DNA of 45,354 nt from Rhodopseudomonas sp. BR0M22 (GTDB lineage: Bacteria > Pseudomonadota > Alphaproteobacteria > Rhizobiales > Xanthobacteraceae). Under the pieces are notes generated by a model. The model was not told the origin of the DNA. It made no database searches and worked only from the letters and a program-made list of their open reading frames with translations. Both the position numbers and the translations under genes were made by a program. This document shows, in pieces, positions 1-45,354 of this stretch (position 1 is its first letter; each line of letters begins with the position of its first letter). The stretch is from contig NZ_QUMK01000047.1 in the NCBI RefSeq assembly GCF_010907035.1, forward strand, positions 1-45,354, written 5' to 3'.

Positions 1-19
1 AGATGTGTATAAGGGACAG
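1..19 (+). other. Sequencing adapter remnant (Nextera mosaic end)
   Basis: Bases 1-19 match the 19-base Tn5/Nextera mosaic end at 18 positions; base 14 is G instead of A. Translated in the ctaB frame it gives MCIRDR, a known adapter artefact in draft proteins. Genomic sequence appears to start at base 20. This is library-derived and not part of the organism. Confidence 0.93.
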
Positions 20-20
20 G

Positions 21-545
21 ATCTACACGATGTGGCTGAAACGCTGGACCGCGCAGAACATCGTGATCGGCGGCGCGGCGGGTGCGCTGCCGCCGGTGGT
101 GGCGTGGGCGTCGGTCACCGGATCGCTGGCGGTCGAGCCGATCCTGCTGTTCTTGATCATCTTCTTCTGGACGCCGCCGCATTTCTGGGCGCTCGCTCTG
201 TTCCGCAACGACGACTACGCCCGCGCCGGGGTGCCGATGCTGCCTGTGGTCGCCGGTCCCGATCACACCCGGCTGCAGATCCTGCTCTACACCGTGGCGC
301 TGGTCGCGGTGGCGGCCGCGCCGTGGCCGCTCGGCTATTTCGGTGCGATCTATGGCGTCGCCTCGCTGGCGCTCGGCGGCTGGATGCTGGTGCTGGCGGT
401 GCGGGTGTATCGCCAGCGCTCCGGCAGCGCGGCGCTGCGCGCGACCCGGAATTTATTCAAGTTCTCGATCCTGTATCTGTTCGCCCTGTTTGCTATCCTC
501 CTGGTCGAGGTCGTTGTCGCGGCGGTTCTGCGGCTGATCGGATGA
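21..545 (+). CDS. ctaB: Protoheme IX farnesyltransferase (heme O synthase), 3' part
   Basis: This is the C-terminal part (about 174 residues) of a UbiA-type prenyltransferase that converts heme B to heme O by adding a farnesyl group, in the inner membrane. The retained part starts at IYTMWLKR, the conserved YTxxLKR stretch of the family, and contains [10 protein letters not shown], the second motif region of CtaB, followed by hydrophobic helices to the end. Full proteins are about 300 residues, so the 5' half lies off the window, replaced here by adapter sequence. Its stop overlaps the start of the next gene, and the neighbours (CoxF, CtaG, subunit III) place it in an aa3 oxidase assembly operon. 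The function call is safe; the true N terminus is not visible. Confidence 0.95.
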
Positions 546-724
546 TGGAGGACGCGATGGAGCCAGTTCACAAGCCGCCGCCGGGCATCGTTCTCACCGA
601 GGCACAGAAGAAACGCCAGCGCGAGCGTTCGATCGCGATCGCTGTGGCGCTCGGCGTGCTGGTGGTGCTGTTCTTCGCGGTCACCATGGTCAAGGGACCG
701 GCGGTCTTGCACCGGCCGATTTGA
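545..724 (+). CDS. coxF: CoxF-like small membrane protein of the oxidase operon
   Basis: A 59-residue protein with a charged N-terminal half (KKRQRERS) and one transmembrane helix (residues about 30-50), ending in a short tail. Small CoxF/CtaF proteins of this shape sit between ctaB and ctaG in Bradyrhizobium and Rhodopseudomonas oxidase operons; the exact role is unsettled, probably assembly. Two in-frame ATG codons (542 and 545) overlap the ctaB stop, and a third at 557 is possible. Its stop at 722-724 lies just before the ctaG start. The identification rests on position and shape more than on sequence motifs. Confidence 0.8.
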
Positions 725-726
725 GG

Positions 727-1362
727 ATGCCGACGATGTCGCCTCCGCCCTCCCAAACTCCGCAGCAACCCGTGCCGCATCGCGGGCTCGGGCGTGATAC
801 GGCGGTGGCGGCGGTGTGTGGTCTGGTGGTCGCGCTGATGGTCGGTGCGTCGTTCGCCGCTGTGCCGTTCTATAACTGGTTCTGCCGCACCACCGGCTTC
901 AACGGCACCACACAGGTGGCGCGCGCCGCGCCGAGTGCCGCGCCGCTGGCCCGGACCGTCACGGTCGGCTTCGATTCCAACGTCAATGGTCTGCCGTGGA
1001 AGTTCGAGCCAGAGCAGCGCGAGATCGATGTTCCGATCGGCAAGGTGGTGACGATCTACTACCGCGTCACCAATCTCTCCAAGCACGCCACCAGCGGACA
1101 GGCGGCCTACAACGTTACGCCGCTGACCGTCGGATCCTACTTCACCAAGATCAACTGCTTCTGCTTCACCGAGCAGACCCTGGCGGCCGGTGAAAGCCGC
1201 GACATGCCGGTAGTGTTCTACATCGATCCGGCATTCGCCGCCGATTCGGAGAACGACACCGTCAAGACGATCACCTTGTCCTACACCTACTACCCGGTGC
1301 GCGATCCGGCGCCGAAGCCGGTGGCTTCGAGCGAATCGGCGCCGCGCAAGGGCAATCTCTGA
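727..1362 (+). CDS. ctaG: Cytochrome c oxidase assembly protein CtaG/Cox11
   Basis: A 211-residue Cox11-family copper chaperone that delivers copper to the CuB site of oxidase subunit I. One N-terminal membrane anchor (residues about 25-47) is followed by [15 protein letters not shown], the conserved segment after the anchor. The periplasmic domain carries the copper motif CFCF (C144 and C146) followed by TEQ. A TTG at 721 is in frame and overlaps the coxF stop, and an ATG at 736 is also possible; 727 is the first ATG. Tight spacing with coxF and the following subunit III gene supports one transcript. Confidence 0.95.
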
Positions 1363-1430
1363 ACGCCGCAACAAGAACAGCCCGGGACTTAAAGACCGCC
1401 ATCCCGGAGGGACCGAAACGGAGAGCGACC

Positions 1431-2288
1431 ATGGCCACGGCGCACGTCAAGCATCACGACTATCATCTCGTCGATCCGAGCCCGTGGCCGTTCGTCGGCT
1501 CGGTGTCGGCGTTCGTCATGGCGCTCGGCGCGGTGTCCTGGATGCACCAGATGTATCAGGGGGCCCCGATCGTGTTCGGCGTCGGGGTGATCGGCGTGCT
1601 CTACACCATGGCGAGCTGGTGGAGCGACGTGATCCGCGAGGCGCAGTATCAGCACGATCACACCCGGGTGGTGCAGCTCAGCCACCGCTACGGCATGATC
1701 CTGTTCATCGCCTCCGAAGTGATGTTCTTCGTCGCCTGGTTCTGGGCCTATTTCAACTCGGCGCTGTTTCCGGCCGACCCGGTCCACGCCACCCGCGATG
1801 CGCTGTTCGGCGGGGTATGGCCGCCGAAGGGGATCGAGACGTTCGATCCGTGGCATCTGCCGCTGCTCAATACGCTGATCCTGCTGACGTCGGGCACCAC
1901 CGTGACCTGGGCGCATCACGCACTGCTGCACAACGACCGCAAGGGTCTGAAGCAGGGGCTGATCTTCACCATCCTGCTCGGCGCGACGTTCTCCTGCGTG
2001 CAGGTCTACGAATACAGCCACGCGACCTTCTCGTTCGCGGGCAACATCTATGGCGCCACGTTCTTCATGGCGACCGGCTTCCATGGCTTCCACGTCCTGG
2101 TCGGCACCATCTTCCTGCTGGTCTGCCTGATCCGCGCTTATGCGGGGCATTTCACGCCGAAGCAGCATCTGGGCTTCGAATTCGCCGCCTGGTACTGGCA
2201 CTTCGTCGACGTCGTCTGGCTGTTCCTGTTCGTCTGCATCTACGTCTGGGGCCATGGTGCGTCCGCCATGGCGCACGGCGCGCATTGA
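1431..2288 (+). CDS. ctaE: Cytochrome c oxidase subunit III
   Basis: A 285-residue integral membrane protein and core subunit of the aa3-type cytochrome c oxidase in the inner membrane. It begins [16 protein letters not shown], a typical subunit III start, has seven hydrophobic helices, and carries the conserved [13 protein letters not shown] and [11 protein letters not shown] segments, ending with the [13 protein letters not shown] helix. The ATG at 1431 is preceded by a good ribosome site (GGAGAG, 6 bases upstream). Length is typical of proteobacterial subunit III. The next gene in the cluster is separated from it by a palindromic repeat. Confidence 0.97.
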
Positions 2289-2306
2289 TGCGGACGACCA
2301 GGTTGG

Positions 2307-2386
2307 TCATTGCGAGCCAAGCGAAGCAATCCAGATCCGCGCATCGGAGCCTCCGGATTGCTTCGTCGCTTCGCTTCTTGCGATGA
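2307..2386. repeat. Palindromic intergenic repeat inside the cox cluster
   Basis: The left arm (from 2307, TCATTGCGAGCCAAGCG onward) and right arm (2355-2386, GGATTGCTTCGTC onward) are near-perfect inverted copies around a short spacer, predicting a long hairpin. Elements starting CATTGCGAGC and ending GCAATGACG are dispersed in many copies in Rhodopseudomonas and Bradyrhizobium. Here it sits between ctaE and the DUF983 gene and ends 6 bases before that gene's start codon. Confidence 0.85.
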
Positions 2387-2392
2387 CGCCAA

Positions 2393-2779
2393 ATGGAGGC
2401 GTCATCGCCCACCCTCCTGCAGAGTGCATTGCGCGGCATTGCCTGCCGCTGCCCGCGCTGCGGCGAAGGTAAGCTCTATTCGGGCTTCCTGACTCTGGCG
2501 CCGCGCTGCGAGGTCTGCGGCCTCGATTTCGGCTTTACGGATGTCGGCGACGGCGCTGCGGTGTTCACCATCCTGATCGGCGGCGCGGTCGTGGTGCTGT
2601 GCGCGCTGATCGTCGAGGTCAAGTATCAGCCGCCGTTCTGGCTCCACGCGGCGCTGTGGCTGCCGATGGTGCTGATCACCACGCTTTTGCCGCTGCGCTC
2701 GATCAAGGCGCTGCTGGTCGCGCTGCAATTCCACCACAAGGCGCGGGAGGGCCGCCTGGTCGGCCGCGAGCCGCAATGA
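2393..2779 (+). CDS. DUF983 family zinc-ribbon membrane protein
   Basis: A 128-residue protein with an N-terminal zinc-ribbon-like pair of motifs (CRCPRC near residue 20 and CEVC near 42) followed by two hydrophobic helices with a short turn, the DUF983 layout. DUF983 genes commonly sit between subunit III and surf1 in alphaproteobacterial oxidase operons, so an oxidase-linked role is likely but unproven. The ATG at 2393 follows an in-frame stop at once and has no clear Shine-Dalgarno, since the upstream palindromic repeat reaches almost to it. The last four bases overlap the start of surf1. Confidence 0.88.
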   Translation: MEASSPTLLQSALRGIACRCPRCGEGKLYSGFLTLAPRCEVCGLDFGFTDVGDGAAVFTILIGGAVVVLCALIVEVKYQPPFWLHAALWLPMVLITTLLPLRSIKALLVALQFHHKAREGRLVGREPQ

Positions 2780-3558
2780 CCACGGCTGCGGCACACAGGC
2801 GCGGCATCGCGGGCATGAGCGTGATCGCACTGACGATGGTGGCCGTGCTGCTGTCGCTGGGGATCTGGCAATTGCAGCGGCGCGACGAGAAGCATCGGCT
2901 GATCGCAGCGCTCAACGAGCGGTTGGCTGCCAGCCCGGTGGCGCTGCCGGCGGCGCGCGACTGGCCGACGCTCGATCCGGCGCACGATGAATTCAGGCGC
3001 GTCCGGTTCACCGCGACCTATCTGAAACTGCCGGACGCGATGGTGTATTCGTCGGGTTCGGCGGTGCGCGACGACGTCGCCGGGCCCGGCACCTGGGCGT
3101 TTCTGCCGGCGCGGCTGCCGGACGGCCGCACCGTGGTGATCAACGCCGGCTTCGTGCCCAACACCATGCAGGATCGCGGTGCCGAGAACCGTGCGATTCA
3201 GCCGCTGCTGAACGGGGAGGCGGCGACGCTGACCGGCTATTTGCGGTTTCCCGAGCAGCCCGGCCTGTTCGTCCCGGCCCCGAACCTCGACACGCGGTTG
3301 TGGTTCAGCCGCGACGTGCCGGCGATGGCCGTGGCGCTGGGCTGGGACAAGGCGGCCGATATCGCGCCGTTCTATATCGACCTCGAGACGCCGCTGCCGG
3401 CCAACGGCGTGCCCAAGCCCGGGCCGCTCGGCGTGCATCTGCGCGACAACCACATGCAATACGCCATCACCTGGTTCGGCCTGGCGCTCGCGGTTGCGAT
3501 TGCGTTCGGGGTCTGGCTGTTCGGCCAGCGGGGGCGTTCCGCCCCCGTGCTCGGTTGA
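2776..3558 (+). CDS. surf1: SURF1 family oxidase assembly protein
   Basis: A 260-residue protein with one transmembrane helix at each end (residues about 13-32 and 228-248) and a periplasmic domain between them, the SURF1/Shy1 topology. Family features include the SLGIWQLQRRDEK start, GTWAFLPARLPDG and the NHMQYAITWFGLA segment before the last helix. SURF1 assists heme A insertion into oxidase subunit I. It overlaps the DUF983 gene by 4 bases (ATGA), implying translational coupling. It closes the oxidase cluster. Confidence 0.95.
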   Translation: MTTAAAHRRGIAGMSVIALTMVAVLLSLGIWQLQRRDEKHRLIAALNERLAASPVALPAARDWPTLDPAHDEFRRVRFTATYLKLPDAMVYSSGSAVRDDVAGPGTWAFLPARLPDGRTVVINAGFVPNTMQDRGAENRAIQPLLNGEAATLTGYLRFPEQPGLFVPAPNLDTRLWFSRDVPAMAVALGWDKAADIAPFYIDLETPLPANGVPKPGPLGVHLRDNHMQYAITWFGLALAVAIAFGVWLFGQRGRSAPVLG

Positions 3559-3648
3559 TGCCGCGGGCTTGGCCGGCCTCCGGCGTATCGTGTAGGATCG
3601 CCACAAGCGTCGGTCTGGTTCAGTCCTTGTGGGCCCAGGAGCCACCTC

Positions 3649-3879
3649 ATGCCGTCAAGCTATAGCTACTCGGTCATTCTCGAGCCCCAGGAAGGCGGCG
3701 GTTTCACCGTGCTCGTCCCGGCGCTTCCCGAGGTCGTGACGGAGGGGGACACCGAGCAGGAAGCGCTGGCTAACGCCGAGGAGGCGATCCGTGCTGTCCT
3801 CGCCTACCGGCGGGACCAGGGAAGGGCGCCCCCATCCGATGCACATCCCGAAATTCGCTACGTGACTGTAGCTGCCTGA
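3649..3879 (+). CDS. HicB-like antitoxin, short form
   Basis: A 76-residue protein with the HicB partial RNase H-like fold: SYSVILEPQEGGGFTVLVPALPE followed by a GDT-EA-A-AEEAI helix. It is short and has no C-terminal DNA-binding extension (no HTH or ribbon-helix-helix), so autoregulation would need another factor. The start is set by AGGAG 7 bases before the ATG. It lies one base upstream of the HicA-like gene. The order here is antitoxin first, the reverse of the classical hicA-hicB order. It could also be a stand-alone YcfA/HicB housekeeping pair. Confidence 0.85.
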   Translation: MPSSYSYSVILEPQEGGGFTVLVPALPEVVTEGDTEQEALANAEEAIRAVLAYRRDQGRAPPSDAHPEIRYVTVAA

Positions 3880-3880
3880 C

Positions 3881-4117
3881 ATGGGCGACGGCCGGCTGCC
3901 AGTCATCGGCGGCAGGCGGGTGATCCAGGCGCTCATGAGAACGGGTTTTGTCGTCGATCGGATCGTCGGCAGCCACCATGTTCTGGTCTATCCCGGCGAT
4001 CCGGCGCGCACCGTGACGGTTCCGGTCCATGCAGGACGAGACCTGAAGCCGGGCACGCTGCGATCGATTATCCGGCAGACCGGGCTGACGGTGGAGGAGT
4101 TCGTCGACCTTCTTTGA
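3881..4117 (+). CDS. HicA-like mRNA interferase toxin
   Basis: A 78-residue protein of the HicA/YcfA double-stranded RNA-binding-like family. It shows the family order: VIQALMRTGF helix, GSHHVLVYPG with the expected catalytic histidine (H32 or H33), a VPVHAGRDLKPGTLRSIIRQ stretch and a final TVEEFVDLL helix. HicA proteins cleave mRNA until bound by HicB. It begins one base after the HicB-like stop. Two overlapping hairpins follow at 4130-4172. Family assignment is strong; toxicity is not shown by the sequence. Confidence 0.87.
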   Translation: MGDGRLPVIGGRRVIQALMRTGFVVDRIVGSHHVLVYPGDPARTVTVPVHAGRDLKPGTLRSIIRQTGLTVEEFVDLL

Positions 4118-4129
4118 GGCGGCATCCCC

Positions 4130-4172
4130 CCGCTGCAAAGGTGGCAACATGCAGCGGCAACGTCCCGTTGCC
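4130..4172 (+). terminator. Two overlapping hairpins after the HicBA-like pair
   Basis: The first stem pairs 4130-4137 with 4150-4157 (8 bp, CCGCTGCA/TGCAGCGG). The second pairs 4156-4162 with 4166-4172 (7 bp, GGCAACG/CGTTGCC, 3-base loop). They share bases 4156-4157, so they compete slightly. No T run follows, so a factor-independent terminator is not certain. They lie between hicA and thrC. Confidence 0.45.
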
Positions 4173-4323
4173 TGCCTAAGCGACGAACAGGGGCTTCTCC
4201 GATGGGAGCGATTTCCCCTGCGCCTCAAACTCCTTTATGGTGAAGCCGATTTCACCCGCGCGTGAGACTGAACTCGATCAATATCAAAGGCTTGGGCGTT
4301 AGGCCGGGCCTTTGGAGGCACCC

Positions 4324-5742
4324 TTGACGACCTATGTTTCGACCCGGGGCGACGCCCCGCGCCTCGGCTTTTGCGACGTGATGCTGACCGGGCTCGCCCG
4401 CGACGGCGGGCTTTATATCCCCGAAGTCTGGCCCCAGCTCACCCCCGACACCATTACCAGCCTGTTCGGCCGGCCCTATTGGGAAGTCGCCGTCGAGGTG
4501 ATCCGGCCGTTCGTCGCCGGCGAGATTTCCGACGCAGAGCTCGGCCGCATGGCCAGCGATGCCTATGCCACGTTCCGGCACCCGGCGGTGGTGCCGCTGC
4601 GCCAGACCGGCCCGAGCCAGTTCGTGCTCGAACTGTTCCACGGCCCGACGCTGGCGTTCAAGGACGTCGCGATGCAGCTGCTGTCGCGGCTGATGGATCA
4701 TGTGCTCGAGAAGCGCAAGCAGCGCACCACCATCGTGGTGGCAACCTCCGGCGACACCGGCGGTGCCGCGGTCGAAGCCTTCGCCAATCTGAACAATGTC
4801 GACCTCATCGTGCTGTTTCCGCACGGCCGGATCTCCGACGTGCAGCGGATGATGATGACCACGTCGGGCGCGCCGAACGTGCATCCGCTGGCGATCGAGG
4901 GCCATTTCGACGATTGCCAGGCGATCGTGAAGGGGCTGTTCAATCACCACAAATTCCGCGATCAGGTGGCGCTGTCGGGCGTCAATTCGATCAACTGGGC
5001 CCGCATCGTGGCCCAGGTGGTGTACTACTTCACCAGCGCGGTGGCGCTGGGAGCGCCGAACCGCGTGGTCGACTTCACCGTCCCGACCGGCAATTTCGGC
5101 GACATCTTCGCCGGCTACGTCGCCAAGAAGATGGGCCTGCCGGTGCGGCGGCTGAAGATCGCTGCCAACGTCAACGACATCCTGGCGCGCACGCTGAAGA
5201 CCGGCATCTACGAGGTCCGTGAGGTCCACGCCACCACCTCCCCGTCGATGGACATCCAGGTGTCGTCGAATTTCGAGCGGTTGCTGTTCGAGGCCTCCGG
5301 TCGCGATGCTGCGCTGATCCGGTCGCTGATGGGCTCGCTGTCCCAATCCGGCCGGTTCGTGCTGCCGGATACGGTGCTGGCCGCGATCCGCGAGGAGTTC
5401 GACGCCGGCCGCGCCGACGAGCCGGAAACCGAGTCCGCGATCCGTGCCGCCTGGCGCGAGGCGGGCGACCTGATCGATCCGCACACCGCAGTGGCGCTGG
5501 CCGTCGCCGATCGCGACACCACCGATTCGAGCGTGCCGAACATCGTTCTGTCGACCGCCCACGCGGCCAAGTTTCCGGACGCCGTGGAAGCCGCCTGCGG
5601 CATTCGGCCGGAACTGCCGGCCTGGCTCGACGGTCTGATGAGCAAACCCGAATCGATCAAGATCATGCCGCGCGATCAGGTGGCAATCGAACGTCATGTG
5701 CTGGCGGTGAGCCGCGCCGCCAAGCAAGGAGTCGCCGGATGA
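4324..5742 (+). CDS. thrC: Threonine synthase
   Basis: A 472-residue PLP enzyme converting O-phosphohomoserine to threonine, in the cytosol. It begins MTTYVSTRGD, the typical start of the long (class I) threonine synthase, and has LFHGPTLAFKDVAMQ with the PLP-binding lysine K113, the ATSGDTGGAAVEAF phosphate loop and the PTGNFGDIFAGY glycine-rich segment. The start is TTG at 4324, chosen because GGAGG lies 5 bases upstream; an upstream TTG at 4312 would place that site inside the gene. The stop overlaps the M16 peptidase start (ATGA), so the two are probably co-translated. Confidence 0.96.
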   Translation: MTTYVSTRGDAPRLGFCDVMLTGLARDGGLYIPEVWPQLTPDTITSLFGRPYWEVAVEVIRPFVAGEISDAELGRMASDAYATFRHPAVVPLRQTGPSQFVLELFHGPTLAFKDVAMQLLSRLMDHVLEKRKQRTTIVVATSGDTGGAAVEAFANLNNVDLIVLFPHGRISDVQRMMMTTSGAPNVHPLAIEGHFDDCQAIVKGLFNHHKFRDQVALSGVNSINWARIVAQVVYYFTSAVALGAPNRVVDFTVPTGNFGDIFAGYVAKKMGLPVRRLKIAANVNDILARTLKTGIYEVREVHATTSPSMDIQVSSNFERLLFEASGRDAALIRSLMGSLSQSGRFVLPDTVLAAIREEFDAGRADEPETESAIRAAWREAGDLIDPHTAVALAVADRDTTDSSVPNIVLSTAHAAKFPDAVEAACGIRPELPAWLDGLMSKPESIKIMPRDQVAIERHVLAVSRAAKQGVAG

Positions 5743-7028
5743 CCGTGGAAGTCAGCAAGCTGCCCTCCGGCCTCACCGTCGTCACCGACACCATGCCGCA
5801 TCTCGAAACCGCGGCGCTCGGCGTCTGGACCGGCGTCGGCGGCCGCGACGAGAAGCCCGACGAGCACGGTATCTCGCACCTCCTTGAACACATGGCGTTC
5901 AAGGGCACCACGCGCCGCACCTCCCGCGAGATCGCCGAGGAGATCGAGGCGGTCGGCGGCGACCTCAATGCCGGCACTTCGACCGAGACCACCGCGTATT
6001 ACGCGCGGGTGATGAAGGCGGACGTGCCGCTGGCGCTCGACGTGCTGAGCGACATCCTGGCCAATCCGTCGTTCGAGGCCGAAGAGCTCGAACGCGAGAA
6101 GAGCGTGATCGTGCAGGAGATCGGTGCCGCGCAGGACACGCCCGACGACGTCGTGTTCGAATATCTCAACGAGCTTTGCTATCCGGAGCAGCCGATCGGC
6201 CGCTCGCTGCTCGGCACCGCCAAGACGCTCAAGAGTTTCAGCCGCGAGAAGCTGCAGTCGTATCTGTCGACGCATTATCGCGGGCCCGACATGGTGGTGG
6301 CGGCGGCCGGCGCGGTCGACCACGCTCGCATCGTCGAGGAGGTATCGCACCGCTTCGCCAGCTTTGACGGCACACCGGCGCCGAAGCCGCAGCCGGCGAT
6401 GTTCGGCGCCGGCGGCGCCCGCGTGGTGCATCGCGACCTCGAGCAGGCGCATCTGACGCTCGCGCTCGAAGGGCTGCCGCAGAGTGCGCCGACGCTGTTC
6501 AGCATGCAGGTGTTCACCAACATCCTTGGCGGCGGAATGTCGTCGCGGCTGTTCCAGGAGGTGCGGGAGAAGCGGGGGCTGTGCTACTCGATCTATACCT
6601 TCCACGCGCCCTACAGCGACACCGGCTTTTTCGGCCTCTACACCGGCACCGATCCGGCCGATGCGCCGGAGATGATGGAGGTGATCGTCGACGTCATCAA
6701 CGACGCAGTCGATACCCTCACCGAAGCCGAAATCGCCCGCGCCAAAGCCCAGATGAAGGCCGGCCTGCTGATGGCGCTCGAAAGCTGCTCGTCGCGCGCC
6801 GAACAGCTCGCCCGTCATATTCTCGCTTATGGCCGACCGTTGCCGGTCGACGAGTTGGTCGGTCGGATCGACGCTGTCACGGTCGAGACGGCCCGCGAGG
6901 CAGGACGCACGCTGCTGGCGCGCAGCCGGCCGGCTGTGGTGGCGCTCGGCAGCGGCCGCGGTCTCGACAGAGCAGCCGGCTTTGCTGAAGGCTTGACACA
7001 ATCCAAGTCCAAGACGTCCTATCATTGA
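5739..7028 (+). CDS. M16 family zinc peptidase (processing-peptidase-like)
   Basis: A 429-residue peptidase of the PqqL/mitochondrial processing peptidase beta type. The inverted zinc motif HLLEH is at residues 47-51 (H47, E50, H51), with a downstream glutamate-rich segment EAEELEREKSVIVQEI. The second domain carries GGGMSSRLFQEVREKRGLCYSIY, the conserved substrate-clamp segment. Length fits the single-chain homodimeric bacterial family. In Rhizobiales and Rickettsiales this gene commonly follows thrC, as here with a 4-base overlap; the substrate is unknown. Confidence 0.93.
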   Translation: MTVEVSKLPSGLTVVTDTMPHLETAALGVWTGVGGRDEKPDEHGISHLLEHMAFKGTTRRTSREIAEEIEAVGGDLNAGTSTETTAYYARVMKADVPLALDVLSDILANPSFEAEELEREKSVIVQEIGAAQDTPDDVVFEYLNELCYPEQPIGRSLLGTAKTLKSFSREKLQSYLSTHYRGPDMVVAAAGAVDHARIVEEVSHRFASFDGTPAPKPQPAMFGAGGARVVHRDLEQAHLTLALEGLPQSAPTLFSMQVFTNILGGGMSSRLFQEVREKRGLCYSIYTFHAPYSDTGFFGLYTGTDPADAPEMMEVIVDVINDAVDTLTEAEIARAKAQMKAGLLMALESCSSRAEQLARHILAYGRPLPVDELVGRIDAVTVETAREAGRTLLARSRPAVVALGSGRGLDRAAGFAEGLTQSKSKTSYH

Positions 7029-7088
7029 TCTGACGCCGCGGGTCGCGGCGTTCGTGGCCCGCCGAATCTGCGGGTCGGGAGTGCCGCG

Positions 7089-7676
7089 ATGGCGCTGTTT
7101 CGTATGCCCTCCGTCGGCCCCGCCGCGCTGGCGCCGCGCGGCAATGGGTTGCTGCTGCGCGCGCCGCAGATGGCGGATTTTCCGCAATGGGCCGAGCTGC
7201 GCGAATACAGCCGGGCCTATCTGACGCCGTGGGAGCCGATTTGGCCTTCGGACGATCTGACCCGTGCCGGCTTCCGCCGCAGGCTGCGACGCTACGCCGA
7301 GGACATCGCCGCGGACCGCTCCTATCCGTTCCTGGTGTTTCGCGAGCCGGACAACCAGTTGGTCGGCGGCGTCACCCTGTCGAACGTCCGCCGCGGCATC
7401 GTGCAGGCCGGCACCATCGGCTATTGGACCGGGCAGCCGTTCGCACGTCAGGGTTTCATGACGGCCGCTCTCCGCGTGCTGTTGCCGACGTTGTTCGGCG
7501 AGCTCAACCTGCACCGCGTCGAAGCCGCCTGCATCCCCACCAATGCCCCCTCGATCCGCGTGCTGGAGAAATGCGGCTTCACCCGGGAGGGGCTGGCCCG
7601 GCGTTACCTGTGCATCAACGGCGTCTGGCAGGACCATCTGCTGTTCGGCCTTCTGCACGAGGACTTCCGCGGCTGA
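7089..7676 (+). CDS. RimJ-type GNAT N-acetyltransferase
   Basis: A 195-residue GNAT protein close to ribosomal-protein alanine acetyltransferase (RimJ/RimL). Recognisable parts are the LLLRAPQMADFPQWAELREYS start, LVGGVTLSNVRRG, GYWTGQPFARQGFMTAALR (acetyl-CoA-binding loop region) and RVEAACIPTNAPSIRVLEKCGF at the end of the fold. The ATG at 7089 has GGGAG 8 bases upstream. It follows the M16 peptidase by 60 bases on the same strand. Acetylation of a ribosomal protein is inferred from family only; the acceptor could be different. Confidence 0.9.
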   Translation: MALFRMPSVGPAALAPRGNGLLLRAPQMADFPQWAELREYSRAYLTPWEPIWPSDDLTRAGFRRRLRRYAEDIAADRSYPFLVFREPDNQLVGGVTLSNVRRGIVQAGTIGYWTGQPFARQGFMTAALRVLLPTLFGELNLHRVEAACIPTNAPSIRVLEKCGFTREGLARRYLCINGVWQDHLLFGLLHEDFRG

Positions 7677-7772
7677 TTCGTCCGGTGCCGGACCGCCTGC
7701 CGCCTTTGGTTCGCCGGCATTGCTTTGCTATAACCCCGGCCGACGAAACGATGGCAAGGCCGGGTGGAGTGA

Positions 7773-8429
7773 ATGGCTCAGGAGATTGAACGGGTGCCGG
7801 CGTGGCACCGGACCGCGCGGGCGGCGCGGGGCGCGGTCGCGGTGGCGATCTGCGGCACGGTATTGGCGGCGACGCCGGCGTGGTCGCAATCGTTCTCCGA
7901 TCGCTTCAAGAGCCTGTTCGGCGGCTCGTCCGATCGGGATCAGGCGCCGACCGTCACCAACGGTCCTCCGGTCGAAAGCGAACTGACCTGTCCGTCGGTG
8001 ACGGTGCGCTCCGGCGCCTCGACCTATGCGGTCGGTCTGCCCGGCAAGGAAGCCAGCGGCGCCGATCTGCGCTATCAGGCGGTGATCAGCCGCACCGCTC
8101 GCGAATGCAATCTCAACGCCGGCATCATCTCGGCCAAGATCGGCATTCAGGGCCGAATCATTGCCGGCCCGGCCGGTGCGCCGACCTCGGTCGAAGTCCC
8201 GCTGCGCGTCGCCGTGGTGCAGGAGGGCGTGTCGCCGAAGACGGTGTTCACCAAGGCGTATCGCACGACAGTGTCGATGCAGCCCGACGGCAGTGTGCCG
8301 TTCAGCCTGGTGGCCGAGGACGTCGCCTATCCGGCGCCGTCGGTCAGCGCCAACGATGCCTACGTGTTCTATATCGGCTTCGATCCGCAGGCGCTGAAGC
8401 CGGAGCCGCGGTCGCGCAAGCGGAAGTAA
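7773..8429 (+). CDS. Exported protein of unknown function
   Basis: A 218-residue protein I do not recognise as a named family. The N terminus has an arginine-rich n-region followed by a hydrophobic core and an AWSQS cleavage-like site near residue 38, so it is probably exported or a lipid-free periplasmic protein. The mature part is beta-rich, with two cysteines (LTCPSVTVRSG and ARECNLN) that could form a disulfide, and a basic tail (RSRKRK). Start is ATG at 7773 with GGTGGAG upstream. It is the last gene before the bidirectional terminator that faces the ATP synthase operon. Confidence 0.75.
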   Translation: MAQEIERVPAWHRTARAARGAVAVAICGTVLAATPAWSQSFSDRFKSLFGGSSDRDQAPTVTNGPPVESELTCPSVTVRSGASTYAVGLPGKEASGADLRYQAVISRTARECNLNAGIISAKIGIQGRIIAGPAGAPTSVEVPLRVAVVQEGVSPKTVFTKAYRTTVSMQPDGSVPFSLVAEDVAYPAPSVSANDAYVFYIGFDPQALKPEPRSRKRK

Positions 8430-8485
8430 CCCGCAGTACGATTGAAACGGCCGCGACGTCGATCGCATGACCACCCCACAAACAA

Positions 8486-8517
8486 AAAGGCCGGCGCGAT
8501 TGCTCGCGCCGGCCTTT
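8486..8517. terminator. Bidirectional terminator between converging genes
   Basis: A perfect 14-bp stem (AAAGGCCGGCGCGA/TCGCGCCGGCCTTT) with a TTGC loop, flanked by A/T on both sides, lies between the + strand exported protein and the - strand atpF gene. It can serve both. Confidence 0.9.
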
Positions 8518-8537
8518 GATGTTTGAGAGGCGACCGC

Positions 8538-9029
8538 TCAGTTGAGCTTGCCGCGGACTTCCTGGATGCCCTTGCTGAGAAGGTCGTCGGCGAGGTTGCC
8601 CTTGACCGATTCCGACAGGATCCGTCCGGCTGCTGCCACCGCTGCCTCGGCTGCCGCCGCGCGAACGTCGGCGAGGGCCTGAGCTTCGGCGAGGGCGATC
8701 TTGCTCTCCGCGGTCTTGGTGCGGCGGGCGACGAAGTCTTCCAGCTTGGCCTTGGCTTCCGCTGCGATCCGTTCGGCATCGGCCTTGGCGCTCTCGACGA
8801 TCGCCTGAGCTTCGCGTTCGGCCGAAGCGCGGCGCGCCCGATAGTCGGCGAGCAGCTTGGCAGCCTCGTCCTTCAGCTTGCGCGCCTCGTCGAGTTCCGC
8901 CTTGATCCGATCGCGACGCTTGTCGAGCGCCTGCAGCACGGTGCGATGCACGCCGACATAGGCGAACACGCCCATCAGAATGACGAACGCAATCGCGACC
9001 CAGGTCTCTGCTTCTCCGAAGATTGCCAT
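8538..9029 (-). CDS. atpF: ATP synthase FO subunit b
   Basis: A 163-residue subunit b: one N-terminal transmembrane helix (residues about 8-28) then a long, charged, alanine-rich helix typical of the peripheral stalk ([26 protein letters not shown]). It links the FO membrane part to F1. It is the last gene of the FO operon, 5 bases after b', and ends just before the bidirectional terminator. Having both b and b' is usual in photosynthetic bacteria and many alphaproteobacteria. Confidence 0.95.
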
Positions 9030-9034
9030 CAGCC

Positions 9035-9592
9035 TCAGCCCTTCAACGAAGCGTCGACTGCGCTATCCACCGCCTTGCTGTCCGGCGTGACGCCGGCGAG
9101 CTGCTGGACGATCGCCGAGGCGGCGTCCGACGCGATGTTGCGCACGTTACCCATCGCGGCGGTACGCGTCGATGCGATGGTCTTCTCGGCGTCTGCGAGC
9201 TTCGCAGCCAGCCGTTCTTCCAGCGTCTTGCGCTCGGCTTCCGCCTGCGCGTTGAGCTTTTCGCGGGTTTCCGCGCCGATCGCCTGGGCCCGGGCGCGGG
9301 CATCGGCGAGTTCGGCCTCGTAGGCCTTCAGCGCGTCGTCCGCTTCGCCCTTCAGCTTCTGTGCCGCCGCCAGATCGCCGTCGACGGTCTTCTGCCGCTC
9401 TTCGATCACACCGCCGACGCGCGGCAGTGCGATCTTGGAAACGATCAGGTAGAGCGCAACGAATGCGATCGCCAGCGACACCAGTTGCGAGGCAAAGGTT
9501 TCCTGCTGGAAGGGCGGGAACGGCGCCTTGTGGCCTCCGTCCGCTTCCGTGTGGGCAGTGCTGCCCTTGGCGTCGCCATGACCTTGAGCCAC
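9035..9592 (-). CDS. atpG: ATP synthase FO subunit b'
   Basis: A 185-residue second stalk subunit. A histidine- and glycine-containing N-terminal tail is followed by one membrane helix ([22 protein letters not shown]) and a long coiled-coil region beginning [23 protein letters not shown]. The extended N terminus and lower similarity to b mark it as b' (often called atpG or atpX in this group). It pairs with AtpF as a heterodimer in the peripheral stalk. It lies between atpE and atpF on the same transcript. Confidence 0.93.
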
Positions 9593-9649
9593 GGGCTTCT
9601 CCTGTTCGGCCGGTCGCGACCCCGGAAGGTCAGGACCGGATTTTGGGTC

Positions 9650-9877
9650 TTAGAGGGCGAACAGCAGCAGCAGCGCGATCAGCAGCGAGAAGATGCCGAG
9701 CGCTTCGGTCACCGCGAAGCCGAAAATCAGGTTGCCGAACTGGCCCTGGGCGGCCGAGGGATTGCGCACCGCAGCGGCGAGGTAGTTGCCGAAGATGATG
9801 CCCACGCCAGCGCCGGCGCCGCCCATGCCAATGCAGGCAATACCAGCGCCAATGTACTTCGCGGCAATCGGATCCAT
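9650..9877 (-). CDS. atpE: ATP synthase FO subunit c
   Basis: A 75-residue hairpin of two membrane helices. The glycine-rich first helix ([17 protein letters not shown]), the polar loop with RNP (R38-P40) and the proton-binding glutamate E58 in [11 protein letters not shown] are all present. It forms the rotating c-ring. Length and motif are typical of alphaproteobacteria. Confidence 0.97.
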
Positions 9878-9925
9878 GTAACGAACTCCTGTTGGGGTTG
9901 GGTGTAGTCGTTTGCGAGTGGGTCT

Positions 9926-10672
9926 TTAGTGGCCCGGATGAATTGCATCGTTGAGATAGATGCAAGTCAGAATGGCGAACACATAAGCCTGCAGGAACGC
10001 GACCAGCAGCTCCAGCGCGGTCAGCGCAATGGTCAGGCCGAGCGGCAGCACCGCGCCGAACCAGCCGACGACGCCGACTGCGCCGAGCATCGCCACGAAG
10101 CTCGCGAACACCTTCAGCGCGATGTGGCCCGCCAGCATGTTGGCGAACAGACGCACCGAGTGCGAAACCGGCTTGAGGAAGAACGAGATCACTTCGATGA
10201 AGACGACCAGCGGCAGGATGTAGATCGGCACGCCGGAGGGAACGAACAGCTTGAAGAACTTCAGCCCGTTCTTGGCGAGGCCGTAGATCAGCACCGTGAA
10301 GAACACCAGCAGGGCCAGCGCGACGGTGACGATCAGATGGCTCGACACCGTGAAGGTGTAGGGGATGATGCCGATCAGGTTCGACACTGCGATGAACATG
10401 AACAGCGAGAACACCAACGGGAAGAACTTCAGGCCTTCCTTGCCGGCCGTCGACCGGATCATGTTGGCGACAAATTCGTAGGACAGCTCGGCGATCGACT
10501 GGAACCGGCTCGGCACCAGCTGGCGGCCCGGCAGCAGCATCAGGATGCCGATCAGCGCCACTGTGCCGAACATGTAGGTCGACGAATTGGTGAACGCGAT
10601 TTCCTGCCCGCCAATGTGACCGATGGTGAAGAGCTTGGTGATCTGGAACTGATGGATCGGATCGGCGGCCAT
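9926..10672 (-). CDS. atpB: ATP synthase FO subunit a
   Basis: A 248-residue integral membrane protein that forms the proton half-channels. It has five to six hydrophobic helices, the essential arginine R174 in [12 protein letters not shown], and the C-terminal helix segment [23 protein letters not shown]. Start ATG at 10672 follows atpI by 70 bases. Length and motifs are typical for the family. Confidence 0.97.
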
Positions 10673-10742
10673 TCGTGTCTCGGTCTGTCAGTGGCGCGAT
10701 CTTGCGCGGGAATCGAACGATCGGATGCGCTTCGGATCCCGC

Positions 10743-11129
10743 TCAGAGCCGCTCGGATTGCTTCGCCATCACACCCGCTGCCCTCATCACATTGATCACA
10801 CCGGCAATAAAGCCGACGATCGCAAATCCGATGAGGCCCCAGGGCGAGGTCGACAACAAGCGATCGAAACCCCAGCCGAGAGCCGCTCCGCCGAGAACGC
10901 CCGCGACCAGCTCCGAGGAAAGCCGAAAACCGAGTGCCATGGCCGAAGCTCTGGCAGGTCCGTCTTCACTTCCTGTTCCGGATTGGTCCGACTGGAGCTT
11001 CCGGCTTTCCCGAGAATGGGCCAGCCGTTGCTCCAGGCTTCCGAGCCTTGCGGAAAGCGCGGCCTCCTCGGGCGATCCGTCGCGCGTTTCATGCGATCGT
11101 CGGCTGCCGTCGTGCGTGTCGTCCGCCAT
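10743..11129 (-). CDS. atpI: ATP synthase protein I (AtpI-like)
   Basis: A 128-residue protein with a long polar N-terminal half (about 60 residues rich in S, E, R) and two membrane helices (SSELVAGVLGGAALGWGFDRL and WGLIGFAIVGFIAGVINVMR), the AtpI/F0F1-ATPase-associated layout with a conserved glycine pattern. AtpI assists c-ring assembly in some species. It is first in the operon. The ATG at 11129 was chosen as the start of the recognisable protein; in-frame codons further upstream lack similarity and would overlap the promoter. Confidence 0.88.
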   Translation of the reverse strand: MADDTHDGSRRSHETRDGSPEEAALSARLGSLEQRLAHSRESRKLQSDQSGTGSEDGPARASAMALGFRLSSELVAGVLGGAALGWGFDRLLSTSPWGLIGFAIVGFIAGVINVMRAAGVMAKQSERL

Positions 11130-11199
11130 GATGTGGAGACCCGAACTAGCTGCCGCTAACGATGAAATAACGCCCCGGAGACCCTTAAAAGCCGCGCGG

Positions 11200-11228
11200 A
11201 CCATACTGACCACCTGTAGGCAAGTCAA
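11200..11228 (-). promoter_or_regulatory. Putative sigma-70 promoter of the atp operon
   Basis: On the minus strand, TTGACT (11223-11228) is followed after exactly 17 bases by TATGGT (11200-11205). It lies about 70 bases upstream of the atpI start, in the 302-base gap between the diverging atpI and isomerase genes. The -35 is close to consensus and the -10 moderate. The rest of this gap holds no gene that I can support. Confidence 0.55.
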
Positions 11229-11431
11229 GATTCGGTCGCAGCCCGTTACAGCGTTGTTTTGGCTGATTTTATTGATGATCTGCGAGTCGATGCGATAACT
11301 TGTCCGCAGTGCATTTGCGGCGTTGCGCCATGATCCGGCTTGCACGGTGCGAATGGCTCTGATCCGATGCGCCGGCTTCCAGCGATCCGTTCGCAACGAT
11401 CTGCGAGGAAGCTCTCGCCATCGGAGCCCGC

Positions 11432-12067
11432 ATGTCGCGTCGGATAGACTATTACTTCTCGTTCCAATCGCCCTGGGCTTATATCGGCCACCAGTCGTTG
11501 CGGCGGCTGGCGGACACCTACGATCTGAAACTGATCTACAAGCCGGTGCTCCTGACCGGGCTGTTCTCCGAAACCGGCGGGCTGCCACTAGCGAAGCGGC
11601 ATCCGGCAAGGCAGCATTACCGGACCGTCGAACTGCAGCGCTGGCGTGACAAGCGCGGCCTCGACTTCAAGTTGTGGCCGAAGCACTGGCCGTTCGACGC
11701 GCGGCTCGCCGATGGCGTGGTGATCGCCGCGCTCGCCGCCGGGATCGATCCCGAGCCGTATGTCCAGCGCGCTTATGCCGCGGTGTGGGAACGCGAGCTC
11801 GATCTCGCCCAGCCGGAGGTGCTGATCGAACTCGCCGATGCGGCTGGTCTGCCGGGCGAAAAGCTGGTTGCCCAGGCCGGTTCGGACGAAATTCGTGCCG
11901 CTTACGAACAGAACCGGCTCGATGCGATCGCCGGCGATGTGTTCGGCTCGCCCGCTTATGTGCTCGACGGCGAGGTGTTCTGGGGCCAGGACCGGATCGA
12001 ACTGCTCGAGGATGCGTTGAAATCCGGTCGCGGGCCGTACCGGCCGGTCGACCGGGCCCCCATATAG
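11432..12067 (+). CDS. 2-hydroxychromene-2-carboxylate isomerase family (DsbA fold)
   Basis: A 211-residue protein of the kappa-GST/DsbA-like HCCA isomerase family, which works with glutathione. It starts IDYYFSFQSPWAYIG, with the family serine of the SPW motif replacing the catalytic cysteines of DsbA, and ends with the typical DVFGSPAYVLDGEVFWGQDRIELLEDAL segment. The ATG has GGAG 6 bases upstream. No naphthalene or other aromatic catabolic genes are nearby, so the true substrate is unknown. Confidence 0.88.
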   Translation: MSRRIDYYFSFQSPWAYIGHQSLRRLADTYDLKLIYKPVLLTGLFSETGGLPLAKRHPARQHYRTVELQRWRDKRGLDFKLWPKHWPFDARLADGVVIAALAAGIDPEPYVQRAYAAVWERELDLAQPEVLIELADAAGLPGEKLVAQAGSDEIRAAYEQNRLDAIAGDVFGSPAYVLDGEVFWGQDRIELLEDALKSGRGPYRPVDRAPI

Positions 12068-12100
12068 GCGGGGTCTGGAATCGTAACGCGGAGCATCCCG

Positions 12101-12694
12101 ATGAGCTTTGCACCCATGGCCGCGGTCTTCTCGCCCGCGGGCGCCCGGCGCGGCCCGCGCCTCGCCGCGCTGACGTTGTTGCTCGCTGTCGGCGGCGCGG
12201 GTGGCGCGGTGGCCGAAACGCCGTTGCCGGACAGCGAGAACGGGCGCTATGCTTTCAAACCCGCAACCGAGGGCGTGGTGCGGCTCGATACCCGCACCGG
12301 CAAGGTCTCGACCTGCACGGATAAAGGCAGCGGTTGGGCCTGTTACGAGATCGCTGACGAGCGCGCCGCATTCGATGCCGAGACGGGCCGGCTGCAGGCC
12401 GAGATCGACCGGCTGAAGCAGGAAGCCGAGGCGCTGCGCGCGGCCAACGATAGCCTGAAAGCGCAGCTCGCCAGCGCCGGTCAGTCCGGCGGCAAGATCG
12501 AAGAGGCACTGCCGAAGAGCGATCGGATGCCGCAGCCGCAGGTCACCGAAAAGGATGGCCAGCGCAAGCTGGAGATCCCATTGCCCAGCGACCAGGACGT
12601 CAATCGAGTCATGGGCTTCCTCGAGCGTGCTTGGCGGCGCCTGGTCGAGACGGCCAATCGGCTGCAGAAAGACTTCAGCGGCGACAAGATCTGA
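12101..12694 (+). CDS. Exported protein with coiled coil, unknown function
   Basis: A 197-residue protein I cannot name. A signal peptide (hydrophobic stretch to about residue 39, ending GAVAE) is followed by a short domain with two cysteines (STCTDKGSGWACYEI), then a coiled coil (residues about 85-125, FDAETGRLQAEIDRLKQEAE pattern) and an acidic-basic C-terminal segment. Start ATG has GGAG 7 bases upstream. It follows the isomerase by 33 bases and may be co-transcribed with it and the YjbQ gene. Confidence 0.72.
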   Translation: MSFAPMAAVFSPAGARRGPRLAALTLLLAVGGAGGAVAETPLPDSENGRYAFKPATEGVVRLDTRTGKVSTCTDKGSGWACYEIADERAAFDAETGRLQAEIDRLKQEAEALRAANDSLKAQLASAGQSGGKIEEALPKSDRMPQPQVTEKDGQRKLEIPLPSDQDVNRVMGFLERAWRRLVETANRLQKDFSGDKI

Positions 12695-12716
12695 CCGTCG
12701 TGAAGCGAGATCGCCG

Positions 12717-13190
12717 ATGAGTTCATCCCGCATTCTCGGTCGCGCGCCGCTGGCGCGCGCGGCTGTCACCAGCGTCGCATCATCGTCTCTGACCGTGCAG
12801 ACCGGCGGCGCCGGGTTCACCGACATCAGCCGCGAGGTCGCGGCATTCGTCACCGAGGCGCAGGCGCGCGACGGCAGTGTTACCGTGTTCGTTCGACACA
12901 CGTCGGCGTCGCTGACCATCCAGGAAAATGCCGACCCGACCGTGCTGGCCGATCTCACCACGGTGCTGAACCGGCTGGCGCCGGAAAATGCCGGCTGGCG
13001 CCACGACACCGAGGGAGCGGACGACATGCCGGCCCACGTCAAGACCATGCTGACATCGGTGTCGCTGCAGATCCCGGTGCTGCAGGGCCGGCTCGCGCTC
13101 GGCACCTGGCAGGGCATCTATCTGATCGAACACCGCGCGCGCCCGCATCGCCGCGAGGTCGTACTGCAATTTATCGGTACGACGGCGTAA
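12717..13190 (+). CDS. yjbQ: YjbQ/UPF0047 family protein
   Basis: A 157-residue member of the YjbQ (UPF0047) family, a small beta-barrel trimer; E. coli YjbQ has weak thiamin phosphate synthase activity in vitro but its natural role is unsettled. Signature segments: VFVRHTSASLTIQENADP, DDMPAHVKTML and LGTWQGIYLIEHRARPHRREV. The histidines of HTSAS and the DMPAH segment form the expected ligand site. A 20-residue N-terminal extension precedes the conserved domain. No thiamine genes are nearby. Confidence 0.88.
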   Translation: MSSSRILGRAPLARAAVTSVASSSLTVQTGGAGFTDISREVAAFVTEAQARDGSVTVFVRHTSASLTIQENADPTVLADLTTVLNRLAPENAGWRHDTEGADDMPAHVKTMLTSVSLQIPVLQGRLALGTWQGIYLIEHRARPHRREVVLQFIGTTA

Positions 13191-13282
13191 TCACTCTTCC
13201 CAATATGGACTGCGCCATCATCCTGATGAGGTGCCCGGTGGAGTCGAGCGTCTGGAAGGGGGAGGACATGCAGTAGTCGCGG

Positions 13283-13324
13283 CCTATGGTTCGAGACAGC
13301 GCTACGCGTCTCCTGACCATGAGG
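13283..13324. repeat. Palindromic intergenic repeat, 42 bases
   Basis: This element (ends CCTATGG and CCATGAGG) is nearly the reverse complement of the 43-base element at 16135-16177, with one gap and four differences by eye. Just upstream, 13216-13258 resembles a decayed copy of a related element. No gene was found in 13191-13435; it holds these repeats and two hairpins. Confidence 0.75.
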
Positions 13325-13368
13325 TTGTGCACCTTGTTATCCGCCTCATCTTAGCGCCAAAAACAAAG

Positions 13369-13392
13369 CGGCCGCGGATTGCTCCGCGGCCG
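13369..13392 (-). terminator. Rho-independent terminator of the MHS transporter gene
   Basis: A perfect 10-bp stem (CGGCCGCGGA/TCCGCGGCCG) with a 4-base loop, read on the minus strand, is followed by CTTTGTTTTT. It lies 44 bases after the transporter stop. Confidence 0.8.
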
Positions 13393-13403
13393 TTGCTATT
13401 TGG

Positions 13404-13429
13404 GTGGTCCGGCGCGGGCGCCGGACCAC
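13404..13429. terminator. Strong GC hairpin immediately after the MHS transporter
   Basis: A perfect 12-bp stem (GTGGTCCGGCGC/GCGCCGGACCAC) with two unpaired bases at the tip lies 7 bases after the transporter stop. It lacks a T run; with the neighbouring hairpin it forms a tandem terminator region. Confidence 0.55.
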
Positions 13430-13435
13430 TGATCA

Positions 13436-15100
13436 TCAGGTCTTGCTGATGTCGACGTTCTTGGTTTCCGGCAGGAAGATCAGGCCGACCACGACGGTGA
13501 TCGACGCGAACACGATCGGGTACCACAGGCCGGCGTAGATATCGCCGGTCGAGGCGACGATCGCGAACGCGGTCGCCGGCAGCAGGCCGCCGAACCAGCC
13601 GTTGCCGATGTGATACGGCAGCGACATCGAGGTGTAGCGGATCCGGGTCGGGAACAGTTCGACCAGCAGCGCCGCGATCGGGCCGTACACCATGGTGACG
13701 AACAGCACGAGGACGAACAGCAATCCGATCACCGCTGCGGTTCTCGAATTGAAGACGTCGAACGGGTGCGACATCTTGATGATCTGCGGGTTGCCGGCCT
13801 TCGGATAGCCGGCTTCCTGCACCGCTGCCAGCACCTGAGGATTCGAGGCCTTGGCGTCGCTGTACGGCACTTCCTTGTCGTTCACCATCACCTTGACGCC
13901 GGAGCCGGCGGGGCCGCTGACGGTGGAGTACTTCACCGAGGACTTCGACAGGAAGTCACGCGCGGTGTCGCACGGCTTGGTGAAGACACGGGTGCCGACC
14001 GGGTTGAACAGGTCGCCGCAGCCGGCGGGATCGGCCACGACCTGCACCTTCACGGTCTCGATCGCCTTTTCCAGCGCCGGATTGGCGTAGGTGGTGATCA
14101 TCCGGAAGACCGGGAAGAACGACAGCGCCGCGATCAGACAGCCGGTCAGGATGATCGGCTTGCGGCCGATCTTGTCCGACAGCCAGCCGAAGATGATGAA
14201 GAACCCGGTGCCGAGCAGCAGCGACCACGCGATCAGCAGGTTCGAGGTGTAGCCGTCGACCTTCAGGATCGATTGCAGGAAGAACAGCGCGTAGAACTGG
14301 CCAGTGTACCACACCACGCCCTGACCCATCACCGCGCCGAGCAGCGCGATCAGCACGATCTTGGCGTTGCCCCAATTAGCGAACGCTTCGGTGAGCGGCG
14401 CCTTCGAGGTTTTGCCCTCCTCCTTCATCTGTTTGAACACCGGCGATTCGTTGAGCCGGAGCCGGATCCAGACCGAAACGCCGAGCAGCGCGACCGACAC
14501 CAGGAACGGCACGCGCCAGCCCCAATCGGCGAACGCAGCTTCGCCCACGATGGTGCGCGTGGCGAGGATCACCAGCAGCGACAGGAACAGGCCGAGCGTC
14601 GCGGTGGTCTGAATGAACGAGGTGTAGTAGCCGCGTTTGCCGGGCGGGGCGTGCTCTGCGACGTAAGTCGCGGCGCCGCCGTATTCGCCGCCGAGCGCGA
14701 GGCCCTGCAGCAAGCGCAGCGTGATCAGGATGATCGGCGCGGCGATGCCAATCTTCTCCGCGTTGGGCAACAGGCCGACGATGAAGGTCGACAGGCCCAT
14801 GATCAGGATGGTGACCAGGAAGGTGTATTTGCGGCCGACGATGTCGCCGATCCGGCCGAACACGATGGCACCGAACGGACGCACCAGGAAGCCGGCGGCG
14901 AACGCCAGCAGCGCAAAGATGTCCCGGGTGGCCGGCGGATAGGCGCTGAAGAATTGCGCACCGATGATCGCGGCGAGCGATCCGTACAGATAAAAATCGT
15001 ACCATTCGAAAACGGTACCGAGCGAAGAAGCGAGAATGACGAAGCGCTCGTCGCGGGTCATTCCGCCAGATCGCCTGCTCGTCGCAGCGAGTGTAGCCAT
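13436..15100 (-). CDS. MHS-family MFS transporter with enlarged periplasmic loop
   Basis: A 554-residue 12-helix transporter of the metabolite:H+ symporter (MHS) family, related to ProP, ShiA and KgtP carboxylate or betaine carriers. It has SSLGTVFEWYDFYLYG at helix 1, the loop signature GRIGDIVGRK (82-91), LRLLQGLALGGEYGGA and the repeat signature GWLSDKIGRKP. Residues about 336-455, between predicted helices 8 and 9, form an unusually long hydrophilic segment with two cysteines (C361 and C377), where the core family has a short loop. The start at 15100 is set by GGGAGG about 10 bases upstream. Divergent from the LuxR-type regulator, it may be its target. Substrate not determinable. Confidence 0.92.
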   Translation of the reverse strand: MATLAATSRRSGGMTRDERFVILASSLGTVFEWYDFYLYGSLAAIIGAQFFSAYPPATRDIFALLAFAAGFLVRPFGAIVFGRIGDIVGRKYTFLVTILIMGLSTFIVGLLPNAEKIGIAAPIILITLRLLQGLALGGEYGGAATYVAEHAPPGKRGYYTSFIQTTATLGLFLSLLVILATRTIVGEAAFADWGWRVPFLVSVALLGVSVWIRLRLNESPVFKQMKEEGKTSKAPLTEAFANWGNAKIVLIALLGAVMGQGVVWYTGQFYALFFLQSILKVDGYTSNLLIAWSLLLGTGFFIIFGWLSDKIGRKPIILTGCLIAALSFFPVFRMITTYANPALEKAIETVKVQVVADPAGCGDLFNPVGTRVFTKPCDTARDFLSKSSVKYSTVSGPAGSGVKVMVNDKEVPYSDAKASNPQVLAAVQEAGYPKAGNPQIIKMSHPFDVFNSRTAAVIGLLFVLVLFVTMVYGPIAALLVELFPTRIRYTSMSLPYHIGNGWFGGLLPATAFAIVASTGDIYAGLWYPIVFASITVVVGLIFLPETKNVDISKT

Positions 15101-15148
15101 CAGTGTTTGCCTCCCTGAGGTTGTTTCGAGGGCTATGTTGTTGTTTTT

Positions 15149-15271
15149 ATTGAGCAAGTGCCGTGCGTCATCGCTCCGGCAAATCGTGCGTCAGTGTACG
15201 GTAGCACCACCGCTGCGTTGCGGCATTACGACTTTCGACGCCAAAAGTGCGCACAGTTGCGCTTGCTCAAT
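15149..15271. promoter_or_regulatory. Pair of 13-base inverted repeats in the divergent promoter region
   Basis: ATTGAGCAAGTGC (15149-15161) recurs inverted at 15259-15271 with one mismatch, 97 bases apart. Both lie in the 322-base gap between the transporter (-) and the response regulator (+), outside any gene. Paired sites in such a position suit a DNA-binding regulator, possibly the LuxR-type protein encoded next door. Binding is inferred only from position and symmetry. Confidence 0.45.
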
Positions 15272-15422
15272 GTTTTCGGTCGCGTGTGAGGGCATGATGA
15301 TACGGACGAGGCGGTGACGTCCGCCTTGCCAGCCGTCCATCTGAGGGCGACACTTGCAACCGGTTCGCTGCGGCGTGCCGGGAGAAAGACGGTTCGGTTC
15401 CAGCTTGCGAGTAAGGGACATC

Positions 15423-16100
15423 ATGAGCACCCCCGCCAGCACGCACTTGATCATTGCCGACGACCACCCGTTGTTTCGCGATGCACTTCGTCTGGCGGTT
15501 GCCAGCGTCGTTTCGACCGCGAAGATTGGTGAGGTCGGATCTTTCGAAGACCTGACTGCGATGCTCGAGCGCGAGGGCGATGTCGACCTGGTGCTGCTCG
15601 ACCTCAAGATGCCGGGGATCAGCGGTTTTTCGGGGCTGATCTATCTGCGGGCACAGTATCCGGCGATCCCGGTGGTGGTGGTGTCCGCCAGCGACGATGT
15701 CGAGACCATCCGTCGCTCGCTGGATTTCGGTGCCTCGGGCTTTGTGCCGAAGCGGTTCGGTGTCGAGAAGCTCGGCGAGGCGATCCTGCGGGTGCTGGAC
15801 GGGGACGTCTGGGTTCCGCCGGACGTCGACCTGTCGGCGGCGGCCGATCCGGAGACCTCCAAGCTGCGCGACCGGCTGGTGACGCTGACGCCGCAGCAGG
15901 TGCGGGTGCTGATGATGCTGTCCGAGGGGCTGCTGAACAAGCAGATCGCCTACGAGCTCGGCGTGTCGGAGGCGACCATCAAGGCGCACGTTTCGGCGAT
16001 CCTGCAAAAGCTCGGGGTCGAAAGCCGCACCCAGGCGGTGATCGCCGCGGCGAAGATCTCCGGCAACCAGTGGCGCCAGGAAGAGCCGATCGCGTCGTAG
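15423..16100 (+). CDS. LuxR/NarL-type response regulator (CrbR/ErdR-like)
   Basis: A 225-residue response regulator. The receiver domain (1-120) has the acidic pair D13-D14, phosphorylation site D60 in LVLLDLKMPG and K110 in GFVPKRF. The LuxR-type HTH follows (about 155-215, LTPQQVRVLMMLSEGLLNKQ and VSEATIKAHVSAILQKLGVESR). Start at 15423 has AAGGGA 4-9 bases upstream; upstream in-frame codons lack similarity. It converges on the gene for the SLC5-type hybrid kinase, the arrangement and architecture of CrbS/CrbR (MxtR/ErdR) pairs, which control acetyl-CoA synthetase and acetate use elsewhere. Pairing is inferred. Confidence 0.92.
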   Translation: MSTPASTHLIIADDHPLFRDALRLAVASVVSTAKIGEVGSFEDLTAMLEREGDVDLVLLDLKMPGISGFSGLIYLRAQYPAIPVVVVSASDDVETIRRSLDFGASGFVPKRFGVEKLGEAILRVLDGDVWVPPDVDLSAAADPETSKLRDRLVTLTPQQVRVLMMLSEGLLNKQIAYELGVSEATIKAHVSAILQKLGVESRTQAVIAAAKISGNQWRQEEPIAS

Positions 16101-16134
16101 ACTTCGTCGTCTTGTCCGCCTGAGAAAGCCTTTC

Positions 16135-16177
16135 CCTCATGGTGAGGAGGCGCGAAGCGCCGTCTCGAACCATGAGG
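16135..16177. repeat. Palindromic intergenic repeat, 43 bases
   Basis: Starts CCTCATGGTGAGGAGG and ends CGAACCATGAGG, imperfectly self-complementary. It is the same family as 13283-13324 in opposite orientation. It lies between the convergent response regulator and kinase genes. Confidence 0.8.
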
Positions 16178-16198
16178 CGGCACCGCCTTGCCTCCCAG

Positions 16199-16242
16199 CT
16201 CATCCTCCGAGACGGCCCCTGCGCGGCCTCCTCAGAATGAGG
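16199..16242. repeat. Second, diverged palindromic repeat
   Basis: Starts CTCATCCTCCGAGACGG and ends TCAGAATGAGG. It is of the widespread CTCATCCTGAGGAG type and sits 21 bases from the first copy, in the gap before the kinase stop codon. Confidence 0.7.
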
Positions 16243-16263
16243 TCGGCGTGCCGGTATAAGGGC

Positions 16264-19200
16264 TTACTCGGCCGCCGCGACCGCCTGTTGGGCGTGCCAT
16301 TGGCTCAGCAGCGCGCGCAGCGAGGCGGCTTTCACCGGCTTGTTCAGCACCGCGATTTCTTCCTGCCGTGCCGAGGCGCGCACGCCGGGGCTGCGGTCGG
16401 CGGTGATCAGGATCGCCGGGATGGTCTGGCCGAAGCGCTGACGGATTTCGCGGATCGCCGCGATGCCGTTGCCGCGGTCGAGGTGGTAGTCGACCAGAAG
16501 GCCGGTGACGCGCTGCTCGCTGCTCTCGATCGCCCGGATCGCAGCTTCGGGATCGGCGACCGCGATCACCTTGGCGTCCCAGGTTGTCAGCAGCGTCTTC
16601 ATGCCGTCGAGGATTGCCGGATCGTTCTCGATGCAAACCACGAGGATGCCGCTCATCGAGGCGCGTGACAGCGGCGTCGCGCTGGTCACCGCGGCGGTGT
16701 GGTTGACGACTTCGGCGACCGGCACCGTCACCGAGAAGCACGAGCCGCCGCCGCGGTTGGAATCCAGCGCGATGCCGTGGTTGAGCACCCGCGCCAGCCG
16801 CTCCACGATCGACAGGCCGAGGCCGAGGCCGCGGGCGATCCGGGCGCCCTGTTCGAGCCGGTGGAATTCCTTGAAGATCTCGCCGCGCTTGAGGATCGGC
16901 ACGCCGACGCCGGTGTCGTAGATGCCGATTCTCAGCGATTGGCCCTGCCGCCGGCAGCCGACCAGCACCCGGCCCTGCGGGGTGTATTTGATCGCGTTGG
17001 AGATCAGGTTTTGCAGCAGCCGCCGCAGCATCAGCCGGTCCGACTGAACCGGCAGCGAGCACGGCACGAAGCTCAGCTCCAGCCCCTTGGCGCGCGCCGT
17101 CGGGGCGAACTCGATTTCCAGCGACCGCATCAGATCGCCGATGACGAAGCTGGAGATCGACGGCGTCATCGCGCCGGCGTCGAGCCGCGAGATATCGAGC
17201 AGCGCGCCGATGATTTCTTCGATCGCCTGCAGCGACTCGTCGATGTTGTCGACCAGCCGCGAGTCTTCACCGCCGGCCTGACGTTCGACCAGGCTGGTCG
17301 CGTATAGCCGCGCCGCATTGAGCGGCTGCAGAATGTCGTGGCTGGCCGCGGCGAGAAAGCGGGTCTTGGAGATGTTGGCTTCTTCGGCGGTACTCTTGGC
17401 CAAAGCGAGCTGCGAATTCAGCCGCGTCAGCTCCTCGGTGCGTTCACGCACCCGGCGCTCCAGCGTGGCGTTGGCGCGTTCCAGTGCTTCGGCGGCTTCG
17501 AAGCTCGGGGTGACGTCGGAGAACGTGATCACCAGTCCGCCGTCCGGCATCCGGTTGGCCCGGACCTCGACCACCAGATGGCGGTCCGGAAACCGTTCGA
17601 TGAACGGCTCGCCCTCGGTGGTGTAGGCGGCCATCCGCATCTGGGTGTGGGCCTCGGCATCGGTCGGGGCGATGCCGTTGCTGGCGAGGAATTCCAGGAT
17701 CTCGATCAGCGGGATGCCGATCTGAATGATGTGCGGCGGCAGGCCAAGAATTTCGCCGAACTGCCGGTTCGAGCAGATCAGTTGCAGTTCGGGATTGAAC
17801 ACCGCGATGCCCTGGCGGACGTGGTTCAGCGCGGTTTGCAGGATTTCGCGGTTGAAATGCAGGGCCGCGTGGGAGTCGTCGAGCAGCTTCAGCGCGGCTT
17901 CGGCCGAGACCGTGCGCCTGCGCAGCAGCAGCGACAGAACCAGTCGCGACGACGCCGCGCCGATCGACGACGCAATCAGATGCTCGGCGTGCTTCAGCAG
18001 CTCGAAATCCGCCGGTGCGGTGGGGTCGAGCGTGATGCGCCGACCGGCGGCGAAGTTGCGGAACGAGTCACGGGCGCGGTCCGGACCGAGATATTGCGAC
18101 ACCGCCCCGACGATGTCCTGCACCGTCACGGTGGTGCGCCAGCGCCGGAACGCGGGGGTCATCGGTGTCAGCGTGTCGGGCACGAACACTTCGGCCTGCA
18201 GCCGCTCGATCGACGACGGCTGCCGCAGCAGCGACAGCACGAGATAGGCCAGGAGATTGAGCGACAGGCTCCACAGCACGCCGTGCAGCAGCGGCGGCAG
18301 ATCGGAGCCGAACAGCGCCTGCGGCCGCAGCGCCTCGATGCCCCACGGGCCGTGTTGCAGCAGCAGCAGACCGGCGGTCGAACTCTCCATGAAGCTCGGG
18401 ATGAACAGCGTGTAGGCCCACACCGCGAACCCGACCAACAGGCCGCCGATCGCGCCCCGCGCGGTGGCGCGGCGCCAGATCAGGCCGCCGAAGAACGACG
18501 GCGCGAACTGGGCGATCGCGGCGAACGACAACAGGCCGATCGCGGCGAGCTGGGTGTTGCCGAGCGCTCGGTAGTACAGATAGGCGAGGATCAGGATTGC
18601 GAAGATCGCCAGCCGCCGCACCGTCAGCAGGAAGCTCCCGAAATTGCGCTGTTCGTCGGGTCGCGGCGCGCCGTGACGCTTCAGCACCAGCGGCATCACC
18701 AGATCGTTCGACACCATCACGGCCAGCGCGACGCATTCGACGATCACCATCGCGGTCGCGGCCGACAGCCCGCCGATGAACACCGCGACGCTGAGCATCG
18801 GGGCGTTGGCCTCGATCGGCAGCGCCAGCACGTACATGTCGCTGTCGACCTTGCCGAACGGGAATTTGACCAGGCCGGCCAGCGCGATCGGGATCACGAA
18901 CAGGTTGATCGCCACCAGATACAGCGGAAACAGCCAGCGGGCGCGGCCGACCTCGGCCTCGTTGGAATTCTCCACCACGCTGACGTGGAACTGCCGGGGC
19001 AGCATCATGAACGCGCAGAACGACAGCGCCGTCATGGTCAGGAAATTGGCCGGCGACGCCGAGTCGAGCGCCCGGACCGCTTCCGGCATCTGCATCGCCC
19101 GCTCGATCAGAGCCGACGGACTGAACAGCCAGAAGGTGACGAAGATGCCGGCTGCCAGGAACGCCACCAGCTTGACGATCGACTCGGTCGCGATCGCCAG

Positions 19201-19773
19201 CATCAGGCCGTGCTGATGCTCTGTGGCGCTGGCCTGGCGGGTGCCGAACAGAACAGTGAACACCGCCATCGCCATCGCGACGATCAGCGCGATGTCGCCG
19301 ACGATCGGAATGTCGGCGATGTTGTGGTCGTCGCCGAGGATGGTCTGAAGCGACGACGACACCGCCTTCAATTGCAGCGCGATATAGGGCACCGAGCCGA
19401 TGATGGCGATGATCGCCACGGTGGCGGCGACCTTCTGGCTCTTGCCGTAGCGGGCGGCGATGAAGTCGGCGATCGAGGTGATGTTCTGCGATTTCGCCAA
19501 CCGGATGACGCGGCGCAGCAGCGGCGTCGCCACCATGATCATCAGCACCGGGCCGACATAGATCGCCAGGAAGTCGAAGCTGGAGCGGCTGGCGAAGCCG
19601 ACCGACCCGAAGAACGTCCAGGAGGTGCAGTAGATCGCCAGCGACAGCGGATAGATCAGCCCGCCGGCGCGTTCGCGCTGGCCTTGCGACAGCCGGTCGC
19701 CCCAGCTCGCGACGCAGAACAGAAACCCGATATAGGCGAGCGCCGCTGCGATCACGCCCCAATCGTGCAGCAT
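16264..19773 (-). CDS. SLC5-type transporter-fused hybrid histidine kinase (CrbS/MxtR-like)
   Basis: A 1169-residue sensor. The N-terminal half (to about residue 500) is a sodium:solute symporter (SLC5/SSS) domain with about 13 helices and segments such as YPLSLAIYCTSWTFFGSVG and IADFIAARYGKSQ. A linker and PAS-like domain (about 630-740) precede a coiled coil, the HisKA box with phosphorylatable H812 in AAASHDILQPLNAARLY, the HATPase domain (NLISNAIKYTPQG, DTGVGVP, GLGLGLSIV) and a C-terminal receiver with D1095 in GLLVDYHLDRG. Start ATG at 19773 follows a purine-rich site; an upstream start at 19827 is less likely. Such proteins both bind and may transport the signal solute; acetate or another carboxylate is a guess from CrbS. 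Confidence 0.95.
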   Translation of the reverse strand: MLHDWGVIAAALAYIGFLFCVASWGDRLSQGQRERAGGLIYPLSLAIYCTSWTFFGSVGFASRSSFDFLAIYVGPVLMIMVATPLLRRVIRLAKSQNITSIADFIAARYGKSQKVAATVAIIAIIGSVPYIALQLKAVSSSLQTILGDDHNIADIPIVGDIALIVAMAMAVFTVLFGTRQASATEHQHGLMLAIATESIVKLVAFLAAGIFVTFWLFSPSALIERAMQMPEAVRALDSASPANFLTMTALSFCAFMMLPRQFHVSVVENSNEAEVGRARWLFPLYLVAINLFVIPIALAGLVKFPFGKVDSDMYVLALPIEANAPMLSVAVFIGGLSAATAMVIVECVALAVMVSNDLVMPLVLKRHGAPRPDEQRNFGSFLLTVRRLAIFAILILAYLYYRALGNTQLAAIGLLSFAAIAQFAPSFFGGLIWRRATARGAIGGLLVGFAVWAYTLFIPSFMESSTAGLLLLQHGPWGIEALRPQALFGSDLPPLLHGVLWSLSLNLLAYLVLSLLRQPSSIERLQAEVFVPDTLTPMTPAFRRWRTTVTVQDIVGAVSQYLGPDRARDSFRNFAAGRRITLDPTAPADFELLKHAEHLIASSIGAASSRLVLSLLLRRRTVSAEAALKLLDDSHAALHFNREILQTALNHVRQGIAVFNPELQLICSNRQFGEILGLPPHIIQIGIPLIEILEFLASNGIAPTDAEAHTQMRMAAYTTEGEPFIERFPDRHLVVEVRANRMPDGGLVITFSDVTPSFEAAEALERANATLERRVRERTEELTRLNSQLALAKSTAEEANISKTRFLAAASHDILQPLNAARLYATSLVERQAGGEDSRLVDNIDESLQAIEEIIGALLDISRLDAGAMTPSISSFVIGDLMRSLEIEFAPTARAKGLELSFVPCSLPVQSDRLMLRRLLQNLISNAIKYTPQGRVLVGCRRQGQSLRIGIYDTGVGVPILKRGEIFKEFHRLEQGARIARGLGLGLSIVERLARVLNHGIALDSNRGGGSCFSVTVPVAEVVNHTAAVTSATPLSRASMSGILVVCIENDPAILDGMKTLLTTWDAKVIAVADPEAAIRAIESSEQRVTGLLVDYHLDRGNGIAAIREIRQRFGQTIPAILITADRSPGVRASARQEEIAVLNKPVKAASLRALLSQWHAQQAVAAAE

Positions 19774-19958
19774 CGCGGTCGTGCTCCCTCGCGCCAGGCG
19801 GCAGGCGATTGATCGATCGCCCCGCACTCGGCCGGATGCGGCCTTGCAGGACGTGATCGCCAGTCTACCAAAATCGAAGGGGCGCCTGCGACAGGGATTT
19901 TCCCGGCCGCGGGCGCCCCCGCTGGATAGTCGTTATCTTATCGCGCCCGCGATGCGGA

Positions 19959-21188
19959 TCACTCCGCGGCGATCGCCTTGGCGCCGAGCGGCAGACCGAG
20001 CTCGTTCCAGACCTGCACCAGGGATTCGGCGAGCGCGTCGATCAGCTTGTCGTCGTGATACGGCGACGGCGTGATCCGCAGACGCTCCAGGCCGCGGGCG
20101 ACGGTCGGATAGTTGATCGGCTGGATGTAGATGCCGTGCTGTTCGAGCAGCAGATCGGACGCCTTCTTGCACTTCTCGGCATCGCCGACGAACACCGGCA
20201 CGATGTGGGTGTCGGTCGGCATCACCGGAATGCCGGCGTTGTTCAGCACCGCCTTGACGCGGGCGGCGCGGTCCTGATGCCGCTCACGCTCCCAGGTCGA
20301 GGCGCGCAGATGCTTGATCGCGGCGGTCGCGGCGGCGCAGATCGGCGGCGGCAGCGAGGTGGTGAAGATGAAGCCCGGCGCGTAGGAGCGCACCGCGTCG
20401 ATCACCTCGGCCTTGCCGGCGATGTAGCCACCGAGGCAGCCGAACGCCTTGGCGAGGGTCGCCTCGATGATGTCGATCCGCGCCATTACGCCGTCGCGCT
20501 CGGCGACGCCGGCACCGTGAGCACCGTACATGCCGACTGCGTGCACTTCGTCGCAGTAGGTCATCGCATTGTACTTCTCGGCGAGATCGCAGATCTTCGC
20601 CAGCGGAGCAGTGTCGCCGTCCATCGAGTACAGGCTCTCGAATGCGATCAGCTTCGGCCGATCCGGGCCGGCTGCGATCAGCAGTTCTTCGAGATGCGCC
20701 GTGTCGTTGTGGCGCCATACCATGCGCTCGCAGCCCGACTGGCGGATGCCTTCGATCATCGAATTGTGGTTGAGCGCGTCCGACAGGATCAGGCAGTTCG
20801 GAATCAGCTTGCCGAGGGTCGACAGGCCGGTCTGGTTGGAGACGTAGCCCGAGGTGAACAGCAGCGCCGCTTCCTTGCCGTGCAGCGAGGCGATTTCCTG
20901 TTCCAGCTGCACCAGCGGATGATGCGTGCCGGCGATGTTGCGGGTGCCTCCCGCGCCGGTGCCGATCCGCGTTGCGGTCTCGACCATCGCGCCGACCACT
21001 TTCGGGTGCTGGCCCATGCCCAAGTAATCGTTCGAGCACCAGATCACGACATCGCGAGGTCCGGAAGCGGAGTGCCAAGTGGCGTGCGGGAACCTGCCGG
21101 CGAGTCGCTCGAGATCGGCGAACACGCGGTAACGACGCTCCTCGTGCAGGCGGTTGAGAGCGTCTTGAAAGAACTGGTTGTACTGCAT
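19959..21188 (-). CDS. hemA: 5-aminolevulinate synthase
   Basis: A 409-residue PLP enzyme that condenses glycine and succinyl-CoA to 5-aminolevulinate, the first step of heme and bacteriochlorophyll synthesis in alphaproteobacteria. It contains [13 protein letters not shown], the [15 protein letters not shown] glycine loop, [12 protein letters not shown] with the PLP-ring aspartate, and the lysine K247 in [11 protein letters not shown]. Length is full. A perfect FNR/FixK-type box lies 150-163 bases upstream, suggesting oxygen control. Some relatives carry two ALA synthase genes, so this copy may not be the only one. Confidence 0.97.
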
Positions 21189-21337
21189 CGCGATGACCTG
21201 TTGGGGAGGCGGATCGAACGACGGAACGCCGTGGGCGGCGAAACTATTAGAACTCTTCCATCACCGAAGTCGAGGCGCAATTCGACGATCGAACCGCGCC
21301 GGTTCCGATCCATATCACCGGTCTCGCAGGTGATTGC

Positions 21338-21351
21338 TTGATGAAGATCAA
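21338..21351. promoter_or_regulatory. FNR/FixK-type binding site upstream of hemA
   Basis: TTGATGAAGATCAA matches the FNR/FixK consensus TTGAT-N4-ATCAA exactly. It lies in the 222-base gap between hemA and the MBL-fold gene, 150 bases upstream of the hemA start codon and 60 bases from the end of the MBL gene. FixK control of hemA under low oxygen is known in related purple bacteria. This gap holds no gene. Confidence 0.8.
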
Positions 21352-21410
21352 TGCCGTTGCGAGGGCGCGTCCCGGCATGTCCGGGAAGATGCGGACAGCG
21401 AGTCCAAAAG

Positions 21411-22472
21411 TTAAGTCGGCGTAAATCGCAGGATCCCGTCGGTGATCGGTGCAATCTGCAGACGGTGCTGCGCAAGCATGTAGTTGACGTGCGCGATCAG
21501 CTCGCCGACCGCAAAGCCGGTCTGATGTGCATCGAGCACATGTTTGTGAAACACCACCGGGACGAGTTCGGCGGAGCTCATCGGCGTAGCGCGGCAGGCG
21601 TCGGCGATCATGCCGCAGCGTTCCTCGTGATGATCGGCGAGCTGTTTGATGCGGGCTTTAACGCCGTGAAACGGCAGGCCATGTCCCGGCAGCACCAGCG
21701 CATCGTCGGGCAAAAGCGCGTCGAGCTCAGCGAGCGAGGCGAGGTAGGAGCCGAGCGCATCTTCATCCGGCTCGTGGGCCCAGACGCTGACGTTGGGCGA
21801 GATCTTGCTGAGTACCTGATCGGCGGACAGGAATAATTTTTCGGCCGCGCAGTACAGCATCACCTGATCGGGCGAGTGGCCGGCGCCGGTGATAATACGA
21901 AACGACCGTTCGCCGATCCGAATCTCCTGGCCCTTGGCGAGGCGGCGATACGCCGCGGGCAGCGGTACTGTCTTCTTCAAATAGTCCTGGCCGCGGCCGA
22001 CCAATTGGTCGATCACATTTTCGTCAATGCCGTGGCGGCGGAAGAATGCGCGGTTGTTCACCAGCCGCTCGTCGGTTCGCCTGTTCTGGTGATACACGCC
22101 CTGCAGATATTCGATCTGCGACATGTAGAACGGGCAGCCGAAACGCTGCACGATCCAGCCGGCCATGCCGACGTGATCCGGATGCGCATGGGTGACGATC
22201 ACCCGGCTGATGGCAAAGCCCGCGAGCGCGCCGTCGAACAGCGTTTCCCACGCCGCGATGGTGGCATCGTTGCCGAAGCCGGTGTCGACCATGGCCCAGC
22301 CGTCGCCGTCGGCGAGCAGATAGATGTTCACATGGTTGAGCCTGAACGGCAGCTTGAGCCGCAGCCACAATACCCCCGGCGCGACTTCGACCGCCTGATC
22401 CGGTCCTGGGTGGCTGTCGTACAGATAATCGAGTTCGTCGTGCGGTGTGGTGGCGTCGGTCTTCTTATTCAT
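21411..22472 (-). CDS. MBL-fold metallohydrolase
   Basis: A 353-residue metallo-beta-lactamase-fold protein. The zinc motif THAHPDH is near residue 115, followed by GAGHSPDQVMLY (third histidine), SADQVLSK (bridging aspartate) and LPGHGLPF near the C-terminal side (last histidine), so both metal sites look complete. A C-terminal helical extension resembles the glyoxalase II/LACTB2-type group. Substrate unknown. It ends with hemA downstream on the same strand, with the FNR-type box between them, so the two are probably separate transcripts. Confidence 0.9.
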   Translation of the reverse strand: MNKKTDATTPHDELDYLYDSHPGPDQAVEVAPGVLWLRLKLPFRLNHVNIYLLADGDGWAMVDTGFGNDATIAAWETLFDGALAGFAISRVIVTHAHPDHVGMAGWIVQRFGCPFYMSQIEYLQGVYHQNRRTDERLVNNRAFFRRHGIDENVIDQLVGRGQDYLKKTVPLPAAYRRLAKGQEIRIGERSFRIITGAGHSPDQVMLYCAAEKLFLSADQVLSKISPNVSVWAHEPDEDALGSYLASLAELDALLPDDALVLPGHGLPFHGVKARIKQLADHHEERCGMIADACRATPMSSAELVPVVFHKHVLDAHQTGFAVGELIAHVNYMLAQHRLQIAPITDGILRFTPT

Positions 22473-22606
22473 TCGGCGCAGGCTCCCTGACCCGGCTTAG
22501 CGGGAGCGGAGCGGAGGCGCCAGCCGAAAAACCGCCTGGGCGGCTGCAGCCACCACAGGGCTGAGCCCTACCGCGCCAAAGCGCTGAGGCGGCAGCGTCT
22601 GGACGC

Positions 22607-22638
22607 AAAAAAGGCCGGCGGCGCGTGCGCCACCGGCC
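22607..22638 (-). terminator. Terminator of the chemoreceptor gene
   Basis: On the minus strand a 12-bp GC stem with one mismatch (between 22613-22624 and 22627-22638) is followed by TTTTTT, 22 bases after the chemoreceptor stop. Confidence 0.85.
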
Positions 22639-22659
22639 GTTCGATCCTCCGCCGGCCGG

Positions 22660-24816
22660 TCAGGCGGCGCGGATATTGATCAGGAACGCGTCGATCTCCT
22701 CGCGCAGCAGCGCCGCTTCCTGGCGCAGCGAGCCCGAGGCATTGAGTACCTCGGCGGCCGCAGAGCCGGCCTGAGAGGCCGCGGCGCTGACGCCGACGAT
22801 ATTGCTGGAGACCTCGCTGGTGCCGCCGGCGGCGTGCTGGATGTTGCGGGCGATCTCGCGGGTCGCCGCGCCCTGCTGCTCGACCGCGGCGGTGATGGCG
22901 GTGGTCACCTCGTTGATCGAGGTGATGGTCTGGCCGATGTTGCGGATCGCGCCGACCGCGGTGCTCGTCACCCCTTGCATCGCGGCTATCTGGGCCCGGA
23001 TTTCCTCGGTCGCCTTCGCGGTCTGGCTGGCGAGGTCCTTGACCTCGGCCGCCACCACCGCAAAGCCGCGTCCGGCGTCGCCGGCGCGCGCCGCTTCGAT
23101 CGTGGCGTTCAGGGCGAGCAGGTTGGTCTGCGACGCAATGCTCTGGATCAGGTCGATCACCGCGCTGATCCGCTCGGCGTTGTCGGCGAGCCCCTGCATC
23201 GTCGTGTCGGTCTCGCCGGCTTCGCGCACCGCGCGGGTGGCGATCTCCGCCGACGTGGTGACCTGACGGCTGATCTCGGCGATCGAGGAGGCGAGTTGCT
23301 CGGTGCCGGTCGCGACCGTCTGGACGTTGACCGAAGTCTCTTCGGCCGCCGAGGCGACGGTGGTGACCAGCGCGCTCGACTGCTCCGATGTCGTCGCCAT
23401 CGCGTCCGCGGTTTCCTGCATCTGGTCGGTGGAGGATTGCAGCTTCTCCATCGCGGTGCGCACGGTCGCTTCGAACTCGGCGATCCGCGTCTCGATCCGC
23501 TGGGTCCGCTCGGCCTTGGCGGCGCGATCCTTGTCCTGCTCCTCGCTCAAGGCGCGCGCGCGGATCATGCTGTCGCGGAAAACTTCGAGCGTTTCAGCCA
23601 TCACGGCGATTTCGTCGCGGCGGCTGCCGCGATCGATCGCGGTCTCGAGATTGCCGGCCGACAGGCTCTGCATCGATTTCTGCAGCCCGCCGATCCGGCG
23701 CAGGATGCTGCGGCCGACATACAGCCAGACGAACAGGGCGGAGCCGATCAGCGTGAGCGCGCCGAGCGCGATCATCACCTGAGTCGCCAGCGTGATCTGC
23801 GATTGCGCCTGCGAGGTTCCGACCTTGGTTTCGTTGCGAACGGTGTCGACGAGCTGTTTGACGCTGATGCCGAGGCCGACATTGAGCTTACGGGTCTCGT
23901 CGAGCAGCAGGTCGCGATAATCGCGAGCGTCGAGTTCGAGCTGCCGCAGCTTGAACGCGCTGGTCTTGCCGTCGCCGAGCGCCATCAATTTCTGTGCGGT
24001 AGCCTTGATCTCGGACGTGGTCTTGTTGTCGGGAAGGCCGTCCAGATTGGTGTTCACGACCTGCCGGGATTCCTTGAAGCTGGCTTCCACCGGCTCCAGA
24101 TCGTCGGAGCTCGATGCAGACAGCGCCGCCATCAGATCGGAAGCGATCAGATTGCTGAGAGCGATCACGTTGCCGAGCTGTTCGATGCGTCGGCCCGCGT
24201 CGGTCGCGTCGTCCTGCGATAGGTTGGCCGAGCCGAGCAGCGCGTTCATCTGAGTCTGGGCGTCGAGCATCGCCGGATTGGCGACGGCGATGAAGGCGTC
24301 GTGGGCACGGCGCAGCTCGGCATAGAGTTTGGCGTGCTGCGTGCTCAGATCGAGCCGTTCCTTGGCGGCGGAGCCGAGGCTGCGGATGGTGTCGGCGATG
24401 TTCTTCAGGGTCTCGTTGAGCGCCGACACGACGGCTTTGTCGCCGCCGTAAGTGGTGATGTCGGCGAGCTTCTGAAGCGCGACCTGCTGGGCCGCCTTCA
24501 TCCGCGCCGAACGATCGCGGAGCTGCTCCTCGGTTTGCGAGTCGAGCAGGATCGGTGCCTGACTGGCGAGACTTTCGCTTTCGGTGGCGAGCTGCAGACT
24601 GGCGGCCAGCTTGGGAATGTCGCGACCGCTCAGCTCCGACATCGTCCTGCCGAGTTGGTGCAGGCTCACGCCTGCCCAGGCACTGATCAGGATTGCCATA
24701 CCGGCAATGACGGCGAATGCGGCGAACAGACTGCCACGAATTCCGAGTTGCGGAAAACGAAGCCGCGGACGTCGGAATTTCGGGAATTTCCCAGACATAT
24801 TTCCCCCACCAGACAT
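22660..24816 (-). CDS. Methyl-accepting chemotaxis protein
   Basis: A chemoreceptor of 718 residues. A short cytoplasmic tail leads to helix 1 (about 29-50), a long mostly helical periplasmic domain (about 51-340), helix 2 ([32 protein letters not shown]), a HAMP domain and a signalling domain with the hairpin tip [20 protein letters not shown] and [14 protein letters not shown]. The ligand domain looks like a helical bundle (HBM/4HB type) and gives no ligand clue. Start is uncertain: the ATG at 24816 lacks a ribosome site, while a second at 24798 has GGGGGA four bases upstream. No CheA/W/R/B genes are nearby, so it is an orphan receptor. Confidence 0.93.
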
Positions 24817-24956
24817 GATTCAACGTGGCGTCGGTCTCGGCGGCGCCTGGCGGGAGTATCAGATTAGGGAGTTAATATTCTTCACGTAACTCCACGAGGA
24901 TCGATCGCAATTTGAGCAATCGGTTCGGCGGTGGTCGATATGGTTTCGCAAATGAA

Positions 24957-24983
24957 AAAGGGCCGGCGCGAGGCCGGCCCTTT
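24957..24983 (-). terminator. Terminator of the outer membrane protein gene
   Basis: A perfect 11-bp stem (24957-24967 with 24973-24983, AAAGGGCCGGC/GCCGGCCCTTT, 5-base loop) is followed on the minus strand by T residues, 30 bases after the stop. Confidence 0.88.
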
Positions 24984-25013
24984 CCTGCTTCCAAGAGAGG
25001 AAGCGATCAGGTC

Positions 25014-25718
25014 TTAGTACTTGGCAACAACCGGGCCGCCCCAGTTGAAGCGGTAGTTCAGGCCGGCCTTGACAACGTGCTCGTCGTTCTTCGCGGTGAA
25101 GCCCGGGGCGAGGGTGACGTTGCCGAAGTCGTAGTACTGGTACTCGATCTTGCCCGACCAGTTCGGAGCGAACAGGTATTCGAGACCGCCACCGACGGTG
25201 TAACCATCGGTCTTGCTGTCGATCGCAACGCCGACGCCGTTGAAGGTCAGGCTGCTCGAGTAGTCGGCGTAAGCCCAACCACCCTTGACGTAGAGCAGCG
25301 CCGGACCCCAGGTGTAGCCGAGGCGGCCGGTGACCGAGGCCAGACCACGCTGGTTGTCAGCGTAGGTGAACAGGGCGCCCGGGGCACCGAAGGTGACCGA
25401 CTGGTTGGTGCCGCTCAGCCAGCTGTACTGACCTTCAACACCGAGCACCCAGTTCGGAGCGAACTGCCAGTCGTAACCAGCCTGCACACCGCCGAGGAAC
25501 TTGCCGTTGTCGGAAGCGGTGACGCCGGTGCCGATGCTGTTGTCGCCCGAGAAGGCGCCGCCGATGTGACCACCGATGTAGAAGCCGGTCCAGTTGTAGA
25601 TCGGGGCCGGGGCGTAGGCCGGAGCCTTGGTGTACGGACGGGCAGCGAGGTCGGCGGCGAGGGCCGGGGCCGCGCCGAGGGCGACCAGGGCCACGGTGCC
25701 GAGCAGAATCTTCTTCAT
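25014..25718 (-). CDS. Omp25/Omp31-like outer membrane beta-barrel protein
   Basis: A 234-residue protein with a signal peptide (residues 1-21, MKKILLGTVALVALG, AxA cleavage site ALA) and a beta-barrel domain: NWTGFYIGGHIGGAFSG, alternating aromatic strands, DWQFAPNWVLGVEGQYSWLSG, TWGPALLYVKGGWAYADY, and a final strand ending GLNYRFNWGG with a terminal VVAKY. This is the OmpA-like Omp25/31 family abundant in Rhizobiales. The start at 25718 has GGAG 8 bases upstream. A perfect 14-base palindrome lies 67-80 bases upstream. Likely highly expressed; role structural or in membrane stability. Confidence 0.92.
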   Translation of the reverse strand: MKKILLGTVALVALGAAPALAADLAARPYTKAPAYAPAPIYNWTGFYIGGHIGGAFSGDNSIGTGVTASDNGKFLGGVQAGYDWQFAPNWVLGVEGQYSWLSGTNQSVTFGAPGALFTYADNQRGLASVTGRLGYTWGPALLYVKGGWAYADYSSSLTFNGVGVAIDSKTDGYTVGGGLEYLFAPNWSGKIEYQYYDFGNVTLAPGFTAKNDEHVVKAGLNYRFNWGGPVVAKY

Positions 25719-25784
25719 GATGTTGTCTCCAGACTTTGTCAGACGCACCGTTCGTCGGCGCCATCTGCTGCTTGGCTTAGCGGG

Positions 25785-25798
25785 ATTTTACGTAAAAT
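25785..25798. promoter_or_regulatory. Perfect 14-base palindrome upstream of the outer membrane protein gene
   Basis: ATTTTACGTAAAAT is identical to its reverse complement and lies 67-80 bases before the barrel-protein start. It could be an operator or part of the promoter; I do not recognise the regulator. The rest of 25719-26091 (373 bases) is AT-rich, with no gene I can support, and ends in the Zur-like site. Confidence 0.45.
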
Positions 25799-26042
25799 GC
25801 TGTCACCGGGAGGCCACACTCCCTTCGGAACTAAACTCATGACACCGCACAATTTTTTATGGCTAATGGAACCTTAATCGAGTCTAAATTCCGCCTTAAT
25901 TCGGAACCCGGCGCGCCGTCGCATTAGGCGGCAAAAATTCCGCTCTGCCCAAACTTTCGGCGGCCCGTGGATGCCCGTTTAACGTCTTGATTTATGACGG
26001 ATATGTACGGTCCGGCACGCTTGCCTCCCTCCGCCAGAATGA

Positions 26043-26057
26043 TGTTATAATGTAACG
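26043..26057. promoter_or_regulatory. Zur-like operator upstream of the znu cluster
   Basis: TGTTATAATGTAACG contains GTTA and TAAC arms around a TAATG core, close to the rhizobial Zur motif (TGTTATAATATAACA). It lies 35 bases before the GTG start of the His-rich peptide that opens the zinc-uptake genes, which suits zinc-responsive repression. The match is partial (two positions of the 15 differ). Confidence 0.7.
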
Positions 26058-26091
26058 AAAGCGCGGTTCGTGGCGGGCGATGGGATAGGGC

Positions 26092-26292
26092 GTGAGCGAG
26101 TTTTCCTCTTCTTCTTCTCACCCGAGAAGCGGCGCGCACCATGTGCATCTGCACGTCCACGGCGCCGAATCGCCGCATCCCCCGCAGCCGGCACCCTGGT
26201 CGATCCTGAGAATGGGACTGGTCAGCCGGGTCGCGGCGGCCGCCGCCGCCAGTGCCGTGCTGTGGGCCCTGGTGCTGCTGGCAATGAGGTGA
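26092..26292 (+). CDS. Small histidine-rich single-pass membrane peptide
   Basis: A 66-residue protein starting with GTG (26092), preceded by GGATAGGG. The N-terminal half is hydrophilic, with seven histidines by residue 29 (H10, H16, H17, H19, H21, H23, H29) in an HHVHLHVHG-type metal-binding run followed by a proline-rich stretch. The second half is one hydrophobic helix (about 44-65). It ends two bases before znuC and follows a Zur-like operator, so it is probably zinc-responsive. I do not recognise a named family; a role as a zinc-binding or ZnuABC-associated membrane peptide is inference. The coding nature is supported by the tight spacing and biased composition. Confidence 0.7.
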   Translation: MSEFSSSSSHPRSGAHHVHLHVHGAESPHPPQPAPWSILRMGLVSRVAAAAAASAVLWALVLLAMR

Positions 26293-26294
26293 CG

Positions 26295-27044
26295 ATGACC
26301 GCGCAGCTCACTTTCCAGAACGTCACGCTGGGTTACGATCGCCACCCGGCCGTGCATCATCTGACCGGCCGCGTCGACGCCGGCACTCTGCTGGCCGTGG
26401 TCGGTCCCAATGGCGCCGGCAAGTCGACCCTGTTCCGCGGAATCGTCGGGATTCTGAAACCTTTGGCCGGATCGATCGACCGCAATGGCGTCGATGTCCA
26501 CGATATCGCCTATCTGCCGCAGAGCGCCGAGATCGACCGGACGTTTCCGATCTCGGTGTTCGATTTCGTCGGCACCGGCCTGTGGCGTGCGACCGGCGCG
26601 TTCGGCAGCCTCGGCCGACCGGCCAAGCAGCGGATCTCCGGCGCGCTGGCCGCGGTCGGGCTGTCAGGTTTCGAGAACCGCAACATCGGCACGCTGTCGG
26701 GCGGTCAGATGCAACGCATGCTGTTTGCGCGCGTGCTGCTGCAGGATGCACGGGTGATCGTGCTCGACGAGCCGTTCAATGCCGTCGATGCGCGGACCAC
26801 AGCCGACCTTGTCGCTCTGGTGCAGCATTGGCACGAGGAGGGGCGGACCGTGATCGCCGCGCTGCACGACATGGAGTTGGTGCATGCTAGCTTTCCCGAG
26901 ACGCTGCTACTGGCGCGGACTGCGGTGGCGTGGGGGCCGACCGCCGAGGTGCTGACCCCTGACAACCAGACCGAAGCGCGGCGGATGTGCGAGGCGTTCG
27001 ACGACGGCGCGCCGGCCTGCACCGCGGCTCCGCAGGCTGCCTGA
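26295..27044 (+). CDS. znuC: Zinc/manganese ABC transporter ATP-binding protein (ZnuC-like)
   Basis: A 249-residue ATPase. Walker A GPNGAGKST is at 37-45, signature LSGGQ at 134-138 and Walker B VIVLDEP at 154-160; the H-loop appears in ALHDME. It powers import through the ZnuB permease. The ATG at 26295 has GAGGTGA upstream and lies 2 bases after the His-rich peptide. Its size and gene order fit the ABC-3 (Zn/Mn) family; the Zur-like site favours zinc. The C terminus ends in a Cys/Ala-rich tail (APACTAAPQAA). Confidence 0.93.
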   Translation: MTAQLTFQNVTLGYDRHPAVHHLTGRVDAGTLLAVVGPNGAGKSTLFRGIVGILKPLAGSIDRNGVDVHDIAYLPQSAEIDRTFPISVFDFVGTGLWRATGAFGSLGRPAKQRISGALAAVGLSGFENRNIGTLSGGQMQRMLFARVLLQDARVIVLDEPFNAVDARTTADLVALVQHWHEEGRTVIAALHDMELVHASFPETLLLARTAVAWGPTAEVLTPDNQTEARRMCEAFDDGAPACTAAPQAA

Positions 27045-27048
27045 CACC

Positions 27049-27921
27049 ATGATGCTGTACCAGGCGCTGATCGCGCCGTTCACCGAATTCGAATTCATGC
27101 GCCGGGCGCTCGCCGGTATCGTCGCGCTGTCGCTCGGCGGCGCGCCGATCGGCGTATTTCTGATGCTGCGGCGGATGAGTCTGGTCGGCGACGCGATGGC
27201 CCACGCTATCCTGCCCGGCGCGGCGATCGGCTTCCTGCTGTCGGGACTCAACCTGTTCGCGATGACGTTCGGCGGCCTGATCGCCGGCTTCGCGGTCGCG
27301 ATTCTGGCCGGACTGGTGTCGCGCGTCACCGAGCTGAAGGAAGACGCCTCGCTGGCGGCGTTCTATCTGGTGTCGCTGGCGCTCGGCGTCACCATCGTGT
27401 CGATGCGCGGCACCAATATCGACCTGCTGCATGTGCTGTTCGGCAACATCCTGGCGATGGACGACCGCACCCTGTTGGTGATCGCCTTCAACGCGACGCT
27501 GACACTGTTGGCGCTCGCGGTGATCTGGCGTCCGCTGGTGATCGAATGCGTCGACCCGTTGTTTCTGCGCACCGTCAGCCGCGCCGGCGCGCCGGCGCAT
27601 CTGATCTTCATGGCGCTGGTGGTGATCAATCTGGTCAACGGCTTTCATGCCCTCGGCACGCTGCTCGCGGTCGGCCTGATGATCCTGCCGGCAGGTATCG
27701 CCAAGTTCTGGGCCCGCGACATTTCCGGGATGATGCTGGTGGCGGTCGGCAGCGCGATGCTGTCGGGCTATTGCGGCCTGGTGCTGTCGTATCACGGCGG
27801 CCTGCCGTCGGGCCCCGCGATCATTCTGGTCGCGGCGGTGATCTATCTGATTTCGTTGTTTTTCGGCCGGTCCGGCGGAGTGGTTCGCAAGCTGTTTCCC
27901 GGCCGTCACCTGGAGGCTTGA
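27049..27921 (+). CDS. znuB: Zinc/manganese ABC transporter permease (ZnuB-like)
   Basis: A 290-residue ABC-3 family permease with about eight hydrophobic helices. Characteristic segments are RRMSLVGDAMAHAILPGAAIG (cytoplasmic coupling region) and GFHALGTLLAVGLMILPAG. It starts 4 bases after znuC, and its stop is 5 bases before znuA, so the three form one operon. Zn versus Mn cannot be decided from the permease alone. Confidence 0.94.
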   Translation: MMLYQALIAPFTEFEFMRRALAGIVALSLGGAPIGVFLMLRRMSLVGDAMAHAILPGAAIGFLLSGLNLFAMTFGGLIAGFAVAILAGLVSRVTELKEDASLAAFYLVSLALGVTIVSMRGTNIDLLHVLFGNILAMDDRTLLVIAFNATLTLLALAVIWRPLVIECVDPLFLRTVSRAGAPAHLIFMALVVINLVNGFHALGTLLAVGLMILPAGIAKFWARDISGMMLVAVGSAMLSGYCGLVLSYHGGLPSGPAIILVAAVIYLISLFFGRSGGVVRKLFPGRHLEA

Positions 27922-27926
27922 GAGCG

Positions 27927-28844
27927 ATGATCCGTTGGGGAATGGTGTTGATCGCGGCGCTGCTGATGGCGGCCCCGGCGCAGGCCGATGATCGTGTTCG
28001 CGTGGTCGCGAGCTTTTCGATTCTCGGTGATTTCGTCCGCAACGTCGGCGCCGATCGCGTCGAGGTCTCCACGCTGGTCGGACCGAACGGCGACGCTCAC
28101 GTCTACACGCCGTCTCCAGCCGACGCCAAGACCATCGCCGACGCCCGGCTGGTGGTGGTCAACGGCCTCGGTCTCGAAGGCTGGCTGCCGCGGCTGGTGC
28201 AGTCGTCCGGCGGCAAGGCGACCATCGTCACCGCGACCAAGGGCATCAAGGTGCGCGAGGCCGATGCCGATGATGATCACGGCCATGGCGGCGGCGATCA
28301 TGCCCACGACCACGGTAAGACCGATCCGCACGCCTGGCAGTCCGTGCCCAACGCCAAGATCTATGTCGCCAACATTCGCGATGCGCTGATCGCGGCCGAT
28401 CCCGCCGGCGCCGCGACCTACCGCGCTAATGCCGAGGCCTATCTGGCCAAGCTCGACGCGCTCGACCGCGACGTCCGCGCCGCGGTTGCGTCGATCCCGG
28501 CTCCACGCCGCAAGGTGATCTCCACCCATGAGGCGTTCGGCTATTTCGCCGATGCCTATGGGATCGCCTTCATTGCCCCGCAGGGCGTGTCGACCGAGTC
28601 CGAGGCGAGCGCCCGCGACGTCGCCAGCATCATCACTCAGATCCGCAAGGACAAAGTGCCGGCGGTGTTCCTGGAGAATATCAGCGACCCGCGGCTGATG
28701 CAGCGGATCAGCGCCGAGACCGGCGCCAAGATCGGCGGGACGCTGTATTCCGACAGTCTGACGCCTGAAAACGGCGACGCCCCCACTTACATTGATATGG
28801 TCAGGCACAATATAAAGACGCTGACCGGCGCGCTGAGCAGTTAG
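27927..28844 (+). CDS. znuA: Zinc/manganese ABC transporter substrate-binding protein (ZnuA-like)
   Basis: A 305-residue cluster A-I binding protein. A signal peptide (1-20, ending AQA) precedes the mature domain. Metal ligands are expected at H58 (GDAHVYTP), H135 (KTDPHAW), H201 (STHEAFGYF) and the distal aspartate in GGTLYSDSL. A His/Asp-rich loop (about 114-135, DDDHGHGGGDHAHDHG), absent in Mn-type MntA-like proteins, supports zinc. It delivers periplasmic zinc to ZnuBC. The neighbour upstream is znuB, and the GTPase gene downstream is also metal-linked. Confidence 0.95.
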   Translation: MIRWGMVLIAALLMAAPAQADDRVRVVASFSILGDFVRNVGADRVEVSTLVGPNGDAHVYTPSPADAKTIADARLVVVNGLGLEGWLPRLVQSSGGKATIVTATKGIKVREADADDDHGHGGGDHAHDHGKTDPHAWQSVPNAKIYVANIRDALIAADPAGAATYRANAEAYLAKLDALDRDVRAAVASIPAPRRKVISTHEAFGYFADAYGIAFIAPQGVSTESEASARDVASIITQIRKDKVPAVFLENISDPRLMQRISAETGAKIGGTLYSDSLTPENGDAPTYIDMVRHNIKTLTGALSS

Positions 28845-28969
28845 CGGCCCGGTCCCGCTGCGTCCGGCCGCCCGGCGAAACGCGCGGTCCCCGCCCTTTC
28901 CGGCCCCGACTTTCGAGACGCGCACAACGTGTGTTTCAGGCTGGGGTTTCGTGCTGGAGCAAGTATCCG

Positions 28970-30010
28970 ATGTCCTCTACCGCTGCCTCGAAAATTCCCG
29001 TCACCGTGCTCACCGGCTATCTCGGCGCCGGCAAGACGACGCTGCTGAACCGCATTCTGTCGGAGAACCACGGCAAGAAATACGCGGTGATCGTCAACGA
29101 ATTCGGCGAGATCGGCATCGACAATGACCTGATCATCGGTGCGGACGAAGAAGTGTTCGAGATGAACAACGGCTGCGTCTGCTGCACGGTGCGCGGCGAC
29201 CTGGTGCGGATTCTCGCCGGGCTGATGAAGCGCAAGGGCAAGTTCGACGCGATCATCGTCGAGACCACTGGGCTCGCCGATCCGGCGCCGGTGGCGCAGA
29301 CTTTCTTCGTCGACGAAGACGTGCAGAACGCCGCGCGGCTCGATGCGGTGGTGACCGTCGCCGACGCCAAATGGCTGAGCGAGCGGCTGAAGGACGCGCC
29401 GGAAGCCAAGAACCAGATCGCCTTCGCCGACGTCATCGTGCTGAACAAGACCGATCTCGTCTCTCCGGCCGAACTGGCCGAAGTCGAAGCCCGGATCCGC
29501 GCGATCAACCCTTACGCCAAGCTGCATCGAACCGAGCGCTGCCAGGTTGCGCTCGCCGACGTGCTGGAGCGCGGCGCGTTCGATCTCGACCGGATTCTGG
29601 AGATCGAGCCGGCCTTCCTCGAAGCTGACGAACATGATCACCATCACGATCACGACCATCACCACGGTCACGATCATCATCATGGTCACGGGCTGAAGCA
29701 CTATCACGACGAGGACATGCAATCGCTGTCGCTGAAGAGCGACAAGCCGCTCGATCCGGCCAAGTTCATGCCCTGGCTGCAGCAATTGGTGCAGACCGAA
29801 GGCGGTAAGATCCTGCGTTCCAAGGGCATTCTCGCCTTCAGAGGCGACGATGATCGTTATGTGTTCCAGGGCGTTCACATGATGCTGGAAGGTGATCACC
29901 AGCGGCCCTGGAAGGACGATGAGCCGCGCGAAAGCCGCGTCGTGTTCATCGGCCGCGATCTGCCCGAACAGGCGATCCGCGACGGCTTCGCCAAGTGCAT
30001 CGCGTCATGA
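28970..30010 (+). CDS. CobW/COG0523 family metal GTPase (zinc chaperone type)
   Basis: A 346-residue G3E GTPase. It has the P-loop GYLGAGKT (16-23), the metal motif GCVCC (68-72), the Walker B region VETTGLADP, the NKTD guanine motif (159-162) and a histidine-rich linker (222-246, HDHHHDHDHHHGHDHHHG) before the C-terminal CobW domain. Its position next to znuABC suggests a zinc-deficiency metallochaperone (ZagA/ZigA group) rather than cobalt insertion; no cobalamin genes are nearby. Start chosen at the ATG (28970); an in-frame GTG at 28931 is possible. The stop overlaps the next start (ATGA). Confidence 0.93.
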   Translation: MSSTAASKIPVTVLTGYLGAGKTTLLNRILSENHGKKYAVIVNEFGEIGIDNDLIIGADEEVFEMNNGCVCCTVRGDLVRILAGLMKRKGKFDAIIVETTGLADPAPVAQTFFVDEDVQNAARLDAVVTVADAKWLSERLKDAPEAKNQIAFADVIVLNKTDLVSPAELAEVEARIRAINPYAKLHRTERCQVALADVLERGAFDLDRILEIEPAFLEADEHDHHHDHDHHHGHDHHHGHGLKHYHDEDMQSLSLKSDKPLDPAKFMPWLQQLVQTEGGKILRSKGILAFRGDDDRYVFQGVHMMLEGDHQRPWKDDEPRESRVVFIGRDLPEQAIRDGFAKCIAS

Positions 30011-31026
30011 GCGGCTTCGAGGCGCCCGGCGAGGCCGGGTCGATCGCGTCGGTCACCGATCGGGTCAAGCCGGTCGCGATCGAAGGCGGTGCCAGTGCGG
30101 TTCACTTCCTCGGCGATACCGCGGTGTTCATCGGCACCGAGGAGAACGCGACGCTGGTCGCCGCCGACGGCACGACTTCGACTGTCCCGCTGCAAGGCGG
30201 CGGCATTCTCAGTGCGGCGTGCGACGGCAAGCGCATCGTCACCGGCGGTGACGACGGCAAGGTGATGCTGCTGGACGCGTCGGGCAAGGCCGAGACCGTC
30301 ACCACCGATGCCAAGCGGCGCTGGATCGACAACGTCGCGCTGCATCCGGACGGCGCGGTGGCGTGGTCGGCCGGCAAGATCGCCTACGTTCGCGCGCCCA
30401 AGGGCGAAGACAAGTTCTTCGAGGTACCCTCGACCGTCGGCGGCCTCGCGTTCGCGCCGAAGGGGCTGCGGCTGGCGATTGCGCATTACAACGGCGTGAC
30501 GCTGTGGTTTCCGAACATGGCCGGCAATGCCGAATTCCTCGAATGGGCCGGCTCGCATCTCGGCGTGATGTTCAGCCCGGACAACCGCTTCCTGGTCACC
30601 GCCATGCACGAGCCGGCGCTGCATGGTTGGCGCCTGGCGGATTCCAAGCACATGCGGATGACCGGCTATCCCGGCCGGGTGCGGTCGATGGCCTGGACGG
30701 TCGGCGGCAAGGGCCTCGCCACCTCCGGGGCCGATACCGTGATCATCTGGCCGTTCGCCAGCAAGGATGGGCCGATGGGCAAGCAGCCGGCGATGCTGGC
30801 GCCGCTCGGGGCGCGCGTCAGCGCGGTCGCCTGCCATCCCAAGAACGACATCCTCGCAGCCGGCTACAGCGACGGCACCGTGTTGCTGGTGCGGATGAAC
30901 GACGGCGCCGAAATCCTCGCCCGTCGCAACGGCACGCCGCCGATTGCGGCACTCGGCTGGAATCCCGGCGGCACGCTGTTGGCGTTCGCCGACGAGGATG
31001 GTGCGGGCGGCATCCTTCCGCTGTAA
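30007..31026 (+). CDS. WD40-like beta-propeller protein, CobW-linked
   Basis: A 339-residue protein made of WD40-like blades: GGDDGKVMLLDASG, VALHPDGAVAWS, LAFAPKGLRLAIAHYNGVTLW, VMFSPDNRFLVTAMHEPALHGW, GADTVIIWPF and AACHPKNDILAAGYSDGT-type segments repeat about every 45 residues, giving about seven blades. No signal peptide is seen, so it should be cytoplasmic. It overlaps the CobW gene by 4 bases, so the two are made together; it may act as a scaffold or client binder for the GTPase. This partnership is inferred, not known to me in detail. Confidence 0.88.
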   Translation: MSGFEAPGEAGSIASVTDRVKPVAIEGGASAVHFLGDTAVFIGTEENATLVAADGTTSTVPLQGGGILSAACDGKRIVTGGDDGKVMLLDASGKAETVTTDAKRRWIDNVALHPDGAVAWSAGKIAYVRAPKGEDKFFEVPSTVGGLAFAPKGLRLAIAHYNGVTLWFPNMAGNAEFLEWAGSHLGVMFSPDNRFLVTAMHEPALHGWRLADSKHMRMTGYPGRVRSMAWTVGGKGLATSGADTVIIWPFASKDGPMGKQPAMLAPLGARVSAVACHPKNDILAAGYSDGTVLLVRMNDGAEILARRNGTPPIAALGWNPGGTLLAFADEDGAGGILPL

Positions 31027-31059
31027 GAGGGAGCCGTCTCCGAAAGCAGGCGGCTTCCG

Positions 31060-31782
31060 ATGCGCTTCCTCACCACCTTCCAGACCGCGGACTTCTTCGA
31101 CACGCTGGTCAGCCTCACCGTCGCGTTCGTGCTCGGGATGCTGATCGGTGCGGAGCGGCAATATCGGACCCGCGCGGCGGGACTGCGCACCAACGTGCTG
31201 GTGGCGGTCGGCGCTGCCGCCTTCGTCGATCTGGCGATGCATCTGGCCGGTGCCGACGGCGCCGTTCGGGTGATCGCCTATGTGGTCTCCGGCATCGGTT
31301 TTCTCGGTGCCGGCGTGATCATGAAAGAGGGCATGAACGTCCGCGGCCTGAACACCGCCGCGACGCTGTGGAGCTCGGCCGCGGTCGGCTGCTGCGCCGG
31401 CGGCGACATGGCGGCGCAGGCGGCGGCGCTGACGGTGTTCGTGATCGCCGGCAATACGCTGCTTCGGCCGCTGGTGAACGCCATCGACCGTATCCCGTTC
31501 GACGAACGCACCTCGGAGGCCACCTATGCGGTCCGCCTGACGGCCGGCAGCGCTGCTGCAGGCCGGCTGCGCGAGCACCTCGAAGAACGGCTGGAACAGG
31601 CCGATTATCCGGTTGCGGAGGTCGAGGTGGAAGCGGCCGAACGTGCCGACGACAAGGTCGAGATCGTCGCCACCCTGGTGTCGACTGCGGTCGAGCCGAG
31701 CGAACTGGACGCGGTGGTCGCAGAACTCGGCAAGGAACCGGGTGTGGATTACGCCTCGTGGGAAACCAGCACTAAAGATTGA
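31060..31782 (+). CDS. MgtC/SapB family membrane protein
   Basis: A 240-residue protein with an N-terminal five-helix MgtC/SapB domain containing LGMLIGAERQYRTRAAGLRTN, the family's ERQxR..AGLRT signature, and GIGFLGAGVIMKEG followed by GLNTAATLWSSAAVG. A C-terminal ACT-like regulatory region (about 160-235) follows. MgtC proteins influence growth at low magnesium and in host cells, often by acting on the F1FO ATPase; the exact role is unresolved. It is 33 bases after the WD40 gene and may be part of the same transcript. Confidence 0.9.
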   Translation: MRFLTTFQTADFFDTLVSLTVAFVLGMLIGAERQYRTRAAGLRTNVLVAVGAAAFVDLAMHLAGADGAVRVIAYVVSGIGFLGAGVIMKEGMNVRGLNTAATLWSSAAVGCCAGGDMAAQAAALTVFVIAGNTLLRPLVNAIDRIPFDERTSEATYAVRLTAGSAAAGRLREHLEERLEQADYPVAEVEVEAAERADDKVEIVATLVSTAVEPSELDAVVAELGKEPGVDYASWETSTKD

Positions 31783-31887
31783 TTCACCTTGTAGGCAATT
31801 GCGACCGTTCGGGAACCCAGTGCGACACTGGAACCCGGAACGATGGCTGCGCGCGCCCGTTGGTTCTGCGAGCAAGGGATGAGAAAC

Positions 31888-32241
31888 ATGACGGCGAACG
31901 ACAACGACAAGGAGCGCGGCCTGAAGCGGGATCTGCTGCTGGCCGGTGTGCTGATCGCGGCTGGCGTGGCGCTTTCCGGCCTGTCGCTCACTCAGCTTGA
32001 TACCAGCACTGGGCGGCTGCAATTCGCCCAGGCGACGCCGCAGCCGCCAACCTCGACTCCGGGCGCGGAAACCAAGTCGCCGGCCCCGGAAGATCCGAAG
32101 CCGACCGGCGCCCGCCCGCACGATATTCCGCCGCAACCGGCGCGGCCTGACCAGGACGCGATCCAGTCCGGCGCCAAGCCGGCGCTACCGCCCGCTCCGC
32201 CGGAGAAAATCGGCGACCCGATCAAGCCAAAGGGCGGCTGA
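31888..32241 (+). CDS. Membrane-anchored proline-rich protein, unknown
   Basis: A 117-residue protein. A short charged N terminus (MTANDNDKERGLKRD) leads to one hydrophobic helix (about 17-35), then a long low-complexity tail rich in P, A, K, E (TPQPPTSTPG, PLPPAPPEKIGDPI-type), probably extending into the periplasm. I do not recognise a family. The ATG at 31888 is preferred because AAGGGA sits 8 bases upstream; ATG 31879 and ATG 31843 are in frame. It follows the MgtC-like gene and ends before a terminator. Confidence 0.62.
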   Translation: MTANDNDKERGLKRDLLLAGVLIAAGVALSGLSLTQLDTSTGRLQFAQATPQPPTSTPGAETKSPAPEDPKPTGARPHDIPPQPARPDQDAIQSGAKPALPPAPPEKIGDPIKPKGG

Positions 32242-32274
32242 ATCACGACAGCTAGAAACGGACGATCGATACTT

Positions 32275-32305
32275 GCCGGGCCGCATTGCGGGCTCGGCCT
32301 TTTTC
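32275..32305 (+). terminator. Terminator after the znu/CobW/MgtC strand
   Basis: An imperfect GC stem (GCCGGGCC... and ...GGGCTCGGC) is followed by CTTTTTC. It lies 35-65 bases after the last + strand gene. Confidence 0.7.
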
Positions 32306-32334
32306 TTGTGCTGAGAGTGGAGCTTGCATCGTGG

Positions 32335-32446
32335 CGGGAGATTCCGGGTTCGCGCTACGCGCGCCCCGGAATGACTCGTGGAGGCGACTCACCGCACAAC
32401 GTCATTCCGGGGCGCGAGCGCAGCTCGCGAACCCGGAATCTCGCCG
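32335..32446. repeat. Long inverted intergenic repeat
   Basis: Two near-complementary arms (32335-32374, starting CGGGAGATTCCGGG, and 32401-32446, ending GGAATCTCGCCG) flank a 26-base spacer. Elements with ATTCCGGGTTCGCG and CCCCGGAATGAC are common in this bacterial group. It lies between the convergent + cluster and the homospermidine synthase gene. Confidence 0.8.
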
Positions 32447-32463
32447 TGTTCTGGCGGGAAGCG

Positions 32464-32502
32464 GACAGCGCGAACGCTGTCTGTTCAAAGGCCGCTCGGC
32501 CT
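32464..32502 (-). terminator. Paired hairpins at the end of homospermidine synthase
   Basis: A 7-bp stem with TTCG-type loop (32464-32470 with 32475-32481) and a 6-bp stem (32489-32494 with 32497-32502) immediately follow, and the second just touches, the homospermidine synthase stop codon. Termination is likely but no T run is present. Confidence 0.5.
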
Positions 32503-33932
32503 CAGCGCACCAGGACGTTCTTGAACTGCCACGGATCGGAGGTGTCGATGTCCTCCGGGAACAGGCCGGGGCGGTCGGCGAGCGGGGTCCAGTCGGTGTA
32601 GTAGCCCTTCACCGGGCCGAGATACGGCTTCTGCACTTCGAGGCAGCGGCGGAAGTCCATCTCGTCGGCTTCGACGATGCCGGCTTCCGGGTTCTCCAGC
32701 GCCCACACCATGCCGGCGAGCACGGCCGACGACACCTGCATGCCGGTGGCGTTCTGATAGGGGCAGACTTCGCGGGTTTCTTCGATCGAGAGCTGCGAGC
32801 CGTACCAATAGGCGTTCTTGGCGTGGCCGTAGACCAGCACGCCGAGCTCGTCGATGCCGTCGACGATCTCGTTTTCATCCAGGATGTGCCACTTCGGCTG
32901 CATCTTGCCCTCGGCGCCGAACATCTCGTGCAGCGACAGCACCGCGTCGTTGGCCGGGTGATACGCATAGTGGCAGGTCGGCCGGTACACCACGTTTTGG
33001 CCGTCCCGCACCGTGAAGTAGTCGGCGATCGAGATCGACTCGTTGTGAGTGACGAGGAAGCCGTACTGCGCGCCCGGCGTCGGGCACCAGGTGCGGACGC
33101 GGGTGTTGGCGCCCGGCTGCAGCAGATAGATCGCGGCCTGACAGCCTTCGGTGTGCTTGCGGCCGTTGTCCGGGATCCAGGTCTCGTGCGTACCCCAGCC
33201 GAGTTCGGCCGGCTGCAGTCCTTCGGACACGAAGCCTTCCACCGACCAGGTGTTGACGAACACGTTCATCGGCTTCGGCGTTTTGGCGCGCTGGGTATCA
33301 CGCTCGGCGATGTGGATGCCCTTGACGCCGAGCTTCTGCGCGAGCTGGCCCCAGCCTTCGCGGCTCTTCGGCTCGTTGAATTCGAGGCCGGTATCGCGGG
33401 CGATGTCGAGCAGTGCCTGCTTGACGAACCACGACACCATGCCGGGGTTGGCGCCGCAGGTCGACACCGCAGTGGTGCCGCCCGGGTTCTTGGCCTTGGC
33501 GGCCAGCAGCGTCTCGCGCAGCGCGTAGTTGGAGCGCTTCTCCGGGCCGGCATTCTTGTCGAAGTAGAACCCGAGCCACGGCTCGACCACGGTGTCGATG
33601 TACAGAGAGCCGATCTCGCGGCACATCGTCATGAGGTCGACCGAGCCGGTATCGACCGACAGGTTGACGCAGAAGCCCTGGCCGCCGCCTTCGGTCAGCA
33701 GCGGGACCAGCAGTTCGCGGTAATTGTCCTTGGTGACCGCCTGCTTGATGAAGCGGACGCCATGCTTCTCGGCGAGCTCGCTGTCGGCGTGCGGGTCGAT
33801 GATCACGAACCGCTTCTTGTCGTACTCGAAGTGCCGCTCAATCAGGGGCAGCGTGCCCTTGCCGATCGAGCCGAAGCCGATCATCACGATGGGGCCGGTG
33901 ATCTTGGCGTGGATCTTCGAGGTAGACGACAT
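32502..33932 (-). CDS. hss: Homospermidine synthase
   Basis: A 476-residue NAD-dependent enzyme that makes sym-homospermidine from two putrescines (or spermidine and putrescine). It starts with a dinucleotide-binding fold (IVMIGFGSIGKGTLP), has VSTCGANPGMVSWFVKQAL and VVEPWLGFYF typical of bacterial Hss (as in Blastochloris viridis), and ends PEDIDTSDPWQFKNVLVR. Length is full for the family. Ornithine decarboxylase, the source of putrescine, is encoded on the same strand a few genes upstream, so the two form a polyamine pathway. Homospermidine is the main polyamine in many Rhizobiales. Confidence 0.96.
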   Translation of the reverse strand: MSSTSKIHAKITGPIVMIGFGSIGKGTLPLIERHFEYDKKRFVIIDPHADSELAEKHGVRFIKQAVTKDNYRELLVPLLTEGGGQGFCVNLSVDTGSVDLMTMCREIGSLYIDTVVEPWLGFYFDKNAGPEKRSNYALRETLLAAKAKNPGGTTAVSTCGANPGMVSWFVKQALLDIARDTGLEFNEPKSREGWGQLAQKLGVKGIHIAERDTQRAKTPKPMNVFVNTWSVEGFVSEGLQPAELGWGTHETWIPDNGRKHTEGCQAAIYLLQPGANTRVRTWCPTPGAQYGFLVTHNESISIADYFTVRDGQNVVYRPTCHYAYHPANDAVLSLHEMFGAEGKMQPKWHILDENEIVDGIDELGVLVYGHAKNAYWYGSQLSIEETREVCPYQNATGMQVSSAVLAGMVWALENPEAGIVEADEMDFRRCLEVQKPYLGPVKGYYTDWTPLADRPGLFPEDIDTSDPWQFKNVLVR

Positions 33933-34041
33933 CAGGTTTGCACTCCGGACAGGGGGATAGGGATCACGCCGCTATGTGCGGACAGGACGGTTCGGGAATA
34001 TGACGGCGAGGTGAATTTCGGATGTCACCCGCGACCGGCAG

Positions 34042-34446
34042 TCAGTTCGGTTCGGACACGCTGAGCAACGTCAGGGAGCGCTGCTCGCCCGACGGGGTCT
34101 CGAAGCTGATCGACTGTCCGACGGAAAGGCCGATAAGCGCGGCACCGATCGGGGTCAATACCGAAATACGGCCCGATTCGACGTCGGCTTCGGTCGGATA
34201 CACCAGCGTCACCTGCTTTTCCTTGCCGGTGGTATCGTCGCGGAAGGTGAGGGCGGACTCCATGCAGACGATCCCCGGCAAGGGATCATTGTCGGGCGCC
34301 ACATTGGCGCGGGCGACCTCGCCGGCGAGGAATTCGGCGGTGGCCGGGTATCGCTGTGCGGCGGCTTCGGCGAGCTGGCCGAGCCGCTCGGCGTCGCAGT
34401 TCCGGATGGTAATCGGTGGGCGCTGTGTCCGAATGGATTGCATCAT
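34042..34446 (-). CDS. rnk: Rnk/GreA-GreB family regulator
   Basis: A 134-residue protein of the nucleoside diphosphate kinase regulator family: an N-terminal helical part (AERLGQLAEAAAQ-type) followed by the GreA/GreB C-terminal domain with VTLVYPTEADVESGRISVLTPIGAALIGLSVGQSISFETP-type segments, which bind RNA polymerase's secondary channel. Rnk lacks the acidic tip that makes GreA cleave RNA. Start ATG at 34446 (an in-frame GTG at 34455 is also possible); an AAGGA lies nearby upstream. It is in the polyamine gene cluster but no functional link is known to me. Confidence 0.85.
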   Translation of the reverse strand: MMQSIRTQRPPITIRNCDAERLGQLAEAAAQRYPATAEFLAGEVARANVAPDNDPLPGIVCMESALTFRDDTTGKEKQVTLVYPTEADVESGRISVLTPIGAALIGLSVGQSISFETPSGEQRSLTLLSVSEPN

Positions 34447-34656
34447 GTCTTTCACGGGTCCTTGTCACGCCGCACGCGTCATGCGCATCGGCATTCATGG
34501 GATAAGTAGCAGTCTGAAAAAGGGGAAAAGTCGTCGACGAGATCGTTAAGCCCGGACGGCGCACGCGCGCGCCCGGGTCACCTTCCTGCGTGAAGGCGAC
34601 CGGCGCGCAGCGTCAAACGGTTGCGGGGCAAGATCGTCATGATCGTCGGAACCTAG

Positions 34657-34686
34657 GGCTCCCCGCCCGAAAGTCAACGGGGAGCC
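34657..34686 (-). terminator. Hairpin downstream of the RidA gene
   Basis: A 9-bp perfect stem (GGCTCCCCG/CGGGGAGCC) with a 12-base loop lies 24 bases after the RidA stop. It has no T run, so it may be a repeat or a factor-dependent terminator. Confidence 0.45.
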
Positions 34687-34709
34687 GATTATTGTATGAT
34701 TAGATAGGC

Positions 34710-35096
34710 TTAGCTGCGGCGCTTGGCGGTGACTTCGATTTCGATCTTCATTTCCGGCTTGTACAGGCCGGCAACCGCGACGATCGTGGCCGCCGGGCGG
34801 ATCTCCGACAGGTTCTCGCCGCACACCGCGAACACCGCGTCCGCATCCTTCGGATCGGTGATGTAGTAGGTCGCGCGCACGATATCCTCCATCGCGAAGC
34901 CCGCTTCCTTCAGCGCCGCGCCGATGGTCTTGAAGCAGTTGCGGGTCTGCGAGGTGACGTCCTCGGGCAACGTCATGGTGGTGTAGTCGTAGCCGGTGGT
35001 GCCGGAGACGAAGACGAAATCGCCGTCGACCACGGCGCGGCTGTAGCCGGCGGTCTTCTCGAACGGCGATCCGGTGGAAATCAGGCGACGCGACAT
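34710..35096 (-). CDS. RidA/YjgF family protein
   Basis: A 128-residue RidA-family protein (reactive enamine/imine deaminase fold). It has AGYSRAVVDGDFVFVSGTTGYDY, DVTSQTRNCFKTIGAALKEAG, YYITDPKDADAVF and the IRPAATIVAV segment with the arginine expected at the active site. RidA removes 2-aminoacrylate; several relatives act on other imines, and this N-terminal form differs from E. coli RidA. Start at 35096 has AGGA 8 bases upstream. Confidence 0.9.
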   Translation of the reverse strand: MSRRLISTGSPFEKTAGYSRAVVDGDFVFVSGTTGYDYTTMTLPEDVTSQTRNCFKTIGAALKEAGFAMEDIVRATYYITDPKDADAVFAVCGENLSEIRPAATIVAVAGLYKPEMKIEIEVTAKRRS

Positions 35097-35194
35097 CGAA
35101 ACAATCCTGGAACTGAGGGAAGATCGGCAGCCAATGCCGTGTCTGACTTTGCAAATCAAGGCCGAGACTGTCTCAGCCCTGACACACGATCGGG

Positions 35195-35362
35195 TTACGC
35201 TACGGTTGTCTCGGCGCTGCGGTCCCGCCGCCTGCGCCAGGCATCGACGGCGATCTTGAGGGCGAACACGGCGAGCACCAGCACCGTGACGCGCGGGCGC
35301 TTGGCCGGGTCGCGGGGCGCGAACGCGCGATGAGTCGGGCGCGGGAAACTCAGAATACGCAT
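35195..35362 (-). CDS. Small membrane peptide, 55 residues, unknown
   Basis: A 55-residue protein beginning MRILSFPRPTHRAFAPRD, with basic residues, then one hydrophobic helix (about 25-40, VTVLVLAVFALKIAV) and an arginine-rich tail (RRRRDR). The ATG at 35362 has a good ribosome site, AAGGA, 7 bases upstream. It ends 99 bases before the RidA start and begins 17 bases after the acetyltransferase stop. No family recognised. The strong start signal and tight spacing argue for a real gene. Confidence 0.6.
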   Translation of the reverse strand: MRILSFPRPTHRAFAPRDPAKRPRVTVLVLAVFALKIAVDAWRRRRDRSAETTVA

Positions 35363-35378
35363 CGGACTATCCTTACGC

Positions 35379-35966
35379 TTACGCGGCGCGACGAAGACGC
35401 ACCCGCTCGGCGCGCGCCGGCTTGGCGGCGGCGCCGGTGGCGACGATGAGGCCGGCGGCGCCATCGAGCGCGCCTTCGCGCAGTTCGAGGCCGAGCAGGC
35501 GGTCGCGTTCGAACGGGCCGGGCAGCGCCAGCTCAGTCATCTTCTCGGCCGAGAAGCCGAACCGCGCGTAGTACGGCGCATCGCCGAGCAGGATCACGGC
35601 GCCGTGGCCGCGTGCGGCGGCTTCGGCCAGCGCCACGCGCATCAGCGCACCGCCGACGCCGAACTCGCGGCACGACGAATCGACGGCGAGGGGGCCGAGC
35701 ACGAGTGCGGCCCGGCCCCCTGCGTCGACATGCCAGAGCCGCACCGTGCCCACCAGCCGGCCTTGACGGACCGCGGAGAAGGCGAGGCCTTCCGCGGGCG
35801 CGCGTCCATCACGCAAACGCTGGCAGGTGCGCGCATGCCGGCCTTCGCCGAAGCACGCATCCAGCAGGCGCTCACGCGCGGCAATGTCGGAGCTCTTTTC
35901 CGCACGGATCGCGAACGGAACGGCTGCGACGTTCAAGGCGGTCAGGGTGGCGAGGGTGTTCGTCAT
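35379..35966 (-). CDS. GNAT family N-acetyltransferase
   Basis: A 195-residue GNAT protein: VPFAIRAEKSSDIAARERLLDACFG, FSAVRQGRLVGTVRLWHVDAGG, the CoA loop LGPLAVDSSCREFGVGGALMRVAL (with a CREFGVGG variant of the usual Q/RxxGxG/A) and GDAPYYARFGFSAEKM. The architecture resembles the YhbS group; substrates are unknown. It lies between ornithine decarboxylase and the small membrane peptide on the same strand, so acetylation of a polyamine is a possibility that the sequence does not show. Confidence 0.85.
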   Translation of the reverse strand: MTNTLATLTALNVAAVPFAIRAEKSSDIAARERLLDACFGEGRHARTCQRLRDGRAPAEGLAFSAVRQGRLVGTVRLWHVDAGGRAALVLGPLAVDSSCREFGVGGALMRVALAEAAARGHGAVILLGDAPYYARFGFSAEKMTELALPGPFERDRLLGLELREGALDGAAGLIVATGAAAKPARAERVRLRRAA

Positions 35967-36042
35967 GGCACGTCGATCCCCACGCTCTCCGGCGAACCGC
36001 GCCGGCAGCATGTTGTCAGCAAAAAAAACGCATGTGACGGGA

Positions 36043-36062
36043 GAGGCCGGCGAGCCGGCCTC
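36043..36062. terminator. Hairpin with flanking A and T runs
   Basis: A perfect 9-bp stem (GAGGCCGGC/GCCGGCCTC) with a 2-base loop is flanked by eight A at 36021-36028 and by TTTTTT at 36066-36071, so it can act in either direction. Minus-strand reading follows the ornithine decarboxylase gene. Confidence 0.75.
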
Positions 36063-36076
36063 GACTTTTTTGGCTT

Positions 36077-36098
36077 CCTCTCCCGCGCACGGGAGAGG
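36077..36098. repeat. Second hairpin, common alphaproteobacterial repeat type
   Basis: A perfect 9-bp stem (CCTCTCCCG/CGGGAGAGG) with a CGCA loop, followed by GCCCGGGGTGAGGGC. This is typical of a dispersed intergenic repeat and stacks with the hairpin at 36043 in the region after ornithine decarboxylase. Confidence 0.65.
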
Positions 36099-36171
36099 CC
36101 CGGGGTGAGGGCGACACCAGTCGCTGCTTCACCCTGCTATCCGATCACCTCGCAAGCGAGGAAGGGAAGGC

Positions 36172-37314
36172 TCAGATGTGGTAGGTCGCCAGCGGCGGGA
36201 AGCCGTTGAACGCCACCGCCGAGTAGGTCGACGTATAGGCGCCGGTGCCTTCGATCAGCAGCTTGTCGCCGATCTCGAGCGTCACCGGCAGCGGATACGG
36301 CAGCTTCTCGTACAGCACGTCGGCGGAGTCGCAGGTCGGACCGGCGAGCACGCAAGGCGTCATCTCGGCGCCGTCGTGGCGCGACTTGATCGCGTAGCGG
36401 ATCGACTCGTCCATCGTCTCGGCGAGACCGCCGAACTTGCCGATGTCGAGATACACCCAGCGCAACTCGTCCTCGTCGCTCTTCTTCGAGATCAGCACGA
36501 CTTCGGTCTCGATCACGCCGGCATTGCCGACCATGCCGCGGCCCGGCTCGATAATGGTCTCCGGGATCTGGTTGCCGAAGTGCTTGCGCAGCGCCCGGAA
36601 GATCGAGCGGCCGTACTGCACCACGGCCGGCACTTCCTTCAGGTACTTGGTCGGAAAGCCGCCGCCCATGTTGACCATCGACAGGTTGATGCCGCGCTCG
36701 GCGCAGTCGCGGAACACCTGCGCGGCCATCGCCAGCGCGCGGTCCCACGCCTTCACCTTGCGCTGCTGGGAGCCGACATGGAACGAGATGCCGTAGGCTT
36801 CCAGGCCGAGACGCTTGGCGACGTCGAGCACGTCCACCGCCATCTCCGGATCGCAGCCGAACTTGCGCGACAGCGGCCACTCGGCGCCGGCGCAATCGTA
36901 AAGGATACGGCAGAACACCTTCGAGCCGGGCGCAACGCGCGCGATCTTCTCCACCTCGGCGGTGCAGTCGACCGAGAACAGGCGGATGCCGAGCTCGTAG
37001 GCGCGCGCGATGTCGCGCTCCTTCTTGATGGTGTTACCAAACGAGATGCGGTCCGGGGTCGCTCCCGCGGCCAGCGCCATCTGGATCTCCTGCACCGAGG
37101 CGCAGTCGAAGCACGAGCCAAGCGAGGCCAGCAGCGACAGCACTTCCGGCGCCGGGTTGGCCTTGATCGCATAGAACACGCGGCTGTCCGGCAGCGCCTT
37201 GGCGAAATGCGTGAAGTTGTCGCGGACCACTTCGAGGTCGACGACCAGGCACGGCTCGACGTCCAGACCCTTGGCGCGGCGGTCGCGCAGGAATTCGCGG
37301 ATACGTTCGGTCAT
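36172..37314 (-). CDS. Ornithine decarboxylase
   Basis: A 380-residue PLP fold-type III decarboxylase (alanine-racemase fold) making putrescine from ornithine. K51 in FYAIKANP binds PLP, GGGFPTKY (218-223 region) is the phosphate loop, EPGRGMVG follows, and the catalytic C328-D329 lie in GPTCDSAD, which favours ornithine over diaminopimelate. Length fits the short eukaryote-like/alphaproteobacterial ODC. A long structured leader precedes it (37525-37740). With homospermidine synthase it would supply the polyamine pathway. Confidence 0.95.
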   Translation of the reverse strand: MTERIREFLRDRRAKGLDVEPCLVVDLEVVRDNFTHFAKALPDSRVFYAIKANPAPEVLSLLASLGSCFDCASVQEIQMALAAGATPDRISFGNTIKKERDIARAYELGIRLFSVDCTAEVEKIARVAPGSKVFCRILYDCAGAEWPLSRKFGCDPEMAVDVLDVAKRLGLEAYGISFHVGSQQRKVKAWDRALAMAAQVFRDCAERGINLSMVNMGGGFPTKYLKEVPAVVQYGRSIFRALRKHFGNQIPETIIEPGRGMVGNAGVIETEVVLISKKSDEDELRWVYLDIGKFGGLAETMDESIRYAIKSRHDGAEMTPCVLAGPTCDSADVLYEKLPYPLPVTLEIGDKLLIEGTGAYTSTYSAVAFNGFPPLATYHI

Positions 37315-37524
37315 GGCACTCTCCCACGCGCCCAGCGACGGGCGCGAACCAAAACGATGGCGCTGGTCCGACGGCTTCAGCGCCGTCGCGCGATGGAGGC
37401 GCGGCGAGCGATCAGCTCGGACAAGCAGTGCTGCCTTGGATTGGTTGGGAAGGATCCCGCCCGCTCACTGGCAATGAAGGACAAGCCTCTTCGGTATTCG
37501 CGCCGGCTGATGGAAAGCCGGCAG

Positions 37525-37740
37525 AGACCAAAAAAGCCCGCTCCGTCGTTGCTTTAAGTCGCGTCCCCCGTTGAGAACGAGGTGCGCCGGTTCGCCTCCG
37601 GCTGTCAGTCACGGTTGCAAGAGAGGAAGCCACCTTCAACGGCATCTCTTGAGAGAGATGCTGGCCTCTGCGCGTCGCCGCTTCGAGACCCTCGGCTCTT
37701 CATCCCTTGGCGGCTGTCCGGCCTCTTGTCCGGATACCTA
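37525..37740 (-). ncRNA. Structured leader RNA of ornithine decarboxylase (speF-motif candidate)
   Basis: The 665-base gap upstream of ornithine decarboxylase has no credible gene but contains several stems when read on the minus strand: a perfect 8-bp stem (37642-37649 with 37654-37661, 4-base loop), a 5-bp stem (37586-37590 with 37598-37602) and a short stem followed by TTTTTT at 37530-37535, terminator-like. Alphaproteobacterial ODC genes are known to carry the conserved speF RNA motif in this position. I recognise the position and layout, not a verified covariance match. A TTGACC-type -35 lies near 37780. Confidence 0.45.
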
Positions 37741-37979
37741 CCGACTGACACACGACCACGGGCACGTGCGAAATTGGGCAAGGGTCAAATAGGTGTTTCG
37801 ATGCCGGGCTGCAAGATTTTTTTTGTCTTAACCGGCGAATTACTCCGCCCCCGTCGCGAAGCGTTGCCGATCCATCACACAGTCGCGGACGAAGCTGAAC
37901 ATCTGTTCAAGTTCGTCAATAACCACGGGGGTAAATGTGACGGCGGCGTGGCGGCGCGTTGGCGTGCAGTACCGGGAAA

Positions 37980-38240
37980 TCAGGCGCGCTTGAAGAACGG
38001 CTCGATGCGCTGCGCGTTGCGAATGAAGCCGATCATGATCACGACGCCGATCACGAACAGCACCGCCTGCAGGATGTGAGCGGCGACCTCGCCTAGCCCG
38101 AACAGGATCGCCAACGCCCACCCGCCTGCGAATGCGGCTCCGAACACCTCGGCGCCGATCAGGATGGCGGCGCTGATGACGGTGATGACGCTCGGCCAAG
38201 CGATCTGGCGCGATCCGGCGGCGGTGACAGGCTTGCTCAT
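37980..38240 (-). CDS. Small multi-pass membrane protein, unknown
   Basis: An 86-residue protein with two to three hydrophobic helices (SVITVISAAILIGAEVFGAAFAGGWALAILF and LQAVLFVIGVVIMIGFI) and a short basic tail (RNAQRIEPFFKRA). I do not recognise a named family; similar small proteins occur in related genomes. It starts at 38240 and is transcribed away from the divergent Dcp gene. Confidence 0.65.
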   Translation of the reverse strand: MSKPVTAAGSRQIAWPSVITVISAAILIGAEVFGAAFAGGWALAILFGLGEVAAHILQAVLFVIGVVIMIGFIRNAQRIEPFFKRA

Positions 38241-38447
38241 GGTTCGAAAGGTCCTTCTGGCGGGCGCAATCTAGCGAAATCGCCCGCGGCGGCAAGCGGT
38301 ACGCGATGGTCTGTTAAAGTGTCAGCAGTGGGGCGCCCGGTTCAACCTGCGTAATTTACCGGCATTGGCGAGGTGTTCCGGGCGCAAAAAAGCCTTACCC
38401 AATGGTATATGTCGGAACCCGAAACGCTCCGCACGCAGGATGGATTG

Positions 38448-40538
38448 ATGTCAGAGAGCTCCGCGCCGATTGCCGCACCCCTCATGTCCGGCAATCCGCT
38501 GCTTGCCGCCTGGACCACCCCATTTCAGACCCCGCCGTTCGACGAGATTGCGCCCGAGCACTTCATGCCCGCGTTCGAGCGGGCGTTCGCCGATCACGCG
38601 GGCGAGATTGCGGCGATCGTCAACGACCCCGCCGAGCCGGATTTCGATAACACCGTCACGGCGCTGGAGCGCTCCGGCAAGCTGCTGAACCGGGTCGCTG
38701 CGGTGTTCTACGATCTGGTGTCGGCGCATTCGAGCCCGGAGCTCTTGAAGATCGACGAAGAGGTGTCGCTGCGGATGGCGCGGCACTGGAATCCGATCAT
38801 GATGAACGCGGTGCTGTTCGGCCGGATCGCGGCGCTGCGCGACAAGCGCGACAGCCTCGATCTGACGCCCGAGCAGAGCCGGCTGCTCGACCGCACGTAC
38901 ACCCGCTTCCATCGCTCCGGTGCCGGCCTCGACGAGGCGGCCAAGGCGCGGATGGCCGAAATCAACGAGCGGCTGGCGCAGCTCGGCACCGGCTTCAGCC
39001 ATCATCTGCTCGGCGACGAACAGGACTGGTTCATGGAGCTCGCCGAAGGCGACACCGACGGCCTGCCGGCCAGCTTCGTCGCAGCCGCCCGTGCTGCGGC
39101 CGAAGAGCGCGGGATGCCCGGCAAGGCGGTCGTGACGCTGTCGCGCTCGTCGGTCGAGCCGTTCCTGAAGATGTCGAGCCGGCGCGATCTGCGCGAGAAG
39201 GCGTATCGGGCCTTCATCGCCCGCGGCGACAATGGCAACGATAACGACAACAACACGATCATCGGCGAGATCCTGCGCCTGCGCGAGGAGAGCGCCAAGC
39301 TGCTCGGCTACCCGACCTTCGCGGCCTACCGGCTGGAAGATTCGATGGCCAAGACGCCGGAGGCGGTGCGCGGCCTGCTGGAGCGGGTGTGGAAACCGGC
39401 GCGCGCCCGCGCGCTCGCCGACCGCGACGCGCTGCAGGAGCTGGTGACGGAGGAGGGCGGCAACTTCAAGCTGGCGCCGTGGGACTGGCGCTATTACGCC
39501 GAGAAGCTGCGGCAGCGCCGCGCCAATTTCGACGACGCCGCGATCAAACCGTATCTGACGCTCGACAACATGATCGCCGCGGCGTTCGACACCGCCACGC
39601 GGCTGTTCGGCATTACCTTCGCCGAGCGGAAGGACGTCCCGGTGTGGCACCCGGACGTTCGGGTCTGGGAGGTGAAGGACGCCGATGGCGGCCATCGCGG
39701 ACTGTTTTATGGCGATTACTATGCCCGGCCTTCGAAGCGCTCCGGCGCCTGGATGACCTCGCTGCGCGATCAGCAGAAGCTCGACGGCGATGTGGCGCCG
39801 CTGATCATCAACGTCTGCAACTTCGCCAAGGGCGCGGGCGGCGAACCGTCGCTGCTGTCGCCGGACGATGCCCGCACGCTGTTCCACGAGTTCGGCCACG
39901 GCCTGCACGGCATGCTGTCGGATGTGACCTATCCGTCGCTGTCCGGCACCAGCGTGTTCACCGACTTCGTCGAGCTGCCGTCGCAGCTCTACGAGCACTG
40001 GCAGGAGCAGCCTCAGGTGCTGCGGCAATTCGCCCGCCACTATCAGACCGGCGAGCCGCTGCCGGACGAGTTGCTGCAACGCTTCCTGAAGGCGCGCAAA
40101 TTCGGCCAGGGCTTCGCCACCGTCGAGTTCGTCTCCTCGGCGCTGCTCGATCTCGAATTCCACACCCAGCCGGCCGCCAGCATCGGCGAGATCCGCGCTT
40201 TCGAGCGCAAGGAACTCGCCAAGATCGGCATGCCGGATGAAATCGCAATGCGGCACCGGCCGACCCAGTTCGGCCACATCTTCTCCGGCGATCATTATGC
40301 CTCTGGCTACTACAGCTACATGTGGAGCGAGGTGATGGATGCCGACGCGTTCGGCGCGTTCGAAGAGGCCGGCGACATCTTTGCGCCCGAGGTGGCCAAG
40401 CGGCTGCGCGACGACATCTATTCGTCCGGCGGTTCGCGCGACCCGGAGGAAGCCTATGTGGCGTTCCGCGGTCGCAAGCCGGAGCCCGACGCGCTGCTCC
40501 GCCGCCGCGGCCTGCTCGATACGCCGGAGGCTGCGTAG
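38448..40538 (+). CDS. dcp: Peptidyl-dipeptidase Dcp (M3 family)
   Basis: A 696-residue metallopeptidase that removes C-terminal dipeptides, in the cytoplasm or periplasm. The M3 motif HEFGH is at H480-H484 in LFHEFGHGLHGMLS, with a downstream FVELPSQLYEHW segment (third zinc ligand). N-terminal M3 segments (NPLLAAWTTPFQTPPFDEI, FMPAFERAFADH) match the Dcp/OpdA family. The start at 38448 is preferred because AGGA lies 7 bases upstream; an ATG at 38409 and GTG at 38373 are in frame. No signal peptide is evident. It stands on its own, with two metal-transport genes following. Confidence 0.95.
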   Translation: MSESSAPIAAPLMSGNPLLAAWTTPFQTPPFDEIAPEHFMPAFERAFADHAGEIAAIVNDPAEPDFDNTVTALERSGKLLNRVAAVFYDLVSAHSSPELLKIDEEVSLRMARHWNPIMMNAVLFGRIAALRDKRDSLDLTPEQSRLLDRTYTRFHRSGAGLDEAAKARMAEINERLAQLGTGFSHHLLGDEQDWFMELAEGDTDGLPASFVAAARAAAEERGMPGKAVVTLSRSSVEPFLKMSSRRDLREKAYRAFIARGDNGNDNDNNTIIGEILRLREESAKLLGYPTFAAYRLEDSMAKTPEAVRGLLERVWKPARARALADRDALQELVTEEGGNFKLAPWDWRYYAEKLRQRRANFDDAAIKPYLTLDNMIAAAFDTATRLFGITFAERKDVPVWHPDVRVWEVKDADGGHRGLFYGDYYARPSKRSGAWMTSLRDQQKLDGDVAPLIINVCNFAKGAGGEPSLLSPDDARTLFHEFGHGLHGMLSDVTYPSLSGTSVFTDFVELPSQLYEHWQEQPQVLRQFARHYQTGEPLPDELLQRFLKARKFGQGFATVEFVSSALLDLEFHTQPAASIGEIRAFERKELAKIGMPDEIAMRHRPTQFGHIFSGDHYASGYYSYMWSEVMDADAFGAFEEAGDIFAPEVAKRLRDDIYSSGGSRDPEEAYVAFRGRKPEPDALLRRRGLLDTPEAA

Positions 40539-40542
40539 CCGC

Positions 40543-41196
40543 ATGATCGGCCTGTTGCGCCGCGCCGCCATCCGCTCCGCGCTGATCGCGGCCGTGCTAG
40601 CTCTAGTGGGCATCGGCGCCGCCGAGGCGCACCCGCACGTCTGGGTGACTTCGACCAGCGAGCTGGTCTATGCGCCGGACGGTTCGCTCACCGGCGTGCG
40701 GCATTCTTGGGCGTTCGACGACATGTTCTCGACCTACGCTCTGCAGGGCATCGAGACCAAGCAAAAGGGCGTCTACACCCGTGAGGATCTGGCGCCGCTG
40801 GCGCAGACCAACGTCGATTCGCTGAAAGAATTCGCCTATTTCACCTTCGCCAAGGTCGGCGGCAAGAAGCAGAAGTTTGGAGATCCGGTCGATTACTATC
40901 TGTCCTACAAGGACAGCGTGTTGACACTGCACTTCTTCCTGCCGCTGAAGACCCCGGTGAAGAGCAGCCAGCTGGCGGTCGAGGTGTTCGATCCGAGCTA
41001 CTTCATCGACTTCTCGTTCGCCGAGAAAAATCCGGTCAGTCTGGTCGGCGCGCCGGCCGGCTGCAAATTCGACTTCCAGCGCCCCAACGACGGCACCGCG
41101 ACGGCTCAACGGATGAGCGAGGACAACTTCCTCAACGGCGACAATTCCAACTACGGCGCGATGTTCGCCAACAAGATCACGGTGACCTGCCCATGA
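40543..41196 (+). CDS. DUF1007 family periplasmic protein
   Basis: A 217-residue protein with a signal peptide (residues 1-28, LIAAVLALVGIGAAEA) and the DUF1007 start AHPHVWVTSTSELVYAPDG, including the conserved HPHVW that could bind metal. The HPHVW motif and a NicO gene immediately downstream (4-base overlap) are the known pattern of this family, which is thought to help metal export or import. The GFDDMFS-type segment and the FAYFTFAKVGG region are typical. Function remains inferred. Confidence 0.9.
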   Translation: MIGLLRRAAIRSALIAAVLALVGIGAAEAHPHVWVTSTSELVYAPDGSLTGVRHSWAFDDMFSTYALQGIETKQKGVYTREDLAPLAQTNVDSLKEFAYFTFAKVGGKKQKFGDPVDYYLSYKDSVLTLHFFLPLKTPVKSSQLAVEVFDPSYFIDFSFAEKNPVSLVGAPAGCKFDFQRPNDGTATAQRMSEDNFLNGDNSNYGAMFANKITVTCP

Positions 41197-42365
41197 CGTC
41201 TCATCGCCGGTTTGCGGTTGCCGCCTTGTTCGTCTGCATCGCCGCGCTCGTGCTCGGCGACGCCACGCTGCACGCGGCGTTCGCCCACAATCCCTTCGGC
41301 GCGCCGAAGGGGACGCCGGAGCCGCAGGCCGGCGGCATCGTCGGCTGGCTGCTGGCGCAGCAATCGGCGTTCTACAAGCAGATGTCGGCGACGATCCGCG
41401 CCGCCAAGGCCGACGGCAGCGCGGTGTGGACGCTGCTCGGCATCTCGTTCGCTTACGGCGTGTTCCACGCCGCCGGGCCCGGGCACGGCAAGGCGGTGAT
41501 CTCGTCCTATCTGGTCGCCAACGAAGAGACCGCCCGGCGCGGTATCGCGCTGTCGTTCATTTCGGCGCTGCTGCAGGCGCTCGTCGCGGTATCGATCGTC
41601 GGCGTTTGCGCGTGGCTGCTCAACGCCACCGCCAGCACGATGTGCAGCGCCGAGCGGGCGATCGAGATCGGCAGCTACGCTCTGATCGCGCTGTTCGGTG
41701 CGCGGCTGGTCTGGGTCAAGGGCGGCGGCTTCCTGCGTGCCCTGCAGGCCTCGATGCGCAAGCCGCAATTGGCGATGGCGGGTGTGCCGGCGGCGCTGGT
41801 GGATCACGACCGTCACCACCACGATCATGATCACGACCATGGTGGGCACGGTCATGCCCACGCCCGTGCTGCGCATGGCGATCATCAGCATCACCATCAT
41901 GACCATGGTCACGACCACGACCACGACCACGCCCATCACGATCACCACCATCATCACGGTCCCGGCGAAGCCTGCGACCATTGCGGCCATTCGCACGGGC
42001 CTGAACCCAGCGAACTCGCCGGTCCGGGCGGTTGGCGGCGCGGCCTCGGTGCGGTGCTGACGGTCGGCATCAGGCCGTGTTCCGGCGCGATTTTGCTGCT
42101 GGTGTTCGCGCTGGCCCAGGGATTGTTCTGGGCCGGCATCGTCGCCACCTTCGTCATGGGGCTCGGCACCGCGATCACGGTCGCGACCATCGCGGTGGCG
42201 GCGGTGTCTGCCAAGGGGCTGGCCCGCAAGCTGGCCGTGCAGCGTGACGGCGGCGGCATGCTGGTGATGCGGGGGCTCGAATTCGGCGCCGCCGGCCTCG
42301 TGCTGCTGCTCGGCTGCGGACTTCTCCTAGGCTATGTTGCGGCCGAGCGTGTGACGTGTCTTTAA
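41193..42365 (+). CDS. NicO-family nickel/cobalt (metal) transporter with extended His-rich loop
   Basis: A 390-residue inner-membrane transporter of the NicO/RcnA family. N-terminal helices carry FHAAGPGHGK (H92, H98), the family's Hx(4-5)GHG-type signature. A very long His-rich cytoplasmic loop (205-268, with runs such as HHHDHDHDH and HHDHHHHHG plus a CDHCGHSHG segment) precedes the second half, LGAVLTVGIRPCSGAILLLVF. Such loops bind Ni, Co or Zn. It overlaps the DUF1007 gene by 4 bases, so the two are coupled. Direction (export or import) and metal are not fixed by sequence. Confidence 0.9.
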   Translation: MTSHRRFAVAALFVCIAALVLGDATLHAAFAHNPFGAPKGTPEPQAGGIVGWLLAQQSAFYKQMSATIRAAKADGSAVWTLLGISFAYGVFHAAGPGHGKAVISSYLVANEETARRGIALSFISALLQALVAVSIVGVCAWLLNATASTMCSAERAIEIGSYALIALFGARLVWVKGGGFLRALQASMRKPQLAMAGVPAALVDHDRHHHDHDHDHGGHGHAHARAAHGDHQHHHHDHGHDHDHDHAHHDHHHHHGPGEACDHCGHSHGPEPSELAGPGGWRRGLGAVLTVGIRPCSGAILLLVFALAQGLFWAGIVATFVMGLGTAITVATIAVAAVSAKGLARKLAVQRDGGGMLVMRGLEFGAAGLVLLLGCGLLLGYVAAERVTCL

Positions 42366-42448
42366 CCAGCAGGCCGCAGAGTTCTGTTTTTGAACCGTCA
42401 CGGCAAAACTCGACGGAGTTTCGTGCGTAGATGGTGTAGTCGTCACGG

Positions 42449-42475
42449 AGCCGCTGCGGTGATTCCGCAGTGGCT
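42449..42475. other. Hairpin between the NicO gene and hemH
   Basis: An 11-bp stem with one G-U pair (42449-42459 with 42465-42475, 5-base loop) lies in the 176-base gap. It lacks a T run. It may terminate the metal-transporter transcript or sit in the hemH leader. Confidence 0.4.
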
Positions 42476-42541
42476 GAACAGCAGCCCCGTCATCGCGTCG
42501 TCTTGACAACGATAGGCCAAAGCGCGAAGCCAAGCAGCAAC

Positions 42542-43579
42542 ATGAGCGTCATCATACCGATCCATGGACCTGCGATCGCCCCGGCGCCCGCGCCGGAGCG
42601 GGTCGGCGTGCTCCTGGTCAACCTCGGGACCCCCGACAGTTGCGACACCAAGGGCGTGCGGATCTATCTGCGCGAGTTCCTGTCGGATCCGCGCGTGATC
42701 GAGAACCAGGGGCTGTTCTGGAAACTCGCGCTCAACGGCATCATTCTGAACACCCGTCCGGCCCGCAAGGCCAAGGACTATCAGAAGATCTGGAACCACG
42801 AGGCGAACGAATCGCCGCTCAAGACCATCACCCGCGGGCAGGCCGAGAAGCTGGCGGCGTCGCTGGGGGATCGCGGTCATCTGATCGTCGATTGGGCGAT
42901 GCGCTACGGCAATCCGTCGCTGCGCGACCGGATCGAGGCGCTGGTGGCCAAGGGGTGTTCCCGGCTGCTGGTGGTGCCGCTGTATCCGCAATATTCCGCC
43001 GCGACCTCCGCGACGGTGTGCGATCAGGCGTTTCGCGTGCTGCGTGAATTGCGCGCTCAGCCGACGCTGCGGGTGACGCCGCCGTATTATCGCGATCCGG
43101 CCTATATCGATGCGCTGGCGACCTCGATCAATTCGCATCTCGGGACGCTGTCGTTCGAGCCGGAATTGATCGTCGCTTCGTTCCACGGCATGCCGCAGGC
43201 CTATATCGACAAGGGCGATCCGTATCAGGCGCAATGCGTTGCCACCGTCGAGGCGCTGCGCGAGCGGATGGGGCTGGCCGACGACAAGCTGCTGCTGACC
43301 TTCCAGTCGCGGTTCGGCTTCGACCAGTGGCTGCAGCCCTACACCGACAAGACCATCGAGGCGCTGGCCCGCAAGGGCGTGCGCAAGATCGCGGTGGTGA
43401 TGCCGGGCTTCTCCGCCGACTGTCTGGAGACGCTGGAAGAGATCGCGCAGGAAAACGCCGAGATCTTCATGGAGAACGGCGGACAGGAATTCACCGCGAT
43501 TCCCTGCCTCAACGATTCCGAACCCGGCATCCAGGTGATCCGCCAGCTCGTGCTGCGCGAGCTTCAGGGCTGGCTTTAA
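42542..43579 (+). CDS. hemH: Ferrochelatase
   Basis: A 345-residue enzyme inserting Fe2+ into protoporphyrin IX, the last step of heme synthesis, at the membrane surface. It has VGVLLVNLGTPDS, the essential SFHGMPQ histidine (H215), DPYQAQCVATVEAL and LTFQSRFGFDQWLQPYTD (QSRFG motif) and the VVMPGFSADCLETLEEI region. Start ATG at 42542 (an in-frame GTG at 42470 is less likely) has a weak ribosome site. It ends with LVLRELQGWL, without any extra C-terminal extension. It adds to the heme theme with hemA and ctaB. Confidence 0.97.
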   Translation: MSVIIPIHGPAIAPAPAPERVGVLLVNLGTPDSCDTKGVRIYLREFLSDPRVIENQGLFWKLALNGIILNTRPARKAKDYQKIWNHEANESPLKTITRGQAEKLAASLGDRGHLIVDWAMRYGNPSLRDRIEALVAKGCSRLLVVPLYPQYSAATSATVCDQAFRVLRELRAQPTLRVTPPYYRDPAYIDALATSINSHLGTLSFEPELIVASFHGMPQAYIDKGDPYQAQCVATVEALRERMGLADDKLLLTFQSRFGFDQWLQPYTDKTIEALARKGVRKIAVVMPGFSADCLETLEEIAQENAEIFMENGGQEFTAIPCLNDSEPGIQVIRQLVLRELQGWL

Positions 43580-43715
43580 TCAGCTGCAGCCTTCCGCGAC
43601 CGATCCTTCATCGTCGAACCTGAATTGCCGCGGCTGCGACCCACCAGGGTTGCGCCGAACCGGCGCACCCATCACCATGCCCCACGACAAGTAAAATCCG
43701 GCGAGGAGAGTTTGC

Positions 43716-44717
43716 ATGTTCTATGATCTCAGCGGGTTCGATGTGGTCTCCATCGTTCTCGTCCTGCTGGTGATCCTGACGCTGTTCGCCGGCGTCAAGA
43801 CGGTCCCGCAGGGCTACGACTGGACCATCGAACGGTTCGGTAAGTTCACCCGGACGCTGTCGCCGGGTCTCAATCTGATCATCCCGTATTTCGATCGTGT
43901 CGGCCGCAAGGTGAACATGATGGAGCAGGTGATCGAGATTCCCGAACAGGAAGTGATCACCAAGGACAACGCCACCGTCACGGTGGACGGCGTCGCGTTC
44001 TATCAGGTGTTCGACGCCGCCAAGGCGAGCTACGAGGTCTCCGACCTCAACCAGGCGATCGTGGTGCTGACCATGACCAACATCCGCTCGGTGATGGGCT
44101 CGATGGACCTCGATGCGGTGCTGTCGCATCGCGACGAAATCAACGAACGGCTGCTGCGCGTGGTCGATGCCGCGGTGTCGCCGTGGGGCCTGAAGGTCAA
44201 TCGCATCGAGATCAAGGACATCGCGCCGCCGGCCGATCTGGTCGAGGCGATGGGACGGCAGATGAAGGCGGAGCGCGTCAAGCGCGCCGACATTCTCGCC
44301 GCCGAGGGCCAGCGCCAGTCCGAGATCCTGCGCGCCGAGGGTGCCAAGCAGGCGCAGATTCTGCAGGCCGAGGGCCGCCGCGAGGCTGCGTTCCGCGACG
44401 CCGAGGCGCGCGAGCGCTCCGCCGAAGCCGAAGCGCGAGCGACCCAGATGGTCTCGGAGGCGATCAGCCAGGGCGACGTCTCGGCGCTCAACTACTTCAT
44501 CGCCGACAAATACATCAAGGCGTTCGGGCAGCTCGCCGATGCGCCGAACCAGAAGGTGATCATGCTGCCGGTCGAGGCGATGAGCATGCTCGGCTCGCTC
44601 GCCGGGATCGGCGAGATCGCCAAGGCGACCTTTGGTGAGAGCGCCGCCTCGGCGCAGGCCGCAGCCCGCCGTGGCTCGGTGCCGCCGGCCGGGCCGGCGA
44701 CCCCACCGGTGCGCTGA
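43716..44717 (+). CDS. qmcA: SPFH/Band 7 family protein (stomatin-like, QmcA type)
   Basis: A 333-residue protein with one N-terminal membrane anchor (residues about 8-30, VVSIVLVLLVILTLFAGVK) followed by the SPFH/band 7 domain (VPQGYDWTIERFGKFTRTLSPGLNLIIPYFDRVGRKVNMM...), a coiled-coil region (RQSEILRAEGAKQAQILQAEGRR) and a Pro-rich tail. This is the QmcA/stomatin pattern; NfeD follows, and such pairs influence membrane-domain organisation or proteolysis. ATG 43716 follows a GAGGAGAG site. It is a 15-base gap from the NfeD gene. Confidence 0.93.
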   Translation: MFYDLSGFDVVSIVLVLLVILTLFAGVKTVPQGYDWTIERFGKFTRTLSPGLNLIIPYFDRVGRKVNMMEQVIEIPEQEVITKDNATVTVDGVAFYQVFDAAKASYEVSDLNQAIVVLTMTNIRSVMGSMDLDAVLSHRDEINERLLRVVDAAVSPWGLKVNRIEIKDIAPPADLVEAMGRQMKAERVKRADILAAEGQRQSEILRAEGAKQAQILQAEGRREAAFRDAEARERSAEAEARATQMVSEAISQGDVSALNYFIADKYIKAFGQLADAPNQKVIMLPVEAMSMLGSLAGIGEIAKATFGESAASAQAAARRGSVPPAGPATPPVR

Positions 44718-44732
44718 GGCAGGGGCGCGACC

Positions 44733-45182
44733 ATGGCTGGATTGTTCGCCGCACTCGGCGCCTGGAACTGGCTGATTTTCGGCCTGGTGCTGATGGCGCT
44801 GGAGCTGCTCGCGCCTGGCGTATTTCTGTTCTGGCTTGGGTTGGCGGCGCTCTTGGTCGGGCTGTTGGCGTTGGTGCTGGAGCCGGGATGGCAGGTCCAG
44901 ATCCTGCTGTTCGCGCTGTTTGCCGCCGCCGCGGTGCCGCTGTGGCGGCGGATGGCGCGCGGCGCTGCGGTCGAGTCGCACACCACCAACCCGTTTCTCA
45001 ATCGCCGCACCGACGCGTTGGTCGGCCGCGAATTCACCCTGGAGAAGCCGATCGAGGGCGGCGTCGGCACGGTACGGATCGACGACACCGTCTGGCGCGT
45101 GTTCGGCCCCGATACGCCGGCCGGCAACCGTGTGCGGATCGTCGCGGCGGACGGGGTGAAGCTGACGGTGGCGGCGGTGTAG
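44733..45182 (+). CDS. NfeD family membrane protein
   Basis: A 149-residue protein with three hydrophobic helices (about 12-70) and a C-terminal OB-fold domain (about 90-149; DALVGREFTLEKPIEGGVGTVRIDDTVWRVFG, RVRIVAADGVKLTVAAV). This is the short NfeD1b form that pairs with stomatin-like proteins, encoded directly upstream. It lacks the serine-protease domain of long NfeD proteins, so it is not itself a protease. The 16-base spacing suggests one transcript. Confidence 0.92.
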   Translation: MAGLFAALGAWNWLIFGLVLMALELLAPGVFLFWLGLAALLVGLLALVLEPGWQVQILLFALFAAAAVPLWRRMARGAAVESHTTNPFLNRRTDALVGREFTLEKPIEGGVGTVRIDDTVWRVFGPDTPAGNRVRIVAADGVKLTVAAV

Positions 45183-45207
45183 CTGACGGGCCTGCCCGCG
45201 AACTCTC

Positions 45208-45230
45208 GCCGTCATGGCCGGGCTTGACCC
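45208..45230. repeat. Truncated intergenic repeat, interrupted by the insertion sequence
   Basis: The sequence CGCCGTCATGGCCGGGC and the following CTTGACCC resemble the start of a dispersed repeat that usually continues with GGCCATCC. Here it stops at about 45230 and is replaced by IS sequence, which suggests the IS inserted into the repeat. Confidence 0.55.
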
Positions 45231-45354
45231 TACGAGATTCACACATCTGGCCTTAGCTTCCAGCCTGCGAGCATGGCTCTGAGGGATTGGAGGCCGTGGA
45301 GGATCACGATGGGGCCTGGCTTGCCGTAGTAGCCGGTCCATCCGCCAAGGCGGG
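45231..45354 (-). mobile_element. Insertion sequence, one end (cut off at the window edge)
   Basis: From about 45231 the sequence is unlike its surroundings and carries the 3' end of a transposase on the minus strand up to the window edge. The boundary is judged from where the neighbouring repeat is interrupted; the terminal inverted repeat should start TACGAGATTCACACA or a few bases either side. Window ends inside the element, so its other end and target duplication are not visible. Confidence 0.7.
45239..45354 (-). CDS. Transposase, C-terminal fragment (cut off at the window edge)
   Basis: The last 37 residues of a transposase plus stop codon are readable on the minus strand, ending with RLGGWTGYYGKPGPIVILHG, then LQSLRAMLAGWKLRPDV. 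RLGGWxGYYGKPGPxVxxxGL is the ending of IS4-type DDE transposases. The gene is open at the right edge. It is too short to appear as a long reading frame, but the motif is distinctive. The stop lies about 9 bases inside the element's end. Confidence 0.8.
   Translation of the reverse strand, partial: RLGGWTGYYGKPGPIVILHGLQSLRAMLAGWKLRPDV

What the first reader, a model, noticed from the sequence alone, without database searches (positions are those of the whole stretch)
26092..26292. Uncharacterised 66-residue His-rich membrane peptide opening the znu operon
A GTG-started small gene, seven histidines in its first 29 residues plus one membrane helix, sits between a Zur-like box and znuC with a 2-base gap to znuC. 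I know no named family for it. It could be a zinc-binding subunit of ZnuBC, a metal-buffering peptide or a regulator. Small genes like this are easily missed by annotation.
Basis: partly seen in the sequence, partly recalled or inferred. Interest (0 to 1): 0.7.

Follow-up and report, generated by a model that had tools for sequence, protein, structure and literature searches.

The report
Overlooked tiny subunit beside zinc importer
The 66-residue gene is real: it belongs to an unnamed family of tiny one-helix membrane proteins encoded just in front of a type of bacterial zinc-import transporter, and it probably acts as a small helper subunit of that transporter, with the zinc-binding-looking histidine tail being an extra found in only some lineages.

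Summary
Confirmed: a GTG-started 66-codon ORF (26092-26292), 7 His in its first 29 residues plus a C-terminal helix, lies between a Zur-type box (26044-26056) and an ABC ATPase gene, 2 nt apart. It is under protein-level constraint (core dN/dS 0.26 in 16 same-genus genomes; other frames above 1.4). The transporter is closer to AztABC than ZnuABC. Among chromosomal Azt-type loci found by AztA or AztB, 81 of 98 (77 of 92 unique) have at this position a small ORF ending in a membrane helix with R-x11-W; Znu-type 0 of 17; shuffles 0.07%. Named examples are alpha-, beta- and gammaproteobacterial, annotated hypothetical or not listed. Of 18 unique Azt loci showing none, 14 form one clade (SH-aLRT 99) that includes the three AztD-linked operons seen: one loss is the simplest reading. 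The conserved part is the helix, not the His tract (23 of 89 have 5 or more His, 32 none). Charges place the N-terminus in the cytoplasm. Most likely it is a micro-subunit of the importer, here with a cytosolic His tail. Binding and function are inferred.

The parts
26044..26056 (+). Zur-type palindrome GTTATAATGTAAC (contains TATAAT)
   Evidence: only GTTA-N5-TAAC in the window, expected 0.02; the longer form RTGTTATANNRTAAC occurs without mismatch at two sites of the genome, here and on contig C55
26092..26292 (+). small gene, 66 aa, GTG start: N-terminal His-rich tail plus C-terminal membrane helix
   Evidence: homologue at the same place in 30 of 30 fetched loci, the window's own included; dN/dS
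26119..26178 (+). His-rich stretch, residues 10-29 (lineage-specific add-on; predicted disordered)
   Evidence: pLDDT 50-55; 23 of 89 census members have 5 or more His
26194..26286 (+). predicted helix, residues 35-65, with the family signature R46-x11-W58
   Evidence: AlphaFold2; signature and spacing
26295..27044 (+). Azt-like ABC ATPase (AztA/ZnuC position)
   Evidence: Pfam ABC_tran 9e-26; NCBIfam AztA 214.2 bits, cut-off 220
27049..27921 (+). Azt-like permease (ABC-3 family)
   Evidence: Pfam ABC-3 6.5e-52; NCBIfam AztB 266.3 bits, cut-off 280
27927..28844 (+). zinc-binding protein (ZnuA/AztC family) with a His-rich loop
   Evidence: Pfam ZnuA 2e-95; NCBIfam AztC 338.6 bits, cut-off 350
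28931..30010 (+). CobW-family GTPase with a His-rich stretch, probable last gene of the operon
   Evidence: Pfam cobW 7e-61 and CobW_C 8e-29; membership of the operon is inferred from order and strand

Best explanation
The gene encodes a small single-pass inner-membrane protein, cytoplasmic N-terminus and C-terminus at the periplasmic face, that is an accessory subunit of the Azt-type zinc ABC importer encoded behind it. Released from Zur repression in zinc shortage, it is made first and right next to the ATPase gene. Its helix, with a near-invariant arginine at the cytoplasmic border and a near-invariant tryptophan twelve residues further on, packs against the permease AztB and stabilises the complex or tunes its cycle. 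In this lineage a disordered cytosolic His-rich tail was added, which likely catches Zn2+ leaving the permease and buffers it, passes it on, or reports local zinc back to the importer. Shown here: the gene, its constraint, position, signature, charge-based topology, spread and near-restriction to Azt-type operons. Inferred: Zur control, the contact with AztB, zinc binding, and the direction of the effect.
For: Position: 30 of 30 loci fetched by homology (window included), 19 of 19 fetched ones outside the family and 30 of 30 phylum-level ones (window included) sit directly before an ATPase gene. Census of chromosomal loci found by AztA or AztB: 81 of 98 Azt-type loci carry a TM-ending ORF with R-x11-W/Y, against 0 of 17 Znu-type loci and 0.0007 of shuffles. 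The rule for the TM-ending ORF does not ask for R or W, yet 89 of the 92 such ORFs (plasmids included) have R-x11-W/Y. Conserved S(-9), L(-7), S/G(-4), L(+1), A/V(+4), L(+11), W(+17), A(+18). Topology: R/K 143 on the N side against 7 on the C side; N side richer in 67 of 68, one tie. Constraint: median dN/dS 0.26 core, 0.34 whole, 1.46 and 2.19 in the other two frames of the core. The small gene's stop lies within -30..+15 nt of the estimated ATPase start in 73 of 89; 4-nt overlaps in three annotated records. Three loci (L189, L195, L198) whose small protein has 0-2 His carry His clusters at the ATPase N-terminus, a hint that the tail acts in the cytoplasm near the ATPase.
Against: No interaction, expression or zinc-binding data. 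18 of 107 unique Azt-type loci show no such gene, including a whole clade, so the importer can work without it. Helical periodicity of conservation, expected for one-sided packing, was not significant (332 of 5000 shuffles as strong over -8..17; 1696 and 3126 of 5000 over 0..17 and 1..17). No solved structure contains it. A strict GTTA-N5-TAAC box was found in the 500 nt upstream in 28 of 88 signature loci, but also in 10 of 24 Azt loci without the signature (relaxed: 36 of 88 and 16 of 24), so the box goes with the operon, not with the small gene. At least one profile hit (G853, E 0.006) lies on another contig than that genome's AztB. The His relocation rests on 3 loci.
Confidence: 0.6

Rival explanations
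1. It is primarily a zinc-buffering or zinc-handing peptide: the His tail binds zinc at the membrane and delivers it to, for example, the CobW-family GTPase at the end of the operon; the helix is only an anchor.
For: 7 His in the first 29 residues; 5 or more His in 27 of 30 members of the own family; the operon also encodes a CobW protein and a binding protein with His-rich stretches.
Against: 66 of 89 census members have fewer than 5 His and 32 have none in the last 75 residues, yet keep the helix signature; dN/dS of the N-terminal part is higher (0.44) than of the core (0.26). An anchor would not need a fixed R-x11-W.
Confidence: 0.15
2. It is an inhibitor or zinc-responsive brake of the importer: the helix sits on AztB and, when the tail is loaded with zinc or the importer is saturated, it lowers transport.
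For: Same evidence of association as the main reading; small one-helix proteins that alter transporter activity are known (AcrZ-AcrB: PMC7267776, start of the abstract seen in the listing).
Against: Co-expression from the same presumed zinc-starvation promoter fits an assembly or activity subunit better than a brake; nothing here gives the sign of the effect.
Confidence: 0.13
3. It is a leader ORF whose translation opens the ATPase start (coupling), with no function of the peptide.
For: Stop and next start lie within a few bases or overlap by 4 nt in many loci.
Against: Protein-level constraint in this frame only and a residue signature kept from Rhizobiales to Enterobacterales.
Confidence: 0.05
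4. The ORF is not a gene: the true product is an N-terminally extended ATPase (GTG 26070) or the ORF is chance.
For: The ATPase frame is open upstream to 26070; in the core region that frame has only 1 stop in 16 same-genus sequences.
Against: In that frame median dN/dS is 2.19, and the small ORF with signature recurs in 81 of 98 chromosomal loci against 0.07% in shuffles.
Confidence: 0.02

Closest known systems
AztABCD zinc importer (Paracoccus denitrificans; NCBIfam AztA/B/C)
   Same: same ATPase, permease and binding-protein families; nearest models in NCBIfam
   Different: window proteins fall below all three curated cut-offs; no AztD in the genome at E 1e-20; the three AztD-linked operons examined (Paracoccus sp. 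MA, Sinorhizobium chiapasense, K. pneumoniae pBio30) lack the small gene and lie in one clade with 11 other loci without it
ZnuABC zinc importer
   Same: zinc importer with ABC-3 permease and ZnuA-family binding protein, Zur-type box
   Different: much lower scores to ZnuC/B/A models; Znu-type loci examined lack the signature gene (0 of 17)
One-helix accessory proteins of transporters and oxidases (AcrZ, KdpF, CydX; recalled, and listing)
   Same: very short, single helix, acting on a large membrane complex
   Different: no sequence relation found over a cut-off (Pfam, NCBIfam); partner and role not shown here
CbtB/CbiN-type small subunits of metal importers (recalled)
   Same: small membrane subunits encoded beside metal importers, CbtB with His
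   Different: no such model among the hits for 30 members (Pfam) and 55 cores (Pfam and NCBIfam); other transporter classes

Membership tests
R-x11-W micro-subunit family of Azt-type importers (defined here) | ORF directly upstream of an Azt-type ATPase gene | tested here: met
   2-nt gap to the ATPase
R-x11-W micro-subunit family of Azt-type importers (defined here) | R-x11-W in a C-terminal TM helix, positive N side | tested here: met
   R46 and W58, helix 35-65; the second W(+17) is L63 in the window (L in 11% of cores)
ZnuABC | ATPase/permease/SBP over the ZnuC/ZnuB/ZnuA model cut-offs | tested here: not met
   101.6/306, 87.8/284 and 82.5/268 bits
AztABCD | AztA/B/C over the curated cut-offs | tested here: not met
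   214.2/220, 266.3/280, 338.6/350 bits: close, all below
AztABCD | AztD metallochaperone | tested here: not met
   no match in G000 at E 1e-20; 0 of 70 genomes searched
any Pfam or NCBIfam small-protein family | score over the curated cut-off | tested here: not met
   best DUF6404 E 0.00085 in 2 of 55 cores (Pfam), YshB E 0.004 in 1 of 55 (NCBIfam)
zinc-binding protein | binds Zn2+ | not testable with these tools
   only His content is seen
subunit of the ABC importer | physical association with AztB/AztA | not testable with these tools
   only gene neighbourhood and co-distribution

The most novel reading that the evidence does not exclude
Azt-type zinc importers of Pseudomonadota ancestrally are four-part machines: ATPase, permease, binding protein and an overlooked one-helix micro-subunit with an R-x11-W signature. 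The subunit was lost once in the clade that holds the AztABCD operons, to which the studied Paracoccus system probably belongs, so that the textbook picture lacks it. In the window's lineage it grew a cytosolic His tail that acts as the zinc exit acceptor or feedback sensor of the importer.
Probability: 0.5. Interest if true: 0.75.

Novelty: new variant of a known kind. Interest (0 to 1): 0.66.

Why it matters
A conserved subunit that annotation skips or calls hypothetical would change how a widespread class of zinc importers is expressed, purified and modelled: reconstitution without it may be missing a part. How such importers pass zinc to the cytosol and how they are shut off is, as far as I know, open; a helix with two near-invariant residues and a His tail gives direct targets. 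It also gives a signature (R-x11-W before an aztA-type gene) with which small genes as short as about 30 codons can be annotated across Pseudomonadota.

Tried and rejected
Family membership: Pfam and NCBIfam scans of the window protein, Pfam of 30 A1 members, both libraries for 55 A2 cores, NCBIfam for 7 further members gave nothing over a cut-off; the PDB profile search gave only antibody light chains at E 0.07 or worse. The idea that the small gene and AztD exclude each other: three AztD-linked plasmid operons lack the small gene, but AztD was absent from all 70 genomes tested, including five without the small gene (G350, G315, G081, G348, G313), so this is not supported as a rule. A looser signature rule without the hydrophobicity test gave false positives (L208, L217 and some loci of the clade that lacks the gene) and was dropped for that. 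In one search one hit (L182) was a 394-residue upstream protein; caps the length and drops it. One search used the set, whose rule asked for K/R before and W inside the helix, so its 66 of 71 equal spacings are partly selected; the spacing claim rests. The regex also mis-anchored L178 and L186 (both have the spacing at another R on reading) and missed L103, L117, L121 (which have it on reading); L190 and L198 lack the W. Helical periodicity: not significant. Promoter scan: none found by the simple rule. A plasmid search with the small protein itself found nothing at E 1. No co-variation between the small protein and AztB was attempted. Literature: eight full-text searches showed no title or abstract describing such a protein; seen beyond listings: PMC12183173 (passages and section 13), PMC4176598 and PMC7731109 (passages), PMC10903887 (term search, no occurrence). 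Papers outside that open-access library were not searched.

Full report
Observation. The window carries at 26092-26292 a GTG-started ORF of 66 codons with seven His in the first 29 residues, 2 nt before the ATG of an ABC ATPase gene at 26295. A GTTA-N5-TAAC palindrome ends 35 nt before the GTG, at 26044-26056; it is the only one in 45 kb against 0.02 expected, and it includes a TATAAT. The consensus GTTA-5N-TAAC for Zur is taken from passages of PMC4176598. Order: box, small gene, ATPase, permease, zinc-binding protein, CobW-type GTPase. By NCBIfam the transporter is Azt-like: AztA 214.2 bits (cut-off 220), AztB 266.3 (280), AztC 338.6 (350), all just below the cut-offs, while ZnuC/B/A models give 101.6, 87.8 and 82.5.

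Is it a gene? Searching 101 genomes (own and relatives) with the protein, 94 had a match at the loose limit of E 1, and 37 listed places had E below 0.001. The 30 fetched loci (L001-L030, the window's own included) all hold a homologous ORF directly before the ATPase gene, and 25 of 30 an exact GTTA-N5-TAAC. On 16 same-genus sequences (start codons chosen by me) the median pairwise dN/dS is 0.335 for the whole ORF, 0.444 for the part before SPHP and 0.260 for the core; the two other frames of the core give 1.46 and 2.19 (synonymous differences are high, mean pS 0.48-0.66, so the ratios are rough). The last frame is that of a possible ATPase extension from GTG 26070, which is thereby unlikely. 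A profile of 30 members (A1) matched 207 of 248 genomes of the family at E 0.001 and 63 of 297 of the order at E 0.01, 11 of these 63 being of the own family. The 19 loci that were fetched outside the family (L068-L086, the best of 52 such genomes) again all lie directly before a Walker-A ORF, 17 of the 19 with a GY-x-R-x-P motif.

What is conserved? Several distant members have no His tract. I therefore made a census that does not start from the small protein: 30 of the best AztA loci of an order-wide search (114 of 121 genomes had a match), 60 of the AztB places of a class-wide search (127 of 210 genomes; taken from the top of the list, leaving out the window, one contig-edge place and one with an odd open frame; fetched), and the 27 new loci of the best 30 of a phylum-wide AztB search (114 of 200 genomes). 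Two of these 117 had no ATPase hit (L161, L164). I added 15 of 47 plasmid records found with the ATPase (regions); these I picked with sight of their annotation, three of them because a hypothetical protein overlapped the match, so they are counted apart. The rule: a forward ORF of 28-200 codons ending within -110..+45 nt of the estimated ATPase start, with a hydrophobic 19-mer (mean Kyte-Doolittle 1.5 or more) near its C-terminus; then R-x11-W/Y in the tail. Chromosomal Azt-type loci (tblastn 130 bits or more to the window's ATPase and 150 or more to its permease, or no permease on the piece): 83 of 98 had the TM ORF, 81 of 98 also the signature (77 of 92 after removal of near-identical ATPases). 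Plasmid loci: 9 and 8 of 15. Znu-type: 1 of 17 and 0 of 17; three of the 17 (L110, L206, L207) are odd long-branched cases rather than plain Znu. Dinucleotide shuffles of the same chromosomal Azt regions: 2.9% and 0.07%. With plasmids the unique count is 85 of 107; four more have the gene by eye (L176 missed by the rule; L190, L198, L287 with the W replaced), giving 89 of 107. The loci are top scorers, so the fraction holds for Azt-like systems near the models, not for all metal importers.

The signature. The TM rule does not ask for R or W, yet 89 of 92 such ORFs have R-x11-W/Y. Aligned without gaps on the arginine, 85 unique cores read S(-9, 69%) [L/P/A](-8) L(-7, 75%) x x [S/G](-4, 89%) [A/V] x x R(0) L(+1, 72%) x x [A/V](+4, 91%) x6 L(+11, 78%) W(+12) x x [V/I](+15, 75%) x W(+17, 79%) A(+18, 82%); R and W/Y at 0 and +12 are fixed by the selection. 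In the window these are S37, L39, G42, R46, V47, A50, L57, W58, V61, L63, A64. R/K residues number 143 on the N side and 7 on the C side, N being richer in 67 of 68 members (a few rows are anchored on another R, see Tried and rejected), so by the positive-inside rule the N-terminus, and with it the His tail, is cytoplasmic. AlphaFold2 on a thin alignment gives one helix, 35-65, and a low-confidence start. 23 of 89 census members have 5 or more His in the last 75 residues and 32 have none, against 27 of 30 with 5 or more in A1; the His tail is thus a lineage trait. In three loci with 0-2 His in the small protein (L189, L195, L198) the ATPase itself begins with a His cluster; I take this as a hint only.

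Spread. A profile of 55 cores (A2) found 50 of 249 genomes of the phylum at E 0.01; the 30 fetched loci, the window included, all have an ATPase directly downstream. The weakest hits were not fetched; one of them (G853) is not on the contig of that genome's AztB. In named records the ORF is annotated 'hypothetical' or 'Uncharacterised protein' in a Paracoccaceae plasmid (QEW23251.1), Skermanella rosea (WP_203101353.1), Thioclava (XBA80629.1), Comamonas antarctica (WP_175506313.1) and Klebsiella aerogenes (VDZ62730.1, 35 residues), and has no listed gene but is present in another Thioclava, Methylobacterium bullatum, Azospirillum lipoferum and Enterobacter hormaechei (the plasmid gene table is incomplete, and for Methylobacterium and Azospirillum no gene at all is listed there, so absence is weak evidence). 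In the K. aerogenes and E. hormaechei records an exact GTTA-N5-TAAC lies just before it.

The box. In the 500 nt before the ATPase a strict GTTA-N5-TAAC is found in 28 of 88 signature loci, 10 of 24 Azt loci without the signature and 3 of 17 Znu-type loci; in 500 nt inside the ATPase gene in none. The box thus goes with the operon and does not speak for the small gene as such.

Where it is missing. On an ATPase tree of 107 Azt loci (plus 8 Znu-type) the trait needs 5 changes within Azt; 14 of the 18 loci without the gene form one branch (SH-aLRT 99), holding Paracoccus sp. MA, Sinorhizobium chiapasense and the K. pneumoniae plasmid pBio30 with AztD beside or in the operon, Mesorhizobium and Devosia plasmids and two chromosomal genera (regions). 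The remaining four (L127, L182, L211, L269) are scattered on long branches. The tree is a quick one with 50 of 112 inner branches unresolved, so 'one loss' is the simplest reading, not a proof.

How it likely works. A helix with two near-invariant residues, kept at one place in the operon across classes and nearly confined to one transporter type, is best read as a subunit of that transporter. The permease is the large membrane partner encoded in these operons, so AztB is the likely contact. In the window's lineage the tail would lie at the cytoplasmic mouth, near the ATPase, where imported zinc appears. Against this: the importer manages without it in one clade, conservation shows no significant helical face, and no binding or phenotype data exist. 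A buffering peptide, a brake and a leader ORF are kept as rivals.

Known or not. No Pfam, NCBIfam or PDB match over threshold, and eight full-text searches of an open-access library gave no description in the listings. In what I saw of two studies of Azt/Zni importers (PMC7731109 passages; PMC12183173 passages and one section) only ATPase, permease and binding protein (and AztD) are described; whether those very systems carry the small gene was not tested.

Noticed in passing
own genome, L224/L225 (G000:C55:3541-3560): Overlapping Zur-type boxes lie about 410 bases before an ORF with a TonB-dependent receptor plug domain (Pfam Plug 8.5e-21), like the Zur-controlled receptors described for Caulobacter (PMC4176598 passages); a candidate zinc receptor of this organism.
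   Followed up: partly
L189, L195, L198 (start of the ATPase gene): His clusters at the ATPase N-terminus in loci whose small protein has 0-2 His: the His tract may move between the two proteins.
   Followed up: partly
window 28275-28322 and 29630-29716: Binding protein and CobW-type GTPase each carry a His-rich stretch as well, so three proteins of the cluster have one.
   Followed up: no
L253/L280 and L276: A diverged importer (ATPase 37-38% identical to the window's) with a small His-containing R-x11-W protein in one other family of the phylum; it was counted as Azt-type here but sits next to a long Znu-classed branch, so the family may reach beyond plain Azt-type systems.
   Followed up: no
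L207: A Znu-classed, very long-branched locus has a short TM ORF (KKRILIALGGFALVALLLWWVW) before the ATPase without the signature; could be a diverged member or chance.
   Followed up: no
window 25014-25718, - strand: Outer-membrane beta-barrel protein gene (OMP_b-brl 1.7e-17) diverges from the operon and shares its intergenic region.
   Followed up: no
L127 (Bradyrhizobium sp. 155 plasmid): A plasmid-borne Azt-like transporter without the small gene, in a genus of which four titled contigs (L220-L223) hold the small gene.
   Followed up: no
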